Part shown: positions 1-64,000 of the stretch, piece by piece
How positions within the stretch are numbered: the first letter of the stretch is position 1
Layout: each line of letters opens with the position of its first letter
Origin: Paenibacillus sp. FSL R10-2782
GTDB taxonomy: Bacteria; Bacillota; Bacilli; Paenibacillales; Paenibacillaceae
Direction of reading: 5' to 3'
Assembly (NCBI RefSeq): GCF_038592985.1
Contig: NZ_CP151951.1
Span: 2,843,001-2,907,000 of the forward strand
DNA: 64,000 nt
The notes under the pieces: model-generated
Databases searched by the model: none
What the model was told of the DNA's origin: nothing
What the model saw: only the letters and a program-made list of their open reading frames with translations
Made by a program: the position numbers and the translations under genes

Positions 1-702
1 ACGTTCCCCGATGCCATTGATTGTACCTTCAAATTGATCTACACCATTACGGATAGCCGCAAGTGTGTTAGCTGTTGCCATCCCGAGATCATCATGACAG
101 TGGGTGCTGAGCTGTATCTTTTCGATGCCAGGCACCTGGGCTTTTACCACTCTGAACATTTCACCGAACTGATCTGGTGAAGCATAACCAACAGTATCCG
201 GCAGATTAACGACCGTTGCTCCAGCCCGGATCGCCATATCCACGACCTCGCAAATAAAGTCCAACTCGGTACGACTGGCATCCTCCGCCGAAAATTCCAC
301 CTTGTCAAAATACTTGCGCCCATAACGAATGGCTGCGGCTGCGGTTTCCAGTACCTTCGTCTTGTCCATTCGCAGCTTGTGCTGGCGGTGAATGGGTGAG
401 GTAGCCAGAAACAGATGAAGACAAGCGTCCTCCGCTCCCCTCAGCGCCTCTCTGACCGCATCTATATCCTGCTCTTTCGACCGCGCAAAACCAACCAAGG
501 TTGAATTAGTAACCTGTTTGGCAATCTCCTGCATGCTGAATATCTCACCTGGCGAGGTAGCCGGAAAACCGGTTTCTATCCGATCTACGCCCAATTTTTG
601 CAGTTGAAGGGCAATTTCGACCTTTTCTGTACTGGTCAGACTAACTCCTGGTGATTGTTCTCCATCTCTTAACGTTGTGTCCAACACCCATATTTTGCGC
701 AT
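1..702 (-). CDS. 2-isopropylmalate synthase-like protein (LeuA/homocitrate synthase family), N-terminal part
   Basis: Partial gene, cut by the left edge; 234 N-terminal residues are present. It begins MRKIWVLDTTLRDGEQSPG, the signature of the DRE-TIM metallolyase family, with the catalytic Arg in TTLRDGEQ. The metal-binding HxH is seen as STHCHDDLG and is followed by FEGTINGIGER, typical of LeuA. Family role: condensation of acetyl-CoA with a 2-oxo acid, 2-oxoisovalerate in leucine synthesis. The ATG at 702 has AAAGGTGGG 5 to 8 bases upstream. The C-terminal regulatory domain lies outside the window, so LeuA, homocitrate synthase and citramalate synthase cannot be told apart. A FadR-type regulator lies about 100 bp upstream on the same strand and may control it. 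Confidence 0.88.
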   Translation of the reverse strand, partial: MRKIWVLDTTLRDGEQSPGVSLTSTEKVEIALQLQKLGVDRIETGFPATSPGEIFSMQEIAKQVTNSTLVGFARSKEQDIDAVREALRGAEDACLHLFLATSPIHRQHKLRMDKTKVLETAAAAIRYGRKYFDKVEFSAEDASRTELDFICEVVDMAIRAGATVVNLPDTVGYASPDQFGEMFRVVKAQVPGIEKIQLSTHCHDDLGMATANTLAAIRNGVDQFEGTINGIGER

Positions 703-801
703 TCAGAACCCACCTTTGGTTTTATTGTAGGAGATGCTCGATATAAAAGATTTACAATTCAATACATTCATCCGATCATCTGATGTTTAGGATTAAAAAA
801 A

Positions 802-1512
802 TTATGAATGTTCCAAATGCTTTTGCAGTTCCAGCTTGGTGCCGTCCAAATGCTGAATGCTGTACAGTTCGGCAGCTTTGGCATCCTGATCTCGGATCGC
901 CTCATAAATTTTCTCATGCTGAAGTGTAAAAGGATTTTGCATCGCCGGATCGGTTATGAGATTTTTTAACGTCTTCCGAATCGCCTCTACAAAGCTGCGA
1001 TACACATCTGTAAGCACTTTATTACGTGTAGCCCCTGCAACAGCCAAGTGAAAAGTGATATCCGCATCCAGATACTCGTTCAAATCCCCAGCGGCCAATG
1101 TCACGGCACGACGGTCCAACGCCTCACGCATCAAGCGTAAATCCTCATCCTTACGTCGTAAAGCAGCCAGCCTGGCAATTTCCAGTTCCAACACACTCCG
1201 CACCTCATAGACCTCAATAATTTCAGCGCGGCTCAGTCGGTAATCCAAAGGCTCTTGGGAAGTCGTCGGTTGGCTGACAAAGGTTCCGTGTCCTTGTTTT
1301 TTCTCTAATAGACCGGCATGTACGAGAACGCTGACCGCTTCACGCACTGTGGAACGCCCTACTCCAAAAAGCTTCATCAGCTCAGGCTCTGTTGGAATTT
1401 TTGTACCCACATCCCATTCACCAACAGCAATTTTTCGTTGCAGCTGTTCAGCCACCTCATCGGCAATTTGCTTGCGTTTGACGGCTTGAAAAGGCACCAT
1501 TTCCTGATTCAT
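802..1512 (-). CDS. GntR/FadR-family transcriptional regulator (FCD domain)
   Basis: A 236-residue DNA-binding regulator. Residues about 15-78 form the winged helix-turn-helix (PTEPELMKLFGVGRSTVREA), and residues about 90-225 form the all-helical FCD ligand domain. The four metal ligands usual in FCD proteins are visible as Asp151, His155, His199 and His221, so a metal-assisted carboxylate ligand is likely. The ATG at 1512 follows AGGAG at 8 bases. It lies just upstream of the LeuA-like gene on the same strand, which makes that gene the likeliest target. The effector cannot be read from the sequence. Confidence 0.9.
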   Translation of the reverse strand: MNQEMVPFQAVKRKQIADEVAEQLQRKIAVGEWDVGTKIPTEPELMKLFGVGRSTVREAVSVLVHAGLLEKKQGHGTFVSQPTTSQEPLDYRLSRAEIIEVYEVRSVLELEIARLAALRRKDEDLRLMREALDRRAVTLAAGDLNEYLDADITFHLAVAGATRNKVLTDVYRSFVEAIRKTLKNLITDPAMQNPFTLQHEKIYEAIRDQDAKAAELYSIQHLDGTKLELQKHLEHS

Positions 1513-1530
1513 CTGATCATCTCCTGTTTC

Positions 1531-1543
1531 GTATCATACTATA
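1531..1543 (-). promoter_or_regulatory. Possible autoregulatory operator and -10 of the FadR-type regulator
   Basis: The small palindrome GTATCATAC (1531-1539) sits about 20 bases upstream of the regulator's start. It overlaps TATAGT, a reasonable -10 on the minus strand. FadR-type proteins often bind short palindromes overlapping their own promoter. No good -35 is visible, so this is tentative. Confidence 0.3.
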
Positions 1544-1637
1544 GCGGCTTGCCATCCTGCAACCTGTTTTTATTTTCCCTTCCTCTCCTTATCAGGCTTC
1601 TGCCTGTAATACTTGTCTTCGCACCTCTCCCATCAAC

Positions 1638-1678
1638 AAAATAAGCCCGTACCGTTAGAAACGATACAGGCTTATTTT
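1638..1678 (-). terminator. Rho-independent terminator after the aldose epimerase gene
   Basis: Long stem AAAATAAGCC...GGCTTATTTT with an inner stem GTACCGTT/ACGATAC. It has a T-run on both strands, so it may work in both directions. It lies just past the stop at 1692. Confidence 0.8.
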
Positions 1679-1691
1679 GATAAAATATAGG

Positions 1692-2711
1692 CTAGGATTT
1701 AGATTGTGCAGGTGTGACACAATATAAACGGCTGGTTGCTTCAAAAATATGGCCTGGAGCAAGCGCAATCAGTCCGATATCCTCCGCTGGCAAATCCGGA
1801 CGATTCGGCGCATTGATCATGTTCATTTGCGGCTCAGGACAGATGAATTCCTTGTTCGCTTTATTATTCCAGATCATCCAATGCTTATAGGCCGTGCCTA
1901 CATCGTATACTAGAGTAGCGCCTGTCTTAGTGTGTGTCAGTTCCATATAGTTGCGTCCATTTTGCGGAGCTGCCGTGTAATGATTATCCATGGAGGCAAA
2001 ATAAGGACTTACTCCCGTTGTCTTCAGCAGTTCCTCTTCCGGCGACAATGGCTGGAACTGTCCTGTGGCTAACAACCGCTCTGTCAGCTCCCGACGCTCA
2101 CCGATAGTAACCTTAATTTTGTAGTCTTCCGGCGAACTATCCGGTACGAATGGAACCCGAATAGCCGTGTGAAAGGCAAACAGGTTTGGAATCGGCTGAT
2201 CACCCTCGTTGTGGATCACATAACGCTGATGTAGTCCAAATTCGTCCAGGCTGTACGTCAGCTTGATGGTAAAGGTGAACGGCAAATAGTGAAACATGGG
2301 GTGTCCTTCCCTCACATGCTGATTCATTACCACATAGCTGCCCTGTTCTCCAGATCCGTAGTCCTCAACCTCCCACCGGACGGTGTGTAAAAAACCGTGC
2401 AGATGGTTGTGGGTTGCCGTTTCATTGATGGGCAGTTCATATGTAACTCCATTCCACAGGAATTTGCCATCCTCATACCGATTCGGAGGATACAGAAAAG
2501 GAATCCCATAGACTGACGGGCTTTGTTTAAAAGCCTCTATGCTGTCAGCTTCCGGCTCGCGGAGAAATGAATATCCCGTTTCATTGTCACGAAAAGAAAT
2601 CAGATTTGCGCCGTTTCCCGGCAGGGCTACCGCCTCATAACGCCCAAATTTAAGGCGAATCGCCGGTATTCCATAATAAAGGTCACCAATTGCAGCATGC
2701 TGATGTGTCAT
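1692..2711 (-). CDS. Aldose 1-epimerase (galactose mutarotase-like)
   Basis: A 339-residue cytoplasmic protein of the galactose mutarotase fold (DUF4432/aldose epimerase group). It interconverts alpha and beta anomers of free sugars. Conserved His residues occur in ATHNHLHGF (about residue 100) and NLFAFHTAIRVPF (about residue 180), as expected for the catalytic base and acid. The ATG at 2711 has AAGGAGG 7 bases upstream; an in-frame TTG three bases earlier is too close to that site. A cre-like sequence lies upstream at 2745-2758, suggesting carbon catabolite control. The natural sugar is unknown. Confidence 0.82.
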   Translation of the reverse strand: MTHQHAAIGDLYYGIPAIRLKFGRYEAVALPGNGANLISFRDNETGYSFLREPEADSIEAFKQSPSVYGIPFLYPPNRYEDGKFLWNGVTYELPINETATHNHLHGFLHTVRWEVEDYGSGEQGSYVVMNQHVREGHPMFHYLPFTFTIKLTYSLDEFGLHQRYVIHNEGDQPIPNLFAFHTAIRVPFVPDSSPEDYKIKVTIGERRELTERLLATGQFQPLSPEEELLKTTGVSPYFASMDNHYTAAPQNGRNYMELTHTKTGATLVYDVGTAYKHWMIWNNKANKEFICPEPQMNMINAPNRPDLPAEDIGLIALAPGHIFEATSRLYCVTPAQSKS

Positions 2712-2744
2712 CAAAAATCCTCCTTGATGAATGACGATGGTTAA

Positions 2745-2758
2745 TGAAAGCGTTTAGC
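2745..2758 (+). promoter_or_regulatory. cre-like (CcpA) site upstream of the aldose epimerase
   Basis: TGAAAGCGTTTAGC matches 12 of 14 positions of the cre consensus TGWAANCGNTNWCA. It lies about 35 bp upstream of the epimerase start. Confidence 0.45.
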
Positions 2759-2847
2759 TTTTGGCTTGACTATACCATGCTGAGCAAAAAAATTCCATGC
2801 CAACACAAAAAAACGACGCCCCGTAAGGCATCGTCCTTTCCAAGTCA

Positions 2848-3672
2848 CTACACATAGCGCCCCTGCTTGGGTACAGCCGTATGCTCAAAATCCTCCGTCA
2901 GTCGTTCCAACTGGGTCGTCAGCTCATTTCCCTGCATGTAGTGACCGTGTCCCGTAACGGCAATCTCCGGCTTTAAACCGGACAGCAGTTTTACTGACCG
3001 CTGCGCAGCCTGCCAATCTGTCGTAAAATATGCAGGCGGACCGTGTATTTCTTTTTCCTGTAAAATAACCGCCAGCGCCGATTCCTGTTTTACGGTAATA
3101 AAAGCATCTCCGGCTACCAGCAACCGTCTGCGTTCATGAAAAAGCGATATGTGACCCGGCGTATGCCCAGGTGTATGCAGCCACTTCCAACCAGGCGCAC
3201 CAGGCACACTGCCATCCTCAGGCAGACGGGTGATGCGATCATCCAGATCAATGGCATCATTGGGATATAAAAAGGAAACGCTCGACAGCAGCCCTCCAGC
3301 CACACTGGGATCAGGTTGTTGGTAATCCTTCAACCCTGTCAAGTAAGGAAGCTCCAGCGGGTGCGCATACACAGGAGTGCCCCAATGCTGAACCAACTCA
3401 ATGACCGATCCCACATGATCAAAATGCCCATGAGTGAGCACAATAGCAACGGGAGGGCCAGCGAACCGTTCCTCAGCCAAGCGAATAATCGAGTCTGTAA
3501 ACCCCGCCATCCCCGTATCCACCAGTACCCAGGATCGACTTCCCGGCTCCCCGATAAAACACACATTTACAAACAGCGTCCGTAAGCTCAGAAGATCGGG
3601 AGCAGCCTCTTCATTTGCCGTCATTCCTTCGGTGAACAGATGATTTGCCAAACCGTCATCCTCCCCATTCAC
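2848..3672 (-). CDS. MBL-fold metallo-hydrolase
   Basis: A 274-residue metallo-beta-lactamase-fold hydrolase. The metal motif HxHxDH is seen as THGHFDHVG (about residue 80), followed by HTPGHTPGHISLF (about 167-180), AGDAF (about 188) and a final GHGHY (about 242). Such proteins are glyoxalase II-like or lactonase-like hydrolases, and the substrate cannot be inferred. The longest frame begins with GTG at 3672 without a clear ribosome site. An internal ATG (MTANEEA, about residue 17) is an alternative start. No operon partner: the next gene upstream is an unrelated small protein. Confidence 0.8.
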   Translation of the reverse strand: MNGEDDGLANHLFTEGMTANEEAAPDLLSLRTLFVNVCFIGEPGSRSWVLVDTGMAGFTDSIIRLAEERFAGPPVAIVLTHGHFDHVGSVIELVQHWGTPVYAHPLELPYLTGLKDYQQPDPSVAGGLLSSVSFLYPNDAIDLDDRITRLPEDGSVPGAPGWKWLHTPGHTPGHISLFHERRRLLVAGDAFITVKQESALAVILQEKEIHGPPAYFTTDWQAAQRSVKLLSGLKPEIAVTGHGHYMQGNELTTQLERLTEDFEHTAVPKQGRYV

Positions 3673-3785
3673 ATGGAATTTGCTGTCATCATCGACCTAT
3701 AGGCTTCCCCCATGTCGGCAGATTATGCATTATGCGGACACTGCTAAATATAATCCGCTTGTCACGAAAATAGACCATGTTTACA

Positions 3786-4082
3786 TTACTCGGGTAATTT
3801 ACTCCAAGCCGCATCAAGCAAATAATCAAATAAATCATCATTCTCTTCAATCCAGGCATCCATACGCAGCATCTCTTCCTCTACGCGTGGCTCGCCTGCA
3901 AAATGAAGACTGTAATCCCACTCCTTGCCCCTTTTGCTATGGAACGTAATTTCGTATACAGAAGTTTGTCCATCTACTCCAAACACGACCTGACCCAAGT
4001 ATGCACCATTCTCATCTCTAGTCATTTGTGCCTGTTGAATATGTACTTCTTTTACTTCCTGAGATGCATTTTGATCCGTCAT
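3786..4082 (-). CDS. Conserved hypothetical protein, 98 residues
   Basis: A small acidic soluble protein that I do not recognise. It has a beta-rich middle (GAYLGQVVFGVDGQTSVYEI) and an acidic helical C-terminus with many Glu, Asp and Leu. It has no signal peptide, membrane segment or cysteine. The ATG at 4082 follows a GGGCGG stretch. It stands alone between the MBL hydrolase and the divergently transcribed aminopeptidase. Coding is supported by normal amino-acid composition and an intact frame. Confidence 0.6.
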   Translation of the reverse strand: MTDQNASQEVKEVHIQQAQMTRDENGAYLGQVVFGVDGQTSVYEITFHSKRGKEWDYSLHFAGEPRVEEEMLRMDAWIEENDDLFDYLLDAAWSKLPE

Positions 4083-4243
4083 TCATCTATCCGCCCTTTC
4101 ATCTTCTCCAAAATGTACCAAAACTAATTTGTGAACCTTTTCGTTACATTGTACAATATATAAGCCGTGTGTGGAATTTGCAACAAACTGCGCAGGCAAC
4201 CCAAGCCCTGTAAGGGCCTTTTCGTGAAATGGAGGAAAGTTAC

Positions 4244-5476
4244 ATGTCAGATTTTCAACAAAAATTGCAAAAATATGCCGAGCTAGCCGTTAGGGTGGGG
4301 GCTAATGTCCAGCCTGGGCAAACCCTCATCGTTCATGCTCCCATTCTGTCCGCTGAACTTGTGCGGCTTATTGTCAAATCCGCGTATACCGTTGGAGCAA
4401 AGCTGGTTAAGGTAAAATGGAGCGACGAAGCCATCACTCGCCTACAGTATGAACTGGCTCCTGATGAGACTTTTAATATTCCTCCCAAATGGTATGCGGC
4501 CGAAATGACCGAAGAGGTCGAGAACGGCGCAGCAGTACTGCATATCATAGCAGATAATCCGGATTTGCTTCAAGGTATCCCGTCCAGTCGCATTACTGCG
4601 GCTCAGCGCGTACGTTCACATGAATTGCGCCAATACCGTGAACTTCAAATGGCCGATAAATTCAGTTGGGCTCTGATTGCTTACCCTTCTGAAGAGTGGG
4701 CTGCTAAAGTATTCCCGAATCTGCCAGCTTCCGAACAAATGGATAAGCTGTGGGAAGCCATTTTCAGCACCGTACGTGTCGATCTCGACAACCCGGTAGA
4801 AGCATGGAAAGAGCATTTGAAGACACTCTCCAGCAAATCAGACATTTTGAATGCCAAACGCTATAAAAAGCTGCATTATTTGGCCCCGGGGACTGATCTG
4901 ACCATCGAATTGGCAAAAGATCACCTGTGGGTTGCAGCCGAAAGCGTCAATCAGCAGGGACATTCCTTCGTAGCTAATATGCCTACCGAGGAAGTGTTTA
5001 CTGCCCCGCTCAAAACCGGAGTGAACGGCAAAGTAAGCAGTACCAAGCCGCTAAGCTACAGCGGAAATATTATCGACAACTTTACACTGACCTTTGAAAA
5101 CGGGCGCATTATAGATGTGCAGGCTGAAACAGGATTGGAGACTCTTCAGCATCTCGTTGAAATGGATGAAGGCTCCCACTACTTGGGCGAAGTCGCTCTT
5201 GTGCCCCACCAGTCCCCGATTTCGGATAAGAACATTTTGTTCTATAATACGTTGTTTGATGAAAATGCCTCAAATCATCTGGCCATCGGTAATGCCTATG
5301 CATTTAACCTGAAAGGCGGCAAGGACATGAATCAGGAGCAGTTGGCAGCCAACGGCCTGAATTCCAGTCTGACACACGTCGATTTTATGATCGGCTCAGG
5401 TGAAATGGACATTAACGGCGTCACCGAGGATGGTACCGAGGAGCCCATTTTCCGCAAAGGAAATTGGGCGATCTAA
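4244..5476 (+). CDS. M29-family aminopeptidase (AmpS/PepS type)
   Basis: A 410-residue cytoplasmic metallo-aminopeptidase that removes N-terminal residues from peptides. The M29 metal ligands are visible: Glu in NMPTEEVFTAP, Glu in LGEVALVPHQSP, His in ASNHLAIGNAY, and His and Asp in THVDFMIGS. The ATG at 4244 (MSDFQQ) has GGAGG 8 bases upstream, so the earlier in-frame ATG at 4229 is rejected. The gene is monocistronic, with a strong terminator just downstream. Confidence 0.93.
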   Translation: MSDFQQKLQKYAELAVRVGANVQPGQTLIVHAPILSAELVRLIVKSAYTVGAKLVKVKWSDEAITRLQYELAPDETFNIPPKWYAAEMTEEVENGAAVLHIIADNPDLLQGIPSSRITAAQRVRSHELRQYRELQMADKFSWALIAYPSEEWAAKVFPNLPASEQMDKLWEAIFSTVRVDLDNPVEAWKEHLKTLSSKSDILNAKRYKKLHYLAPGTDLTIELAKDHLWVAAESVNQQGHSFVANMPTEEVFTAPLKTGVNGKVSSTKPLSYSGNIIDNFTLTFENGRIIDVQAETGLETLQHLVEMDEGSHYLGEVALVPHQSPISDKNILFYNTLFDENASNHLAIGNAYAFNLKGGKDMNQEQLAANGLNSSLTHVDFMIGSGEMDINGVTEDGTEEPIFRKGNWAI

Positions 5477-5480
5477 AAAG

Positions 5481-5526
5481 ACAAAAAAGGCTCTCGCCGC
5501 TTTTTCATGCGGAGGAGCCTTTTTTC
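5481..5526 (+). terminator. Terminator after the M29 aminopeptidase
   Basis: Hairpin AAAAAAGGCTC..GCCGC / GCGGAGGAGCCTTTTTT with a clear T-tract, directly after the stop codon. Confidence 0.85.
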
Positions 5527-5555
5527 TTCATTCAACGGGTTATGTCACAGATATT

Positions 5556-6047
5556 TTACAAATTACGAAGCCACTGATTCACTGTAATTCCAAAGACAAT
5601 TTGTACTATGCTAATGATTAAAAAGACAATAAGGCAGCTTATGATTCTTCGATTCGTGGATTGGTGCATGGATAATGAAGATTTTACATAAAACATGCTG
5701 CCCAATATCCCAAAACACAAACCAAAGATACCCGCAAACAGCCACCCTATGACCAAGCTGACTACAACAAAAGCCCAGCTCCAGCCGGGAACTTTAGCCA
5801 CAGGCACGTAAGGCTGATTGGAACCCAGATATACGCCATCCACGGCCAGATCCGCTTTGTTACCAATGACGACAACATTTACAGCTTTATTCGTCAATCT
5901 GATGGGGAAATCGACCAAATTCAAAAAAGCATTCTGGCTTTTAACCTTCTGTACGCTTCCATTCACAATAATTTTCCCTCCACCGAGGCTACGCTTGTAC
6001 TCAATTTCATACTGAGTTCCATTATCTTCTACATTCCATTTTGCCAT
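5556..6047 (-). CDS. Membrane-anchored hypothetical protein with soluble N-terminal beta domain
   Basis: 163 residues. The first 85 or so are soluble and beta-rich (GGGKIIVNG, AVNVVVIGNKADLAVDGVY). Two hydrophobic segments follow, about 90-118 (WAFVVVSLVIGWLFAGIFG) and about 135-155 (IISCLIVFLIISIVQIVFG). The N-terminal half resembles the small beta-sandwich that often precedes C-terminal membrane segments in Bacillales proteins of unknown role. I cannot name a function. It is monocistronic, and no ligand-binding motif is evident. Confidence 0.65.
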   Translation of the reverse strand: MAKWNVEDNGTQYEIEYKRSLGGGKIIVNGSVQKVKSQNAFLNLVDFPIRLTNKAVNVVVIGNKADLAVDGVYLGSNQPYVPVAKVPGWSWAFVVVSLVIGWLFAGIFGLCFGILGSMFYVKSSLSMHQSTNRRIISCLIVFLIISIVQIVFGITVNQWLRNL

Positions 6048-6255
6048 TGCTCTACTCCTTTCAAGTTTTAGGGTAGCCGTAGATATACTTCCGACATTTC
6101 TAATTCAGCATTTTGCATCATTCGATTCCCAACGCTTGATAGACGAACTAAACCGTTTCGATCTCTATATTGCTGATTTGAAATCGCTCTTGGAATTGTT
6201 GCAAAATGCTCATTTATGTACTGTAAAAATCATAACATAAGCTGCAAGTTAAATA

Positions 6256-6285
6256 ATGGAAAAAGGCCGCTTATTAGCGACCTCT
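6256..6285 (-). terminator. Terminator after the glycerol dehydrogenase gene
   Basis: On the minus strand AGGTCGCT-AATA-AGCGGCCT is followed by TTTTT. It lies about 25 bp beyond the stop of the dehydrogenase. Confidence 0.75.
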
Positions 6286-6310
6286 TCGTGTATTTCATAT
6301 TGTATTGGTG

Positions 6311-7429
6311 TTAATTCTTATGTCCAATTTTAGCTTTGTAAGCAAGGGAATACTGGTCAGCGGCTAAAATCGCATCCAGCACATCGTCCGCCGTTACAGC
6401 AAATGGCAGGTTGTGAGCGGTTTCGCCTTCCTTCGTCGCCGCCTGAGCTACACGGTACAGATCCTCGCGGGAGGCTTCCTGGAGCTTGACATCCTCCAGT
6501 GTGACGGGCAGATCCAGCTTCAGATAAAAATCGATATACCGTTCCACCTCGGCCAAAGGCCTTTTTTCCAACGCAAGCTGTACCAAGGTGCCGAAAGCCA
6601 CCTTCTGACCATGCGTCAGATGATGAATATCCCCTTCCAGCACGGTAAAACCGTTGTGTATCGCATGTGCGCCTGCCAAGCCACCACTTTCGAATCCTAG
6701 CCCACTCAGCAGCGTATTAGCTTCCACTACTGCTTCAAGCGCAGGTGTAACCACTTTGCGCTTCACGGATTCATAAGCTTGCAGTCCGTAATCGAATAGA
6801 ACCTCTTCGCACTTGGCCGCAATCGCTTCGGCTGCCAAGGTTGGCAAGCCACCAGCCATCGTTGTAGCCCGAGCCTCGATAACCGCACGAGCTTCAATCC
6901 ATGTTGCCATCGCATCCGCAATGCCAGAAGAGAGGAACAATGGCGGTGCTTGGGAAATGACCTTCGTGTCGACTAGGATCAAGCTTGGATTTTTACTAAA
7001 AAATGAATACGCATCAAATGCACCCTCATCCGTGTACAAGACAGATAGCGCACTGGTTGGAGCATCCGTGGAAGCTGTCGTTGGAATAATCACAACTGAG
7101 GAACCTAGCACCTCATTAACCGCCTTGGCGGTATCCAGCGTCTTGCCGCCGCCTACACCAATGACAATATCGACATGCCCGCTTCGTCCCTGATCAGCAA
7201 TACGGTTCACTTCATTTTTGGACGCTTCCCCTTGAAACTCCACCTTTACCGAAGCAAGCCCCGCTTGTTCCAGACTTTTCACTACCCGGTCGGCTGCGAT
7301 ACCCCATACCAGCTTGTCAGCAATAACCAGAGCAGTATGACCTAATGGCTTGACATATTCACCCGTTTTATCAATCACATTTTTCCCTTGCACATATTTA
7401 CCCGGACTAATAAATACCTTTTCACTCAT
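6311..7429 (-). CDS. gldA: Glycerol dehydrogenase (iron-type alcohol dehydrogenase family)
   Basis: A 372-residue NAD-dependent, metal-dependent dehydrogenase that oxidises glycerol to dihydroxyacetone. The NAD-binding [12 protein letters not shown] is at about residue 90 and the [10 protein letters not shown] loop at about 117. Metal ligands are seen as Asp in [14 protein letters not shown] (about 169), His in AGAHAIHNG (about 252) and His in [10 protein letters not shown] (about 270). Length and motifs fit GldA closely. It sits about 35 bp downstream of bioB but shares no pathway with it. A terminator follows at 6256-6285. Confidence 0.92.
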
Positions 7430-7465
7430 CGTTCAACGCTCCCTTCCAAGTTTGTACAATTCCTA

Positions 7466-8473
7466 TTATACGGCTGAAAGGGCACACATCTCAATTTCAA
7501 ACCCCAGATCTTCAATCATTTGATGATCGGCTGTGACTTCTTGTCCATCTGTCGTTAAATAATCTCCTACGAAAATCGAATTGGCTGCATACAGGGATAA
7601 GGGCTGTAGTGTCCCTAAATTCAGCTCCCTTCCGCCTGCAACACGAATTTCCTTGGATGGACAAATGAACCGAAACAGCGCCAGTGTCTTTAATGCTCTG
7701 ATCGGAGATGTGCGCTTTGCTTCTTCCAGCGGGGTTCCGGGGATCGGATTCAGAAAGTTAACCGGAATGGAGTCGGCACCGAGTTCTCGTAAAGCATAAC
7801 CCATCTGGACGATTTCCTCATTCGTTTCCCCCATTCCGATAATCACGCCGGAGCAGGGTGACATCCCGTGAGAATGAGCCATTTTAACCGTTTCAACACG
7901 TTGGTCGTATGTATGTGTGGTTGTAATGGACGGATAGTTGGCCTTGCTCGTATTTAAATTGTGATTGTAACGATGGACTCCTGCCTTTGCCAACCGGCGG
8001 GCCTGATCTCCTTTGAGAATCCCCAGGCATGCACAAATTTTAAGTGGCATCGTACTGGTAATTTCCTGTACCGCCTCAATTACCTGATCCAGCTCTCGAT
8101 TCGTTGGGCCCTTGCCGGAAGCTACGATACAATATGTACCTGCTTTCCTTGCTAACGCTTCACGGGCTCCGGCCAGCAGAGACTCCTTGTCCAGCATACT
8201 GTATTTGCTGACAGGTGCCGTGGATACGATCGATTGTGAACAATAGCCGCAATCCTCCGGGCACAGGCCGCTTTTGGCATTCATAATCATGTTGAGCTTT
8301 ACCTTTTTACCGTAGAAATGATGACGCACACGGAATGCAGCTTGCATAATCGGTAAGATTTCCTCATTGTCCGCTCCCAGCACCGCCAATCCTTCTTCCA
8401 GCGTCACATTGCTGCCGTGGATCGCTTTTTCTGCCAGCGAGTCCCAATCCGTAACCTCATTGGACCAATTCAT
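7466..8473 (-). CDS. bioB: Biotin synthase
   Basis: A 335-residue radical-SAM enzyme that inserts sulfur into dethiobiotin, the last step of biotin synthesis. The 4Fe-4S motif CPEDCGYCSQS places the ligands at Cys71, Cys75 and Cys78. The downstream YNHNLNTS and PCSGVIIGMGET motifs and the 2Fe-2S-site residues are also typical. It stands alone here; no other bio gene is in the window. The BirA-type operator at 8544-8577 indicates repression when biotin is plentiful. Read-through into gldA is possible because no terminator separates them. Confidence 0.97.
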   Translation of the reverse strand: MNWSNEVTDWDSLAEKAIHGSNVTLEEGLAVLGADNEEILPIMQAAFRVRHHFYGKKVKLNMIMNAKSGLCPEDCGYCSQSIVSTAPVSKYSMLDKESLLAGAREALARKAGTYCIVASGKGPTNRELDQVIEAVQEITSTMPLKICACLGILKGDQARRLAKAGVHRYNHNLNTSKANYPSITTTHTYDQRVETVKMAHSHGMSPCSGVIIGMGETNEEIVQMGYALRELGADSIPVNFLNPIPGTPLEEAKRTSPIRALKTLALFRFICPSKEIRVAGGRELNLGTLQPLSLYAANSIFVGDYLTTDGQEVTADHQMIEDLGFEIEMCALSAV

Positions 8474-8543
8474 ACTTCATACCTCCCTAATTTAAATAAG
8501 CATCTAAACAGATATGTTTATCTAGGATAAATTGCCTTTTTAA

Positions 8544-8577
8544 TTGTCAACCCAATAGGTATATAATAGGTTTACAA
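8544..8577 (-). promoter_or_regulatory. BirA (biotin repressor) operator of bioB
   Basis: TTGTCAACC (8544-8552), a 16-base spacer, then GGTTTACAA (8569-8577). This is the known Firmicute BirA pattern TTGTNAACC-N15/16-GGTTNACAA. It lies about 70-100 bp upstream of bioB and contains AT-rich -10-like sequence in its spacer, so bound BirA would block the promoter. Confidence 0.85.
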
Positions 8578-8628
8578 TAATACAAACATCATATCAATTC
8601 GCGTCTTATGTGTAAAGAAGTCAAAATC

Positions 8629-8663
8629 AAAAAAGCGACCCTCTATCGTTCATGGGTCGCTTC
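8629..8663 (-). terminator. Terminator after the CorC/HlyC-type gene
   Basis: AAGCGACCC and GGGTCGCTT pair around a 12-base loop. On the minus strand the stem is followed by TTTTTGATTTTG. Confidence 0.75.
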
Positions 8664-8714
8664 AAGGATGATTCAATTATAGAATGTCTACTTTTCTGTC
8701 CGGTGAATCCTGAT

Positions 8715-10037
8715 TTACGAGACTCCGGCTTCCTCCATAAGAATCGGCTGCTTCAACAGCCGAATACGCGAAATTCGCTTGTTCTCGATTTCTTCTACAA
8801 CGAACTGACAACCTTCAAATTCTACAGACTGACCCGGCTGTGGCGGGATAATCTCAACATGCGAGTACAGCCAGCCCCCTACTGTATCATAATCCTCATG
8901 ATCCAGATTCAATCCAAAGCGATCATTCACTTCATCAATTAACAGCATACCGTCAATGGAAAATTCCTCGTCATTAATCTGCTCACAACCCGGACGCTCC
9001 TGATCAAACTCATCCTGAATTTCACCAACGATCTCTTCCATAATATCCTCCAGTGTCACCATACCCGAAGTACCTCCGTACTCATCAATCAGAATCGCAA
9101 TTTGTGTCTTGCTACGCTGCATGCGTTTGAGCAAATCGCTAATTTGTGTAGATTCAGGAACGGCAAGAATCGGGCGGATCATCGTACGGGTATCCAGTTT
9201 GTTCGCCCGCAGAAGATCCTTAATATGGATAAAGCCGATAATATGGTCCTTGTCCTCGGCACAGATTGGATAACGCGTTCTCATGCTTTCCGTCGCAATC
9301 GCGAGATTTTCCTCTGTGGACTCATTGCTGTACAAACAGATCATCTCGGTACGTGGAATCATGATTTCCCTGGCGGTCGTGTCGGTAAAATCAAATATAT
9401 TATCAACAAGCGCCAATTCCGTATTATCAATTAGTCCGCTCTTATTACTTTCCTTCATCAGAATGCGTATTTCATCCCCCGTATGCGCGGAATCGTCATA
9501 TTCAGATACCGGCTCCAGACGGAATAAACGCAGCAGGCTGTTCGCCATGCCATTCAACGCCCATATGAATGGATACATCAGCTTGTAAAACCAAGTCATC
9601 AGCATGGCCGAATACAGCGTAATGGTTTCAGATTTACGAATGGCTATCGTTTTGGGAGCCAACTCCCCCAGCACAATATGCAGAATCGTAATTACAATAA
9701 ATGCAATGACCACGGCAGTACCATGTACATATACCGGTCCTAGCCCGGCGGCGGTAAATACAGGTTCGATCAAATGTGCAATGGCCGGCTCTCCGATCCA
9801 CCCGAGTCCCAGCGAAGCCAGTGTAATGCCCAACTGGCAGGCAGACAGATAGGCGTCCAAATTGTGTAACATATTCGCGGCATATACGGCTTTTTTGTTA
9901 CCCGCCTCTACCAATGTTTCAATACGGCTGCTTCTGACTTTAACCATTGCAAATTCTGCAGATACAAAAAAACCGTTTAATAATACTAATGCAAAAACAA
10001 TAATTAAGTTAAACATACTCGGTAAAGGGTCACTCAA
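8715..10037 (-). CDS. Hemolysin C/CorC-type membrane protein (DUF21 + CBS pair + CorC_HlyC)
   Basis: 440 residues. An N-terminal DUF21/CNNM membrane domain (about 1-190, several hydrophobic segments) is followed by two CBS domains (about 210-340: IMIPRTEMICLYSNES, MVTLEDIMEEIVGEIQDEFD) and a C-terminal CorC_HlyC domain (about 355-430). The family is linked to Mg2+ or other cation efflux and tolerance. The start is taken as TTG at 10037 because GGGGAG lies 4 bases upstream; the first in-frame ATG, 7 codons later, has no ribosome site. Nested tiny ORFs precede it (see leader feature). Confidence 0.9.
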   Translation of the reverse strand: MSDPLPSMFNLIIVFALVLLNGFFVSAEFAMVKVRSSRIETLVEAGNKKAVYAANMLHNLDAYLSACQLGITLASLGLGWIGEPAIAHLIEPVFTAAGLGPVYVHGTAVVIAFIVITILHIVLGELAPKTIAIRKSETITLYSAMLMTWFYKLMYPFIWALNGMANSLLRLFRLEPVSEYDDSAHTGDEIRILMKESNKSGLIDNTELALVDNIFDFTDTTAREIMIPRTEMICLYSNESTEENLAIATESMRTRYPICAEDKDHIIGFIHIKDLLRANKLDTRTMIRPILAVPESTQISDLLKRMQRSKTQIAILIDEYGGTSGMVTLEDIMEEIVGEIQDEFDQERPGCEQINDEEFSIDGMLLIDEVNDRFGLNLDHEDYDTVGGWLYSHVEIIPPQPGQSVEFEGCQFVVEEIENKRISRIRLLKQPILMEEAGVS

Positions 10038-10144
10038 TATGCTCCCCGTCAGCCGTCATTACGGCAGACAGGCGCACCTCCTTCGGATAGTTTCATCATA
10101 GACAGAACGATAACACATCATTAGCAGCGTCAATTTCCCAACAC
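10030..10144 (-). other. Leader with three small nested ORFs upstream of the CorC-type gene
   Basis: Three tiny ORFs run in series on the minus strand. The first is MLGN (GTG at 10144, behind AAGGAG). The second has 20 codons (10121 to 10059). The third has 9 codons (MTADGEHIE, ATG at 10059). The second stop overlaps the third start (TAATG), and the third ORF overlaps the TTG start of the main gene by 8 bases. This layout would permit translational coupling. There is no homology support, and the peptides could be chance. Confidence 0.35.
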
Positions 10145-10213
10145 GTTCACTCCTTCCGGCTTCCAAAAGCCTTATTCCGCATGATTGATTAAATCTTCAT
10201 CAGCTTATATTCA

Positions 10214-10241
10214 ATTATATAACTATACTCTATACAGTCAA
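10214..10241 (-). promoter_or_regulatory. Sigma-A promoter of the CorC-type gene
   Basis: On the minus strand, TTGACT (10236-10241), 16 bases, then TATAAT (10214-10219). It gives a leader of about 170 nt. Confidence 0.75.
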
Positions 10242-10351
10242 ACCACAAGCAATGTCAGAAAAATCGGTTTTCCCTAGCATTTAGGTCAGAAAGCTTCATT
10301 TTTCGCCTCTCACCACAAAGGAAGCAACTATATTTGAGAAAGTTTATAAAC

Positions 10352-10389
10352 AAAATACATCCCCTGCCATCAGGCAGCGGATGTATTTT
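10352..10389 (-). terminator. Terminator after gerQ
   Basis: AAAATACATCC and GGATGTATTTT pair, with an inner CTGCC/GGCAG stem. T-runs on both strands suggest two-way action. Confidence 0.8.
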
Positions 10390-10405
10390 AATATATATGA
10401 AGGCA

Positions 10406-10858
10406 TCAGCGAACCGGGGATGTACCCGGATTCCCGATGACGCCGGGATATTGATACAGCAAAGGCTCATCAAAAGTAGCATAGTCCAGGTTTACCATAA
10501 GTAGAATGGTGCGTCTTCCGGTAGAAGGATCACTGATAATAATGTGGTCACGACCAGCCGCTTCCAAAATACCCTTGAAAATTTTCGCGTTCCATTCCCG
10601 GTTATTTTCATAGGTCATATAAAAAGTACCCGTTTTGCCCAGATTCAGACGCAAAATATTTTCAATATAAGATTGCTCATATTGTGGAGTCTGAGTCTGC
10701 ACCACTGTACCAGTCGGTGTCATTGCACTACCACTATTGACATGAGGGGGAAAGCCGCTCATGGGCTGCATGGTTCCCATTGGAGCCAACCTAGGCCATT
10801 CGGGGTACCCGCCGCCAGCAGGATAAGAGACAGGACGGTAAGCTTGCTGTGTAATCAT
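10406..10858 (-). CDS. gerQ: Spore coat protein GerQ
   Basis: 150 residues. A Pro/Gly-rich N-terminus (about 1-60) precedes the conserved GerQ core (about 62-140: SYIENILRLNLGKTGTFYMT, IFKGILEAAGRDHIIISD, LLMVNLDYATFDEPL). In Bacillus, GerQ is an inner-coat protein needed to place the cortex-lytic enzyme CwlJ and is cross-linked by transglutaminase. The ATG at 10858 follows AGGAGG. It lies 51 bp downstream of cwlJ on the same strand, so the partners are probably co-transcribed. Confidence 0.95.
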   Translation of the reverse strand: MITQQAYRPVSYPAGGGYPEWPRLAPMGTMQPMSGFPPHVNSGSAMTPTGTVVQTQTPQYEQSYIENILRLNLGKTGTFYMTYENNREWNAKIFKGILEAAGRDHIIISDPSTGRRTILLMVNLDYATFDEPLLYQYPGVIGNPGTSPVR

Positions 10859-10909
10859 GTTAATTCCTCCTAAAATGGTTTTAAATCATCCAAACTCATT
10901 TGTTACGCT

Positions 10910-11332
10910 TTAATAGACGGCAGGACAATCCTGTACAGTCGGGCTAAAGAAGCAATGCGCTTTGTAACGGCCGGTGTTAGTCTGGTTATACCAGGTATCC
11001 GGACAGTCCCCGGAAGGTCTGAAAAACCACAATGCATTCGAAGCCGGGCGAATCTTTTCCCCATTAATGACACGCCGGGCAAGACGAATGTCACGGTCAC
11101 GGGCTTTTTGATAAAAGTACCCCTTTTGGGTAGCTTCAAATCCGCCTGGACTTTGAAAGACCATGTCATTCATGAGGCGAATACCCTGAAAATCCAGGCA
11201 ATTGGCCAAAATCCGATTTACTCCGACATTGCCGACCATGAGCATTCCCTGCTCTCCTTCTCCTTCAGCCTCTGCCCGCATAAGCCGGGCGAGTGTCCTT
11301 ACATCCTCTGAGTTGACATTAATAACAGCCAA
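10910..11332 (-). CDS. cwlJ: Spore cortex-lytic cell wall hydrolase CwlJ
   Basis: 140 residues, the usual CwlJ length, of the SleB/CwlJ hydrolase family. It degrades spore-cortex peptidoglycan during germination. The catalytic Glu region is LARLMRAEAEGEGEQGM (about residues 12-28), followed by the conserved GNVGVNRI and GYFYQKA. There is no signal peptide, as expected for a protein placed in the coat from the mother cell. The start is TTG at 11332 (LAVINVNSED), with AAGGAGG 7 bases upstream. A longer in-frame start at 11446 would run through the promoter and an upstream terminator and is rejected. Confidence 0.93.
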   Translation of the reverse strand: MAVINVNSEDVRTLARLMRAEAEGEGEQGMLMVGNVGVNRILANCLDFQGIRLMNDMVFQSPGGFEATQKGYFYQKARDRDIRLARRVINGEKIRPASNALWFFRPSGDCPDTWYNQTNTGRYKAHCFFSPTVQDCPAVY

Positions 11333-11365
11333 CGTCTCTCCTCCTTGCTGCTCAATCATATATCG

Positions 11366-11394
11366 TATCGTATGGTACAAATGCCCAATGGGTG
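11366..11394 (-). promoter_or_regulatory. Mother-cell sigma (sigma-K/E type) promoter of cwlJ-gerQ
   Basis: Minus strand CACC (11391-11394), 16 bases, then CATACGATA (11366-11374). This fits the sigma-K pattern mACm-N16/17-CATAnnnTA; the -10 also resembles that of sigma-E. It lies about 35 bp upstream of the TTG start. Confidence 0.55.
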
Positions 11395-11406
11395 ACAGCG
11401 TGAGTG

Positions 11407-11437
11407 AAAAAAAATAGCCCCGAAATTCGGGACTATC
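11407..11437 (-). terminator. Terminator after the SDR gene
   Basis: Minus-strand ATAGTCCCGAA/TTTCGGGGCTAT hairpin followed by TTTTTTTT, about 55 bp after the stop at 11492. Confidence 0.8.
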
Positions 11438-11491
11438 CTGCAGCAACGTATCCTTATATGAAAATTAAGTCGCCCATGTTCAGCCTGATTG

Positions 11492-12241
11492 TCAGGGCTC
11501 ATAAATCATTTTTCGCGTCATACCGCCATCTACAACCAGATTCGTGCCTGTAACAAAGTCGTTGCCGGGCTGGGTCAAATACAGACACGCCCGCGCGATG
11601 TCGGCAGGAGTTCCCACTCGGCCGGATGGATGCTGCTGATGGTCTTCGGGGCGTAGTTGCCCGTAATCCCCTGTCTCAATCCAACCCGGGCTAATACAGT
11701 TGACCCGAATCCCATCCTTTCCTAGCGATATGGCCATCGCGTGTGTAAGGGCTGCAATGGCTCCTTTGGATGCTGCATAGGCTTCTGTATCCGGTTCTGA
11801 CATAAAAGCCCGTGTCGAAGTCATATTGACCACAGAGCCACCTTCCGGGTTACGTTTCATCACCTTGGCCGCTTCTCGTGTGGCTATAAAGCAACTGCGT
11901 ACATTCGTATTCAAAATGTCGTCCCATTCCGCAACCGTTAACTCATATGGAGATTTCCATTTGGACACGCCTGCATTGTTAATCAGCGTATGAATGGTGC
12001 CATATTCTTCTTCCGTGGCACGGATCAGCGCAACAATATCTTCTTCCTTACGCACATCACAGGGAACAAAGATCGCCTGATGTCCTTCATTCCGTGCCGC
12101 AGCCGCCACAGCTGCCCCTACTTGCTCATTGTGATCGGCAAATACAACCTTGGCACCCTTGCCAGCGTAGGCCAAAGCGATCTTTCTTCCGATCCCATGT
12201 GCCGCACCTGTAACGATAACAACTTGTCCTTCAAATGACAT
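11492..12241 (-). CDS. Short-chain dehydrogenase/reductase (glucose 1-dehydrogenase-like)
   Basis: 249 residues, classical SDR. Cofactor motif TGAAHGIG (about 11-18), NNAGVS (about 88), and catalytic Ser (NMTSTRAF), Tyr and Lys (YAASKGA, about 156-162). PGWIE and the C-terminal VTGTNLVVDGGMTRK are typical. The substrate is unknown. The ATG at 12241 follows GGGGAGG. It is monocistronic with its own terminator. Confidence 0.88.
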   Translation of the reverse strand: MSFEGQVVIVTGAAHGIGRKIALAYAGKGAKVVFADHNEQVGAAVAAAARNEGHQAIFVPCDVRKEEDIVALIRATEEEYGTIHTLINNAGVSKWKSPYELTVAEWDDILNTNVRSCFIATREAAKVMKRNPEGGSVVNMTSTRAFMSEPDTEAYAASKGAIAALTHAMAISLGKDGIRVNCISPGWIETGDYGQLRPEDHQQHPSGRVGTPADIARACLYLTQPGNDFVTGTNLVVDGGMTRKMIYEP

Positions 12242-12306
12242 GCTTATTCCTCCCCTATACTTTCCTAGTATATATGTACCAAAATGTGCTGCACAAGAAA
12301 CAAGAA

Positions 12307-12340
12307 CATCCCCCCTGGCCTATTGTATTACAGGGGGATG
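12307..12340 (-). terminator. Possible terminator after the DUF2500 gene
   Basis: CATCCCCC and GGGGGATG form a strong stem around a 14-base loop. The minus strand then reads TTCTTGTTTCTT, which is T-rich but not a clean T-run. Confidence 0.5.
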
Positions 12341-12370
12341 CCCATGAATAAATGGGGAATAAGCTTCTGT

Positions 12371-12766
12371 CTACATTTTAACCTGTTCCAAGCCATAGCG
12401 ATTGAGACGCTGGAACCCGATGTACCGTGTACCCTGAAAGGTAAGACGCCCCTCATCCCCCTCGGCACATTGACCATATTCTTCCCCGCTTACCTTGAAT
12501 TCCATCCGGTCGCCGCTCTCTACCTCGAAGGTTACATAATAGAAAGTATAGGTACGAGTCCCTTGCTCCTCCTGTCGCCTCTGTTGGAGATGTGTCCTTC
12601 TGGCCGTAATTCGGGAACCGACCGTCAATACAGGCTGCTTTTTATTCCGGCTCCATTCCATGACTTCCTTCCCCGCAGACAGTACGACAATACCCAACAC
12701 GACTACGAAAAAAACGGGCAGTACCGTACCCAGCCAATCGAACATCCATAATGACTCAAATCCCAT
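12371..12766 (-). CDS. DUF2500-family membrane protein
   Basis: 131 residues. One N-terminal membrane segment (about 8-30, LGTVLPVFFVVVLGIVVLSAG) is followed by a basic linker and a cytoplasmic beta-rich domain (TFYYVTFEVESGDRMEFKVS, EGRLTFQGTRYIGF) characteristic of DUF2500. Function unknown. The ATG at 12766 (MGFESL) has AGGAG 8 bases upstream, so the longer frame is not used. It is monocistronic. Confidence 0.8.
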   Translation of the reverse strand: MGFESLWMFDWLGTVLPVFFVVVLGIVVLSAGKEVMEWSRNKKQPVLTVGSRITARRTHLQQRRQEEQGTRTYTFYYVTFEVESGDRMEFKVSGEEYGQCAEGDEGRLTFQGTRYIGFQRLNRYGLEQVKM

Positions 12767-12893
12767 ACACCGCACTCCTCTCCGCCAGGCATTCCACAGG
12801 GAACTGGCCGGGCATCCTCACATGACCTAAGCTTTCTGTATTAGTATATGTATGTTCCTGCCCAAATTTGATAGCAACCCTCAAGAACGCCAA

Positions 12894-12922
12894 GAGCCTC
12901 CGCGGAATGATCCGGGAGGCTC
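12894..12922 (-). terminator. Weak terminator-like hairpin after the small Cys-rich gene
   Basis: GAGCCTCC pairs with GGGAGGCTC around a GC-rich loop. No T-run follows, so termination is uncertain. Confidence 0.4.
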
Positions 12923-12954
12923 AACTTATGGCGATATCAGTATGATGCATCTGT

Positions 12955-13137
12955 TTATACATGTACAAGCTGGAGATAACGTTGTGTCTCATTCAAAACT
13001 TCATTTTCTTCTGCCTCGGCATAACGCTCTGCACACTGCTTACAATCCTCTTCAGTCGTGCAGCCGTAGGCATCCTGGCAAGTGTAACAAAATTGAAGGT
13101 AGTATTGGGTTAACTTATGATCCTGATTCGCTCTCAT
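12955..13137 (-). CDS. Small Cys-containing hypothetical protein, 60 residues
   Basis: Unrecognised short acidic protein with five Cys, four of them in two CxxC pairs (CYTC, CKQC). This could bind a metal such as zinc. Helical C-terminus rich in Glu and Ala. The ATG at 13137 (MRANQD) has AGGAG 8 bases upstream, better than the GTG three codons earlier. The clear ribosome site and intact frame support a real gene. Confidence 0.55.
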   Translation of the reverse strand: MRANQDHKLTQYYLQFCYTCQDAYGCTTEEDCKQCAERYAEAEENEVLNETQRYLQLVHV

Positions 13138-13251
13138 GATTATCACTCCTATCGTTGTTTACAGGTTCAGTATAACAGTGGCTCATTCAGTATATTGTGA
13201 TTTTTTTCACATATTGTCGTATAAAATTTAAAATCTTAAAAAATAAAACGC

Positions 13252-13316
13252 CCTGTGTCTCTTCGCTGTATCTGCATGGCCTTTTGAGGACGTGCAAATA
13301 CAGGGAAAAGCACAGG
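13252..13316 (-). terminator. Nested long hairpin, probable terminator after the YCF48-like gene
   Basis: Outer pair CCTGTG/CACAGG (13252-13257 with 13311-13316) and inner pair CTGTAT-GCA/TGC-ATACAG, separated by an internal loop. The minus-strand transcript then reads GCGTTTTATTTTTT. Unusually long for a terminator. Confidence 0.5.
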
Positions 13317-13335
13317 ACAATCACCCTGATGAAGG

Positions 13336-14586
13336 TTATAGGATCCTCCAGTTGGTACCGCCGTCCGTCGTTTTCAGCAACAATGATTTCTTATCATCCA
13401 GACGTTCCAGAAGCAGCCACCCTACCGTAGAAGAAGCGAAACGGAGCTTGACTGATCGAGGGTAATCCTTAAGCTTCGATGGCAATACTTTGCTGCCAGT
13501 AAGGGTTGTCCACGTCTTGCCCCCGTCCATCGTTCGCTCTATTCCCGCTGGGGTTACGATCCACCCTTCCTTATCATTTAGAAAAGTACGGCCGGGAATA
13601 ACGGTGTTTCTATTGCTGATCAGCCCCAAAGACACATGGTTCCATTGCATGCCTGCATCAGCAGTAAACAGTCCGCTATACTTTGTACCGCTGTCTAAAT
13701 AACAGAGAATAGGAATCCAATACGAGGAACTATTTCCTTTAAAAGACTGCGGAGCTTCGGCTTTTGCTTGCGGACAACCCTGTATCTTGCTGACTACCGG
13801 GGTCCAAGTCTTCCCTTGATTCGAAGTCTTATAAAGTTTAACACTGCTATCCAGATTAATGGCAACAAAACCCTGCTTGTTGCCATCAAAGCTCATTCCC
13901 GCCATGCTGCCCTGATCGGGTAGGCCCGAGCTTGACTCATTGGATGACAAGCCAGAACTTTGCGCAACCTTCTTCCATGTGGCCCCTCCATCAGTGGTAT
14001 GATACAACAACTTTTGTTGATCCTGCTCATTCAGGTTTGTAGACGCCATAATCCATCCGGTAGACGGATTTACATATTGTATCGAGCTCACATGCTCCCC
14101 GCTTGGGAGCGCTGAAATATCCCAGCTCTGTCCCCCATCGGCGGTTCTGAGGATGACGGTTGCGGTTTTGTCCAGATTTTGACGGACAACCCATCCATGC
14201 TGGGAATCGGTAAAGCTAATATCCTTCCCATATTCAAGCTTGTCTTGAAATTGAACATTTTCGGAAGGAGAAATATTATTCCAGGTATATCCACCATCAT
14301 GCGTATAATAGAGTCGAAGCTCATTACGAGTAACTCCCCAAACGAAACCTTTGGTATCATCAATCAGATGGAAATCAGCTATTCGTGTCTGAACTACATA
14401 TTTGGCATTGGGATCGCCCACCTTCGGCGTCATTGGTGGATTTATAGTTATCGTTTGTCCCTGGTCATCCGGTTCCTCAACCGGAGGTTTGGTTACGGTT
14501 TCTGCGGGTTCGGAAGAACAGCTAGCCAGCAGGATACCTGTCAGCAGCAATACTCCCCCCAGGAGCGCACGCCAGCGCAGTTTCAT
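13336..14586 (-). CDS. Secreted lipoprotein with YCF48/BNR-like beta-propeller repeats
   Basis: 416 residues. A lipoprotein signal peptide ends in LLASC (Cys about 22), followed by a low-complexity Glu/Pro linker. The rest is a propeller of repeated Asp-box-like units: YTHDGGYTW, RTADGGQSW, HTTDGGATW, KTSNQGKTW, FTADAGMQW, RTMDGGKTW, KTTDGGTNW. Such folds occur in YCF48-like assembly factors and sialidase-type proteins; the actual role is unknown. The ATG at 14586 (MKLRWRALL) has GGGAGGA 7 bases upstream. It should be anchored to the outer face of the membrane. Confidence 0.8.
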   Translation of the reverse strand: MKLRWRALLGGVLLLTGILLASCSSEPAETVTKPPVEEPDDQGQTITINPPMTPKVGDPNAKYVVQTRIADFHLIDDTKGFVWGVTRNELRLYYTHDGGYTWNNISPSENVQFQDKLEYGKDISFTDSQHGWVVRQNLDKTATVILRTADGGQSWDISALPSGEHVSSIQYVNPSTGWIMASTNLNEQDQQKLLYHTTDGGATWKKVAQSSGLSSNESSSGLPDQGSMAGMSFDGNKQGFVAINLDSSVKLYKTSNQGKTWTPVVSKIQGCPQAKAEAPQSFKGNSSSYWIPILCYLDSGTKYSGLFTADAGMQWNHVSLGLISNRNTVIPGRTFLNDKEGWIVTPAGIERTMDGGKTWTTLTGSKVLPSKLKDYPRSVKLRFASSTVGWLLLERLDDKKSLLLKTTDGGTNWRIL

Positions 14587-14692
14587 ATAAAGATCCTCCC
14601 TCGATGGCATGCGGTAATCCCGTGCCACAAGCTTATCTGAAACAGAATTATACCATAAACGACCTTATGTGACACTTTTCGCGCACTCATAC

Positions 14693-14738
14693 AAAAAAAC
14701 CGGCCACCCTCCACGTAAGTGCAGGATGCCGGCTTTTT
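14693..14738 (-). terminator. Terminator after the amino acid permease gene
   Basis: AAAACCGGC pairs with GCCGGCTTTT, with A- and T-runs on both sides, directly after the stop at 14753. Confidence 0.8.
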
Positions 14739-14752
14739 AACATTCAGACAAA

Positions 14753-16144
14753 TTAGGATTTACGGTTTAACAAACTTTTGTGATATCCATAGAAGATATA
14801 AATCAGTAGACCCAGCAGAAGCCAAACGATAAATCCAATCCACGTGCTGATATGAAGCTGAAGCATCAAACCGACGCAAACCAGGGCACTCAAAAGCGGG
14901 AGCAACGGGACCCAAGGTACGGTAAAGCCTCTTTTCAAATCCGGACGTCTCTGCCGCAGAACGATTACTCCAACCGATACGACGGCAAAAGCGAACAGGG
15001 TTCCGATACTCGTCAGGTTCGTCAATGCATGTAATGGAAAAAATCCACTAGCCAATGCGATGATGCTTCCGACCAGCCAAGTGCTTCGGATTGGTGTTTG
15101 AGTTTTGGGATTGATTTTAGATAAAAATACCGGCAACAAACCGTCACGCGACATCGAGAAAATTAACCGTGTCTGACCATACAACAGTACGAGCAAAACC
15201 GTGGTCATCCCGGCAATCGCACCGACAGAAATCAATCCTGCCGCGAAATCCTGATGGATAAAGCGTAAAGCAAACGCAACAGGATCATTTACCCCTAACT
15301 GCGTATAAGGCACCATTCCGGTAAGTACAACCGAAACCGCAATATACAGCACCGTACAAATCGCAAGCGAGGAAATAATACCAATTGGCATATTCCGCTG
15401 CGGATTACGTACCTCCTCTGCTGCCGTTGAAATGGCATCGAAACCCAAGTAAGCAAAAAATACGATTGCCGCGGCACTCAAAACACCGGAAAACCCATAG
15501 GGGAGAAACGGTGTCCAGTTAGCAGGCTTAACATAAAAAATTCCGATTCCGATAAACAGCAGCACGACTCCGACTTTGACACAAACCATAACGAAATTAA
15601 ATCGGACCGTTTCCTTGGCTCCGAGACTCAGCAGCAGTGTGATCAACATAATAATACACACAGCAGGCAGGTCAATAATGGTTCCCTTGGCTGAATCAAA
15701 GGCTGCGGTTAAAGCCAGTGGTAAATGTAAATCAAACCCAGCCAGCAAACCTTGAAAATAAGCAGACCAGCCACTGCTCACTGAGGCGGCCGCCACCCCG
15801 TATTCCAGAATTAAGTCCCAACCCAGCACCCAGGCCAGAATTTCCCCAAACACAATATAGCTATACGCATAAGCGCTGCCAGCAGCGGGAACCGTAGATG
15901 AAAGCTCCGCATAGCACAGGGCTGCCAGCACGCAGGCAATTCCTGCAATAACAAAGGAGATCATCAGGCCAGGACCCGCATTTTCCGCTGCTGCCTTGCC
16001 TGTGATCACAAAAATCCCGGTACCGATGATACATCCTACACCCAGCATAGTCAGATCGAAGGCGCCCATCGTTCTCTTCAAGTGACTCGTCGTTCCGTTC
16101 TCCTCATGCGGGAGCAACCCTGTCTTTTTTCGAAATAAGTCCAT
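14753..16144 (-). CDS. APC-superfamily amino acid permease (cationic amino acid transporter type)
   Basis: 463 residues with about 12 hydrophobic segments. The APC signature GVGCIIGTGIFVITG is near residue 37, and GPGLMISFVIAG follows. Close in layout to YfnA-type permeases of Bacillus. It imports amino acids with protons; which ones cannot be told. The start is taken at the second ATG (16144, MDLFRKK) because AGAGG is 9 bases away from it and only 3 from the ATG at 16150. It is monocistronic. Confidence 0.88.
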   Translation of the reverse strand: MDLFRKKTGLLPHEENGTTSHLKRTMGAFDLTMLGVGCIIGTGIFVITGKAAAENAGPGLMISFVIAGIACVLAALCYAELSSTVPAAGSAYAYSYIVFGEILAWVLGWDLILEYGVAAASVSSGWSAYFQGLLAGFDLHLPLALTAAFDSAKGTIIDLPAVCIIMLITLLLSLGAKETVRFNFVMVCVKVGVVLLFIGIGIFYVKPANWTPFLPYGFSGVLSAAAIVFFAYLGFDAISTAAEEVRNPQRNMPIGIISSLAICTVLYIAVSVVLTGMVPYTQLGVNDPVAFALRFIHQDFAAGLISVGAIAGMTTVLLVLLYGQTRLIFSMSRDGLLPVFLSKINPKTQTPIRSTWLVGSIIALASGFFPLHALTNLTSIGTLFAFAVVSVGVIVLRQRRPDLKRGFTVPWVPLLPLLSALVCVGLMLQLHISTWIGFIVWLLLGLLIYIFYGYHKSLLNRKS

Positions 16145-16373
16145 AATCATAATCCTCTTTCCATAATGTCCTACGCGAATATTGCTACTGCAACGCTTTA
16201 GTGTGTGTCCCTGTCATCCGATTAATTATTAGCTAGCCCCTGTTTGAAGTCAAGGAGAAATGTCATATTTCTTTGCAGTGGAGGGCACATATACGGTAAA
16301 CTAGGTTGGAAAGATAAATTTTGTATTATTAAAAATGAAAAGGTATACAACCCGAGAAGGAGATGAGGATTTT

Positions 16374-17303
16374 ATGAGCTTAAAACCTTACAAACGAAGC
16401 AGAGTGGCCATTGTCGGCATGGGAGCGGTCGGTACAACGACCGGTTACACCCTCCTGCTACGCCAACGCATGTCAGAACTTGTCTTTATTGATGTTAATG
16501 TCAAAAAGGCGCAGGGGGAAATGCTCGATATGAATCACGGGCTTCCCTTTCTCGGCGGTGTCAAAGTGTGGGCGGGTGATTATGAAGACTGCCGTGATGC
16601 GGATATCATCATTGTTACAGCGGGCGCATCACAAAAACCGGGAGAAACACGCATTGATCTGCTCAAGCGTAATGCCGAAATTTTTGAAAGCATTATTGAT
16701 AATATCGTCAAGGTAAACACACACGGCATTTTACTGATCGCAACCAATCCAGTGGATATTCTCTCCTACATCTCCTGGAAACGTAGTGGCTGGCCTTCGA
16801 GCAGAGTTATCGGTTCGGGTACGCTGCTGGACAGCGCACGCTTCCGTTATTTGATTGGTAAGCAAAAGGGCATTGATCCTCGCAGCATCCACGCCCATAT
16901 TATTGGAGAACATGGCGATTCCGAGCTGCCTGTATGGAGCACGGCCAACATCGCAGGAACTCCATTGGAGCTGGGCGAAGAAACGAAAAATGAGATTTTT
17001 GAAAGTACCAAAAATGCAGCCTATGAAATTATAGATGCCAAAGGCGCGACTTCTTACGCCATCGGACTGGCTCTCGACCGGATCGTAGCCGCCATTCTGG
17101 GGGACGAAGGGTCGGTACTTAATGTGTCCACTTTGCTGGAAGATTATAACGGAGTATCTGACGTTTATCTAGGTGTTCCGAGTATCGTGGATCACAACGG
17201 TGTACGCGAAATTTTAGATCTTCCACTGAATGACAAGGAACGTCAAGGGCTGCATCAATCTGCGGACAAGCTGAAAGATCAAATCAGTAAACTCAACTTG
17301 TAG
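16374..17303 (+). CDS. ldh: L-lactate dehydrogenase
   Basis: 309 residues. NAD site VAIVGMGAVGTTTGY at the N-terminus, substrate and catalytic residues in SQKPGETRIDLL, TNPVDILSYI and the catalytic His in IIGEHGDSELPVW (about residue 185). It reduces pyruvate to L-lactate with NADH in fermentation. The ATG at 16374 (MSLKPYK) has GATGAGG 4 bases upstream. A second AAGGAG lies further out, and the earlier in-frame ATG at 16335 is less likely. No Rex-type operator is obvious upstream. Confidence 0.93.
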   Translation: MSLKPYKRSRVAIVGMGAVGTTTGYTLLLRQRMSELVFIDVNVKKAQGEMLDMNHGLPFLGGVKVWAGDYEDCRDADIIIVTAGASQKPGETRIDLLKRNAEIFESIIDNIVKVNTHGILLIATNPVDILSYISWKRSGWPSSRVIGSGTLLDSARFRYLIGKQKGIDPRSIHAHIIGEHGDSELPVWSTANIAGTPLELGEETKNEIFESTKNAAYEIIDAKGATSYAIGLALDRIVAAILGDEGSVLNVSTLLEDYNGVSDVYLGVPSIVDHNGVREILDLPLNDKERQGLHQSADKLKDQISKLNL

Positions 17304-17326
17304 ATGAACAAACTGAAATTGTAGAC

Positions 17327-17374
17327 AAAAAGGGCCTCCAACAGCGGCGAAAATACCGTTGAGAGGCCCTTTGA
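17327..17374 (+). terminator. Terminator between ldh and the DUF3900 gene (both directions)
   Basis: AAAGGGCCTC...GAGGCCCTTT with an inner CAAC-GCGG/CCGTTG stem. It lies between two convergent genes. Confidence 0.85.
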
Positions 17375-17420
17375 TTATTTCATATAAGGAGTTCAGCTTA
17401 TCGTAAACAGTTTATTCAGA

Positions 17421-18524
17421 TTACCAAGGCGGTGTATCTCCATCGGCAAACTCGTCTTCTTGCTGGCGTTTCTCTTTCAAGCGCTCAGCCACCGTTTCGA
17501 ACGATTCCGGTTGAAGCAGCTCAATCGGTGAAAAGCCTTTTTCAAACGTAAATGCGTCGCCTTCAATGATAAGCGCGTATCTATCATGCAGCTTCGTAAT
17601 ATGCAGCTTGGCCCCAAAGTCGGACAACAGTCCACGTACAGCCGTATCATCCAGCTTGAAGCGAACTTCAATTTCCGGTTTTAGCTCAACAATATGCTGT
17701 GCAGCCTCTACGACCTGAAGGGGTTCCCATTTTCCTTGCAAATCCCGTTTTTCACTGGCCGCCCACAGCTCCAGATCACGTTCCTCTTGCTGTCTTTCCT
17801 CATTGGAAGCATCTGGCCATTTCGTCTCTACATAGTTCTGTACGAAGCCCATGACATGCTCATTAACGATTTCTGGCATGGATTGCTCGTAGGTCACAAA
17901 TTTCAGAAAATCCTCAAAATACCGGGCATGCGAGGACTGGTGAATTTTAAGCTCCCACTCATCGTTCATCCCCTCCTCCAGCATGTAAGGATACATGATG
18001 GATTTCATATTACGGGCTGAAATGGCCATTTCGACCTCACTGACCAGACTGCTTTCGGTAATCCGGGCAATTTTAGGTTCAAAATCACATTTGAGCACAA
18101 AAATAAACGGATCATCGGAGTGTGTATTCAAGGTAGCCTGTACAATGATCAACGCTCCCCCGCGTACCGCGCTCGTATCCAGATACATCCGCACCAGATC
18201 GTCGCAGGCATTTTTAAAATCCTCCTTATCCTCTGCTGCCCGCAGCCGGGCGAACATATTGAAATTCGGATTACTGCTCAGTTCATGCTCCGGTTCGACG
18301 ATAAAGCGGCCAATTTTGGTCGGTGCCTGCTCTGTGCTCGGATTTTTCTCGACCTTCCGCTTGCTAATACGGGCAAATTCCCCGTCCAGGAATTTCTTAA
18401 CATCGCTCTCGTCATAATCATAGTCATCCATCGTAGCGTAATGCTTGTAGGACTTACCGCCTTGTCCTTCTTTTCCGTCCACCTGAATTACAAAAAAAGA
18501 TAAAAAGTCCACTTGAAAGTTCAT
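17421..18524 (-). CDS. DUF3900-family protein
   Basis: 367 residues. It matches the Bacillales DUF3900 family strongly, for example KFLDGEFARISKRKVEKNP, APTKIGRFIVEPEHEL, CDFEPKIARI and EVEMAISARNMKSIMYP. Soluble, with no known function; the family has been seen mainly in spore-formers. It marks the last conserved backbone gene before the accessory island at 18.6-25.2 kb. Its upstream region ends at dif-like site A, about 100 bp away. Confidence 0.8.
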   Translation of the reverse strand: MNFQVDFLSFFVIQVDGKEGQGGKSYKHYATMDDYDYDESDVKKFLDGEFARISKRKVEKNPSTEQAPTKIGRFIVEPEHELSSNPNFNMFARLRAAEDKEDFKNACDDLVRMYLDTSAVRGGALIIVQATLNTHSDDPFIFVLKCDFEPKIARITESSLVSEVEMAISARNMKSIMYPYMLEEGMNDEWELKIHQSSHARYFEDFLKFVTYEQSMPEIVNEHVMGFVQNYVETKWPDASNEERQQEERDLELWAASEKRDLQGKWEPLQVVEAAQHIVELKPEIEVRFKLDDTAVRGLLSDFGAKLHITKLHDRYALIIEGDAFTFEKGFSPIELLQPESFETVAERLKEKRQQEDEFADGDTPPW

Positions 18525-18627
18525 TTGCGTTCCATACGCTCCTTTTCAGGCATGTACGCGTAATTATATCACTATGGATTTAAAACGTACATCGGATACA
18601 AATCCTCATTATTAAGAAATACATTTA

Positions 18628-18655
18628 AGTTAACATAACTATTATTATGTAAATT
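18628..18655. repeat. dif-like 11-6-11 inverted-repeat site A
   Basis: Left arm AGTTAACATAA, centre CTATTA, right arm TTATGTAAATT. Each arm differs by one base from the ideal pair AGTTTACATAA/TTATGTAAACT. It has the spacing of Xer recombination sites and sits at the edge of the ABC-transporter remnant. Confidence 0.65.
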
Positions 18656-19193
18656 CATTTGTAGAATAGATTTAATTTTCTGTATCGTGTTCTCTCCTTG
18701 ATCAAAAAACATTTGACTAAATTGCGAACTGTTTCGAGGCGATGAGCAATAGCAATAACGGTTCGGCCTTGTACAAGGGGATCAATCACTTGCTGAATTT
18801 CCTTTTCATTTTCAGGATCAAGCGAAGAGGTGGCCTCATCCAGCAACACGATCGGCGAATCCTCTGAGAATGGCCCATGCGATGGAAATCCGTTGCTTTT
18901 CGCCACCCGACAATGTACTGCCGCCCTCAACTAGCCAGATGCCATACCCGTTTGGCAGCTTGAAAATAAAATCGTGACAGCAAGCTTAACGGCCGGCTGC
19001 TTCGATCTGTGCCTGCGTCGCATCACTTTTACCGAATCGAATGTTATTTCCAATGGTATCCTGAAACAGATTCACGTCCTGAAACAAAATAGATACCTTA
19101 CGTAACAGCGCCTCGGGGTCCATCTGCCTCATATCATCGGCGCCCAGCAGTACACTGCCCTGCTTCGGGTCATAAAAACGTGCGATCATACGT
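18655..19193 (-). pseudogene. Remnant of an ABC transporter ATPase domain
   Basis: A decayed nucleotide-binding domain of an exporter-type ABC protein. Reading starts inside the domain (MIARFYDPKQGSVLLG), so Walker A and the whole membrane domain are missing. The Q-loop region (SILFQDVNLFQDTIGNNI) ends at an in-frame TAA, directly after EAAGR. The signature [12 protein letters not shown] continues in the same frame, then a frameshift leads to [17 protein letters not shown] (Walker B and D-loop) and [11 protein letters not shown]. The C-terminus degrades close to site A. A Fur-box-like sequence abuts the 5' end, so the parent gene was probably iron-regulated. It cannot make a working transporter. 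Confidence 0.85.
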
Positions 19194-19212
19194 AATAATG
19201 ATTATCATTCTT
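19194..19212 (-). promoter_or_regulatory. Fur-box-like site next to the ABC remnant
   Basis: AATAATGATTATCATTCTT contains the Fur-type palindrome AATGATTATCATT and overlaps the truncated end of the ABC remnant. Confidence 0.55.
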
Positions 19213-19256
19213 ATTTTAAAGACAAAACCTGATTTTGTAGGGCTCGGAATATTTTA

Positions 19257-19284
19257 AGTTAACATAATATTTATTACGTAGTCT
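19257..19284. repeat. dif-like 11-6-11 site B
   Basis: Left arm AGTTAACATAA (identical to that of site A), centre TATTTA, right arm TTACGTAGTCT (three differences from the ideal arm). It separates the ABC remnant from the MutS2-like module. Confidence 0.6.
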
Positions 19285-19311
19285 ATTTCTTGTTACGATT
19301 TGAAGCTAGGC

Positions 19312-19340
19312 TTGACTTCGGTGCTGACTGATAGTATAGT
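19312..19340 (+). promoter_or_regulatory. Sigma-A promoter of the leader/MutS2-like transcript
   Basis: TTGACT (19312-19317), 17 bases, TATAGT (19335-19340). It begins a roughly 480-nt leader ahead of the MutS2-like gene. Confidence 0.75.
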
Positions 19341-19373
19341 GCTGATATATCTGTAATCAAGGGAGAGATTTTG

Positions 19374-19397
19374 ATGTCGGTGAACGTTCTTAACTAA
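19374..19397 (+). CDS. Leader peptide MSVNVLN
   Basis: A seven-codon ORF, ATG TCG GTG AAC GTT CTT AAC TAA, with AGGGAGAG 6 bases upstream. Codons 5 to 8 are exactly the left strand of a 12-bp inverted repeat whose right strand lies at 19481-19492. A ribosome on this ORF would therefore melt the structure. This is the layout of ribosome-controlled attenuators ahead of antibiotic-resistance genes. That role is inferred from position and pairing only. Confidence 0.55.
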   Translation: MSVNVLN

Positions 19398-19569
19398 GCA
19401 ACTTCATATTCAGGGAAGACCATTCAGGCGCTTGTGCCCTCCGGGGACAGGTTTTTTGATATTGTGTTTTTACCCTGACATTAGTTAAGAACATGCGGAT
19501 ATCATAAATCGCCTCAGGGATTATTTTCTTTTAGGCCTTATTCCGTGCTGTGTTCAGCGCGGTTTTTTT
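19386..19569 (+). promoter_or_regulatory. Structured attenuator-like leader with two terminator hairpins
   Basis: A perfect 12-bp repeat GTTCTTAACTAA/TTAGTTAAGAAC (19386-19397 with 19481-19492) encloses TCAGGG/CCCTGA (19410-19415 with 19473-19478). A second TCAGGG at 19514-19519 could compete for the same CCCTGA. A weak terminator (TGTGCCC-TCC-GGGGACA then TTTTTT, to 19457) and a strong one (CCGTGCTG-TGTT-CAGCGCGG then seven T, 19543-19569) follow. No ORF of size begins before the MutS2-like gene. Confidence 0.6.
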
Positions 19570-19666
19570 GTTTTCAGATTTTGTGAAATTCCTTTATATC
19601 CTTCCTATTCATGGGCTAATTAGCTTACAAATTGGTTTACTCATGGATGATTTGGGGAGGCATAAA

Positions 19667-19702
19667 TTGGAGCTACAAAAGCTGGAGTATAGGCTTATTT
19701 GA
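19667..19702 (+). CDS. Second small ORF (MELQKLEYRLI) between the terminators
   Basis: Eleven codons from TTG, with GGGGAGG 6 bases upstream, an unusually good ribosome site for a chance ORF. It lies after the 19569 terminator and before the 19728 terminator. It may be a second leader peptide or the stub of a lost gene. Confidence 0.35.
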   Translation: MELQKLEYRLI

Positions 19703-19726
19703 CGATAAATTCCCTACTTCCTTCAG

Positions 19727-19768
19727 GGCGGAGAATGAACGATTTGTTCATTCTCCGCCCTTTTTTTA
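19727..19768 (+). terminator. Strong terminator directly upstream of the MutS2-like gene
   Basis: Perfect stem GGGCGGAGAATGAAC / GTTCATTCTCCGCCC, loop GATTT, then TTTTTTT. It lies about 60 bp before the MutS2-like start, so transcripts from 19340 must read through it. It could also be the attenuator itself. Confidence 0.85.
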
Positions 19769-19826
19769 TTTCACAGAGAAGGCTCTAAACAATCCTAAAA
19801 TCACACACTAAAGGAGAGATTTATTC

Positions 19827-21788
19827 ATGAATGAAACCACAATGCAGCGTTTGGAATATGATCGGATCAAAACAAGAGTTTCCGAATGTGCTTTTTCTTA
19901 CCTTGGTAAGCGCCATGCCGCTTCCATGCAACCCATTACAGATATCCGTACGATCAAGATCCGCCTTGACGAAGCGATGGAAGCCCTGCAGCTCATTCGC
20001 CACGGTGCAAGTGTTCCTATCCCCTCGCTGGAAGGGATGGAACACATTCTTCACTTGCTGGGAATCGGATATTTGTTCAGCGAGCGCGATTTTTCTCACA
20101 TTGCCCAATTTATCAGAAGTTGCGGTCAACTGATAAAATATATGGGTTCCAAGTCGAATGCCGCTCCAAGCGTCAGTGCCTATGCTTCTTCCATGTATGA
20201 TATGGAACCGCTTCTGTCTGAAATTGAAAGATGTATTTATTCAGGAAAAGTGACGGACACCGCCAGTAAGGAACTGGCTAAAATCCGCAAAAAAATAGCA
20301 GTCACGGAAGAACGGATCAAAAGAAAACTTGATTCTCTCACCAGCCGTCACCGATCCATCATGCAGGAACATATGACCAGTCAGCGTGGCGGTCGTTACG
20401 TGCTTCCAATCAAAAAAGAGTTTCGAAAACAGGTGAAAGGCAACGTGCTGGATGAATCAGGCAGTGGACAAACGGTTTACATTGAGCCTGCCGAGATTGC
20501 AAGTCTCCAATACGATCAGAGCGCGAACATCGCAGAAGAAGCAAAAGAAGCAATGAAGGTACTGGGCGACCTAACGGCACTTGCTGAGTCATACAGCCGG
20601 GAGCTGAGCATCAACACAGAGACAGTAGGCATACTCGACTTTTTATTAGCAAAAGCCAAATACGCCATGACGATGGATGCTGTGCCTGTCGAGCTTAACC
20701 TTGACGGAATTATAGACATTCGAGGGGCACGTCACCCGTTGATGGGAAAATCTATGGTTCCACTTGATTTCTCAATCGGTGAAGGCTACTCTTCACTCAT
20801 CATTACCGGACCCAATACAGGTGGAAAAACGATGGCCCTCAAAAGTGTCGGCCTGTTAACTCTGATGGTACAATCCGGACTGCTGGTACCTGTTTCAGAA
20901 GGCTCACGAATGGCTGTATTCGAGAACATCGAGGTGGATATCGGAGACGGGCAAAGCATCGAGCATGCTTTGAGCACCTTTTCTGCACATATTCGCAACA
21001 TGATCGGTATTTTGGAAACGGCAAGCAACTCCACTCTGATCCTGATTGATGAAATGGCATCTGGAACCGATCCGGGCGAAGGCGTGGGCCTCTCTATCGC
21101 GCTGCTGGAAGAATTCCACCGCCGACAGGCAACGGTAGTAGCTACCACGCACTTTAGCGAAATTAAGCATTTTGCCGAAAATACACCTGGATTTCAGAAT
21201 GCCCGAATGGAGTTTGATACCGAAACGCTACAACCATTATACCGTCTCCGAATCGGTGAGGCCGGGGAAAGCTACGCATACGCCATTGCCTTGAAGCTGG
21301 GGATGTGGAATCGGATTATCGAGCGTTCTCAGGCCATTTCTGCGGGCAGAACATCTCAGAACACACAGGAACTGTTTGTGGTCCCCCCAGCTTCTAATGA
21401 TGAGAAGCACAAAACAACAAGTGAACTCTCTCCTAAAAGAGCATCTTTAAAGCACACAGCCACAAAACAGGGGAAACAAAAACACACTGCCGAACCTATG
21501 TCGTTTGCCCTTGGCGATAGTGTTTATGTAGGCTACCTGAATCGGACTGGAATTGTGTACAAAACCGAGGATGAACGAGGGAATGTAGGTGTTTTAATCC
21601 AAGGAGAGAAGCTGAGCATGAATAAAAAGAGGCTCGTCCTTCACATCGCAGCTACTGAATTGTATCCTGACGACTATGATCTGGATATCGTTTTAGAAAC
21701 CAAGGAAAACCGCAAAAAACGGAAGCTTATGGGACGCAAGCATATCGAAGGCTTGATGATTGAATCTCCCCCGGAAAATGAAATGTAG
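19827..21788 (+). CDS. MutS2-like ATPase without Smr domain
   Basis: 653 residues. The clamp/lever core (about 1-300) includes RHRSIMQEHMTSQRGGRYVLP and the IEPAEIASL region typical of MutS2. The ATPase domain has Walker A TGPNTGGKTMALKS (about residues 330-343) and Walker B STLILIDEMASGTDPGEG (about 402-419). After a charged, low-complexity linker (about 510-560) comes a small KOW-like domain (SFALGDSVYVGYLNRTGIVY). Full MutS2 is usually near 780 residues with a C-terminal Smr endonuclease domain; here it is absent. Bacillus MutS2 splits collided ribosomes, so a ribosome-linked role is possible. The ATG at 19827 has AAGGAGAG 8 bases upstream. It is the only intact gene between sites B and C. 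Confidence 0.85.
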   Translation: MNETTMQRLEYDRIKTRVSECAFSYLGKRHAASMQPITDIRTIKIRLDEAMEALQLIRHGASVPIPSLEGMEHILHLLGIGYLFSERDFSHIAQFIRSCGQLIKYMGSKSNAAPSVSAYASSMYDMEPLLSEIERCIYSGKVTDTASKELAKIRKKIAVTEERIKRKLDSLTSRHRSIMQEHMTSQRGGRYVLPIKKEFRKQVKGNVLDESGSGQTVYIEPAEIASLQYDQSANIAEEAKEAMKVLGDLTALAESYSRELSINTETVGILDFLLAKAKYAMTMDAVPVELNLDGIIDIRGARHPLMGKSMVPLDFSIGEGYSSLIITGPNTGGKTMALKSVGLLTLMVQSGLLVPVSEGSRMAVFENIEVDIGDGQSIEHALSTFSAHIRNMIGILETASNSTLILIDEMASGTDPGEGVGLSIALLEEFHRRQATVVATTHFSEIKHFAENTPGFQNARMEFDTETLQPLYRLRIGEAGESYAYAIALKLGMWNRIIERSQAISAGRTSQNTQELFVVPPASNDEKHKTTSELSPKRASLKHTATKQGKQKHTAEPMSFALGDSVYVGYLNRTGIVYKTEDERGNVGVLIQGEKLSMNKKRLVLHIAATELYPDDYDLDIVLETKENRKKRKLMGRKHIEGLMIESPPENEM

Positions 21789-21843
21789 ACGCACATGTAT
21801 ATTCTCAATTTAAAATAAGTTTTTTTGAATGCCAGTGAAATTT

Positions 21844-21888
21844 AATCTGCAAGCGGACACTTTGATTAGAGTGATCCACTTGCAGATT
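21844..21888 (+). terminator. Terminator after the MutS2-like gene
   Basis: AATCTGCAAG pairs with CTTGCAGATT, with an inner GGA-CACT/AGTG-TCC stem. The downstream T-run is weak (CTACTTGTTGTC). Confidence 0.65.
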
Positions 21889-21936
21889 CTACTTGTTGTC
21901 ATTTGAATACATTAATAGGACTCATAAATCTAGTTT

Positions 21937-21964
21937 AACTAACATAATATATATTATGTAATCC
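21937..21964. repeat. dif-like 11-6-11 site C
   Basis: Left arm AACTAACATAA, centre TATATA, right arm TTATGTAATCC. The inner eight bases of each arm follow the common pattern. It lies between the MutS2-like module and a truncated kinase. Confidence 0.65.
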
Positions 21965-21965
21965 T

Positions 21966-22142
21966 ATGGTTTATCAAATCATCTTTTAACATCAGCAGGG
22001 TCACGTTGTCTGGTGTATTTTTCAATCCAAAAATAGTCATCTCCATTCAAATTCACTTATGGGAGTCTCAGAGCCAGCTTACTTCCAAGCGACGATACTC
22101 CCGAGCCTGAAGCTCCAAGGATATGTATTCTGTTTTTCAAAC
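21966..22142 (-). pseudogene. Truncated and frameshifted P-loop kinase fragment
   Basis: On the minus strand the N-terminus reads KNRIHILGASGSGVSSLG (Walker A GASGSGVSS) and SKLALRLP, then hits TAA. The next frame gives NGDDYFWIEKYTRQRDPAD and a third gives LKDDLINHR. In order these resemble the first 60 or so residues of the adenylate-kinase-like/AAA ATPases common in Bacillales. Similarity stops exactly at site C. The rest of the gene is absent from the window. Confidence 0.7.
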
Positions 22143-22166
22143 CTCTTATATCAAACGTCTGTAACA

Positions 22167-22205
22167 CAAAAAAGGCGTGTCCAAAGTTAAAGGCACGCTC
22201 TTTTG
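22167..22205 (-). terminator. Terminator after the ROK kinase gene
   Basis: AAAAGGCGTG pairs with CACGCTCTTTT; the minus-strand transcript ends in TTTTTT. Confidence 0.7.
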
Positions 22206-22262
22206 TTAACATTTTATTTGTTTGTATTACTCAATCCCTTACTCGTCGAAATATAACTTTTG

Positions 22263-23168
22263 TCATAATTCAAGATGATACGATTGTTTGTAGTTATATA
22301 TAGCGCCTAGCAAATTCGCTTCATTGCCTAATTTACTTTGTTCAATATCTGCACGCACAAAATTATAGATAGATTCCATATAAAGCTTCTCCAACTCTTC
22401 CCTAATCGTAATTACCAGTAAAGGATTTTCAGATATGCCTCCCCCAATAACAAACTTTTCAGGGTCAAGAATCGATTGCAAATTAATGATTTGTGTTGCG
22501 ATGTTCCTACAGTATTCATGAAAAATCGTTTGGACCGCGCGATCACCTTCTTCAATGAACTTGAATACTTGTTCACCCGTTATTGAATCTGCAGGAAGTC
22601 CTTTAGCTTTCGCAACGGTTTTTGTTAAAACAAAACTACTCCCTTGCATACCAAACAAATAATCATCATTGTCTGCATACTCGCTGTTGGTTCTGATGAA
22701 GGAGAATTCTCCAGCCGATAAATGGTGGCCTTTCAGCAATTTCCCTTGAGAGATGATTCCACCCCCCATCCCTGTTCCAACTACCAGAACAACACCATCG
22801 GTAATCCCTTGTAATGAACCACGCCATGCTTCCCCAAGAGCAGCACACTTTCCATCATTTTCAATCGCTACGGGCTTGTGAAACGCTTTCTTAAAAACTT
22901 CTATCATATTTATATCATTTATATATCTTAATGAACCTCCATGCACCATATGGCCGCTTGCTGAATTCACAATACCTGGCATACTGACGGCTATACCTTC
23001 GCACTCATCCATAAACTGATTAAGAATTTGCTTTAAAGCTACAAGCAGATTCTCAAGTGAGTCCAATGGAGTTTTAACTTTACCCTTGCTCATAAATTCA
23101 CCTTGAAAATACAAACTGAATTTTATAAAAGAGCCGCCAATATCAAAAACCAGTATTTTATTTTTCAT
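22263..23168 (-). CDS. ROK-family sugar kinase (BglK/glucokinase-like)
   Basis: 301 residues. ATP-binding FDIGGSFIKFSLY at the N-terminus, VSMPGIVNSASG, the catalytic Asp in IENDGKCAALGEAW (about residue 103), and GTGMGGGIISQGKLLKGHH, where ROK enzymes bind the sugar. The zinc motif of many ROK regulators and glucokinases (CxCGxxGC) is missing, as in beta-glucoside kinases. No helix-turn-helix, so it is an enzyme and not a repressor. The gene is visibly richer in A+T than its backbone neighbours and has no sugar transporter beside it, which suits an acquired cargo gene. Confidence 0.85.
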   Translation of the reverse strand: MKNKILVFDIGGSFIKFSLYFQGEFMSKGKVKTPLDSLENLLVALKQILNQFMDECEGIAVSMPGIVNSASGHMVHGGSLRYINDINMIEVFKKAFHKPVAIENDGKCAALGEAWRGSLQGITDGVVLVVGTGMGGGIISQGKLLKGHHLSAGEFSFIRTNSEYADNDDYLFGMQGSSFVLTKTVAKAKGLPADSITGEQVFKFIEEGDRAVQTIFHEYCRNIATQIINLQSILDPEKFVIGGGISENPLLVITIREELEKLYMESIYNFVRADIEQSKLGNEANLLGAIYNYKQSYHLEL

Positions 23169-23479
23169 ACTACGTATAGTCCTTTCATTGAGCAGTTTTG
23201 AGTGGTTCTCTAAATAACGATAATTAATTTTATTGGTTTTGTAAATCCATCATTTTCTTTATCGTTAGTCAGACACCGTTCTCTTCGTTGGATTTAGTGA
23301 TAAAGCTAGCTGCATTATTGGCATCGTATTACTATTAAAAAAAGCTTCTGTACCTTTACTTTATTACCTTTGTCAAGGCAATACCATACTGGCTTTTAAT
23401 TCACCATTGCTTTCCAACTTATTCTGAATTATTCTAAGGTTTATCATATGACAATCGCTAAAATAAGGAGGCACATCTA
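23169..23479. other. Divergent intergenic region between the ROK kinase and DinB-like genes
   Basis: 311 bp, A+T-rich. It must carry the two divergent promoters, but no convincing -35/-10 pair, operator or hairpin stands out. Confidence 0.4.
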
Positions 23480-23935
23480 TTGAATAATACTGTTGAAGAA
23501 CTCGCTAGGCTCATCGAGGATCATGAAAAAGAATTCTTTTCGATCTCAGAACATGAATTTAATGCCAAACCTTTCCCAGAAAAATGGTCTAAAAAAGAAA
23601 TACTAGGGCATCTGTGCGACTCCGCTTCTAATAATCATCGAAGATTTATAATGATTAAGCATTCAAGGTCCCCTGTTAAAATTGAAGCATATGCGCAAAA
23701 TGATTGGGTTGCAGCTAATCAGTATCAGGAAGCGTTCTCCCACGCGGATGTCATACATCTATGGAAACTATTAAATAAACAAATCATAAATATGTTAAAC
23801 TCATGTACATCACTCGATTTTGAGAAAGAATTTCAAAAAGATGACCAGTCTACCGAAACATTACAGTGGCTAGTTGACGATTATATTCAGCATATGCAGC
23901 ATCATTTGGATCAAATCAATCAAAAACAAGAATAA
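23480..23935 (+). CDS. DinB-superfamily protein
   Basis: 151 residues, a four-helix DinB/YfiT-like metal-binding protein. The probable metal His residues are in ILGHLCDSASNNHRR and in the C-terminal IQHMQHHLDQIN. Family members are thiol (bacillithiol)-dependent S-transferases or stress-induced proteins of unknown substrate. The start is TTG at 23480, with AAGGAGG 8 bases upstream. A+T-rich like the neighbouring ROK gene. It lies just before dif-like site D. Confidence 0.8.
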   Translation: MNNTVEELARLIEDHEKEFFSISEHEFNAKPFPEKWSKKEILGHLCDSASNNHRRFIMIKHSRSPVKIEAYAQNDWVAANQYQEAFSHADVIHLWKLLNKQIINMLNSCTSLDFEKEFQKDDQSTETLQWLVDDYIQHMQHHLDQINQKQE

Positions 23936-24021
23936 GTACGATGATAAAGGATACTATGTTCACAATATGGATGACACAAGTCGTTGATGCGATTTCCAAG
24001 TCAGGGTGCAATTCTTTTTTT

Positions 24022-24049
24022 GGTTTACATAATATTTTTTATGTAAACC
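24022..24049. repeat. dif-like 11-6-11 site D
   Basis: Left arm GGTTTACATAA, centre TATTTT, right arm TTATGTAAACC. The two arms are perfect inverted copies of each other. It lies 38 bp beyond the stop codon of the tyrosine recombinase. Confidence 0.7.
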
Positions 24050-24087
24050 AAATGTGTTTATTTTCAAAATCAACTCCTGGTATATAC

Positions 24088-25044
24088 TTATAATCCCGTT
24101 ATTGGTAGCTGGACATCCAGCTTGTCCATCGCTTTTTCCTTTTCCCGATCCGTGACATGCGTGTATACAGTGGTGGTCTGAATGGAAGAGTGTCCCAGCA
24201 ACTCTTGCACAGTACGCAGATCTGCACCTCTACGCAAAAGCATCGTTGCAAACGTATGACGCAGCTTATGGCTGGAGTAAGCCACTCGACCTTGCGCACC
24301 TTTATCCTGCTGGAATCGCTCGAACGTTTCTGTAGCGATCTGCTGGATAGAGCGAACCGCCAGTCGGCGGCCTTTTTGCGACACGAACATCGCATCCTCC
24401 TTCCCTCTCCACGGCGTTAATCTTTCCTCCAATGCACGATCTAAAACATCACACACAGCCTCCGGCACCGGGAGCGTACGCCACTTTCTCCCTTTACCAA
24501 ACACATCCAGTGTGCGTCGCTCACGGCTGTAATCCGGGACATTCAAAGAATGAACCTCTCCCACCCGTAATCCCATATATACCATGAGCAGAAAAATAGC
24601 CATGTTGCGATTGGCATATTTCCCTTCCACCGCGAGTAAAAATGGCCGAATTTCATTTTCATCCAGGTACACGGGCATACGATTCTTTTCGGTCTTTGCT
24701 TTTTTAATTCCGAAAGCCGGATTCGTGCTGCACAATTCAAATTCCTGTAGCGCTTTAAAAAAGCTACTCACCGCTGCATGCTTGCGGTTCCGGGTGCTAT
24801 CTCCAGCTCCGCCTTCCCGAGCTTTAGACAGATACGACATCACATGAATCTTTTTCACCTGATCGAGTGGTTTATCCCGCAACGTGAGTAAGAACTGCTT
24901 CACATCCCCTGTATAGTTTTTTTGCGTATGTATCGTATAACCTGCATCTTTCATCCAAATCAAAAAAGCCTCCAGTTCCTCAGCATATACTTCATCAATA
25001 TCATCTATCATATCCGGCTCCATTTGCCGTACCCCTTTTTTCAT
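24088..25044 (-). CDS. Tyrosine recombinase/integrase (XerC/D-like)
   Basis: 318 residues. A SAM-like core-binding domain (about 15-105) is followed by the catalytic domain. All active-site residues are present: Arg in [10 protein letters not shown] (about 160), Lys in [12 protein letters not shown] (about 183), His-x-x-Arg in [11 protein letters not shown] (about 260), His in [10 protein letters not shown] (about 283) and the nucleophile Tyr in TTVYTHV (about 293). The ATG at 25044 follows GGAGG at 8 bases. It is bracketed by dif-like sites D and F and is the best candidate to act on sites A to E. It could be a diverged phage-type integrase instead. Confidence 0.9.
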
Positions 25045-25169
25045 CCCGATTACCTCCGCTCCGATTCATCTTCCAATATACTGTAAAACGTCCATTTTCG
25101 CCTACTTTTTATCGACAATTCGATCGACATCTTGTGCGTGAGGGCTAATAAAAGTCGATTTAAACCAAA

Positions 25170-25197
25170 ATTGCGTATAATTTATATTATGCGCAGT
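25170..25197. repeat. Divergent dif-like site F
   Basis: Left arm ATTGCGTATAA, centre TTTATA, right arm TTATGCGCAGT. Same 11-6-11 layout and inner TATAA...TTATG, but the outer bases differ from sites A to E. It lies 125 bp upstream of the recombinase gene. Confidence 0.4.
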
Positions 25198-25495
25198 TAT
25201 TTTAGGCACTTTTTAAGTATAAAATAAAGCCCTTAGCCTTGTCTACCGCCATTTTGACTGATTTTCTCCTAAGATACCGTTATCATCAGCATCAGAGAGC
25301 ATATCTAAGAACCCACGGGGTGAGTAGCCGTCGGCGGGACATGGATGATGTGAAAAAGAATTTTGCTGTCTCTCTCCATTTTCCCTTCATCATTCAGCAC
25401 GCTATACTTAAAGAAGTCGAAAGGCAAACTATTTTCAACTTATATTCATTTCAAAAATGTAAGTTATTCATGACAAAGGGAGTGTTCATTTATTT
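25198..25495. other. Intergenic region upstream of the 55-residue ORF, possible structured leader
   Basis: A GC-rich patch at about 25310-25340 (CCCACGG...CCGTCGGCGGG) stands out from A+T-rich surroundings and can form a bulged hairpin. I cannot assign it to a known RNA class. No convincing protein is seen here: an 86-codon frame from 25239 lacks a ribosome site. Confidence 0.3.
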
Positions 25496-25663
25496 ATGAG
25501 TACCGAAATGCTGGAACGTCGAAGTGAAATTCTAAAACGGAACATCCATCAGTTGCTGGTCCAGGAAAATCAACACGGCGTGACGCGTCAAGAAAATTAT
25601 ACTTTGCACAAAATGATCAGGGAGCTTCATCAAACTTCTCACGCCTTGAATACTTCCCGTTGA
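25496..25663 (+). CDS. Small helical hypothetical protein, 55 residues
   Basis: ATG at 25496, stop at 25663. Charged and helical (MLERRSEILKRNIHQLL ... LHKMIRELHQTSHAL). AAGGGAG lies about 12 bases upstream. Size and helical nature recall Spo0E-like or Fur-associated small proteins, but the Spo0E SQELD motif is absent. A very strong terminator follows, which supports a real transcription unit. Confidence 0.45.
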   Translation: MSTEMLERRSEILKRNIHQLLVQENQHGVTRQENYTLHKMIRELHQTSHALNTSR

Positions 25664-25697
25664 TATGAAAAATACGAATGTTTAAATTTTTAAATGC

Positions 25698-25744
25698 AAA
25701 ATAACCTTCAGCCCCACTTCCTTAGTGGGGTTGAAGGTTATTTT
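25698..25744. terminator. Strong bidirectional terminator
   Basis: AAAATAACCTTCA-CCCCACT pairs with AGTGGGG-TGAAGGTTATTTT around loop TCCTT. It serves the small gene on the plus strand and the FecCD operon on the minus strand. Confidence 0.9.
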
Positions 25745-25789
25745 GTCGTGTATAGCTTTTAATGAATAAGTTATGATTTCTTCGCGATG

Positions 25790-26836
25790 TTATCCCCTGG
25801 AGCGACTTAGCAGGTATAGGAAGTATGGAGCACCAATGATGGCCACGATCAAACCTGTCGGGATTTCTTTCTGTAAAGGTAAGGATCGTGTAATTGTATC
25901 CGCCACAAGCACTAACAGTGCCCCAACCAATGCACAGGCCACTAACAGCATCTTATGTTTTGGCCCCACCAGTTTTCTCGCCAAATGCGGAGCGACTAAA
26001 CCGACGAAGCCGATTCCACCGCTAACCGATACGCTGGAGCTGGCCAATCCAACCGCAGCAGCGAGCAGAAGGATGCGTTCTTTTTCAATAGATGTACCTA
26101 ACCCGGATGCCGTCTGATCTCCCAAATTAAGCACATTCATTACATTGGCCTTGTAGTATGCGAAAGGCAGCAGCACCACAAGCCAAGGTAACAGTGCCAT
26201 TACAAATTTCCAGTTGGACCCCCATATACTTCCTGCCAACCAATTGGCAACAAACGTATAACTTTCAGGCGTAAGCTTGAGAGTTAGGATGATCATCGCA
26301 GCACTGATCCCCGCCGCTACACCAATTCCGCTTAACAGTAACCTTGTCGGAGAAATCCCTTCACCCTTTTTGTAAGAAAGAGCGTAGATCAAAATAGCAG
26401 CCGCTCCCGATCCAATCAGCGCAAGGGCAGGTAGTAAAAACAATGAATTCGTTGTTTGCATCGTTGGGAAAAGCAATACAAACAGCATAACCATCAGCCC
26501 GGCTCCGGCATTAATCCCCAAAATACCAGGGTCCGCCAAACCATTACGTGAAACTCCCTGCATGATACAGCCGGAAACCGCCAGACCTGCACCGATCAAA
26601 ACGGAAATAACCATTCGTGGCAATCGGAATTCAAACAGGATCAATTCCTGCTGTGGAGTCCCTTGCCCAAACAAGGTTCTAAAAAGCTCCATTGGCGAAA
26701 GTCGAATAGTTCCTGTATTCGCACTAATGGTAAATGCAGCAATAAGCAGAATGAGCAGAACGATAACAACGATCCAATCATGGATTTTTTTACGGTGACC
26801 TGCTTTGGCAATAGCTCCAGTCGTGATGTTATTCAT
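25790..26836 (-). CDS. Iron-siderophore ABC transporter permease (FecCD family), second subunit
   Basis: 348 residues with about 9-10 hydrophobic segments. It carries the FecCD signatures RLPRMVISVLIGAGLAVSG, NPLADPGILGI-like NGLADPGILGINAG, and GFVGLVAPHLARKLVG. It is one half of the membrane channel for Fe-siderophore import. The start is ATG 26836 (MNNITTG), 10 bases after GGAGGG. The upstream permease stop is one base away, so the two are translationally coupled. No ATPase gene is in this operon; a shared FhuC/YusV-type ATPase encoded elsewhere is likely. Confidence 0.92.
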   Translation of the reverse strand: MNNITTGAIAKAGHRKKIHDWIVVIVLLILLIAAFTISANTGTIRLSPMELFRTLFGQGTPQQELILFEFRLPRMVISVLIGAGLAVSGCIMQGVSRNGLADPGILGINAGAGLMVMLFVLLFPTMQTTNSLFLLPALALIGSGAAAILIYALSYKKGEGISPTRLLLSGIGVAAGISAAMIILTLKLTPESYTFVANWLAGSIWGSNWKFVMALLPWLVVLLPFAYYKANVMNVLNLGDQTASGLGTSIEKERILLLAAAVGLASSSVSVSGGIGFVGLVAPHLARKLVGPKHKMLLVACALVGALLVLVADTITRSLPLQKEIPTGLIVAIIGAPYFLYLLSRSRG

Positions 26837-26837
26837 C

Positions 26838-27902
26838 TTACAGTGCCCTCCTTTCTTTACGAGCCAGATAAAGGAAGAATGGCACCCCAATCAGGGCAAT
26901 AAGCACGCCTACTGGTGTTTCCTCCGGTGCATTAATCATACGGGCCGCCAGATCGGCAAACACGATGAGTAAAGCTCCCATAATGGCCGAGCAAGGAATG
27001 ATCCAGCGATAATCGACACCTACCAGCTTGCGGGTCATATGAGGAATAATCAGCCCTACAAAACCGATAGATCCTACCAGCGACACTGCCGCCCCCGCCA
27101 GAATAAGTACCAGGATCATCCCAAGCACCTTTACAATGCCAGTGCGCTGACCGAGACTGAGCGCAATTTCATCCCCCAGGCTGAGCAACGTAATAGACCG
27201 TGACAGCATAAGAGCACCGATAAAGGCTGCCACAACCCAAGGTAAGACAATCCCCAGTTGCACCCACTTGGTTCCGCTAAGTCCCCCTGCATACCAGAAG
27301 GCCAGATCCTGTCCGACATTAAAATACAAGCTGATCGCGTCACCCAAGGCAGACAGCAATGCCGTTACAGCTGCACCCGCCAATACAAGGCGTACTGGCG
27401 TAAGCCCACCCTTGGATATGGAGCTTGTACCATATACCATCACAACAGCTAAGGCCGCGCCAACAAAGGAGTACAGCATCAGTTGTAAAAAGGATGACCC
27501 GGGAAAAAGAGCAAAACAAATCGCCATCGCCAAACTAGCTCCCGAATTCAATCCAAGCAAACCCGAGTCAGCAAGCGGGTTGCGGGTCATCCCCTGCATA
27601 ATTGCCCCCGCCACAGCGAAGCAGACTCCAATCAACACACCACCCAAAATCCGTGGTAGCCTAATTTCCCAAATAATTTGATGATTTTGTATTTCAGGAT
27701 TAAAATGAAAGACTGCATTCCATACCTCAAACAGCCTAATTGGAGCTGCGCCAAAAGATAGGGATAAAGCGATACCGAATGCCAAAAAGGCTAGTCCGGC
27801 TGTTAAGATGAGCGAAGCCGCCCATGGACGTGAGTGAAATGGAGTCGGCGGCTGGCTATTGTTACTCTGGGCGGGACTCTCCGATGATTCTGATAATTTC
27901 AT
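26838..27902 (-). CDS. Iron-siderophore ABC transporter permease (FecCD family), first subunit
   Basis: 354 residues. After a Ser/Pro-rich N-terminus come about 9-10 membrane segments with EIRLPRILGGVLIGVCFAV, NPLADSGLLGLNSG and GFVGLIIPHMTRKLVG. It pairs with the downstream FecCD protein to form a heterodimeric channel. A Fur box lies about 70 bp upstream, so iron starvation should switch it on. It is separated from the binding-protein operon upstream by a terminator and its own Fur box. Confidence 0.93.
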   Translation of the reverse strand: MKLSESSESPAQSNNSQPPTPFHSRPWAASLILTAGLAFLAFGIALSLSFGAAPIRLFEVWNAVFHFNPEIQNHQIIWEIRLPRILGGVLIGVCFAVAGAIMQGMTRNPLADSGLLGLNSGASLAMAICFALFPGSSFLQLMLYSFVGAALAVVMVYGTSSISKGGLTPVRLVLAGAAVTALLSALGDAISLYFNVGQDLAFWYAGGLSGTKWVQLGIVLPWVVAAFIGALMLSRSITLLSLGDEIALSLGQRTGIVKVLGMILVLILAGAAVSLVGSIGFVGLIIPHMTRKLVGVDYRWIIPCSAIMGALLIVFADLAARMINAPEETPVGVLIALIGVPFFLYLARKERRAL

Positions 27903-27971
27903 GACTATTTTTCACCCTTACTGTTGAATAGTATGTAGGCTATCACACAAACCTGTGCTCATGAAGGCATT

Positions 27972-27992
27972 TGATAATGAGAATTATTATCA
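27972..27992 (-). promoter_or_regulatory. Fur box of the FecCD operon
   Basis: TGATAAT (27972-27978), 7 bases, ATTATCA (27986-27992), in the spacing of overlapping Fur heptamers. Confidence 0.8.
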
Positions 27993-28084
27993 TGCAATCT
28001 TTACTATTGTAAATTAATGCGACAATGGCTTCAATAGTAAATTTCGACGAACCCGTGAAGCCCTGCAATTTTGTGAAAAAATAA

Positions 28085-28112
28085 AGCCCTTTGGCATCAA
28101 TACCAAAGGGCT
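28085..28112 (-). terminator. Terminator after the siderophore binding-protein operon
   Basis: AGCCCTTTGG/CCAAAGGGCT stem with an 8-base loop; the minus strand continues TTATTTTTTC. Confidence 0.85.
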
Positions 28113-28131
28113 ACCAGCAACACCTGAGTAA

Positions 28132-29112
28132 CTACTTCTGTGAAGCCTTCTCTTTATTCCGTTGGACGAGCATGTCTGCGATTTCTTCTGCTTGTCCTAC
28201 AATGGCAATCGGGTCAAAGTACCAATAGCGATCCTCCTGTAACTCAAAGACCCTGCCATTTCGGACGGCATCCAGTGACTTCCATATACTGTCCCCTGTA
28301 TAACCCGCGGTATCCTTGTTAACCGTCAGAAAAATATAAGAACCGGCATACTGATTAATAACTTCTTTCGATACCGATTTCCATTGAGTCTCACCTAATA
28401 ATTCTTTTTGGACAAGAGGTGGAGGCGTCAAACCCAGTCCTCTGTATACCGCCTGCCCTCCTCTGCCAAAGTTATCGCCATATACATAATATTCCTTCGT
28501 TGAAGCCTCCATGATAGTGAAGGTGTCCTCAGGTTGAATAATTCCCATTAACTTGTCGCGTGCTGCCTGCATCCGCTGATCGTATTGGGCTAGCCACGCT
28601 TTAGCCTCCTGATCCTTACCAAGAAGCTCTCCAAAAGCAGTTAATTCCTCATGCACATCCTTATACGTGCCATAAGGAATAGAGACGGTCGGTGCAATTT
28701 TACTGTATTTCTCATATTGAGAAGCATCTTTGGAACCAATCAGAATCAAATCCGGCTCCAGAGTCAGTACCTTTTCAAAGGACACGCTATCGCGATCTCC
28801 AATGCTTGTAATGCCCTGTACAAGATCCTTGGAAAACGGATTGTCCAAATAATACTTCACACTCCCCACGGGTTGAATACCAAGAGCTAATAAATCATTC
28901 TGATACATATCTACTACGATCCGTTGAGGATGAGTTGGGACTGTAACATCACCATGAATTGTTTTGACTGTTTTCGTTGCTGGCTTCTGCTCGGTAGAAG
29001 TTTGATTCTGCTTTCCGTCAGTCTGCCCCGTATTTCCTCCACAAGCGGTCAGAGCCAGCATGAATGACAGCAGCATCATTGCAATCCACATTTCCTTTTT
29101 CAAAACATTCAT
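28132..29112 (-). CDS. Iron-siderophore substrate-binding lipoprotein
   Basis: 326 residues. Lipoprotein signal with LALTACGG (Cys about 24), then a PBP-like class III fold of the FepB/FecB family (HPQRIVVDMYQNDLLALGIQP, LEPDLILIGS). It captures ferric siderophore outside the membrane for the FecCD permeases. Third gene of an operon: its start is 33 bp after the stop of the ABC protein. The exact siderophore is unknown. Confidence 0.9.
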   Translation of the reverse strand: MNVLKKEMWIAMMLLSFMLALTACGGNTGQTDGKQNQTSTEQKPATKTVKTIHGDVTVPTHPQRIVVDMYQNDLLALGIQPVGSVKYYLDNPFSKDLVQGITSIGDRDSVSFEKVLTLEPDLILIGSKDASQYEKYSKIAPTVSIPYGTYKDVHEELTAFGELLGKDQEAKAWLAQYDQRMQAARDKLMGIIQPEDTFTIMEASTKEYYVYGDNFGRGGQAVYRGLGLTPPPLVQKELLGETQWKSVSKEVINQYAGSYIFLTVNKDTAGYTGDSIWKSLDAVRNGRVFELQEDRYWYFDPIAIVGQAEEIADMLVQRNKEKASQK

Positions 29113-29145
29113 TCCTCTCTCTGCTTACATTTCATACTATTTCAT

Positions 29146-30861
29146 TTAGGTACCGTACTGGGCTTGATGCAGACGGCTATACGGACCTTGTACCGCTAGC
29201 AATTCTTCATGCCTACCTTGCTCGGCGATTCCCTGATCGGCAACTACGATAATGCGGTCGGCGTTTTTAATCGTTGCCAGACGATGCGCAATAACGAGCG
29301 TTGTGCGTCCTTGCGACAACTCTGTCAAAGCCTGCTGAATTGCAGCTTCTGTCTCTGTATCCAGTGCTGATGTTGCTTCATCCAAAATGAGAATAGGTGG
29401 ATTTTTGAGGAACATCCGGGCAATAGACAAGCGTTGCTTTTGGCCCCCGGACAGCTTTACGCCCCGTTCACCAATCATGGTATCCAAACCTTCCGGATAT
29501 GAACGAACGAGGTCTTCAATCTGAGCCCGTCGGGCGGCATCCCAAATTTCTTCTTCCGAGGCACCTAGCTTGCCATATGCAATATTTTCACGAACCGTTC
29601 CATCGAACAGGAACACGTCCTGCTGTACGATCCCAATCATGGAGCGCAACGATTCCAGCTTCATTTCACGGATATCCATACCATCAATGGTAATACTGCC
29701 TTCCTCCACATCATAGAAGCGTGGCAACAAGCTGCAAAGCGTCGTTTTACCTGCTCCTGAAGGGCCGACCAGTGCTACAGTCTCTCCCGCATGGATGGAT
29801 AGGTCCACTTTACGCAATACCTTGTCTTTGTTTTCATAGCCAAATGTTACACCTGCAAATTGGATTTCTCCATTGAGATGGGTAACGGTCTTGGCCCCTG
29901 GCAGATCTTCTACATCCGATTCACTTTCCAACAAATCTAGGTATCGGCGGAAGCCGGCAATGCCTTTGGGATACGTTTCAATAACGGAGTTAATCTGCTT
30001 GATTGGCGCGAGAAATACGTTGGACAGCATCACAAACGCGATAAATTCCCCGTACGTCATTTGCCCTTCAATCACAAACCATGTACCGCACACGAGTACA
30101 AACAGCGAAACCAGCTTCATCAGAATAAAACTAATTGAAGAATTCCAAGCCATAATACGGTAAGCAATTAGCTTGGTTTTACGGAATCGTCCATTGTTTT
30201 CAGCAAAGCGCTCCATTTCATGCTCTTCGTTCGAAAATGCTTGTACAACGCGGATACCACTAACGTTATTTTCGATACGTGCGTTGTAATCTGCGATATC
30301 CGAAAACATTCGATGGAAAGCAGCATTCATTTTACGGCTAAAATACAAGGACAAGTAAATCATAAGCGGCACAATAATGAACGTCAGCACTGCCAGCTTC
30401 CAGTTAATGCCGAGCATGATGCCGAAGGCCCCTCCCAGTGTCATCAACGCGATAAACAAATCTTCAGGCCCGTGGTGGGCGATTTCCCCGATATCCATCA
30501 GATCGTTAGTCATACGGGAGACGAGATGCCCTGTTTTGTTATTATCAAAAAAACGGAAGGATTGCTTTTGAATTCGATCAAACAGCTTTTTACGCATGTC
30601 CGATTCGATGTTAATTCCCAGCTTATGGCCCCAATAGGTAACCACGTAATTTAATCCGGCACTGACTACATAAATACCAAGAAGTCCTAAACAAGCATAT
30701 AAAATCCATTTCCAGTTCCCGCTAGGCAGCAAATCATCGACCACCCGGTTGACGGCAAGTGGGAAAGCCAACTCCAGCAGTGCAGCCAGCAAGGCGCAAG
30801 AGAAATCAATAATAAACAAAGTCCGGTAAGGACGGTAATATTCAAAAAAACGTTTTAACAT
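29146..30861 (-). CDS. Exporter-fold ABC transporter (fused membrane and ATPase domains)
   Basis: 571 residues. Six-segment type IV ABC membrane domain (about 1-310), then an ATPase domain with Walker A GPSGAGKTT (about 366), signature [16 protein letters not shown] (about 467) and Walker B PPILILDEATSALD (about 492). It should act as a homodimer. It sits between two siderophore-binding lipoprotein genes in one operon, with 32-33 bp gaps, and the operon has a Fur box. It may therefore export siderophore, or import it as IrtAB-type exporter-fold transporters do. Confidence 0.88.
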   Translation of the reverse strand: MLKRFFEYYRPYRTLFIIDFSCALLAALLELAFPLAVNRVVDDLLPSGNWKWILYACLGLLGIYVVSAGLNYVVTYWGHKLGINIESDMRKKLFDRIQKQSFRFFDNNKTGHLVSRMTNDLMDIGEIAHHGPEDLFIALMTLGGAFGIMLGINWKLAVLTFIIVPLMIYLSLYFSRKMNAAFHRMFSDIADYNARIENNVSGIRVVQAFSNEEHEMERFAENNGRFRKTKLIAYRIMAWNSSISFILMKLVSLFVLVCGTWFVIEGQMTYGEFIAFVMLSNVFLAPIKQINSVIETYPKGIAGFRRYLDLLESESDVEDLPGAKTVTHLNGEIQFAGVTFGYENKDKVLRKVDLSIHAGETVALVGPSGAGKTTLCSLLPRFYDVEEGSITIDGMDIREMKLESLRSMIGIVQQDVFLFDGTVRENIAYGKLGASEEEIWDAARRAQIEDLVRSYPEGLDTMIGERGVKLSGGQKQRLSIARMFLKNPPILILDEATSALDTETEAAIQQALTELSQGRTTLVIAHRLATIKNADRIIVVADQGIAEQGRHEELLAVQGPYSRLHQAQYGT

Positions 30862-30893
30862 GTATATGACTTCTCCTTTCTTATTTCAAGTGA

Positions 30894-31901
30894 TTATTTA
30901 GGATCAACGGAAAGCATGTTAACCGCTTCATCCAGCGATTTGTCAATCGCAAGCGGTGAGTACGTAAACCACGGGTCAGCTTTGATGAAATATACTTTGT
31001 GGTTTTTAACCGCAGGGAGGTTTCTCCACAGTGCGCTTTGCTCGATTTCCTTGAGGATTCCATCCTTGGTCTCTTCATCATAAACCAGCATAATAATTCG
31101 ATCCCCTGACAGTTCAGGCAGCTTTTCCATTGAAATGCTATCGTAAACGAAATTAAAGTTCGGGTCCTTCGCCAGCTTTTGGCGTATGTACTCAGGAGGA
31201 TTCAATTCCAGTGAACGGTAAATGACATGTCCTACATTCCGCGCCCCGTACACTCTTAGCACATCCTTACCGTAAGTCATGTAAATCGTGACCGTTTCAC
31301 CTTTCTTAAATTTTCCAGCCAGCTTCTTCCGCCCTTCGGCAGCCTTTTGATCCAGATTAGCAATCCACTGCTCAGCTTCCTTGTCCTTACCGAGTACGGC
31401 AGCAACATCCCGAAATTGCTTAAACACATCCCCTTTCATAAAAGAAATGACTACAGTTGGTGCAATTTTTTCCAGTTGTTCCTTCACTTCGGGAGTGGTG
31501 TCTTCTGTTATTAGGATCAGGTCTGGTTGTAGCTCCAGCACCTTTTCTACATTTGTCGGGTTCCCAATATCCGCAATTCCGTCAATCTTTCCTTTTAAAT
31601 ATTCGCCCTCCAACAAATGGGAAGCGGCACCTACCGGTTTAACTCCTAAGGCCAGTATCGCATCCAAATATTGCGTCGTAATAACTCGTTGCGGATTTAC
31701 AGGGATATTGATCTTGTTGCCAGTGGCATCTGTATATTCACGCATGGCAACCGTTTGGGATTGTCCGGATGGATCCTTAGTGTCGATCTTTTCGTTCGGA
31801 TGGTTGTTGCTAGCTGCGTTTCCACAAGCACCCAGTACAACCGTCAGCAGAACCACAAGACAAAGCGTGATTCCCCATTTTAATCTGTTACTTTGTTGCA
31901 T
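30894..31901 (-). CDS. Iron-siderophore substrate-binding lipoprotein, first gene of operon
   Basis: 335 residues. Signal peptide with LGACGNAA (Cys about 26) and a class III binding-protein domain (VNPQRVITTQYLDAILALGV, LELQPDLILITEDTTPEV). Clearly a paralogue of the protein at 28132-29112, but quite divergent, so the two probably bind different siderophores. The Fur box at 31937-31955 lies about 40 bp upstream. Confidence 0.9.
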   Translation of the reverse strand: MQQSNRLKWGITLCLVVLLTVVLGACGNAASNNHPNEKIDTKDPSGQSQTVAMREYTDATGNKINIPVNPQRVITTQYLDAILALGVKPVGAASHLLEGEYLKGKIDGIADIGNPTNVEKVLELQPDLILITEDTTPEVKEQLEKIAPTVVISFMKGDVFKQFRDVAAVLGKDKEAEQWIANLDQKAAEGRKKLAGKFKKGETVTIYMTYGKDVLRVYGARNVGHVIYRSLELNPPEYIRQKLAKDPNFNFVYDSISMEKLPELSGDRIIMLVYDEETKDGILKEIEQSALWRNLPAVKNHKVYFIKADPWFTYSPLAIDKSLDEAVNMLSVDPK

Positions 31902-31936
31902 ATTACAAATCCTCCTTAGTTATATATATCGAAAAT

Positions 31937-31955
31937 GATAGTGATTCTCATTATC
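31937..31955 (-). promoter_or_regulatory. Fur box of the binding-protein/ABC operon
   Basis: GATAGTGATTCTCATTATC matches the 19-bp Fur consensus GATAATGATAATCATTATC at 15 positions. Confidence 0.85.
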
Positions 31956-32046
31956 ATACAATTGTTATTCTATCTTTTACTGCTACTTCTTACAACATTA
32001 AAATTAAAAACTTCCATATTATACGAAGCAAATGATTCCTGACTCA

Positions 32047-32083
32047 TAAAAAAACGGACTGATCGCATTCTCGCATCAGCCCG
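32047..32083 (-). terminator. Terminator of the rbs operon
   Basis: Minus strand CGGGCTGATGCGA..TGCGATCAGTCCG followed by TTTTTTT, about 30 bp after the rbsB stop. Confidence 0.88.
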
Positions 32084-32115
32084 GAATCTTAAATATATGG
32101 GGACATACGCCCGTT

Positions 32116-33036
32116 TTATTTCTTCTGATCCACCAGCTCCAGCTTGGCAGGAATTGATTTTTTCACGGTTTTACCTTGGAGTACATCCTGTGCCGCTCGA
32201 ACCGCCAATTGTCCAATCAGTTCAGGTTGTTGAGCTACGGTTGCCGTGAGCTTGCCCTCCTTAATCGATTTAAGTGCATCCTCGTTGCCGTCAAAGCCGA
32301 TCACTGGAATATTTTTACCAGAGCTTTGAATGGCTTCAATTGCCCCAAGCGCCATTTCATCATTATGGGCAAATACCGCCTGAACGTCCGGGTTGCCTTG
32401 CAGCAGGTTTTCCATGACATTCAAACCCTTGGTCCGGTCAAAATCGGCCGACTGTTTGGCAATAACGTTCAGTTCCTTATCCGCTACTTCGTGGAAGCCT
32501 TTACCCCGCTCACGGGTAGCCGATGCACCTGGTACGCCTTCCAGCTCAATGACCTTGGCACCTTTTCCGACTTGATCGATCACGTATCTGGCAGCCATAC
32601 GTCCACCCTCTACATTGTCCGAAGCGACAAGCGCTTTTACATCTCCTTTGTCAGCAGAACGATCCAGCGTAATGACCGGGATGTTCAAAGCATTAGCGGA
32701 TTGAACAACCGTGGAGATAGCCGACGAATCTGTAGGGTTAATTAACAATGCATTTACGCCTTGCTGGATCAGATCGTCCACATCATTGCTTTGTTTCGCC
32801 GAATCATTTTGCGCATCGACGACAATGACTTGCAATCCTTGTTTTTTGGCTTCTGCAACGACTCCGTCTTTAAGAGAAACAAAGAATGGATTGTTCAGCG
32901 TTGAGATGGACAAGCCGATTTTGATCTCCTTCAAGTTCGCACCTGCTTTGGGCTTTGCCCATTCCGGCGGTTCCAGAGAACAACCCGTCATCAGCAGGAG
33001 CAGCAAGGCTGTCATGATTAATGTAAGTTTTTTCAT
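32116..33036 (-). CDS. rbsB: Ribose ABC transporter binding lipoprotein RbsB
   Basis: 306 residues. Lipoprotein signal LLLMTGCS (Cys about 19), then a class I periplasmic-binding fold: KIGLSISTLNNPFFVSLKDG, LLINPTDSSAI, ITLDRSADKGDV, VFAHNDEMALGAIEA and VIGFDGNEDAL. It binds ribose outside the cell and delivers it to RbsAC. Last gene of rbsRKDACB. Confidence 0.95.
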   Translation of the reverse strand: MKKLTLIMTALLLLLMTGCSLEPPEWAKPKAGANLKEIKIGLSISTLNNPFFVSLKDGVVAEAKKQGLQVIVVDAQNDSAKQSNDVDDLIQQGVNALLINPTDSSAISTVVQSANALNIPVITLDRSADKGDVKALVASDNVEGGRMAARYVIDQVGKGAKVIELEGVPGASATRERGKGFHEVADKELNVIAKQSADFDRTKGLNVMENLLQGNPDVQAVFAHNDEMALGAIEAIQSSGKNIPVIGFDGNEDALKSIKEGKLTATVAQQPELIGQLAVRAAQDVLQGKTVKKSIPAKLELVDQKK

Positions 33037-33069
33037 ATATGTGATCTCCTTCTATGCAGATTAGGCGTA

Positions 33070-34038
33070 TTAAGCTGATTTCTTACGGTCAATCAATACA
33101 GCAATGGCGATTACAATCCCCTTGACCACCATTTGATAAAAAGAGTTCACTCCCAGTAAATTCAAGCCATTGTTCAGCGTCCCGATAATAAGTACACCGA
33201 TCAACGTACCTACGATTCGTCCGCGTCCCCCTGACAAGCTTGTTCCGCCCAGTACGACAGCCGCAATGGCATCCAGTTCATATGAAGTACCTGCTGTCGG
33301 CTGTGCGGAGTTCAAACGTGAGGTCAAAATAGCACCCGCCAAAGCAGAGAGCATTCCAGCCAGAGAGTAAATCCAAATTTTCACGCGCGGTACTTTAATA
33401 CCGGATACAATCGAAGCCTTCTCGTTACCACCGATGGCATACGTTTTGCGTCCAAACGGCGTTTTATGCAAAATGATCCACAGTACGGCAAAGGTAATGA
33501 GCATTGTAATCGCCGGAACCGGAATGCCAAACTGGTAACCGCGGCCGAACAACTGAAATACCAGACTGTCTCCGAGTCCCGTAATCGGATTACCGTTGGT
33601 ATAGACCAGTGTCAATCCTCTAAAAATAGTCATGGTCGCCAATGTAGCAATAAACGGAGCCATTTTACCTTTGGTGATCATCAAGCCATTAATCATCCCC
33701 ATGACGCCACCCAGCGCACAACCAATGATAATTGCCAAAATCGGATCGAAGCCGGCCAGCATCATATTCGCGACAAACGCACTGGATAGAGCTAGGATCG
33801 AGCCAACAGACAAATCAATCCCGCCTGTGAGAATCACGAAGGTCATACCAAACGCAATCAGCGCATTAATAGATACTTGGCGCAACAAATTCAGAATATT
33901 AAGCGGTTCCAAAAAGCTGGGATTCAAGACCGATACGATGATGACCAAAATAATGAGTCCCAGCAACGGGCCGAGCTTTTGTGTAATTTGCGACATTTGA
34001 AACCCTTTGCCACCTTTTGTTTCATTCATGGTTGTCAT
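33070..34038 (-). CDS. rbsC: Ribose ABC transporter permease RbsC
   Basis: 322 residues, about 8-10 membrane segments, with the sugar-permease motifs GIDLSVGSILALSS and AVVLGGTSLSGGRG. The ATG at 34038 starts one base after the rbsA stop, with GGAGG placed inside the end of rbsA, so translation is coupled. Confidence 0.95.
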   Translation of the reverse strand: MTTMNETKGGKGFQMSQITQKLGPLLGLIILVIIVSVLNPSFLEPLNILNLLRQVSINALIAFGMTFVILTGGIDLSVGSILALSSAFVANMMLAGFDPILAIIIGCALGGVMGMINGLMITKGKMAPFIATLATMTIFRGLTLVYTNGNPITGLGDSLVFQLFGRGYQFGIPVPAITMLITFAVLWIILHKTPFGRKTYAIGGNEKASIVSGIKVPRVKIWIYSLAGMLSALAGAILTSRLNSAQPTAGTSYELDAIAAVVLGGTSLSGGRGRIVGTLIGVLIIGTLNNGLNLLGVNSFYQMVVKGIVIAIAVLIDRKKSA

Positions 34039-34039
34039 A

Positions 34040-35521
34040 TTACTGTCCTCCTGTAGCTAACGTCATAATGTGTTCTTGCGTGGCTTTTTCCCTGCTCAGT
34101 TCCCCGGTGATTTGTCCCTCATGCACCACGATAATACGATCGCTCATGCCGAGCACCTCGGGAAGTTCTGAGGATACCATGATGATCGCTACTCCGCGCT
34201 CGGTCAGCTCGTTCATCAACTGGTAGATTTCCCGTTTGGCACCTACATCCACGCCTCTTGTCGGTTCGTCAAGAATAAGTACGCTTGGGCCAATGCCCAC
34301 CCATTTGGCGATCACCACTTTTTGCTGATTGCCACCTGACAAACTGCGTACCGTCGTTTCGCCTGATTGAGTTTTTATCTGTAAGCGCTTAATTAATGTA
34401 TTAACAAAATCCAGCTCTTTTTTGCCTGAAATAAATCCTTTCGACGTAAAGCTGAACAGATTGGGTAGCACCATGTTTTCCCGGATCGAAAAATCCAGCA
34501 CCAATCCCTCATCCTTGCGGTCCTCTGTAATAAAGCCAATTCCCAGCTTCACCGCGTCATCCGGCTTGCGGATCGTCACCTTTTTTCCACGCACATGAAT
34601 TTCACCGCTATCCAAAGCATCCAGTCCAAAAAGCGCTCGCATGATTTCTGTCCGTCCCGAACCCATCAAGCCTGAAAAGCCCACAATTTCCCCGGATCGC
34701 ACGGTAAAATTCACATTTTTAAAAATACTTTTGTGCGAGGCATTTTTGACCTCCAGCACCACTTCTCCCAAAGCAGGTGTTCTCGCCGGATAGCGCTCAG
34801 TTAGCTCCCTGCCAACCATTTTCCGCACAACCTCATCAAAATCAGTATCGGGAATCGCTTGGGTATCCACTGTTTTTCCGTCACGCATGACGGTAATCCG
34901 GTCGCAGATTTCGAATATTTCCTCCATCCGATGTGAAATATACACAATGGAAACGCCTTCTTTTTTCAAGGAAATAATAACCTCAAACAGCTTTTGAATC
35001 TCCCGTTCGGTTAACGCGGCTGTTGGTTCATCCATTACGATCACTTTGGCATCCGTCATCAATGCTTTGGCTATTTCGATCATCTGCTGTTGACCCACGG
35101 AGCACTCGCCTGCTTCACCATTCAAAGGAAGATTCACGGCAAGCTTAGCGAATTGCTCGTTTGCTAACGCTTTCATTTTGGTGCTGTCGAGTAACCCCCA
35201 CTTGGATGTCATTTCCTTGCCGATAAACAGATTTTCCAGCACGGTCATTTCCGGCCACACATTCAGCTCCTGGTGAATAAAAGCAATCCCCTTTTGTTCG
35301 GCCTCTTTAGGGTTAGCAAAATAAGTTTCCTGACCGTCAATGATAATCGTCCCTTCATCACGGTGATGCAGTCCGATTAAAATATTCATCAGCGTTGATT
35401 TACCTGCACCATTTTCACCCATGAGTGCATGAACCTCACCTTCACGGAGATCAAAATCCACACCGCTCAGCACCTGATTGGTACCAAAGGCTTTGTGAAT
35501 TCCCTTCATTTGAATATGCAT
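34040..35521 (-). CDS. rbsA: Ribose ABC transporter ATPase RbsA (two ATP-binding domains)
   Basis: 493 residues with tandem nucleotide-binding domains. Domain 1: [11 protein letters not shown] (about 36), [27 protein letters not shown]. Domain 2: [14 protein letters not shown] (about 285), [30 protein letters not shown]. The degenerate second Walker A is normal for RbsA. It powers ribose import through RbsC. The rbsD-rbsA gap contains a 15-bp tandem repeat. Confidence 0.96.
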
Positions 35522-35550
35522 GCTGTCCCCTCCTTTTTATATAAAATTAA

Positions 35551-35593
35551 CTTATCCAAAATAGGCTTATCCAAAATAGGCTTATCCAAAATA
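35551..35593. repeat. 15-bp tandem repeat across the rbsD stop codon
   Basis: CTTATCCAAAATA occurs at 35551, 35566 and 35581, spaced by GG, giving a 15-bp period. On the coding strand the unit TATTTTGGATAAGCC repeats the last codons and stop of rbsD. Confidence 0.85.
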
Positions 35594-36016
35594 AACCCCT
35601 GCCTGCAAAATACAATTGGCAAACGGCTTAGCTTCTCCTGTGCGAATGACTACCTTGGCATGACGGGTCAACTCCTTGAATTGCTCATGCGAACAAAACT
35701 CAATGGCGGCAGTTTGCGCCGTGGTCTGCGAATTTTCTGACTCTTCCTTTGTAAATGTGCGGATAATATACTGTAGAGCTTCATCATTCTCCTGTTTCAT
35801 TTCTTCAGCCAACGTTACCTTTTCGATCACCATGTCAGCTGCGATCACATCAACGACATCTTGAAAGGATGGTACGCCCCATTTGAGAGCCAAATCAATT
35901 TTAGTAACGCCTTCAGGAATAGGTAAGCCGGCATCGGCCACGACAATATAGTCCGTGTGGCCGAGATCCGACAGTACCTTGGATATATGACTGTTCAGAA
36001 TTCCATGTTTTTTCAT
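35582..36016 (-). CDS. rbsD: D-ribose pyranase RbsD
   Basis: 144 residues. It starts [20 protein letters not shown], with the catalytic His in NSHIS and ADAGLPIP, and ends [10 protein letters not shown]. It converts beta-pyranose to furanose ribose. The ATG at 36016 begins one base after the rbsK stop; a longer frame would run into rbsK and is rejected. Confidence 0.95.
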
Positions 36017-36017
36017 A

Positions 36018-36896
36018 TTATAATTGTTCCTCCACTTCACGCCGTGTTGGCATACCACCCTGTGCTCCAAATTTGGTAACGGACAGCGATGCAGCACGAT
36101 TGGCGAATTTCACACTGTCTGCCAGTGATTTCCCCTCAGCCAGCGCCACGGCAAATGCAGCGTTAAATGTATCCCCTGCACCTGTCGTATCCACGGCTTC
36201 TACTTTATAGGTAGGAACAACGACCTCCTGTTCTCCGTCGAAAAACCGTACACCGTTGCTGCCTTCAGTAACAAACAGCTTGTTCGGATATTGACGCAGA
36301 GCCTCTTGAAGGCTTTGGCCCTTAAACATAATAGCGGCTTCATGCTCATTGGGAGTAATGTATGTCGCATTCTCAATCACACTTACTTCCACCTCACGAG
36401 CCGGAGCGGGATTCAGCAACAGCGGCACCTCATACTTGGCGCAAATTTTGCTCACGTATACGACCGTTTCCTCCGGTATTTCCTGTTGGATGAGCACCAT
36501 ATCCGAATTTCGGATTACATCGAGCGCTTCTTCTACATAGGCTGGAGTTATTTCATTATTCGCTGCTTTTACAACGACAATACTGTTATCCCCTTCAGCC
36601 AGTACAATATGTGCTGTGCCGCTTTCCATATGTGTAACCGGTTTCACATAGCCAGCATGAACACGATTTTCTTCAAAGTTCCGTAAAATCTGTTGGCCAA
36701 AATGGTCATCCCCTACGCGTCCAATCATCGTAACGTCCGCTCCAAGACGGGCTGCGGCTACTGCCTGATTGGCTCCTTTCCCTCCGGGTACGGTTGCAAA
36801 GCTTTCACCCAGTACGGTTTCTCCTGCGCCGGGGCGCTTGGAGGTAGTCACTACAAGATCCATCGAGCTGCTTCCGACAATCGTGATTTTAGCCAT
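36018..36896 (-). CDS. rbsK: Ribokinase RbsK
   Basis: 292 residues, PfkB family. N-terminal GSSSMDLVV, sugar-binding [16 protein letters not shown], and the catalytic [17 protein letters not shown] with the Asp base (about residue 240). It phosphorylates ribose to ribose 5-phosphate. The ATG at 36896 follows AAAGGTGG and overlaps the 3' end of rbsR by 8 bases. Confidence 0.95.
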
Positions 36897-37917
36897 GATA
36901 ATCCACCTTTCTGGTCGTTTCCCGTTCAATGAATTTGACGGGCAATTGTATGCTTGAATGGGTAAGTATACTCGAATGAAGATTAGGTATGCTTGACTTT
37001 GTAGCTTGTGACTGCTCAATCAGTTGAATCAGCAATCCTGCTGCTTCCCAACCCATTTCGTAGGCAGGCTGACGGATCGTTGACAATGGCGGGAATAACA
37101 AACTGCTTAACGGTATATCATCAAACCCGATAATCTGAACATCCCCCGGGATTTTCTTTCCTAATCGATGTGCCTCATGCATCACCGCTGTAGCCACAAT
37201 ATCGTTACTCGCAATGACTCCGTCCGTATCAGGATGCTTGTTGAACAGCTCTTTGGCCCACAGCTCAGCTTCCTTGAACGAAAAGGACGTTGTCTTGACG
37301 ACATGATAAGCAATATTCGATTGCTGAAGCTCTTCAACCGCTCCGCGAAAACGATCCTGCGCCGGACGAATATGTGCCGGGCCTTGCAAGACCGTAATTT
37401 GTTTACTACCACGGGCAATGATTTCCTGCGCTGCAAGTCGACCGCCATGAGCACCATCGGCGTATACGGAGGGGCTATCATTGGAAGTTCGATCAAGAAA
37501 AACGACAGGGATTTTCAGCTTGGCGTAGCAATCAGCATTGGGATCATTTGTAGATGAAATGACGCCAACGACATTATTTTGTATAAAGGTATCCATGTAA
37601 TCCAGTTCTTTTTGCCGATCCTCATCACTATTGCCAAAAATAATTCGAAAATCATTTTCCTGCATTCGATCCTCCACTCCACGAGCTAGCAAGGGAAAGT
37701 ATGGATTTGTAATATCCGGCAGAAGCAGACCGATTAATTTGGATTTCTTTTTGTACAGAGAACGAGCAACTTCGTTGGGTTTATAATTTAGTTGCTTAAC
37801 AGCGGCCTCAACCTTGCGGCGTGTATCCTCATGCACATATCCCGTTTCATTAATAACTCTGGATACAGTCGCTACGGAAACGCCTGCATAGCTGGCGACC
37901 TGTTTAATTGTTGTCAT
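36889..37917 (-). CDS. rbsR: LacI-family repressor RbsR
   Basis: 342 residues. Helix-turn-helix TIKQVASYAGVSVATVSRVI at the N-terminus, the hinge helix NEVARSLYKKKS, and a class I binding-protein effector domain. First gene of rbsRKDACB. It probably binds the perfect palindrome just upstream and releases it when ribose or ribose phosphate is present. Confidence 0.93.
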   Translation of the reverse strand: MTTIKQVASYAGVSVATVSRVINETGYVHEDTRRKVEAAVKQLNYKPNEVARSLYKKKSKLIGLLLPDITNPYFPLLARGVEDRMQENDFRIIFGNSDEDRQKELDYMDTFIQNNVVGVISSTNDPNADCYAKLKIPVVFLDRTSNDSPSVYADGAHGGRLAAQEIIARGSKQITVLQGPAHIRPAQDRFRGAVEELQQSNIAYHVVKTTSFSFKEAELWAKELFNKHPDTDGVIASNDIVATAVMHEAHRLGKKIPGDVQIIGFDDIPLSSLLFPPLSTIRQPAYEMGWEAAGLLIQLIEQSQATKSSIPNLHSSILTHSSIQLPVKFIERETTRKVDYHG

Positions 37918-37934
37918 TGTGTAATTTCAACTCC

Positions 37935-37952
37935 TGTGTAACCGGTTACACA
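37935..37952 (-). promoter_or_regulatory. Operator upstream of rbsR (RbsR and/or CcpA)
   Basis: Perfect 18-bp palindrome TGTGTAACCGGTTACACA. Its core TGTAACCGGTTACA also fits the cre consensus at every position. It overlaps the start region just downstream of the -10. Confidence 0.8.
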
Positions 37953-37955
37953 TAT

Positions 37956-37984
37956 AAAATATCACAGCATTTATTTTTTGACAA
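37956..37984 (-). promoter_or_regulatory. Promoter of the rbs operon
   Basis: Minus strand TTGTCA (37979-37984), 17 bases, TATTTT (37956-37961), immediately before the operator. Confidence 0.55.
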
Positions 37985-38123
37985 GCATAAATATTTGCAT
38001 ATAGCAGGTTTTGGCCTTATAATTCTTATTGTAACTGGTCAAGTTTCACCTTTGACATTCTAAACGTGAGCTTGCTTACTCCCGGTTACTCGATAAAATG
38101 CGTATACATGGAGGCTTTTCCTT

Positions 38124-38852
38124 ATGAATATCGAAGTTTGGTCTGATTATATGTGTCCGTTCTGTTATATCGGCAAACGCCGTTTGGAACAAGTAGTGAA
38201 GCAATTCCCGCACCATGATGAGGTGAAATTGACATTTAAGAGCTTTGAGCTGAACCCGGACGCTGTAAAAGATAGTGGTAAAACGATCAATGAAGAGCTG
38301 TCGGCCAAATATGGCGTCAGTCTGCAAGAGGCTCAGGCTATGAATGATCGTATGAACGAAAATGCACGCTCGGCGGGTCTGGAGTACAATATTCATGCGA
38401 TGGTGCCAACCAACTCGCTGGATGCCCACCGCTTAACGCTTTGGGCTCAAACACAAGGCAAAATGCTGGAGCTGAGCGAGCGCTTATTCCAGGCTGTGTT
38501 CATAGAAGGCAAGCATACAGGTGACCCTGAAGTGCTGGCGGCGCTGGCTGCCGAGGTTGGCCTGGATCGAGACGAAGCCGCTGCTGTGCTGGCCAGTGAT
38601 CACTATACGGATGAAGTTAGAGCCGATGAAGCCGAGGGTGCTGGGTTGGGCGTTCGGGGTGTGCCGTTCTTTGTTTTTGATCGTAAATTTGCTGTTTCGG
38701 GCGCTCAGCCGGACGAGGTATTCCATAATGCTCTGCAAAAAGCATGGGATGAACGCTCTCCGTTCACGATGGTAAGCGCAAGCTCCTCCGCAGACGATAC
38801 AGGTGGTGTATGCACCGACGACGGTTGTGAGCTTCCACGCCGCAAGAACTGA
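38124..38852 (+). CDS. DsbA-family oxidoreductase (FrnE-like)
   Basis: 242 residues, thioredoxin-like with a helical insert. The active site is CPFC (Cys11 and Cys14, DYMCPFCYIGKRR), with the cis-Pro loop GVRGVPFFVF (about 175). The C-terminal tail has a CTDDGC pair, the Cx4C motif seen in FrnE proteins next to the CxxC. There is no signal peptide, so it works in the cytoplasm as a disulfide oxidoreductase or isomerase. The ATG follows GGAGG. It is monocistronic with its own terminator. Confidence 0.9.
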   Translation: MNIEVWSDYMCPFCYIGKRRLEQVVKQFPHHDEVKLTFKSFELNPDAVKDSGKTINEELSAKYGVSLQEAQAMNDRMNENARSAGLEYNIHAMVPTNSLDAHRLTLWAQTQGKMLELSERLFQAVFIEGKHTGDPEVLAALAAEVGLDRDEAAAVLASDHYTDEVRADEAEGAGLGVRGVPFFVFDRKFAVSGAQPDEVFHNALQKAWDERSPFTMVSASSSADDTGGVCTDDGCELPRRKN

Positions 38853-38895
38853 TCGGTTAGTGAACAGCGATTCACAGCTTCTTAACTAACCCTCC

Positions 38896-38946
38896 TAAAA
38901 AGGCGTGCTGACATCTGTTTCATTATGATGCTGGCACGCTTATTTT
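38896..38946. terminator. Terminator between the FrnE-like and SDR genes
   Basis: GCGTGC-GACATC pairs with GAT-GCTGGCACGC, flanked by A- and T-runs, between convergent genes. Confidence 0.75.
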
Positions 38947-38954
38947 AATATTGG

Positions 38955-39743
38955 TTACAACGATTTGATCATCCCGCCATCAACAAGAATGGTGCTGCCT
39001 GTCAAATAGGACGAGGCTTCAGATGCCAAAAAAGCAACCACTCTCCCGAACTCTTCCGGCTCCCCATATCGTCCCAACGGAATCCCCTCTTCTGCTTGTT
39101 TACGAACCTGATCTAAAGTTTGCCCGGTCTTCTCGGCCCGATGCTCGTCCAAGCTTCGCACACGATCGGTTGCGATTCTTCCCGGCGCTACGGTATGTAC
39201 CAGGATATTGTAAGGAGCTAATTCCAGAGACAGTGTTTTCGCCAATCCAGCGACACCCGTACGTAGTGTATTCGAGATAATAAGACCCGGAATCGGCTGC
39301 TTAACCGACGAGGATGCAATATTTAAAATTCGGCCGCTTTGTTGTTTTTTCATATATGGTAGAGCTTCACGAATTAACCGGATATGACTAAGCAAATTTT
39401 GCTCAAAGGCTTGCAGCCAAACTTCATCCGTAAAATCATCAAAGGTTCCCGCAGGAGGCCCGCCCGCATTGTTAACTAAAATATCGACGGTGCCGAACAA
39501 ATCTGCTGTACGACGGATAGCTTCGGAAATTTGTTCAGGTTTCGTTACATCGCAAACCACATATTCGACGCGCCCGCTGGCCGTTTCCTGGAGTTCAGCC
39601 TGTGTATGTTGAAGCTCCGCTTCGTCACGTCCCGAAATCACGACATTCGCACCTTCACGTGCCAGCTCCCGTGCGCTTGCCTTGCCAAGTCCTTTGCTGG
39701 AGCCTGCAACAAAGGCAGCTTTTCCCGTTAATCCTAAATCCAT
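38955..39743 (-). CDS. Short-chain dehydrogenase/reductase
   Basis: 262 residues. GSSKGLGKASA cofactor loop (about 14-24), NNAGGPPAG (about 91), catalytic Ser (NIASSSVKQ) and a C-terminal LTGSTILVDGGM. The usual YxxxK is replaced in position by SNTLRTGVAGLAK: the Tyr is not seen, as in the 3-oxoacyl-ACP reductase-like subgroup with an N-T-L-R motif. Substrate unknown and activity less certain than for the SDR at 11.5 kb. Confidence 0.82.
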   Translation of the reverse strand: MDLGLTGKAAFVAGSSKGLGKASARELAREGANVVISGRDEAELQHTQAELQETASGRVEYVVCDVTKPEQISEAIRRTADLFGTVDILVNNAGGPPAGTFDDFTDEVWLQAFEQNLLSHIRLIREALPYMKKQQSGRILNIASSSVKQPIPGLIISNTLRTGVAGLAKTLSLELAPYNILVHTVAPGRIATDRVRSLDEHRAEKTGQTLDQVRKQAEEGIPLGRYGEPEEFGRVVAFLASEASSYLTGSTILVDGGMIKSL

Positions 39744-39924
39744 CTACGCCACTCCCTTTTCTCTGTGTTCTCAATGTAATTGTACACATGACCAGCACGT
39801 AATGCGAGTGGCCTCTCTTGGGTTATATAAAATTTCATTATACGTCCAACCTATTTCCACAGTATAATGGACAATGCACATGCATTTTTAAGAAATCGCA
39901 CAATAGAAAGAAGATGAACCAGAT

Positions 39925-40842
39925 ATGTTCGGCACCATTCTTTTGGACGTGGTTTTACCTATTTTTGTACTCATCGGTTTTGGTTGTATCATGCAATATT
40001 ATTTTCGACTGGATTTGTATACTTTAGCTAAGATCAATTTTTACTATATTACCCCTGCGGTTGTGTTTACCGGACTGTATAATTCGGAAATTTCGTTATT
40101 GCTTATGGGTGAGGTTTCTCTTTTTTATGCCTTGTACATAGCCATTCTGTACGTCATCAGTACGACTGTTGCCAGATCTCTAAAATACAGTCCCGGAATG
40201 CGGGGAGCTTTTACAAACAGTGTCATGCTTGATAATTCGGGGAATTACGGTCTGCCGATCAATCAGTTAGTATTCAAAGGTGATCCGCTGGCTACGTCCG
40301 TTCAAGCACTGATTATGACCTTTCAAAGCTTTGTCACCTTTACATACGGTACCTTTGTTGTACAGAACGGTAAGGCCGACACTCGAAAAATTCTGATTAA
40401 TTTTTTGAAAATGCCGGTTCCTTATGCCCTCGTGCTGGGCTTGCTGCTAAATCTGTTACACAGTCCATTGCCCAATTTACTGGCAGAGCCATTGAATTAT
40501 ATCAGCCAGTCAATGGTTGCCGTTGCTCTGCTTACCTTGGGAGCGCAAATTGTGCAATATCCCTTTCGTCTGCGGCGTACAGCCGTGTATATCAGTATGG
40601 TGCTGCGTCTGATTGCCGGTCCTGCGGTCGGTTTTCTACTCGTACTCCTGCTCGGGCTTAAAGGGATTCCAGCTCAAGCCCTGCTGATTGCCTCTGGTAT
40701 GCCTACCGGTGTTAATACAAGTATTTTAGCCGAGGAATATAAAAATGAACCCGATTTCGCAGCTCAAACGGTACTGCTCTCAACCATTGTGAATGTCATT
40801 ACGATGACGCTGTTGATTTCAGCATCCCGGTACCTTGTTTGA
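39925..40842 (+). CDS. AEC-family transporter (auxin efflux carrier type)
   Basis: 305 residues with about 10 hydrophobic segments. GCIMQYYFRLD at the N-terminus, NSVMLDNSGNYGLPINQLVF (about 93-112), and GMPTGVNTSILAEEYKNEP near the C-terminus are typical of the PIN/AEC family. Predicted organic-anion exporter; the substrate is unknown. The ATG at 39925 follows an AGAAGATG stretch. It is transcribed away from the SDR and alone. Confidence 0.88.
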   Translation: MFGTILLDVVLPIFVLIGFGCIMQYYFRLDLYTLAKINFYYITPAVVFTGLYNSEISLLLMGEVSLFYALYIAILYVISTTVARSLKYSPGMRGAFTNSVMLDNSGNYGLPINQLVFKGDPLATSVQALIMTFQSFVTFTYGTFVVQNGKADTRKILINFLKMPVPYALVLGLLLNLLHSPLPNLLAEPLNYISQSMVAVALLTLGAQIVQYPFRLRRTAVYISMVLRLIAGPAVGFLLVLLLGLKGIPAQALLIASGMPTGVNTSILAEEYKNEPDFAAQTVLLSTIVNVITMTLLISASRYLV

Positions 40843-40858
40843 TTGGATTATACAAGCC

Positions 40859-40920
40859 GAATAGTGCTTCCCATCGCCACCACTTCGCTTGTACAGCACT
40901 ATTCCGCCTACTCCGTTTTT
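40859..40920 (+). terminator. Probable terminator after the AEC transporter
   Basis: GAATAGTGCT (40859-40868) pairs with AGCACTATTC (40895-40904) and is followed by a T-run at 40916-40920. The loop is long. Confidence 0.5.
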
Positions 40921-41214
40921 AACGTTCATTTTTTCGTGTTCGACTTATATAGAACCGCTTTTGTCTGAGGACAAGAGCATTTTTCTCTAAGAAAAGAACA
41001 TACGTTCGGGATAATTTGCCTTTTTCCTGATTCAAGTGGTATGTGTGTTTTGTGCAGATCGTATGCGAGAAAGGATTTTTTTATCTATTTTGAATTTTTC
41101 ATATAGTGAATATTTATATAGGTGTGTTATTGGAGCTTTATCGATTTCTATTTTCATTTGTCGTTTGGTCTGTTCCCGAAAAATCGACTAAGCGTCAACA
41201 AGGCCAACAAAAAT
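40921..41214. other. A+T-rich intergenic stretch downstream of the xyloglucanase gene
   Basis: No gene is seen. It contains TGAATTTTTCATATA near 41092, which recurs on the other side of the xyloglucanase gene near 44752. Confidence 0.4.
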
Positions 41215-41248
41215 AAAGCCAGCTCGCTCATCAGGAGTGGCTGGCTTT
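41215..41248 (-). terminator. Terminator of the xyloglucanase gene
   Basis: AAAGCCAGC/GCTGGCTTT stem; the minus strand continues with TTATTTTTGTTG. Confidence 0.75.
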
Positions 41249-41338
41249 AGGATTATTCTTATGCTAAATGCTGCAAAGCAGTTAGCCATTTTAGCAATAG
41301 TCCCCTTTTCGTTCGGATTTCGCTTACCTTATCAGGAT

Positions 41339-44300
41339 TTACGGCTCTATTCCCCATTGCTTGCTTCCAGACAAGTAAGCAGTTACCCTAGTGGAATCTT
41401 TTAAACTGGTTGCTGTGGCGTCAAAGGAATAATCATCGGTTTGGGTGTAATTGCTCCAGTCCGTTTTGGATACCCTCGTTTGTAGCTCCACACTTTGACC
41501 GGGATTTAAAGAACCCGCCCCTGGCTTAAAGCCCATTTCCACATAAGAATCTGCTCCCGGTTTTGGATTGGACAGTGTTTTGAAGCTGGCAATCACATTC
41601 TCAGGACCAACGCTTGACCAATCTGCGAAGAAATTTTGGGACTTCTCCCCATTTATAGTGTAATAATAACGTAGCGTCACATTCGCAAGGGAAACGGATG
41701 AGGTTCCTGTATTCGTAATTTTAAACTTGGAGCTGATCGTATTACTTGTTTCGGATACATTCCCATTGAAGGTCTGTACCTTGAGAACACCCTGTTCTGT
41801 TCCCGGCTCGCTTGGTATATTTTCCTTTACTGTCACCGTGAACAGCACATCGCTACCTGCATTAAAATGAAACATTAACGCTGTGTCTCCTTTAGGGAGT
41901 TTAGACAAATACTTATTGGAGAAGGTAACCGTTTCGCCATCGAGCGTATAATCTTCACCTTTTTTCAGTACCACGCTGCCCTGCTGGATGGCGTCTAACG
42001 TATTACCGTTCAGTGTAAGCTTGACGGAAATATCGGTATTTGCGTTATCCTGTCCATAGGTTGCAGTCGTCGGCGTAATGCTAGAATCACCTGCAGATGG
42101 TTGATCACCTCCCACTCGATCTGCCACCAGAATACCGCGGCCATTTGTTCCCAGATAAGCACGCCCATAAACTCGGGGGTCACCGATAATGGTCGTCACC
42201 CGTGCATATTGATGCTTGTCGTCATTAATGCGTACCCAGTTTGCGCCAGCATCGTCCGAACGGTAAAATCCGCGTGTACCGTCGATTTTACCAACGATGA
42301 ATACAGTTGCATTGGTACGATTCTGTGCTGCTTTACCAAAGCCTACAAAGTCTGCCTCCTGCACATTAGCGAACTTGCTGAACGTAACGCCGGAATCCTT
42401 GGAATGCCACAAGCCGTATGGCCCTCCATCCTCAGAGCCTCCAGCGAACCATACATCCCCTTCTGCTCCACGTACTGCATCAATATCGGCATTACCTTCC
42501 GTTGGTAAGCCTGATACCGCGGAAGCTGTGAACGATACGCCTCCATTGGTGCTGACATATATTTTTCCGTTGGCGAACGCATAGTATTTGTTAGAATTCA
42601 CCCGATCCGAGGCAATCTTCGCGTTCGCTGGAATACCTGTACTTGCGGTCCATGAGTTGCCGCCTGTTTTGGAGTAATATACACCTTTGTCCGAGGTGCT
42701 CCAAAGCAAGCCATTACCATCTGCCGCAACAGCTATGCTTCCCCCTCCTACTGTGCCGGAAGGTTCGCTGTTCGCTTTATACCAGTTTGCTCCGCCATCA
42801 TTGGAGAAGCCGATGGATTTGGCATTCGGATCCTTTTGGTAATCGGCTTTGCCTACCCGCGCCATAAAGGCTGGATTCAGTTCAGCATAATCGATACTTT
42901 CACTGCTTGTAAAAGTGGGATTATCCAGCATTTTAGCGGGAGCCTTGAACAGATCGTCATGTCTGAAACCGGAGACATCCCCTAATGCGCTCACCAAAGG
43001 TGCACCGGTTGGAGGGCTTACAAGATCCAAAATCGCCGTTTCCTCTACCCCCTTAGCTGCTACCGAAATGTCCAGCTTACCACCCTTGTCCCAGTTCGTC
43101 ACATTTTTGGAGCCGTAAATCGTAGCTCCTGTGCCGTATAACATATGGTCTGAATTAAATGGATCAATCTCCAGATCCCCGATCATCCAGCCCAGCTTAG
43201 GCGATACTTCCGGCGGAGCAGGGTTGGTATTGAAAGTCAGCCAAGGTGCAGCTGTTATATCCAAATTATATTTCAGCTTGCGAGTTGGATAACCATCGAA
43301 TTCCCAAATAGGGCTCCAGGTTGCCCCGCTGTCGGTGCTGCGATAAATCGTTGCATCCGGCCACCAGGAATTCAGCGTAGCCACCATCAGAGTACCCGGT
43401 TTCTGCGCATCTACTGTCAGTCCACCATATCCAAAATAATTGTCCGTGCTGCTACTGGCAACAGGACTTATATTGGTCCATTGACCGCTGGCTGTATTCA
43501 ATTTCCACACATCACCCTTTGTCCCGTCATATGGACCTGCTCCATCGCTATACGAGATGTACAAATTACCATCTGACGATAACACCCCATGATGCGACAA
43601 ATAGCCCGTTGGTTGTCCTGCTACAGCGGACCAGGTCGTCCCCCCATCTGTACTGCGATAGACACTTTGCTTTTTATCCGCAACACCTACATAGATCGTC
43701 TGTGTTGCTTTACTGGCAGAGCCCGTCTTTTTGTCAAACGTAATCCAGGCTAAACCGACGATATCACTGGTGTACTCATTGGAAGGGTCCTGTACATACG
43801 TGCCTGGATTCGGGAAGCTGCTCACCTTGCTCCAGGTTGCCCCATAATCCGAGCTTTTCCATAATCCATTGCCGCTCCGTGCCCCGAAGAACAAAATATT
43901 GTTCTTATTGGGATCAATCGTCAGACGTTCACCCATCGAGCGTCCTGGCATATTGCCTCCCACCTTAAAAGGAAGCTTCGTTGTCTGCCACGTATTGCCC
44001 CTGTCGGTCGACCGCATAATCTGCCCATTTTGCTTGTCCCAGGAATTGGTATACGTACCTGTAGCTATATATACACGATTCGGATCAACAGGATCGGTCG
44101 CCAACGCATCTACGCCATTTTTGTTCCAATCTTCCCAACCCACAGAATCCGTCAACGGAATCCAGCTCTCGTCAGCAGGATTCCAGCGGTAAGCACCTCC
44201 GATATCCGTACGGGCATAGATCAGATTTTTTTCCTTCTCATTAAAAATGATACCTGGCACAAAACCGCCACCGCCACCCGTGACCACACTCTTCCAGGTG

Positions 44301-44422
44301 TACTCATCACTTGGAGCGGCAGCATGTGACGGCGTTATCAACCCTGTCCAGGAAGCGCCCGCTACCACAAGCGCCAAACACGCGATCCTAAACCTGCCTT
44401 TTGCCTTAGTCAATGAATTCAA
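41339..44422 (-). CDS. Secreted GH74 xyloglucanase with X2 and CBM3 modules
   Basis: 1027 residues. A signal peptide (about 1-35, ending PSHAAA) is followed by a GH74 double seven-bladed beta-propeller (about 36-775). This has repeated Asp-box units (RSTDRGNTW, KSSDYGATW, RSTDGGTTW, RSTDSGATW, HSKDSGVTF, RSDDAGANW) and the N-terminal YARTDIGGAYRW of xyloglucanases. Next come a CBM_X2/Ig-like module (about 785-870, SITPTTATYGQDN) and a C-terminal family 3 cellulose-binding module (about 880-1027, VQTFNGN..SSKFKITNTG, FFADWSSVG). It degrades plant xyloglucan outside the cell. A cre-like site upstream suggests glucose repression. Monocistronic. Confidence 0.95.
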   Translation of the reverse strand: MNSLTKAKGRFRIACLALVVAGASWTGLITPSHAAAPSDEYTWKSVVTGGGGGFVPGIIFNEKEKNLIYARTDIGGAYRWNPADESWIPLTDSVGWEDWNKNGVDALATDPVDPNRVYIATGTYTNSWDKQNGQIMRSTDRGNTWQTTKLPFKVGGNMPGRSMGERLTIDPNKNNILFFGARSGNGLWKSSDYGATWSKVSSFPNPGTYVQDPSNEYTSDIVGLAWITFDKKTGSASKATQTIYVGVADKKQSVYRSTDGGTTWSAVAGQPTGYLSHHGVLSSDGNLYISYSDGAGPYDGTKGDVWKLNTASGQWTNISPVASSSTDNYFGYGGLTVDAQKPGTLMVATLNSWWPDATIYRSTDSGATWSPIWEFDGYPTRKLKYNLDITAAPWLTFNTNPAPPEVSPKLGWMIGDLEIDPFNSDHMLYGTGATIYGSKNVTNWDKGGKLDISVAAKGVEETAILDLVSPPTGAPLVSALGDVSGFRHDDLFKAPAKMLDNPTFTSSESIDYAELNPAFMARVGKADYQKDPNAKSIGFSNDGGANWYKANSEPSGTVGGGSIAVAADGNGLLWSTSDKGVYYSKTGGNSWTASTGIPANAKIASDRVNSNKYYAFANGKIYVSTNGGVSFTASAVSGLPTEGNADIDAVRGAEGDVWFAGGSEDGGPYGLWHSKDSGVTFSKFANVQEADFVGFGKAAQNRTNATVFIVGKIDGTRGFYRSDDAGANWVRINDDKHQYARVTTIIGDPRVYGRAYLGTNGRGILVADRVGGDQPSAGDSSITPTTATYGQDNANTDISVKLTLNGNTLDAIQQGSVVLKKGEDYTLDGETVTFSNKYLSKLPKGDTALMFHFNAGSDVLFTVTVKENIPSEPGTEQGVLKVQTFNGNVSETSNTISSKFKITNTGTSSVSLANVTLRYYYTINGEKSQNFFADWSSVGPENVIASFKTLSNPKPGADSYVEMGFKPGAGSLNPGQSVELQTRVSKTDWSNYTQTDDYSFDATATSLKDSTRVTAYLSGSKQWGIEP

Positions 44423-44826
44423 CCTCCTTCACTATTTTTTCGAATATACAAATATTTTCCAAATGAAAGAACTCAGTCGATTCCAGATTCGTTCCTAATC
44501 ATTGTCTTTCCAACAACCAACATAGTCTGATAAAAGCTTCTCTCGGCCTCACCTCCAGTTGTTATAATTGAAATACAACAGGAATTACATTTTATAAAGC
44601 GCTTCCATTTTGTCTCGCTCAATAGATTCGTCATCCTTTTCACATTTCCTTGTGTAAAAAATCAAGATTATGTTAAAATCATTACTTGCTTCGCAGCTTA
44701 CTGTGTGGACCTGATCCTTCGCTTGCCGTTGATACCTTTTATGTATACTATTATGAATTTTTCATATATCGAAATAATCATTTAATATCTCATTCTTTAA
44801 TATCTGTCAAAAGCTTTAATATACGC
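44423..44826. other. Upstream region of the xyloglucanase gene
   Basis: About 400 bp without a gene. It holds the cre-like element and the second copy of the TGAATTTTTCATATA repeat (about 44752). No clear promoter could be chosen. Confidence 0.4.
44594..44607 (-). promoter_or_regulatory. cre-like site upstream of the xyloglucanase
   Basis: ATAAAGCGCTTCCA holds the conserved AAAGCGCTT core of cre but differs from the consensus at three outer positions. It lies about 175 bp upstream of the start. Confidence 0.4.
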
Positions 44827-44850
44827 CAAAAAACCGCGCTATGCGCGGTT
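44827..44850 (-). terminator. Terminator after the M20 deacetylase gene
   Basis: AACCGCGC-TAT-GCGCGGTT; the minus-strand transcript continues TTTTTTGG. Confidence 0.88.
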
Positions 44851-44895
44851 CCAGTTTACGTGAATGCCGTCGATAAGCATTAAATATATCCTTTA

Positions 44896-46068
44896 TTATT
44901 GCAAATATTGAAGCGCCAGCGCCAAAAATATGTGGCCTGACACAAGCAATGCACGCTCATCAAAATCAAAATGAGGATGGTGGTGAGCATAATGTGTTCG
45001 TTCATCCTCATTACGCGCCCCCACATGAATGAAGGCTCCGGGCCGTTGCTCCAAATAATAAGCAAAATCCTCTGCTCCCATGACCGGCTTCAAATCCAGA
45101 AACGCGTCTGCTCCATACAGCCTGCAGACAAGCTCGCGTACACGTTCGGTTTCGGCTTCAGCATTCACCAGAGAAGGATAGCCATTCAGATAGTCAATTT
45201 CATATCCTGCATGATAAGCCTCAGTCAACCCCTTGACGATACTGCGAATTTCATTCTCGACTTCCTTGCGCACTTCTTTATTAAACGTACGCACCGTCCC
45301 TTCAATTTTAGCCTTATCCGCAATGACATTGAAGGCGGTTCCCGCCTGGAAAACACCAATGGTTAGTACCGCTGATTCAATAGGGTCCACCCTGCGGCTG
45401 ACCACCTGCTGTAGTCCATTCACAATTTGGCTACCGATGACAATAGAGTCTACCGTCTGATGCGGTCGCGCGCCATGCCCGCCTTTGCCATTGATCTGAA
45501 TCGTAAATGCATCGACAGCCGCCATGGCAGGCCCGCTCTTTAATCCAATTTTACCAAGTGGAATTTCAGAAGCGAGGTGAATACCGTATACCGCCTCCAC
45601 TCCATCCAGACAGCCATCCTCAATCATAAACTTGGCTCCGCCGGGTGGCTTTTCTTCAGCATGTTGAAAAATAAACACAAGCTTGCCCTTCAGTGCCTTC
45701 CGGTTATTGCTTAATACACGTGCCACTCCAAGCAGCGCAGCCGTATGACCATCATGTCCGCAAGCATGCATAACACCAGGAACCGCGGATTTATAGGGCG
45801 CATCCTTTTCATCCTGAATAGGAAGCGCATCAAAGTCAGCGCGAAACGCAATCGTTCTACCCGGCTGGCCGCCATCTAAAAATCCGAGCACACCGTTTCC
45901 ACCCACATTCGTTCTTATCTCAATACCAAAAGAGCGCAATTGATCGGCTATAAATGCAGACGTATTCGTTTCTTCAAAAGAAAGCTCGGGATGCTGATGC
46001 AGATGTCTTCTCCACGCAATCAGCTCTTGCTCACCATCTTTTAATTCCTGGACCCATTTCTCTAGCAT
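44896..46068 (-). CDS. M20-family amidohydrolase (N-acyl amino acid deacetylase type)
   Basis: 390 residues. Metal motif HACGHDGHTA (about 102-110), HAEEKPPGGAKF (about 137-148) and a small dimerisation domain (NGKGGHGARPHQTVDSI). The first residues HLHQHPELSFEE are classic for the hippurate hydrolase/IAA-amino acid hydrolase group. It removes acyl groups from amino acids; which ones is unknown. It lies directly downstream of the peptide transporter operon on the same strand, which suits a peptide or acyl-peptide use. Confidence 0.9.
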   Translation of the reverse strand: MLEKWVQELKDGEQELIAWRRHLHQHPELSFEETNTSAFIADQLRSFGIEIRTNVGGNGVLGFLDGGQPGRTIAFRADFDALPIQDEKDAPYKSAVPGVMHACGHDGHTAALLGVARVLSNNRKALKGKLVFIFQHAEEKPPGGAKFMIEDGCLDGVEAVYGIHLASEIPLGKIGLKSGPAMAAVDAFTIQINGKGGHGARPHQTVDSIVIGSQIVNGLQQVVSRRVDPIESAVLTIGVFQAGTAFNVIADKAKIEGTVRTFNKEVRKEVENEIRSIVKGLTEAYHAGYEIDYLNGYPSLVNAEAETERVRELVCRLYGADAFLDLKPVMGAEDFAYYLEQRPGAFIHVGARNEDERTHYAHHHPHFDFDERALLVSGHIFLALALQYLQ

Positions 46069-46178
46069 AATACCCTCTTTTCTTATTGAATTTATATACT
46101 TTATCCTTATCTTACCATGAATTTACTGGAGAATCTTCTATCCTGCCGATATCAAGTCAAAGAAGATATATCTTTGAT

Positions 46179-48311
46179 TTAGGCAGGGTAGTGACAAGCG
46201 GCATAATGTCCTGTGCCAATCGCTGTCAGTTCCGGTGCTTCCTCACGGCAACGCGAGGTCGCCAGTGGACAGCGGGTATGAAAACGACAGCCGGACGGCG
46301 GCTTCGCAGGCGAAGGAATCTCACCTTGTACCGTAATCTGTCCCCGTCGGTTTTTCGGATTCGGATTGGGGATGGAAGCAACAAGCCCTCGGGTATAGGG
46401 ATGTGCCGGATGCCGGAAAAGCTCCTCGCTTGGCGCAATTTCTACGAGCTTACCCAAGTACATGACCCCAATCCGGTCCGATATATGCCGAACGATGTGC
46501 AACCCGTGCGCGATAAACAAATAGGTCGTATCCAGCTTACGCTGTAAATCCTGAAGCAGATTGACAATTTGCGCCTGAACGGAAACATCCAAAGCCGACA
46601 CTGCCTCATCCGCCAAAATAAACTGCGGTTGCAGCGCAATTGCACGGGCAATCCCGATCCGCTGGCGCTGCCCTCCCGAAAATTCATGCGGAAACCGCGT
46701 GATCAGCGAAGGAGACAATCCGACTGAACTTAGCAGTTCCTCAACCCGTTCCCGTTTGGCCTTGCCACTCAGCCCTTCATGAACCGCGAGCGGTTCACCG
46801 ATAATGTCCCCCACATTCCAACGCGGATCAAGTGATCCGTAAGGGTCTTGAAAAATCATCTGCATATCACGGCGTGCAGCTCGCAATTCGGAATTCCCTA
46901 ACTTTGTCAGCTCCCGATCCTGAAACCATACCTGCCCTGAGGTTGGGCGTTCCAACTGCATCAGAAGACGGCCTAAGGTAGATTTACCGCTGCCAGATTC
47001 ACCGACCAGTCCAAAGGTTTCACCCTGCCGGATTGAAAATGATACATCATCCACCGCCCGGATGGAAGCACCTGCCCGACCGGGAAAGCTTCTTTTCACC
47101 GGATAATACTTGCGAAGTCCATCCACCCGAAACAAATCCTGCTTGTTCTGCCCGGTGTCCGTGACAGTTACATTGGATATTACAGATTCCTTTACCTGTA
47201 AGCCATCACCGTTCACCATGATCCCATCAACAGCAGATACGTACGTCACTTCTTTCTTTACTTCTGCCGCTTCTTCAACAGCATCTGCCGGGACTCGCCC
47301 TTCCACCGATAGCTCTGAAATACGCCAATCACCGTACGCAGCCAACTGCTTCGAATGCCAGCAGGCTACCTCTCGTCCATCCTCGGTAGCTAACGGAGGC
47401 GCTTCGTTTTTGCATTGATCCGTCGCATGCGGGCAACGCGGGTGAAACAAGCAGCCAGACGGCAACGCACTCAGGCTGGGGATGGCCCCCGGGATCGAAA
47501 ACAGCTTGCTGCTTCGATCTGTATCCAGCGTTGCCACCGAACTAAGCAAACCTCTTGTGTACGGGTGCAACGGTAGCTCGAACAGCTCTTCCGTTGCGGC
47601 CTGCTCCACGACTCGCCCGGCATACATTACAACAATTCGATCCGCAACCTCCGCCGCAATACCCAAATCATGCGTAATCAACAGAATCGACATGTTGAAT
47701 TCCGCCTTTAATTCCTGAAGCAACTGCAAAATTTGGGATTGAATCGTTACATCCAGCGCCGTCGTCGGTTCATCCGCAATCAGCAGCTCAGGGCCACATG
47801 ACAGCGCCATCGCAATCATCGCCCGTTGCAGCATCCCGCCAGACAGCTCTCCGGGGTACTGCTTCATACGGATTTCCGGCTCGGGAATCCCTACTCTGTT
47901 TAGCAAATGAACCGCATGAGCCCACGCTTGCTTCCGTTCCTTCCGATCATGCTCCATAATGATTTCCAGCAGCTGATATCCAATAGTGTACACCGGATCA
48001 AACGCCGCCATCGGCTCCTGAAATACCATCGCCATCTTTTTGCCGCGAAGTGAACGTAATTCCTGCTGCGATAAAACGGTCAAATCTATGCCCTTCAACC
48101 ATATTTGCCCTTGGGCAATTCGTCCGTTCTCATAATCGATCAGCCGCATAATCGCCTTGGAGGTAATCGTTTTTCCGCTACCAGATTCACCAACGAGGCA
48201 GACCGTTTCCCCCGCCCCGATCGTCAGCGATACGTTGTCGAGTGCTTGCAGCAAACCTTTTTTAGTGTGAAAATCGACCGACAAATGTTCAATCTCCAGC
48301 AATGATGACAA
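46179..48311 (-). CDS. Dipeptide/oligopeptide ABC transporter, fused tandem ATPase (DppD-DppF type)
   Basis: 710 residues with two complete ATPase domains that are separate proteins in most systems. Domain 1 (about 1-270): [40 protein letters not shown], with a C-terminal oligopeptide-transporter Cys motif [13 protein letters not shown] linker of about 90 residues follows. Domain 2 (about 370-700): [40 protein letters not shown] and [12 protein letters not shown]. The start is TTG at 48311 (LSSLLEIEH), 8 bases after AAGGAGG. Fourth gene of the operon, after the binding protein, DppB and DppC. Confidence 0.92.
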
Positions 48312-48356
48312 ACGAACTCCCTCCTTCTGTAGCACTAACGAATAGGCTGCCTGATG

Positions 48357-49253
48357 CTAGTTTGCGTTCTTTTTCGGGTCCAGCTCATCTCTGAGCCTGT
48401 CGCCCAAAATATTGACCGACAGCACGAACAACGTAATGGCTAGACCCGGAAAGGTGCATATCCACCAAGCCACTGTCAAATACCCGCGTCCCTGAGACAA
48501 TACCGTTCCCCAATCCGGAATTTCCTTTACCGTGCCAAGCCCCAGAAAGCTTAATCCCGATCCGGCCAAAATAGCACTACCGATTCCAAGCGTCGCCATT
48601 ACGAGCAGAGGGGACAGGGAATTAGGAAGCACATGTCTCCAAAAGATACCAAAAGGTTTAACTCCGATGGAGCGTGAAGCTGTAACGTAAGAACGTCCTT
48701 TTATGCTCATAATCTGTCCCCGCATCACCCTTGCATAACCCGGAATAGCAGATATGGCTACTGCCAGTACGATATTAAACAAGCTCGGTCCTAGAGCTGC
48801 CGCAATCGCCAAAGCCAGCAGAATACCGGGAATGGTCATCAAAATATCAATTAATCGCATCAGCACTGTGTCCACGATGCCACCGATGTAGCCTGACAGT
48901 GCTCCTATAATTCCACCAGCCAGACCACCGACGAGCACCGACATAAAGCCGATAAACAGGGAATCCCTACTTCCATGAACAACCAAACTGAATACATCCC
49001 GTCCAAAATAGTCGGTTCCGAACCAGTGAGCAGCGCTTGGACTCTGTAAAATCTGGTCGCTTAACATTTCTGTTGGCTCATAGGAAGCAACCCATTGCGG
49101 AAACGCTGCACAGGCGATCACGAACACGATAATCAATCCTGCCGCATATACAAACCCATCCGACACTCCCCCAAACCGCAATCTTCCGGTTTTCCGAGCT
49201 ACCCGCTGCTTTCTTTCCTTCCAGACTGTTTTGGCCGCCATTGTTTCTCTCAA
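48357..49253 (-). CDS. Dipeptide/oligopeptide ABC transporter permease (DppC type)
   Basis: 298 residues. A basic cytoplasmic N-terminus, the FGTDYFGRDVFS motif of DppC/OppC, and about six membrane segments with the ATPase-coupling loop ASRSIGVKPFGIFWRHVLPN. The start is TTG at 49253, with GGGAGGAGG 8 bases upstream. Longer frames would overlap dppB. Confidence 0.92.
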   Translation of the reverse strand: MRETMAAKTVWKERKQRVARKTGRLRFGGVSDGFVYAAGLIIVFVIACAAFPQWVASYEPTEMLSDQILQSPSAAHWFGTDYFGRDVFSLVVHGSRDSLFIGFMSVLVGGLAGGIIGALSGYIGGIVDTVLMRLIDILMTIPGILLALAIAAALGPSLFNIVLAVAISAIPGYARVMRGQIMSIKGRSYVTASRSIGVKPFGIFWRHVLPNSLSPLLVMATLGIGSAILAGSGLSFLGLGTVKEIPDWGTVLSQGRGYLTVAWWICTFPGLAITLFVLSVNILGDRLRDELDPKKNAN

Positions 49254-49284
49254 CTGTTCTTCCTCCTCCCTGATTCCTGACGAC

Positions 49285-50211
49285 TTACGCCGAGCGTCTA
49301 ACCCTTGGATCAATAAATGTATAAGATATATCCACCAATAGATTTACGATCACGTACATGATGGCAGAGAACAACACAACTCCCTGCACAACTGGTAAAT
49401 CCTTAGCCATAATCGCATCCGCAATTAAACGTCCAATACCTTGTCGCGAAAATACCGTCTCGCTCACAACTGCTCCGGCCAGCATTTCTCCCATCAGCAT
49501 CCCGATCATCGTTATCGCTGGAATCAACGCATTACGCAGTGCATGGCGATACATAATGACCTTCTCCGATAAGCCTTTGGAACGGAGCGTAACGATGAAC
49601 TGCTCATTTATGACCTCCAGCATACTGTTGCGTACCATTCTGACAATGAACCCTGCACCGACAATGCCCAAAGTGAAAGCAGGAAGCACAAGTGTTTTCC
49701 AACCGTTCGAGCCCATTGCAGGCAGCCATCCCAAATGAATGGAGAAAATCAGCAACAGCAGAATTCCTGACCAGAATGTGGGCATGGAAATGCCGAACAG
49801 TCCGACGATTCGCGCGACGATATCAATTGGCTTATTCCGATGAATGGCCGACAGCACTCCAAGCAAAACACCGATGATAACCGAAATGGCAGAACCAGCA
49901 AGCGTCAACGCCAATGTAGGCGGGAGATTAACCCATATCTTAGGCAGCACCGGATCAGCATTGAGCAGTGATTTTCCAAAATCGCCTTGCAGCAGCTTTC
50001 CAAAATAATTTAAAAATTGCATATGAAAAGGCTGATCCACTCCTAGCTGATGACGCAAATTGGCGATCATTTCTGGCGTGGCCGTCGAAGGGTCCAGAAT
50101 AGAATCCACCGGGTCCCCCGGAAGCAGATACAAAATGCTGAACACCAGAATACAAGAACCCACAATCACCAGGAAAGAGGTAACCAGTCGTTCTGCAACA
50201 GCCCTGATCAT
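49285..50211 (-). CDS. Dipeptide/oligopeptide ABC transporter permease (DppB type)
   Basis: 308 residues, six membrane segments, LLPGDPVDSIL in the first outer loop, and the EAA-like LRSKGLSEKVIMYRHALRNA. The start is ATG 50211 (MIRAVAERL), with AGGAG 8 bases upstream. It pairs with DppC. Confidence 0.93.
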   Translation of the reverse strand: MIRAVAERLVTSFLVIVGSCILVFSILYLLPGDPVDSILDPSTATPEMIANLRHQLGVDQPFHMQFLNYFGKLLQGDFGKSLLNADPVLPKIWVNLPPTLALTLAGSAISVIIGVLLGVLSAIHRNKPIDIVARIVGLFGISMPTFWSGILLLLIFSIHLGWLPAMGSNGWKTLVLPAFTLGIVGAGFIVRMVRNSMLEVINEQFIVTLRSKGLSEKVIMYRHALRNALIPAITMIGMLMGEMLAGAVVSETVFSRQGIGRLIADAIMAKDLPVVQGVVLFSAIMYVIVNLLVDISYTFIDPRVRRSA

Positions 50212-50262
50212 GAAGCACACTCCTTTCCGTCTGAATGGCTTGCCAGAGACAATTTAGCCATA

Positions 50263-51908
50263 CTATTTTTGAATGCGCACATCGTTAAACAGCGGATAAC
50301 CCACTAAATCAAATTTAAGACCTTGTACGGACTTGGCAGCTCCAACGGTATAAGGGAATACATAAATCGGAATGATAACGGCTTGATCACGGATCAATTG
50401 TTGTACCTTTTTGTAAATCCCCTCCCGCTTGGCATCCTCCTTTTCAATCGCCCCCTGCTCCAGCAGCTTGTCGACCTCTGGATTAGATAAGTTAGGCAGC
50501 GTAGGCCGCTGATTCGGAGCCGCTGTGTGGTAAAAAGCATATAACGCGTTCGGGTCCACATTGACCTGACTATTCCCGTAGAAATCATAGTTTCCGTTCG
50601 TATATACAACCGTTGCAACATCCTTGGTAATTTCAATCTTCACATCAACACCGATTTTCTTCAACTGCTGCTGAATAATGGCTGCAATATCGTTGCGCTT
50701 TTCACGATTCGGCGTGCCATCTACATAATGCAGCGTCAGACGTTTTCCATCCTTCACTCGAAAACCATCCGCACCTTTGACCCAGCCCAGCTCATCCAGA
50801 AGCTGATTGGCTTTGTTAGCATCCGGCTGTAAGCCGTTTTCCAGTGATTTATCATATGCGAAAATGCCCGGAGTAAGCGATGACCAAGCCTGCTCGTAGG
50901 TGTGCCCAGGTAAAGGGTTTTGACAATCGTTCCCACATCAATTCCATATTGCAACGCCTGTCTGGCCTTCAATTCATTCCATGGCGCCTTCTTCTGGTTA
51001 ATGAACAGCGTGTACGGTAAGCCTAGGGTATTGACCTGCAACAATTGAAAATTAGGGTCACTCTTCAGCGTTAAAATGTTTTGTGGAGGAACTGTTTCTG
51101 CGGCCAAGGCCTGCCCACTCTGCACACTACCGATCCGGGTCGCTTCCTCCGGCACGATTTTAAAGGTTACGCTATCTAAATACGGTGCTCCCTTGTTCTC
51201 AATGGTTTCCGGTGCCCATTTGTAATCCGAGTTACGCTCAATTTTTATTTCTGCATTTTCGTCCCATTTTACAAACTTGAACGGGCCTGTGCCCACTGGA
51301 TGCTTGCCGAATTGATCTCCATATTTCTTGATTCCTGCAGGAGAAACAATAGCTACTGCCGGGATCGTTAAATTGCTCAAAAATGCCTGAGATGGTCGTT
51401 TCAGATTCAGCTTAATTGTGTATTCGTCTAATACTTGTGAGGATTCATACGGGGCCAGCAGGTTAGCGGCATTGCCAACTACAGCTTGCGGATCAATAAT
51501 TCTGTCATAGCTGAATTTAACTGCTTCCGCATTAAATGGAGTTCCGTCATGGAACTTGACGTCCTTGCGCAGCTTGAACGTATAGCTTTTTCCATCCTCG
51601 GAAACGCTCCATTCGGTCGCAAGCCAAGGCTTAATCGTATTGTCCGGCAGCTTTACCACCAAGTTATCGAATATCCCCCGATACACCCGGGATGCTACCG
51701 CCAAGCCACTCCTATGCGGGTCCAGTGAATCCGGCGATGTAGCCAGTGCATAGGTCAGGTCTCCACCTTCTGCGGCTTGCCCGCCTCCCGCTGCATTTGC
51801 TCCCGTATTCGTAGAATTGGCTCCACCATTATCTGAGCATGCCGACAATACCAGCACCAGCGACAGAGTTAGAGCTAACATTTTTGCATATCGACTTGTT
51901 CGTTTCAC
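50263..51908 (-). pseudogene. Dipeptide/nickel-type binding lipoprotein, frameshifted
   Basis: SBP family 5 protein. The 5' part has a lipoprotein signal (LVLSACSDNG, start GTG 51908) and reads normally to VKTLYLGT. A frameshift near 50910, in a GGGCACACC run, then moves the correct reading (TYEQAWSSLTPGIFAYDKSL ... ELGWVKGADGF) into another frame that continues to 50263 and ends VGYPLFNDVRIQK. Everything else looks intact, so the lesion is recent or a sequence error. If real, the operon lacks its binding protein. Full length would be about 548 residues. Confidence 0.85.
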
Positions 51909-52101
51909 TTGAAAGCACTCTCCAATCTTATGGGTAATGTTATGAATACATTGCATTTTAGAGCCGATGTTAAATTGTTGATAATTCCAATCAGATATAT
52001 ATGAATTGTACAAATAACTGTATACCCGTGTTTTTATAGTGTCAATGCAAGTTCTAATTGGAATGATCTATAGATAGATAGAAGACTTAAATTGACAACG
52101 C

Positions 52102-52140
52102 AAAAAAGAGCCGACAGAAATGCTCTCCCCGGCTCTTTTT
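52102..52140 (-). terminator. Terminator after the GNAT gene
   Basis: AAAAAAGAGCCG pairs with CGGCTCTTTTT, with A- and T-runs on either side. Confidence 0.8.
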
Positions 52141-52166
52141 CGTTGCTAATCACAGTGTTGAATTTT

Positions 52167-52676
52167 TCAGGTATTGAAAAACTGACTTATATTCCCTCGT
52201 ACCGGATGAGTCTGCTCCCTGTAATCCCCATCTGTATAACTGCCAATCACCTTACGCCAAAAGGACTGCGCTGGCCTGTTTGTGCTCATCTGCGTTACCT
52301 TCCAACGCCCGGCAAAACGTCCAAACAGCTCATGAACCGCCCAAGTACCGACCCCATTATGCCGATAAGGACGAAGCACAAAGAACTCAGCCATGTAGTA
52401 GTCAGCCTCCCGATTGCTGGACATTCGGTCAACCAACGCAAAACCTACGGGAACATCCTGCCTCCAGATTAGAAAAGGTAACTTCTGTTCACCGCTTGTC
52501 CAGTATTGATATAAGTCCGGGTAGGCCGGGAAAGTGCCGTTTTCAGTAACATCAATTCGAAGATAGGCTGTAAAATCATATAAATAAAATTGCATGAGCT
52601 GCACAATAATGCCCTTCTGCGACTCTGGTACACTTTTTATGGACAGCTTCAACTCCGACTGGATGTCATACCCCAT
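52167..52676 (-). CDS. GNAT-family N-acetyltransferase
   Basis: 169 residues. The fold signature is the central strand and acetyl-CoA loop: YYMAEFFVLRPYRHNGVGTWAVHELF (R-x-x-x-x-G-x-G type, about residues 95-118), then N-x-x-A-x-x-F-W as NRPAQSFWRKVIG. The acceptor is unknown. The ATG at 52676 has AGAGAGG upstream. It stands alone, back to back with the recombinase gene. Confidence 0.8.
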   Translation of the reverse strand: MGYDIQSELKLSIKSVPESQKGIIVQLMQFYLYDFTAYLRIDVTENGTFPAYPDLYQYWTSGEQKLPFLIWRQDVPVGFALVDRMSSNREADYYMAEFFVLRPYRHNGVGTWAVHELFGRFAGRWKVTQMSTNRPAQSFWRKVIGSYTDGDYREQTHPVRGNISQFFNT

Positions 52677-52806
52677 ATTTTCACCTCTCTTGACGGATTA
52701 GTTCGTTCTTTACTTCGATTCGCATTCCATCTTATATTACATTCCATCCGGTGCTGTTCAAAATATGCTAAAATACATATATTATGACCGGACGAGGTGG
52801 AGCCCA

Positions 52807-53907
52807 ATGAATATACAAAAGATCATCGACCGGCGCAAACTGGATGAAAAAATGCCAGGATTGCCATGGTACGTGCAGCAATTTATGGATTACAAGCTAC
52901 CTGACCTGTCCCCTTCCACATTGCTGGAATATGTGCGGGATTATGAAGCTTTTTTTGCATGGCTTCGCTCGGAAGGCTTATCTGTAGGAGAGACGAACGC
53001 CCAAGTTACACTGGAAGAATTGGAGACGCTCCATATGGATAGTATTACAGGCTATCGTTTGTTTCTATCGACTAAGCGTGAAGCCTCCAATTCCCGTATT
53101 ACGATTTCACGCAAGCTTTCGTCCCTGCGTTCCCTCTTTCATTATTTGAGCCAGATCGCTGAGGATGAAAACTTTTATCCTTTACTCAAGCGCAACATTA
53201 TGGCCAAGGTCGAAATCAAGCGCATACATAAACCCAAGGACACGGCGGCCAAGCTCAAAGGAAAAATACTGGAGGAGGAAGAGCTGCTTGAATTTATCGG
53301 CTACATTTATGAAGGCTATGGACAAGATTTGGCCGGTAACAAGCAGGCACTGTACTCCTATGAGCTGAACAAGGAACGTGACGCCTGTATCGCCAGTCTG
53401 ATTCTAAATTCGGGCCTGCGCGTATCTGAAATCGTCAATCTGAATCTGGACGATCTGGATGTAAACAATAAATTACTATATGTGTATCGTAAAGGCAACA
53501 ACGACGAGACCTTTAAAACGCCAGTATATTTCCGCGAGCAGTCCAAAGATGATCTGGCACTCTATTTGTCTCTGCGGCATACTCGTTATCGCGCACCCAA
53601 AAAGGAAAAAGCGCTCTTCGTCGCACGTCCCAACGGTAGTACAGAAGGCAAACGAATGACCAAAAGAGCGATTCAGGCGATGATTATCAAGTATGCCAAA
53701 CGGTTCGGCAAGCCTTACCTGACCGTTCACAAGCTCCGTCATTCCTTTGCCACCGACTACTATTTGCAAAACGATATCTACAAAACGAAGGAACAGCTCG
53801 GTCACGCCTCCACAGAAACGACAGAAGTTTATGCCCATCTGACCGACAAGACCATGTCCCAAGCGATTGAACGGCGGGTGGATACTCAAGCCGACTCAGC
53901 CGATTAA
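52807..53907 (+). CDS. xerS: XerS-like tyrosine recombinase
   Basis: 366 residues, the length of Firmicute XerS. An N-terminal core-binding domain (about 15-150, LPWYVQQFMDYKL, SLRSLFHYLSQI) is followed by a catalytic domain with Arg in NSGLRVSEIVNL (about 220), Lys in VYRKGNNDETF, His-x-x-Arg in TVHKLRHSFATDY (about 318), His in LGHASTETT and Tyr in TEVYAHL (about 347). XerS resolves chromosome dimers alone at difSL sites in streptococci. The start is ATG 52807, after AGGTGGAG. It may be the housekeeping recombinase, while the gene at 24.1 kb belongs to the island. Confidence 0.88.
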   Translation: MNIQKIIDRRKLDEKMPGLPWYVQQFMDYKLPDLSPSTLLEYVRDYEAFFAWLRSEGLSVGETNAQVTLEELETLHMDSITGYRLFLSTKREASNSRITISRKLSSLRSLFHYLSQIAEDENFYPLLKRNIMAKVEIKRIHKPKDTAAKLKGKILEEEELLEFIGYIYEGYGQDLAGNKQALYSYELNKERDACIASLILNSGLRVSEIVNLNLDDLDVNNKLLYVYRKGNNDETFKTPVYFREQSKDDLALYLSLRHTRYRAPKKEKALFVARPNGSTEGKRMTKRAIQAMIIKYAKRFGKPYLTVHKLRHSFATDYYLQNDIYKTKEQLGHASTETTEVYAHLTDKTMSQAIERRVDTQADSAD

Positions 53908-53911
53908 TGTC

Positions 53912-54460
53912 TCAGTCCTGCTCATTCCGAACTCCTTCTCTTTGCTTCTGAATCTGTCCAAGTAACCAGCGGCCTGCCGGTCCGTTGGCATCGGCAGGAA
54001 ATATCTGCATCGTTTGATCCGAAAAATGGCTCTGTGCCCAGCCCGTATGATCCTCCCAAACCGCTACTCCCTGTACATTGGTCAGCTCTGTGGTAAGCTG
54101 GGCATCCGATTGTTCCCGTACCATGACTAGCTTCGGATAATGCTCCTGCTTGAAGCCTTCCAACAGCACACAGTCGTATGCCTGAAAATGCCGGATCAGT
54201 CCGGTGACAGGCCGGCTATGCTCCTCTAAAATAGCTGTTCTTCCACCTGAAACAATGGCTACGCCTTCGGCTCCCGCTTGTCGATGCTTGTACGTATCTG
54301 TTCCCTTATGATCCATCTCAAACTCATGTCCATCATGCTTGATCACAGCAATGCGTAGCCCAGACTCTCGCAAATAAACAATCAATCCTCCGAGGAAGGT
54401 TGTTTTGCCCGTATTTTTGAAGCCGACGACCTGACATACATACGGATTTATCGTATTCAC
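53912..54460 (-). CDS. mobB: Molybdopterin-guanine dinucleotide biosynthesis protein MobB
   Basis: 182 residues. P-loop VGFKNTGKTTFLGGL (about 12-26), VIKHDGHEFEMDHKGTDTYKHRQAGA (about 41-66, interrupted here by the standard family contacts) and CVLLEGFKQEHYPK. It binds GTP and helps MobA attach GMP to molybdopterin. The start is GTG 54460, overlapping the moeA stop by 4 bases (GTGA), so the genes are translationally coupled. No moaABCDE or modABC genes are in the window. Confidence 0.93.
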   Translation of the reverse strand: MNTINPYVCQVVGFKNTGKTTFLGGLIVYLRESGLRIAVIKHDGHEFEMDHKGTDTYKHRQAGAEGVAIVSGGRTAILEEHSRPVTGLIRHFQAYDCVLLEGFKQEHYPKLVMVREQSDAQLTTELTNVQGVAVWEDHTGWAQSHFSDQTMQIFPADANGPAGRWLLGQIQKQREGVRNEQD

Positions 54461-55734
54461 GACACCTGACCGCCTTGAAGCACCAGCACTCGCACCTCTT
54501 CCCCTGCACGCAAGCCCTCTGTTGTTGGAGGAACCACGATCAGACAGTCGCTGTCCTTGATCGACACCATGACACTGGATTCATCCACTCGCGCAGGAAT
54601 CGCGTATACTTGCCCGCCCTTTATCTCCAAGGAGCTACGTACAAAGCGGGTAAAATTGTTCACCTTCGTATAATCTGCTCCCAACCGCGCCGTCCAGGTT
54701 TGTAAATACGGCTGCTCTGAAGACAGCATCATTTGGATGGTGGGTCGCACAAACAACTCACAGCCTACAAAGCACGCACCTGGATTGCCAGAAAGCGCTA
54801 TTAGTAGCTTGCCGTCAATCAATGCGGCTGTGGTCACACTGCCTGGACGCATGGTGACCTTGTTGAACAGCATATCCACACCCTCCTGTCGTACCAGGTC
54901 GCCCATAATATCAAAATCCCCCACCGATACTCCGCCACTCGTGACGACGATATCGTAGGCAGCTATCGCTTCATGTACGGAAGCCCGGGCGAGAGCCAAG
55001 TCATCATGAATGGCTTGCAGGATGAACGGATCGCCTCCCGCCTCCCTGATTTGTGAAGCCAGCATATATGTATTGCTGTTCCGAATTTTCCCCGGCTGCA
55101 ACGGCTCATCCACGCCAAGCAATTCCGAACCTGTGGAAAAAACAGCTACTCGTGGCTTCCTGTAGACAGGTACCCGATGTACACCAAAGGTAGCCAGCAC
55201 AGAGATGTGTCCTGCACCCAGACAGGTTCCTTTACTAAGTAAAAGCTGACCTTCATGGATCTCATGGCCGATTGCCGTCACATTTTTGCCGATTTCCATG
55301 CGCTTCTTCAAGCCGACATATACCTGTCCATCTTCATCACGTAGCTGTGTTGCTTCCAGCATAACAACCGTGTCGGCCCCTTCAGGCAATTGCGCTCCTG
55401 TCATAATACGAGCTGCCAATCCCGTCTCTACCCGCTTGTCCGATACGGTGCCGCATGGAATTTCGTCAATCACGCGTAGCCAGATCTCCTGACCGAACGA
55501 ACAGACTTCAGTGTCCGAACCAAGGATGGCGTATCCATCCATTCCGGAGCGACGGAAGCGGGGATACGGGTGTGGTGCGGTTAAATCCATCGCCAAATAA
55601 CGTCCATGCGCCTGCTCCAGCCCTACATCCTCCCGCTCTCCCTGTTTAACATGAGCAGCTATTCTGCTTTGCGCTTCTTCCACCTGAACCGCTTTGCGCT
55701 GAAACTTGTCCGAATTGAATTGTGCCTGATTCAT
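54457..55734 (-). CDS. moeA: Molybdopterin molybdotransferase MoeA
   Basis: 425 residues. GRYLAMDLTAPHPYPRFRRS at the start of the core, then MTGAQLPEGADTVVMLE and the MoCF_binding segment VFSTGSELL and VTSGGVSVGDFD. The C-terminal domain IV reads NFTRFVRSSLEIKGG. It inserts molybdate into adenylated molybdopterin. First gene of a two-gene moeA-mobB operon. Confidence 0.94.
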   Translation of the reverse strand: MNQAQFNSDKFQRKAVQVEEAQSRIAAHVKQGEREDVGLEQAHGRYLAMDLTAPHPYPRFRRSGMDGYAILGSDTEVCSFGQEIWLRVIDEIPCGTVSDKRVETGLAARIMTGAQLPEGADTVVMLEATQLRDEDGQVYVGLKKRMEIGKNVTAIGHEIHEGQLLLSKGTCLGAGHISVLATFGVHRVPVYRKPRVAVFSTGSELLGVDEPLQPGKIRNSNTYMLASQIREAGGDPFILQAIHDDLALARASVHEAIAAYDIVVTSGGVSVGDFDIMGDLVRQEGVDMLFNKVTMRPGSVTTAALIDGKLLIALSGNPGACFVGCELFVRPTIQMMLSSEQPYLQTWTARLGADYTKVNNFTRFVRSSLEIKGGQVYAIPARVDESSVMVSIKDSDCLIVVPPTTEGLRAGEEVRVLVLQGGQVS

Positions 55735-55845
55735 ATCTTCACTCCGTTCTTATGAAAATGCCCTCTTTCTTTTATAACGCTAAAACCGTTATCTGGCAAA
55801 TCTGAGCCATGTTTATTGGGTAGCGGCAAGTCTCTATCCGCAAAA

Positions 55846-55879
55846 AAAACAGCCCGGGATCTCATTCCCGGGCTGTTTT
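55846..55879 (-). terminator. Terminator of the pspA-DUF4247 operon
   Basis: AAAACAGCCCGGGA/TCCCGGGCTGTTTT, loop TCTCAT, T-run continuing on the minus strand. Confidence 0.9.
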
Positions 55880-55932
55880 GGCAGATGTGATTTTTTAATT
55901 TTGCTCGTAAATACACACACATCATAACCCCA

Positions 55933-56691
55933 TCATCGTCGACTTCGTCGGCTGATTTTACCTGAACCGCTGCGTGTTTTAGGCTTACTATAAGATTTAC
56001 GCGGCGAATCAAAAATGCTGGAACCGCCGCTGCTGCCCCGGTCACGTGAAATCGAGCCCCTGCTCGGTGAACTGCTGCTGGAGCCTCTGTCGAACAGACT
56101 TCCGCTGGAACCAACACTGGAATCAGACCCCTTACCCCTACGGGTAACGGAACCCTTCCGCTCCACCGTAATTGGTGGGATGGCTTTCTTCTCCTGCACC
56201 GTAGGTGCACGGTACTGGCCTTGAGAAGGCCGATATACATCTCTGCTTGAATATCCCCGGTAAGAGCCTGATCCGCGCAACGAATCAAACAGAGCATCCA
56301 GTACGGTTGCCGTTAAGTATCCTTTTAGAAAGCTGGAACTGTAATTTTGCTCCACATACTTTTTGCTGTCGATTTCAATTAATGTGTCTTCCTTCTTGGC
56401 TGGATCTTGCTGCAAATGATACCATTCATCGCTGTATACCAGAAACATCCGCTCATTGCTCTGAGGCGAGATTTGTTCCGGCTCACGCTGTTCTTTCAGT
56501 TCCTCCGCTACTTCTGGAACCGTTTTGCCTGCGGCCCGGTACACGTACGAGGTCGAGTTGCCGCTACCACTGACCGATTCCAGCGGGTACGTATCTTTCA
56601 CATTTGGCGCACCGCAGCCGCTTAGCACGGATACGAACAAGCTCAGCGCCACAATGACCTTTAATGCATACTGGCAGGTGCGTTTGCCCAT
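55933..56691 (-). CDS. DUF4247 lipoprotein with Ser/Arg-rich tail
   Basis: 252 residues. Lipoprotein signal SVLSGCGAPN (Cys about 26), a conserved soluble part (about 30-140, LVYSDEWYHLQQDPAKKEDT, YVEQNYSSSFLKGYL), then a long low-complexity Ser/Gly/Arg/Lys tail (about 155-252, SSVGSSGSLFDRGSSSSSPS, ending RRSRR). The basic tail may bind anionic wall or membrane polymers. Fourth gene of the PspA operon, starting 13 bp after the DUF4178 gene. Confidence 0.82.
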   Translation of the reverse strand: MGKRTCQYALKVIVALSLFVSVLSGCGAPNVKDTYPLESVSGSGNSTSYVYRAAGKTVPEVAEELKEQREPEQISPQSNERMFLVYSDEWYHLQQDPAKKEDTLIEIDSKKYVEQNYSSSFLKGYLTATVLDALFDSLRGSGSYRGYSSRDVYRPSQGQYRAPTVQEKKAIPPITVERKGSVTRRGKGSDSSVGSSGSLFDRGSSSSSPSRGSISRDRGSSGGSSIFDSPRKSYSKPKTRSGSGKISRRSRR

Positions 56692-56704
56692 GTGTCACCC
56701 TCTC

Positions 56705-57211
56705 CTAGCTTGCCCGAATAACCTTGACGTCTCCGGTAATTACTTCTTCTCCTTCATATAGCATAAAGCGGCCGTCCTGCCACTCTACACGCAGCAGATG
56801 GTAATCATCCGACTGATACTGCCAAACATGCTGCTCTCCACCCTGTCGAAAAGGAGCACGGCCCATAACCGTAACATGCCCAAAATACTGCTCTTCCAAA
56901 TGATATGTTGTGTCATCCAGTTCCAGAATCGTTGGCACTTCCTCCGGATTGTCCAGCCTGCCGTCAATCGCCTGATACAGTCCAAATTGCAACGTTTCCC
57001 GTTCCTCAATGTGAAGGTAGCTGACTTGATTACCATCCTGAAGCGTTAGAACAACGGCATTCCGAGCGCGGTTATGTACTCGGCCTACCACTTCATATGT
57101 GACAAGCGACACTTCACAGATATCGCCGGGGTTTAAATGAAGCATACTCTTTTCAGCTTTTGGCGGCTCCGGCTTGGCAAACAGATTCGAAATTCGTTTC
57201 CATACACCCAT
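56705..57211 (-). CDS. DUF4178 protein
   Basis: 168 residues. Beta-rich DUF4178 domain (about 25-160: LNPGDICEVSLVTYEVVGRV, ELDDTTYHLEE, VWQYQSDDYHLLRVEWQDG). The family is often found with PspA, DUF350 and polyamine-synthase-like genes; its activity is unproven. No membrane segment. It lies 26 bp after the DUF350 gene in the same operon. Confidence 0.82.
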   Translation of the reverse strand: MGVWKRISNLFAKPEPPKAEKSMLHLNPGDICEVSLVTYEVVGRVHNRARNAVVLTLQDGNQVSYLHIEERETLQFGLYQAIDGRLDNPEEVPTILELDDTTYHLEEQYFGHVTVMGRAPFRQGGEQHVWQYQSDDYHLLRVEWQDGRFMLYEGEEVITGDVKVIRAS

Positions 57212-57237
57212 AATGTTTCCCCCTGCCCTTCTTTAGC

Positions 57238-57645
57238 CTAGAAACATGCCGCAATGATCAAAGCGCCGACCAGATGCAGCGTACCTGAAAACAGACCAAA
57301 GCCAATTTTGCCTTCCTGCGTGCCTTTATCCAGATCAAGCTGTGCCCAGTACCGAAGCAACAGACGTACGACAACTTCCAAAACAAAAAGAATGACAAAG
57401 GCGATCACCGAATACACAAGCGCCTCCAGCAAATTGTTAGCTGTAGCAATGGAGCTTGACAAAATATACCCCTGTGCAAACAGCTTCATAATTAACCGGA
57501 CCGTTACAGCCATATTACCCGCTTTCACTTCTGCAAAATCCTTATACTTCGTAAATAAAGAATCAATGTACATCAATACGAACAACAAAACGGCACCCGC
57601 GCCAGTCCATACAAGCATCGCTTTCATCGTTTCCAAAAAATGCAT
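57238..57645 (-). CDS. DUF350 membrane protein (YjfL-like)
   Basis: 135 residues with four hydrophobic segments (about 10-30, 45-68, 75-100 and 115-135), the DUF350 pattern including FAEVKAGNMAVTVRLIMKLF and GTQEGKIGFGLFSGTLHLVGAL. Predicted small integral membrane partner of PspA. Second gene of the operon. Confidence 0.85.
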   Translation of the reverse strand: MHFLETMKAMLVWTGAGAVLLFVLMYIDSLFTKYKDFAEVKAGNMAVTVRLIMKLFAQGYILSSSIATANNLLEALVYSVIAFVILFVLEVVVRLLLRYWAQLDLDKGTQEGKIGFGLFSGTLHLVGALIIAACF

Positions 57646-57773
57646 TTCATACCATCCTCCACATCTTCTTGACCTTCATTTATTGATTTACGCCTCCGGG
57701 CAGGGAAAAGCGAAGGAGAAAACGGTTCCCCTTCGCTTCCTTAGCAGCCACGCAGGCGCCCATGCTTATAACC

Positions 57774-58442
57774 TTATTTATTGTCGTATTGCTTCAACAA
57801 AGCGGCAAGCTCTTCGTCCACAGCGCTTTTCTTATCAAGCTCCTTGAATTCCTCATCCAACGATCTTTCCTTAGAGGACATTTCGTTGCTTGCTTCAGCA
57901 CGCGCTTCCGCTTGCAGCATTTTTTCTTCCATACGCTTCAGCCCGGCAGTTGCCGTATCAGAGCTAAAACCGTTCATCGCTTTGTTAATTTCCGTTTGCG
58001 CTTTAGCTGCATTATAACGGGCAACCAGTGTTTCACGCTTGTTCTTCATTTCTGTCAGCTGTCTGCGCATTTCATCCAGCTTACCGCGCAGGTTATCGGC
58101 TGCGGCTTTGTTCTGCTCGTAGCCTGCCTTGAACTCGGTCATTTTTTGCTCAGCAGATTTCTTTTCTTCCAACGCACGGCGAGCCAGATCCACGTTTTGT
58201 GCTTTTGCTGCCGTATGGGCCTGCTCCTCACGTTTTTTCACCAAAGCAGCCTGCTCTTCGTATTGCTGTTTGAATCTCTTCTCAATAGCAATCTGAGCGG
58301 CTACTGCCTTCTCTGCATCCTCCAGGTCTTCTTGCATATCACGAATGTATTGATCCGTCATTTTAACTGGATCTTCGGCCTTGTCAATAATGGAGTTGAT
58401 ATTGGACATCGTAAGATCTCTTAAACGTTTGAAAATAGACAT
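57774..58442 (-). CDS. pspA: PspA/IM30-family envelope stress protein
   Basis: 222 residues, almost wholly coiled coil. It begins MSIFKRLRDLTMSNINSIID with the amphipathic membrane-binding helix of PspA, then KMTDQYIRDMQEDLEDAEKA and a long Gln/Glu/Lys/Ala-rich coiled region. PspA coats and stabilises damaged membranes. First gene of pspA-DUF350-DUF4178-DUF4247. Confidence 0.94.
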   Translation of the reverse strand: MSIFKRLRDLTMSNINSIIDKAEDPVKMTDQYIRDMQEDLEDAEKAVAAQIAIEKRFKQQYEEQAALVKKREEQAHTAAKAQNVDLARRALEEKKSAEQKMTEFKAGYEQNKAAADNLRGKLDEMRRQLTEMKNKRETLVARYNAAKAQTEINKAMNGFSSDTATAGLKRMEEKMLQAEARAEASNEMSSKERSLDEEFKELDKKSAVDEELAALLKQYDNK

Positions 58443-58550
58443 GTGAAGTTCCTCCTAGTGTTGAATGCTTAAATTTTAAGCTCTGTACACATGTTTACGC
58501 AAGCTTTGCAAATTGAGTTTCAAAAAATATGATCCAAATAAAAGTGCATT

Positions 58551-59573
58551 CTAAAAACCACGCAGGTAAGGCTCCGGGATATCCGCTTGTACTTTTAGCT
58601 CCCGCGATGCATGCAGCGCCCAATACGGATCGCGCAGCATGGCGCGTCCTATCGCTACCAGATCGGCTTCTTTTTGCTGAATCACCCGCCGGGCATCCTC
58701 ATAATCGTCCAGCAGACCAACAGCAATTACAGGCACATTCAGCTTTTCACGTATATCACGTGCCAAATCCACCTGATAACCCGCACGCGCAGATGGACCG
58801 CCATTAGAACCAATTGGCCCCTCGCCACCAGAGGAGATGTGAAAAATATCCACACCTGCATCACGATATCGTTCCCCTATGCCCGCTATGTATTCCACAT
58901 TATATCCGTTTTCAACATACTCTTTGGCGGATATCCGCATCATCACAGGCATATCAGGCGGAAGCACCTCTTTAACAGCCTGAATCACTTCAACACCGAA
59001 CAGCGATAGATCCTGTCCATATTCATCTTCTCTAGTGTTCGTTAAAGGGGAATGAAATTGATGGATCAAATAACCGTGAGCGCCATGGATTTCTACTGTA
59101 TCAAAACCAGCTTCCACCGCGCGGCGCGCGCCTTCCTTATACGCCTGTACCAGCTCCCTGGCTTCGGCTGTCGTCAAAGCATGCGGCTCCTTGAAACGTT
59201 CGCTAAAAGCAATCGAAGACGGTGCAACAGGCAAGTCAGCATCTTCAGCCTTGCGTCCGGCATGACCTAATTGAATTCCGATTTTGGCACCGTATTTGTG
59301 GACTTCCTCCACTATTTTACGGTATGCAGGAATATGCTCGTCACTCCAAATGCCCAGATCATGATCTGTAATGCGTCCATCCGGGTGGACCCCCGTCATT
59401 TCCACAATAATCAGTCCGGTACCACCTACTGCCCGACTAACGTAATGGACATGATGCCAATCATTTGGCTTTCCATCTTTGGCCTCCACACTATATTGGC
59501 ACATCGGGGGCATTACAATCCGATTTTTTAAAGAAAGTCCCTTTAATTGATAAGGAGTAAACAAGTCGGTCAC
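58551..59573 (-). CDS. namA: Old yellow enzyme, NADPH-flavin oxidoreductase (NamA/YqjM type)
   Basis: 340 residues, FMN-dependent TIM barrel that reduces activated C=C bonds and nitro compounds. NRIVMPPMCQYS has the Cys typical of YqjM, HGAHGYLIHQFHSPLTN holds the substrate His pair, and VGLLDDYEDARRVI and VAIGRAMLRDPYW the FMN phosphate site. The start is GTG 59573 (VTDLFTPYQ), 9 bases after GGAAGGA; an earlier in-frame ATG lacks a ribosome site. Confidence 0.93.
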   Translation of the reverse strand: MTDLFTPYQLKGLSLKNRIVMPPMCQYSVEAKDGKPNDWHHVHYVSRAVGGTGLIIVEMTGVHPDGRITDHDLGIWSDEHIPAYRKIVEEVHKYGAKIGIQLGHAGRKAEDADLPVAPSSIAFSERFKEPHALTTAEARELVQAYKEGARRAVEAGFDTVEIHGAHGYLIHQFHSPLTNTREDEYGQDLSLFGVEVIQAVKEVLPPDMPVMMRISAKEYVENGYNVEYIAGIGERYRDAGVDIFHISSGGEGPIGSNGGPSARAGYQVDLARDIREKLNVPVIAVGLLDDYEDARRVIQQKEADLVAIGRAMLRDPYWALHASRELKVQADIPEPYLRGF

Positions 59574-59878
59574 TTTTATCCATCCTTCCTTTAATTCCAT
59601 CTCTGTACAATATGAATTGCAACCCCATTATACACCAGCTATCACTGGATACCGAATCCATTAAAAGGCTAAAAGTTGCGAAAATGCTGCTGTTTTCGGT
59701 CAGGATTAATAGAATATGTGCCTTTAGCTTCGTGATCTTCACTTACATCCGTTGCCACAGGGCATTTCCACTCAATCACTCAATAGTCTAACCTGTTTAG
59801 CAGCATAATTTCAATATGTCAGGTGCATAATAAATGAAAGCAACAGAAGGTACCACTGCACGGAAAGGGGGGATACAT

Positions 59879-60685
59879 ATGCCGTACAGGGGATTATTGC
59901 CAATCATGGCACTGTTACTAGCATTTTCGAGTTTTCCCGTTCACGCGGATGCGCCTCCCGATATCGGAACGCCCCATCCCAAGGAAGCGGCTGTTGTTTC
60001 TTCAGCACATAAGAGCAGAGAACGAGCCACTCCCACATTAGCCATGCTTCGAAAAAAACATGCGGATATTTTCAAAATGTGCGGTCCGCATACTCAGCAA
60101 ATTGCCCTGACTTTTGATGACGTGCCCGATTCCCGGTATACGCCGCAGGTTCTGGACATTTTGCAAGCGAATGGGATTAAAGCAACCTTCTTTATCGTCG
60201 GTCACCGTGCGGAAAAACACCCTGGCATGATTCGCCGTATCGTACGTGAAGGCCATGCCTTAGGCAACCATTCCTATACTCATCCGGATTTTAGGAAAGC
60301 TTCACCGGAACGCTTTCGCAACCAGATTAAGAAAACAGAACATATTTTGGAGGCCACCGTTGGCTTTCGCCCCAAGCTGATCCGCCCACCCTATGGTGAA
60401 ATTACGGAGCCTCAGATCCAGTGGGCGCGTCGTCACGGCTACATGATTGTGAATTGGAACGTAGACTCCCTCGATTGGAAGGGACTCAGTAAAACACAAA
60501 TTCAGCGTAATGTGATCCCGGCTACCGGACCAGGCTCCATCATTTTAATGCATGCAGGTGGAGGTCAAAGTTCCAATCTGAAAGGCACTGTTCAATCCCT
60601 GCCGGGTCTCATTCAGTCGCTGAAAGCCAAGGGCTACAAATTTGTCACGGTTCCACGGCTACTTCATACCTCGGAGCGGAAATAA
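59879..60685 (+). CDS. Secreted polysaccharide deacetylase (NodB domain)
   Basis: 268 residues. Signal peptide (about 1-24, LLLAFSSFPVHADA), then a NodB domain: motif 1 LTFDDVPDSRY, motif 2 HSYTHPDF, motif 3 RPPYGEI, motif 4 VDSLDWKG and motif 5 ILMHAGGG. It deacetylates peptidoglycan or chitin-like polymers outside the cell. The start is ATG 59879, 6 bases after GGGGGG; the frame extends upstream without a ribosome site. A strong terminator follows. Confidence 0.92.
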   Translation: MPYRGLLPIMALLLAFSSFPVHADAPPDIGTPHPKEAAVVSSAHKSRERATPTLAMLRKKHADIFKMCGPHTQQIALTFDDVPDSRYTPQVLDILQANGIKATFFIVGHRAEKHPGMIRRIVREGHALGNHSYTHPDFRKASPERFRNQIKKTEHILEATVGFRPKLIRPPYGEITEPQIQWARRHGYMIVNWNVDSLDWKGLSKTQIQRNVIPATGPGSIILMHAGGGQSSNLKGTVQSLPGLIQSLKAKGYKFVTVPRLLHTSERK

Positions 60686-60689
60686 CATT

Positions 60690-60743
60690 AAAAGGGCTGT
60701 CTTACCAGCAGATGCATTCTGCTCGTCAAGACAGCCCTTTTTT
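60690..60743 (+). terminator. Terminator after the polysaccharide deacetylase
   Basis: AAAAGGGCTGTCTT pairs with AAGACAGCCCTTTT, inner stem AGCAGA/TCTGCT, T6 tail. Confidence 0.9.
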
Positions 60744-60811
60744 AATCGACAAAACCCATATATGAATCCTGAACCTGCGATTAAGTTATTTGATTATAGA
60801 TCACAGATTAT

Positions 60812-60839
60812 AGTTTACATAATATATATTATGTAAACT
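60812..60839. repeat. dif-like 11-6-11 site E, perfect palindrome
   Basis: Left arm AGTTTACATAA, centre TATATA, right arm TTATGTAAACT: a perfect 28-bp palindrome and the best copy of the site family. It lies alone between the deacetylase terminator and the LysM-3D gene. Confidence 0.7.
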
Positions 60840-60860
60840 TAATTCATTTGCTTATACAGC

Positions 60861-61529
60861 CTATTTATCAATGACGTACAGCTTCACATTCTGAAAACCA
60901 AAGTCACTCACAAAAGATGGGCTGCCTGGAATGAAAATATCTATCCGTTTCCCCGTAATGGCGCTACCCTTATCGCGTGCTACGGCTACAAAAGAATGAT
61001 CCGGCAAACCCGGGTGGGAATAGCCTGTAACCAACACTTTCGTACCCAACGGAATTACGTTTGGGTCAACCGCAATCGTACCAAGCTTAAGCGGATTTCC
61101 GAAATAATCCACCGCTCCCCATTTTCCATTTTCACTGGTTGCTGCGGAATACGCTGTAGCCTTCACGTCAACTACTTTGCTGTAGTTAAATGTTTTGCCC
61201 CATGCTTCAACTTGTTGACCGTCACCTGCCGGCGCTTTATCTGAAAGAAGCTGAGGCTTTGAATCCGAAGCAGCCTTTACCTTGTTCTCGTCCGGCACCT
61301 TAATTTGTACTCCTGCATATATATTGCTGGCAGCAAGATCTGGGTTCTCCTTTTGCAGATTCTCTACAGATACCCCGTAACGTTGAGCAAGTAAAAAGAA
61401 GGTATCACCTTCCTTGGCGGTATGAAGCGAAGCGGCGTCGGCTACCCCGGCTGTCTGCGCCAATCCTGCAATGGCTGCTGCCAGCACCGCAAATTTCATT
61501 GTTTTTCCAATACGTTTAAGATGTTTCAA
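60861..61529 (-). CDS. Secreted LysM and 3D-domain cell-wall protein
   Basis: 222 residues. Signal peptide (about 1-33, ending GVADAA), one LysM domain (about 35-78, TAKEGDTFFLLAQRYGVS) for peptidoglycan binding, a linker, then a 3D domain (about 115-222) with its three conserved Asp: IAVDPNVIPLGTKVLV, ARDKGSAITG and RIDIFIPG. Related to YuiC/YocH wall hydrolases (muramidase or lytic transglycosylase-like). The start is TTG 61529, about 10 bases after GAGGAGG. Controlled by the c-di-AMP riboswitch upstream. Confidence 0.93.
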   Translation of the reverse strand: MKHLKRIGKTMKFAVLAAAIAGLAQTAGVADAASLHTAKEGDTFFLLAQRYGVSVENLQKENPDLAASNIYAGVQIKVPDENKVKAASDSKPQLLSDKAPAGDGQQVEAWGKTFNYSKVVDVKATAYSAATSENGKWGAVDYFGNPLKLGTIAVDPNVIPLGTKVLVTGYSHPGLPDHSFVAVARDKGSAITGKRIDIFIPGSPSFVSDFGFQNVKLYVIDK

Positions 61530-61552
61530 AAGATATGTACCTCCTCTGTTAT

Positions 61553-61718
61553 GCCTGCGAAGTTAGCTGTCGGATTCGGACTCAGGAGAAGCCCTATGCT
61601 TGTGCAATTCACCCCTAGGCACCTTCCATCCATTCGTATGAAGACGGATCAGAAGTTACTGCCGTTGTTACGTCCCCCGCACTTCCCATGGTTTTGGGTC
61701 CCGCATTCAGCGTCTAAA
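61553..61718 (-). ncRNA. ydaO/yuaA-type c-di-AMP riboswitch
   Basis: Minus strand, directly upstream of the LysM-3D gene. Conserved pieces are visible in order: ACGCTGAATGCGGGACCCAA, TAGGGGTGAATT, AGGGCTTCTCC, and GTCCGAATCCGACAGCTAAC, followed by TTCGCAGGC. These are hallmark segments of the ydaO motif, which senses c-di-AMP and controls wall hydrolases and potassium or osmolyte transport. No separate terminator hairpin was found between it and the start codon. Confidence 0.88.
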
Positions 61719-61892
61719 TGTAGCTGTCTGCTGCCCCGGTAAGTTTTGGCTCACTGCATAATATCACAATTTTGTAACCTTATCTGCATGAAAATGTTGG
61801 GAACCCCGAATATCATACTACATCTGTTACAATTTTGTCATCATGAAATCGAAATCAGTTACAAAAATCTGAACGAGGATGACAAAAAAAGA

Positions 61893-61930
61893 AAAAAGCC
61901 CTCCCGTCAAACTTCCACCGCGGAGGGCTT
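61893..61930 (-). terminator. Terminator of the amino acid transporter operon
   Basis: Minus strand AGCCCTCC/GGAGGGCT stem followed by TTTTTTC. Confidence 0.85.
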
Positions 61931-61957
61931 GCTTCATAGCCTTTACAAGCTCATTTC

Positions 61958-62680
61958 TTACAAAACCTTGGCAAGAAAATCCCGGGTACGATCATGGCTT
62001 GGAGTGCCAAAAACCTGCTCCGGTGTACCTTGCTCCACAATTTGACCGTTATCCATAAAGATAATGCGGTCTCCTACCTCGCGGGCAAAGCCCATTTCAT
62101 GTGTCACGATGACCATCGTCATGCCACCCTCAGCCAGCTTCTTCATCACGTCCAGCACCTCCCCGACCATTTCAGGGTCCAAAGCAGAAGTCGGCTCATC
62201 GAAGAGCATCACATGCGGCTGCATCGCCAAGGCGCGTGCAATCGCAATCCGCTGCTTCTGTCCGCCGGAAAGCTGATTGGGATAGGTGTCCTTTTTGTCT
62301 TCAAGCCCAACGGTACGCAGCAGCTCCAGCGCAATTTTCTCCGCTTCCTTTGCTGACTGGCCTCTAACCTGAGTTGGCGCAAGCGTCAGATTTTGCAGCA
62401 CCGTTTTGTGCGGGAACAGATTGAAATGCTGGAACACCATCCCCATTTTCTCACGAGTCGCATTAATATTATGACCACGGGCTGTAATCGGCTCGCCCTC
62501 AAACAAAATCTCCCCATCGGTCGGCTGCTCCAGCAGATTCATACAACGTAAAAATGTACTTTTCCCCGAACCACTCGGGCCAATGACGACAACAACCTCG
62601 CCTTTTGCAATATCTATATCAATGCCTTTTAAAATTTCATTTTTGCCGAACGATTTACGCAGTTGTTTAACGGTGATCAC
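61958..62680 (-). CDS. Polar amino acid ABC transporter ATPase (GlnQ/ArtM type)
   Basis: 240 residues. Walker [13 protein letters not shown] (about 34), Q-loop [13 protein letters not shown], signature [15 protein letters not shown] (about 135), Walker [16 protein letters not shown] (about 157) and switch VTHEMGFA. It energises uptake by the fused binding-protein/permease encoded just upstream; the genes overlap by 14 bases. Confidence 0.95.
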
Positions 62681-64000
62681 TGGCTCTCAACTTCCTTTCC
62701 CATAAACCCAACAGCTTCGACAAGCTGAATGTCATTACAAAATAAATAGCAGCCGCGATGACGAACGGACTTAATCCTTCGTAGGTGATGTTCTTAATGA
62801 CTTGGGCCTGATACATAATATCCACCATACCGATGGTAGAAATGATGGAGGACTCTTTAATAATCGTAATAAACTCATTGCCGATCGCAGGCAGTACAGA
62901 CTTGAACGCTTGCGGTAAAATGACGTGACGCATAGCTTTGCCTCGTCCCATACCGAGTGAACGGGCCGCTTCCATCTGACCACGGTCCACTGCCTGGATA
63001 CCTGCACGGAAAATTTCAGCCAGATATGCCGAGCTATTCAGAGATAACGTAATAATACCGGACTGAAGTGGCGTAAAATTGACGCCCAGCGTCAAAGCAA
63101 CTCCATAATGGATGATCATAAGCTGTACCAGCATAGGTGTACCACGAAGTACCTCTACGTAGGCTGTACCCAACCATTCAATGATACGTACACCACTCAT
63201 CCGCAGCAGAGAGATGATCAGACCAATGATAAATCCGAACAGTACCCCGAGCGCAGACAACAACAACGTGTAGCCGATACCCGTAGCGTAAAAGCTGCGA
63301 TATTTCCAAAATATATCCACGATGTTGTTGGATGAAACCTGTCGATCCGCAGAGAGCGCACTCGCTTCCGTGGAAAACTTTTCAATAGACCCGTCTGCTT
63401 TCAGACGAGCCAACGTTTTATTTACAGATGCCAGCAGTTCAGCATTTCCTTTACGAATACCTACAGCTGTTTCTGCTCCCTCATCCTCAGGCACCGCCTT
63501 GGCGAGTGTTACAGTGCCATCCAATGTGTATCCTTTAGCGACAGTGTCTTCAATCACTACAGCATTCACACGTTGGGTCCGAAGCTGGAGCACCAGGTCG
63601 GAGATTTTATCCAGTGAAGTTACTGAGGCATTGGGCACTTTCTGAGCAATTTCCTCTTGGATACTCCCCTTTTGTGCTCCGATCTTCTCGCCTTTCAAAG
63701 CAGCCATCGTCGAATATTTGTCCTTATCCTCCGGGCGTACCATGATGACTTGCTTGGAGTGGTAGTACACATCCGAAAAATCAATACTCTTTTTGCGTTC
63801 ATCCGTCGGTGTCATACCTGACAGAACCAAGTCTACGCGGCCACTTTGCAGAGCAGGCAGCAACGAGTCAAAGCTCATGTCCTCAATGACCAGCTCTGCA
63901 CCCAGATCCTTGGCAATTTCATTGGCGATATCAACATCAAAGCCAACAATGGTATCCTTACCGTTAATTACTTTATGAAACTCATATGGCGGAAAATCGG
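62667..64000 (-). CDS. Polar amino acid ABC transporter, fused binding protein and permease (partial)
   Basis: The gene runs off the right edge; the visible 443 codons start inside the binding domain ([21 protein letters not shown], then [22 protein letters not shown]). A linker follows, then a His/Glu/Asp-type permease with about five membrane segments, [20 protein letters not shown], and the coupling motif [21 protein letters not shown]. Fusion of binding protein and permease is known in GlnPQ-type systems. The substrate is likely a polar amino acid such as glutamine, cystine or arginine; which one is not clear. The signal peptide lies outside. Confidence 0.93.

Follow-up and report, generated by a model that had tools for sequence, protein, structure and literature searches.

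In the genome of Paenibacillus sp. FSL R10-2782, gene modules appear to have been gained and exchanged at Xer-type sites next to rec1, a conserved Xer-like recombinase; we give this reading a probability of roughly 0.58. The sites lie in a 64,000-nucleotide stretch of the chromosome (NZ_CP151951.1, positions 2,843,001 to 2,907,000), hereafter the window, whose first letter is position 1. Observed are the sites themselves, their clustering, their linkage to rec1 and XerS, the loss of XerC and of the canonical dif, the relatives with a single site, and the change of gene content at sites; strand exchange at the sites, the enzyme responsible for it and the insertion of circular modules are inferred.

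Results

Dif-like sites in the window

An earlier note on this DNA had described five sites, A, B, C, D and F, with an 11-6-11 layout. We scored each against a 28-bp motif, AGTTTACATAA-N6-TTATGTAAACT, with 22 arm positions. Sites A to D have this layout, but F does not score as a site. The palindrome at 60812..60839 was absent from the earlier list.

18628..18655, site A: AGTTAACATAA CTATTA TTATGTAAATT, 20/22
19257..19284, site B: AGTTAACATAA TATTTA TTACGTAGTCT, 18/22
21937..21964, site C: AACTAACATAA TATATA TTATGTAATCC, 17/22
24022..24049, site D, just 3' of rec1: GGTTTACATAA TATTTT TTATGTAAACC, 20/22
25170..25197, candidate site F: 6 + 7 = 13/22, not counted as a site
60812..60839, sixth site: AGTTTACATAA TATATA TTATGTAAACT, a perfect 28-bp palindrome, 7 kb from xerS

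At a motif score of at least 16 (inner 10/12), the window contains exactly A, B, C, D and the 60812 site and no match to the reversed motif; the same cut-off found nothing in 36 of 40 shuffles and at most 2 matches in the others. Lowering the score to at least 15 (inner 9/12) gave 9 matches in the window, 0–2 in each of ten shuffles and 6 for the reversed motif, which also had 4 matches in the window at 16 or more when the inner rule was dropped. The exact core occurs 5 times in 5.6 Mb, with 4 of the copies inside the window (reversed control, 0). We rejected the mismatched short core as stand-alone evidence because shuffles and the reversed control match it: the 7 window matches with up to two mismatches are not significant (8 of 100 shuffles reach 7), and up to one mismatch gave no genome-wide enrichment (22 vs. 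24 for the reversed control).

The right arm had been likened to that of Bacillus subtilis dif. The likeness holds in kind: of 26 genomes searched, 14 have a dif whose left arm is of the CCGATAA type and whose right arm is TTATGTAAACT or nearly so. Only some sites repeat the arm exactly on both sides; in many relatives one arm is strong and the other variable. The 6-bp centres often differ among sites of one genome, which should hinder exchange between such sites.

It is highly improbable that the palindromes are operators, terminators or products of mutation (quasi-palindrome correction) that do not recombine. Site A does lie about 100 bp from the start of the DUF3900 gene, and template switching inside an imperfect palindrome would fit both the two P. 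terrae-like strains whose D sites differ from each other in the two outermost bases at once, and P. terrae PIC167, in which two adjacent bases of one arm differ from the perfect palindrome at 60812. However, C, D and 60812 are enclosed by convergent gene ends (C only when the stub or ROK gene is taken into account), both the 11-6-11 geometry and the strong arm agree with the dif arm, and sites occur by Xer-family genes across genera.

Genes and modules of the island

The genes of the island and of its flanks are listed below; XerS lies further to the right.

16335..17303, + strand: L-lactate dehydrogenase, left anchor of the rec1 locus, named through an annotated homologue in NZ_CP013204.1
17421..18524, − strand: DUF3900 protein, left neighbour of site A
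18655..18930, − strand: ABC ATPase remnant, 3' part, in the A-B module
18986..19189, − strand: ABC ATPase remnant, 5' part, in the A-B module
19370..19560, + strand: structured leader of the MutS2-like gene (z −5.2, no Rfam family)
19827..21788, + strand: MutS2-like ATPase, 653 aa, matching mutS2 profile positions 1–517 of 790
22057..22212, − strand: stub ORF, 51 aa, left end of the C-D module, a putative kinase fragment according to the earlier note
22263..23168, − strand: ROK family protein, C-D cargo
23480..23935, + strand: DinB superfamily protein, C-D cargo
24088..25044, − strand: rec1, Xer-like tyrosine recombinase, 318 aa
52765..53907, + strand: XerS, 380.2 bits vs. the NCBIfam XerS (NF003462) cut-off of 267

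The A-B block had been read as the remnant of an ABC gene, and positions 18721–19197 indeed align (89.7%) with a portion of the longer ABC block that a close relative (G034) carries. An Rfam search of the leader returned only two microRNA matches, far below gathering scores. No phage or plasmid gene was recognised among seven window proteins (Pfam, NCBIfam), nor by eye in the cargo of relatives. That cargo presumably includes MFS, epoxide hydrolase, AraC, MBL-fold, HAD, MATE, PEP-synthase-like and collagen-like proteins, names that we read from the sequences rather than from Pfam.

Sites across the genus

The sites form a real, genus-wide family, clustered near the putative terminus and linked to Xer-type recombinases. 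Their predicted clustering near the recombinase was borne out in the 13 genus genomes, of 60, in which core-pattern matches were counted: 49 of 51 lay within 60 kb of rec1 (reversed control, 6). Among the best 80 named of 148 rec1 loci, 42 have a site within 400 bp 3' of rec1, and the reversed motif has 4 matches in all 80. Outside the genus, 7 of 8 rec1-like genes have no site within 400 bp. Site orientation relative to GC skew is mostly one way (91 vs. 26, from overlapping stretches in which a few double counts are possible). GC skew in the 20 kb left of the window is −0.05.

In 37 of 60 genus genomes, the interval from lactate dehydrogenase to rec1 holds a single site. Lactate dehydrogenase was in the stretch in 43 genomes, with G000, G031, G032, G037, G016 and G036 set aside; at a threshold loosened to 13/22, all 37 genomes examined had a site between the two genes, with 9–11 of 11 matches in the strong arm. 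In the polymyxa group (11 genomes), 2–5 sites occupy this interval and enclose cargo. The MutS2-like gene is present in 11/11 of these genomes, preceded by a site in 10/11 (not G014) and followed by one in 11/11. Three genomes (G013, G014 and G040) have a good site 433–861 bp upstream of rec1 and an extra module. Where cargo is absent, the site 3' of rec1 is retained. At the 60812 position, 7/7 of the polymyxa-group relatives retrieved for this region, as well as P. terrae PIC167, also have a site, and we consider it a candidate for the main dif.

rec1 is a conserved Xer-like recombinase

Its match to Pfam PF00589 (Phage_integrase) and its catalytic residues identify rec1 as a predicted Xer tyrosine recombinase; R160, K184, H259, R262, H285 and Y294, whose catalytic roles we assume, are intact in the alignment. 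The rec1 clade is separate from XerC, XerD and XerS (support 100/97, in a tree with long-branch warnings). We rejected its assignment as XerC (200.8 bits vs. the TIGR02224 cut-off of 335, a separate clade, and a locus other than trmFO-hslV) and as an integron integrase (127.4 bits vs. the integrase_gron cut-off of 265).

rec1 was found in 58 of 59 other genus genomes (65–93% identity), with one in-frame stop in two of them (G004 and G026) according to the search tool. It sits beside lactate dehydrogenase in 37/60 genus genomes and between lactate dehydrogenase and a permease in 32/60. Given this spread and these fixed neighbours, rec1 was rejected as a mobile integrase of the island. Nor does it form a module flanked by two sites, as the earlier note proposed: F did not qualify as a site, so rec1 is not a two-site module in the window, and the gene is conserved. 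We also rejected the 'plasmid' pHD01 (NZ_CP013204.1; rec1 at 92%) as an excised circle. Its first 58 kb are collinear with the window (with gaps), it contains chromosomal genes and its record starts in the middle of a gene; we therefore take it for a chromosomal contig that bears a plasmid label.

That the modules are decayed integrative elements using the host Xer proteins (IMEX-like), with rec1 merely an old neighbour, is improbable. It would agree with the visibly reduced ABC block in the window and with the rec1 relatives of 44–48% identity carried, among the matches listed, by Paenibacillus plasmids. Against it stand the lack of recognised phage or plasmid genes in the island and the site kept 3' of rec1 even without cargo; moreover, in the 12 viral contigs that contain the motif, no relative of the four Xer proteins queried was detected. 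Phage records gave no match at 60% identity or above.

Gene content changes at sites

In the polymyxa group, gene content changes at the sites and, with exceptions, blocks flanked by sites differ between genomes, as in a dif-module array. Single operators without any content change, the case that would have spoken against modules, were not seen, though many relatives have one conserved site here. Homology between the window and G034 stops at the last base of A, and that with G006 stops inside A and resumes 18 bp past B; the two relatives that lose alignment at A are about 96% identical. At least three different types of A-B cargo occur within the group.

Identity across the family of A sites falls from 0.89 in the left flank and 0.91 in the left arm to 0.68 in the centre, 0.76 in the right arm and 0.61 in the right flank (random, 0.56), the gradient expected from exchange within the site. 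In family B, against the one-sided expectation, the arm facing the conserved flank is the less conserved (0.68 vs. 0.89), and families C and D have no clear one-sided pattern. Within the polymyxa group, B is strong-left in 9/10 and C strong-right in 9/11; A and D are near-symmetric in most.

Of the unique intergenic breakpoints, 28/169 lay within 30 bp of a site, whereas random intergenic positions gave 13.9 ± 3.7 and never more than 27 in 2000 draws. This enrichment is only twofold and comes from many pairs whose breakpoints are not independent. Because a uniform-position null (130/768 within 50 bp vs. 19) inflates the effect, the intergenic null was preferred. Among eight inserts between lactate dehydrogenase and rec1, two start at the site (within it in G030, 5 bp beyond it in G038), that of G007 stops about 50 bp short of it, and those of G021, G023, G033, G047 and G050 stop at the end of lactate dehydrogenase. 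P. terrae PIC167 is 99% identical here and has the same modules as the window, so movement within a species was not caught. Neither a circle nor an inversion nor an excised junction turned up.

XerC, XerD, XerS and the ordinary dif site

Both XerC and the XerC arm of dif seem to have been lost in Paenibacillus. XerC scored above cut-off in 16 of 99 genomes overall and in 0/60 of the genus. hslV directly follows trmFO (as we take that gene to be) in 7/7 XerC-less genomes, and XerC lies between them in 3/3 others. CCGATAA-type dif occurs in 13/15 genomes with XerC over the cut-off vs. 0/10 without, and ordinary dif was absent from all four genus genomes searched; of the canonical bacillar dif, the XerD-type arm is present and the XerC-type arm is absent. 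XerD is retained in the window's genome (profile search, this genome alone); in other genomes, XerC-profile matches of 256–297 bits were taken as XerD. The earlier idea that one recombinase could bind both halves is thus not implied, since XerD is retained, the strong arm is the XerD-type dif arm and the second arm varies by clade.

XerS was matched in 59/59 other genus genomes at 81–98%, with one in-frame stop in 9 of the 59 matches according to the search tool. At a looser threshold of 15/22, 20/40 of the genus genomes scanned have a site no further than about 430 bp 3' of xerS. In 9/15 f6 genomes, several of which lack rec1, one lies at most about 150 bp 5' of the gene. In the window, the nearest above-threshold site is about 7 kb from xerS. 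These sites are not of the difSL type, as those beside relatives' xerS have 6-bp centres and other arms. XerS is therefore also tied to sites, and their presence at XerS in f6 genera without a close rec1 relative means that rec1 is not needed for sites.

With XerC and its dif arm gone, another enzyme must resolve dimers. The sites might then serve chromosome dimer resolution only, with XerS (or XerS and XerD) acting on redundant terminus copies and cargo shifting by ordinary homologous recombination in a terminus region that is variable. The ubiquity of XerS in the genus, the sites beside xerS, including those without rec1, and the conserved positions and mostly uniform orientation all favour this possibility. 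We nevertheless regard it as rather unlikely, as it does not predict homology ending within a site, the breakpoint excess over other intergenic DNA, or the step from the single site of 37 relatives to the polymyxa-group array.

Discussion

A proposed model of module gain and exchange

In the preferred reading, module gain and exchange beside rec1, the sites would be dif-type Xer recombination sites at which strand exchange takes place. One arm (AGTTTACATAA) equals the XerD-type arm of ordinary dif. The other, variable arm is presumably bound by a different member of the Xer family, for which the most likely candidates are rec1 at the island and XerS at those sites that adjoin xerS. The starting state would have been one site between lactate dehydrogenase and rec1, as in 37/60 genus genomes. 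In the polymyxa group, modules may then have been added at that locus, possibly by insertion of circular modules, with every insertion leaving sites at its edges; the resulting array would be A-(cargo)-B-(MutS2)-C-(cargo)-D-rec1, in which A-B and C-D cargo was later exchanged or deleted. Much more tentatively, Paenibacillus may have replaced XerC/dif altogether, keeping XerD, with XerS and rec1 beside several mostly co-oriented terminus sites and the rec1 site serving as an integron-like entry for modules.

If true, dif-module exchange would reach Paenibacillus, a large Gram-positive genus found in soil and on plants, where a dedicated recombinase takes the place of the host XerC. This raises the question of how chromosome dimers are resolved in an XerC-less genus, and whether two recombinases split segregation and gene capture. 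From single-site to five-site species, the rec1 locus offers natural replicates. Among the open-access matches listed, no paper, judged by title, abstract and term counts, dealt with dif-like modules, XerS or XerC loss in Paenibacillus, and the open-access literature yielded no description of the rec1 family. The only paper matched for Paenibacillus, dif site and XerC concerns, in the text available, topoisomerases (PMC7614492). Paenibacillus is not named in the main text of a 2011 dif survey (PMC3025954), nor in the accessible part of PMC8138268. In the portions of the papers compared, dif-module exchange has so far been an Acinetobacter matter.

Comparison with known systems

Integrons place a Xer-related recombinase beside a primary site and an array of inserted genes. 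The rec1 locus resembles them in general plan, a recombinase beside a site with an inserted gene array, but its sites are short near-palindromes, its cargo blocks range from one gene to several and run in both directions, and as an integron integrase rec1 reaches 127.4 bits, far below the cut-off of 265.

As far as the consulted parts of the sources go, the B. subtilis XerCD/dif system (CodV/RipX) shares the 11-6-11 layout, a right arm that is conserved in the dif of relatives and equals our strong arm, and the terminus location; in contrast, here there is no XerC, no XerC-type arm, and several sites per chromosome instead of one (PMC5357621). The same source describes XerS/difSL of streptococci and lactococci, which is alike in that XerS scores above cut-off in the window and many relatives have a site directly next to xerS, where difSL lies too. 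However, difSL is 31 bp long with an 11-bp centre and other arms, whereas the centre of our sites is 6 bp, one arm is of the XerD type and XerD itself is still present (PMC5357621). XerH/difH shows, in the part seen, that a site with arms made identical can still be a substrate for a single Xer enzyme; it is a one-recombinase system of a different phylum, and its palindrome is an engineered substrate (PMC5241119). XerL/dif of Legionellales is likewise a separate Xer system with one recombinase, brought to light by a mobile element that integrates at dif, but belongs to another bacterial clade, and its abstract mentions no multi-site array (PMC9765430).

The closest likeness noted earlier was to the dif modules of Acinetobacter plasmids. 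According to the sections available, these share 28-bp, 11-6-11, dif-related sites, short blocks, varied cargo and multi-module arrays (PMC13141974, PMC12907356), and they are reported on chromosomes too (PMC12907356). XerC and XerD act there, and XerC-internal and XerD-internal modules must alternate (PMC13141974); this orientation rule of inverse sites and alternating module types is not followed in Paenibacillus, where B is mostly strong-left, C mostly strong-right, and A and D near-symmetric. Unlike the Acinetobacter modules, those described here sit on a Paenibacillus chromosome in which XerC is absent and the array has its own Xer-like recombinase.

Dif-like sites in the window and the genome

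We scored 28-mers against AGTTTACATAA-N6-TTATGTAAACT with a threshold of at least 16/22 across the window, which occupies 2.843-2.907 Mb of a single-contig, 5.60-Mb chromosome. Five sites reached the threshold. Four of these (A, B, C and D) belong to the five that the earlier note had proposed for the island, while its fifth, F, scored 13/22 and dropped out.

Features of the window
18628-18655, site A
19257, site B
19370-19560 (+), leader of the MutS2-like gene
21937, site C
24022, site D
24088-25044 (-), rec1, Xer-like tyrosine recombinase
25170, F, below threshold
52765-53907 (+), XerS
60812-60839, perfect palindrome site

In a genome search for TATAATATATATTATGTAAACT allowing up to 3 mismatches, the sole match with fewer than 3 was at 60812 (1 mismatch, both strands); site C and position 760802 had 3 each. 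Four of the five exact inner cores genome-wide fall inside the window; with mismatches allowed, the core showed no excess over control in the window or the genome.

The expectation that sites would cluster near rec1 homologues held. The pattern ACRTAANWWWWNTTAYGT had 51 matches in 13 genomes, 49 of them within 60 kb of rec1 and the others in G040 and G013, against 6 for the reversed pattern. Among the best 80 of 148 named rec1 loci (Paenibacillus, Saccharibacillus and one record named Bacillus), a site lay within 400 bp of rec1 on its 3′ side in 42 and on its 5′ side in 11, with 15 sites elsewhere in 326 kb and 4 reversed motifs in all. One public record labelled as a plasmid, NZ_CP013204.1 (plasmid pHD01), looks like part of the chromosomal terminus. 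Scored at a looser threshold of 15, sites also adjoin xerS. They lie 3′ of the gene (34-428 bp) in 20/40 genomes of the genus; in 9/15 genomes of the f6 genera they lie on its 5′ side (3-152 bp). Eight genomes outside the genus carry rec1-like genes, and among these only G084 has a site nearby.

GC skew agrees with orientation in 91/117 asymmetric sites, a few of which may be counted twice in overlapping stretches. The strong arm, equal to the XerD-type arm of ordinary dif, is on the other strand in G010, G021, G023, G033, G038, G047 and G056. This switch concerns sites or xerS hundreds of kb away from rec1, as expected if terminus inversions preserve orientation relative to replication.

A module array beside rec1

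In 20-kb maps of the rec1 locus from 60 genus genomes (two shorter), the order lactate dehydrogenase, rec1, permease occurred in 32, and 27 of those carry an above-threshold site between the first two genes. At threshold 13, 37/37 genomes (43 with lactate dehydrogenase, minus six set aside) had a site in this interval whose strong arm matched at 9-11/11 positions. The 11 genomes of the polymyxa group share the order DUF3900, A, cargo, B, MutS2-like, C, cargo, D, rec1. Each mapped stretch contains between two and five above-threshold sites; B was undetected in G014 and D in G045 and G037, and A was unmapped in G045 and G004.

The A-B cargo is an ABC block in the window and G034, epoxide hydrolase and AraC genes in G006 (left of B in G045), and an MFS gene in G013, G014, G031, G032, G037 and G040. 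The C-D module spans 0.8-5.4 kb across the group. An additional site and an MBL-fold gene lie upstream of rec1 in G013, G014 and G040, and G005, G017 and G051 have site, FAD oxidoreductase, site ahead of rec1. Between C and rec1 in G045 (locus L107) the cargo includes a PEP-synthase-like gene, by eye like rifampin phosphotransferase. A homologous insert containing a long repeat of short period, collagen-like by eye, occupies the same place between lactate dehydrogenase and rec1 in G021, G023, G033 and G047, which come from two separate clades. The names MFS, epoxide hydrolase, AraC, MBL-fold, PEP-synthase-like and collagen-like are presumptive, read from the sequences by eye.

The MutS2-like gene has a leader with strong predicted folding (z -5.2, beaten by 0/200 shuffles) that matched no Rfam family. 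In this leader a long inverted repeat, GTTCTTAACTAA / TTAGTTAAGAAC, suggests a candidate attenuator.

Gene content changes at some sites

Homology with G034 (flanks ~96%) runs up to the final base of A (18655), and an 89.7% match, the common ABC block, restarts 66 bp past it. With G006 (flanks ~96%), homology ends at 18651, within A, and restarts at 19302, 18 bp past B. Across family A, conservation was 0.89 in the left flank and 0.91 in the left arm, against 0.76 in the right arm and 0.61 in the right flank (random, 0.56); a conserved left flank with an unrelated right one occurred in 17/36 pairs, the reverse in 0/36. The flanks of family B mirror this (9/45 vs 0), and its arms showed no such mirror image. 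Over all pairs, 28/169 unique intergenic breakpoints lay within 30 bp of a site, a count that none of 2000 random draws attained (13.9 expected); 29/40 sites had a breakpoint this close. One-sided pairs were mixed in C (3 vs 2 of 55) and D (4 vs 4 of 36), and 2/8 inserts at the lactate dehydrogenase-rec1 place outside the polymyxa group start at the site. Taken together, content changes are genuinely associated with the sites, though not in every case.

Among the matches listed, the closest named rec1 (99% identity) belongs to Paenibacillus terrae PIC167, a strain with identical site order and near-identical spacing. Sites A-D differ at 4/112 bases and the 60812 site at 2/28, so that all five differ at 6/140 versus 92/9883 in the remainder of the 10-kb stretch (Fisher test, P = 0.0025). 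The differences fall in the centre of A, at both outer bases of D and at two adjacent bases of 60812, a pattern compatible with exchange between sites as well as with quasi-palindrome correction.

Recombinases and the loss of XerC

Rec1 has a complete set of catalytic residues. It scored 200.8 bits against the XerC profile, under the 335 cut-off, and in a tree of 43 sequences, for which the program gave long-branch warnings, it formed a clade distinct from XerC, XerD and XerS. Homologues occur at 65-93% identity in 58/59 other genus genomes; the copy in G053 (48%) belongs, together with a plasmid copy, to another clade. The curated cut-off identifies the gene at 52765-53907 as XerS; its matches share 81-98% identity in 59/59 other genus genomes and 64-71% in f6 genomes. 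XerD of the window's own genome is above its cut-off (353 vs 330 bits).

By profile search, XerC was above cut-off in 16/99 genomes (own included) and in 0/60 of the genus. In 7/7 XerC-less genomes (G000, G034, G024, G056, G005, G097, G086) hslV directly follows a gene we take to be trmFO, whereas in 3/3 other genomes XerC sits between the two. In four genomes of f9, one family of the order (G067, G074, G078, G081), matches to the XerC profile are weak, with best E between 1e-38 and 1e-57; these genomes keep XerS at 66-67% and yielded no dif.

We searched for bacillar dif in 26 genomes, leaving out G089. The dif with a CCGATAA arm was found in 13/15 genomes with XerC above cut-off (not in G075 and G085) and in 0/10 without XerC; it is present in G069, whose XerC is slightly under the cut-off. 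Judged from sequence, the arm gone along with XerC is the XerC arm, and the one left is identical to the strong arm found in the new sites. Both kinds of site occur in G060 and G088, so the new sites form an additional set rather than just being worn dif. In G062, G065, G070, G080 and G087, xerS lies ~560-690 bp from canonical dif, as would be seen if XerS accompanies dif ahead of XerC loss. Near canonical dif in four relatives there is also a second 11-6-11 palindrome, TGTTCACAAAA-N6-TTTTGTGAACA in kind, at about 420-1260 bp.

Second-palindrome loci around canonical dif
L209, 2026
L210, 1919
L215, 1041
L222, 2762 (variant)

A model for module framing

Strand exchange would take place in the 6-bp centre, carried out by a Xer tetramer in which XerD occupies the strong arm while rec1 or XerS binds the second one. 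A module inserted beside rec1 would leave a site at either edge, and unlike centres would restrict exchange to matching pairs, keeping arrays stable. B and C, mostly in opposite orientation, enclose the MutS2-like gene, which is constant, and the cargo that varies lies in A-B and C-D. Such a division would be expected if module release needs like-oriented sites, a rule that the near-symmetry of A and D keeps from being proved. On comparative sequence evidence, we rate it somewhat more likely than not that these are Xer/dif-type recombination sites framing gene modules on the chromosome; the host genus lacks XerC and has a conserved Xer-like recombinase family of its own. Xer/dif-type framing is itself a known kind; what would be new is its occurrence in an XerC-less genus with a recombinase family of its own.
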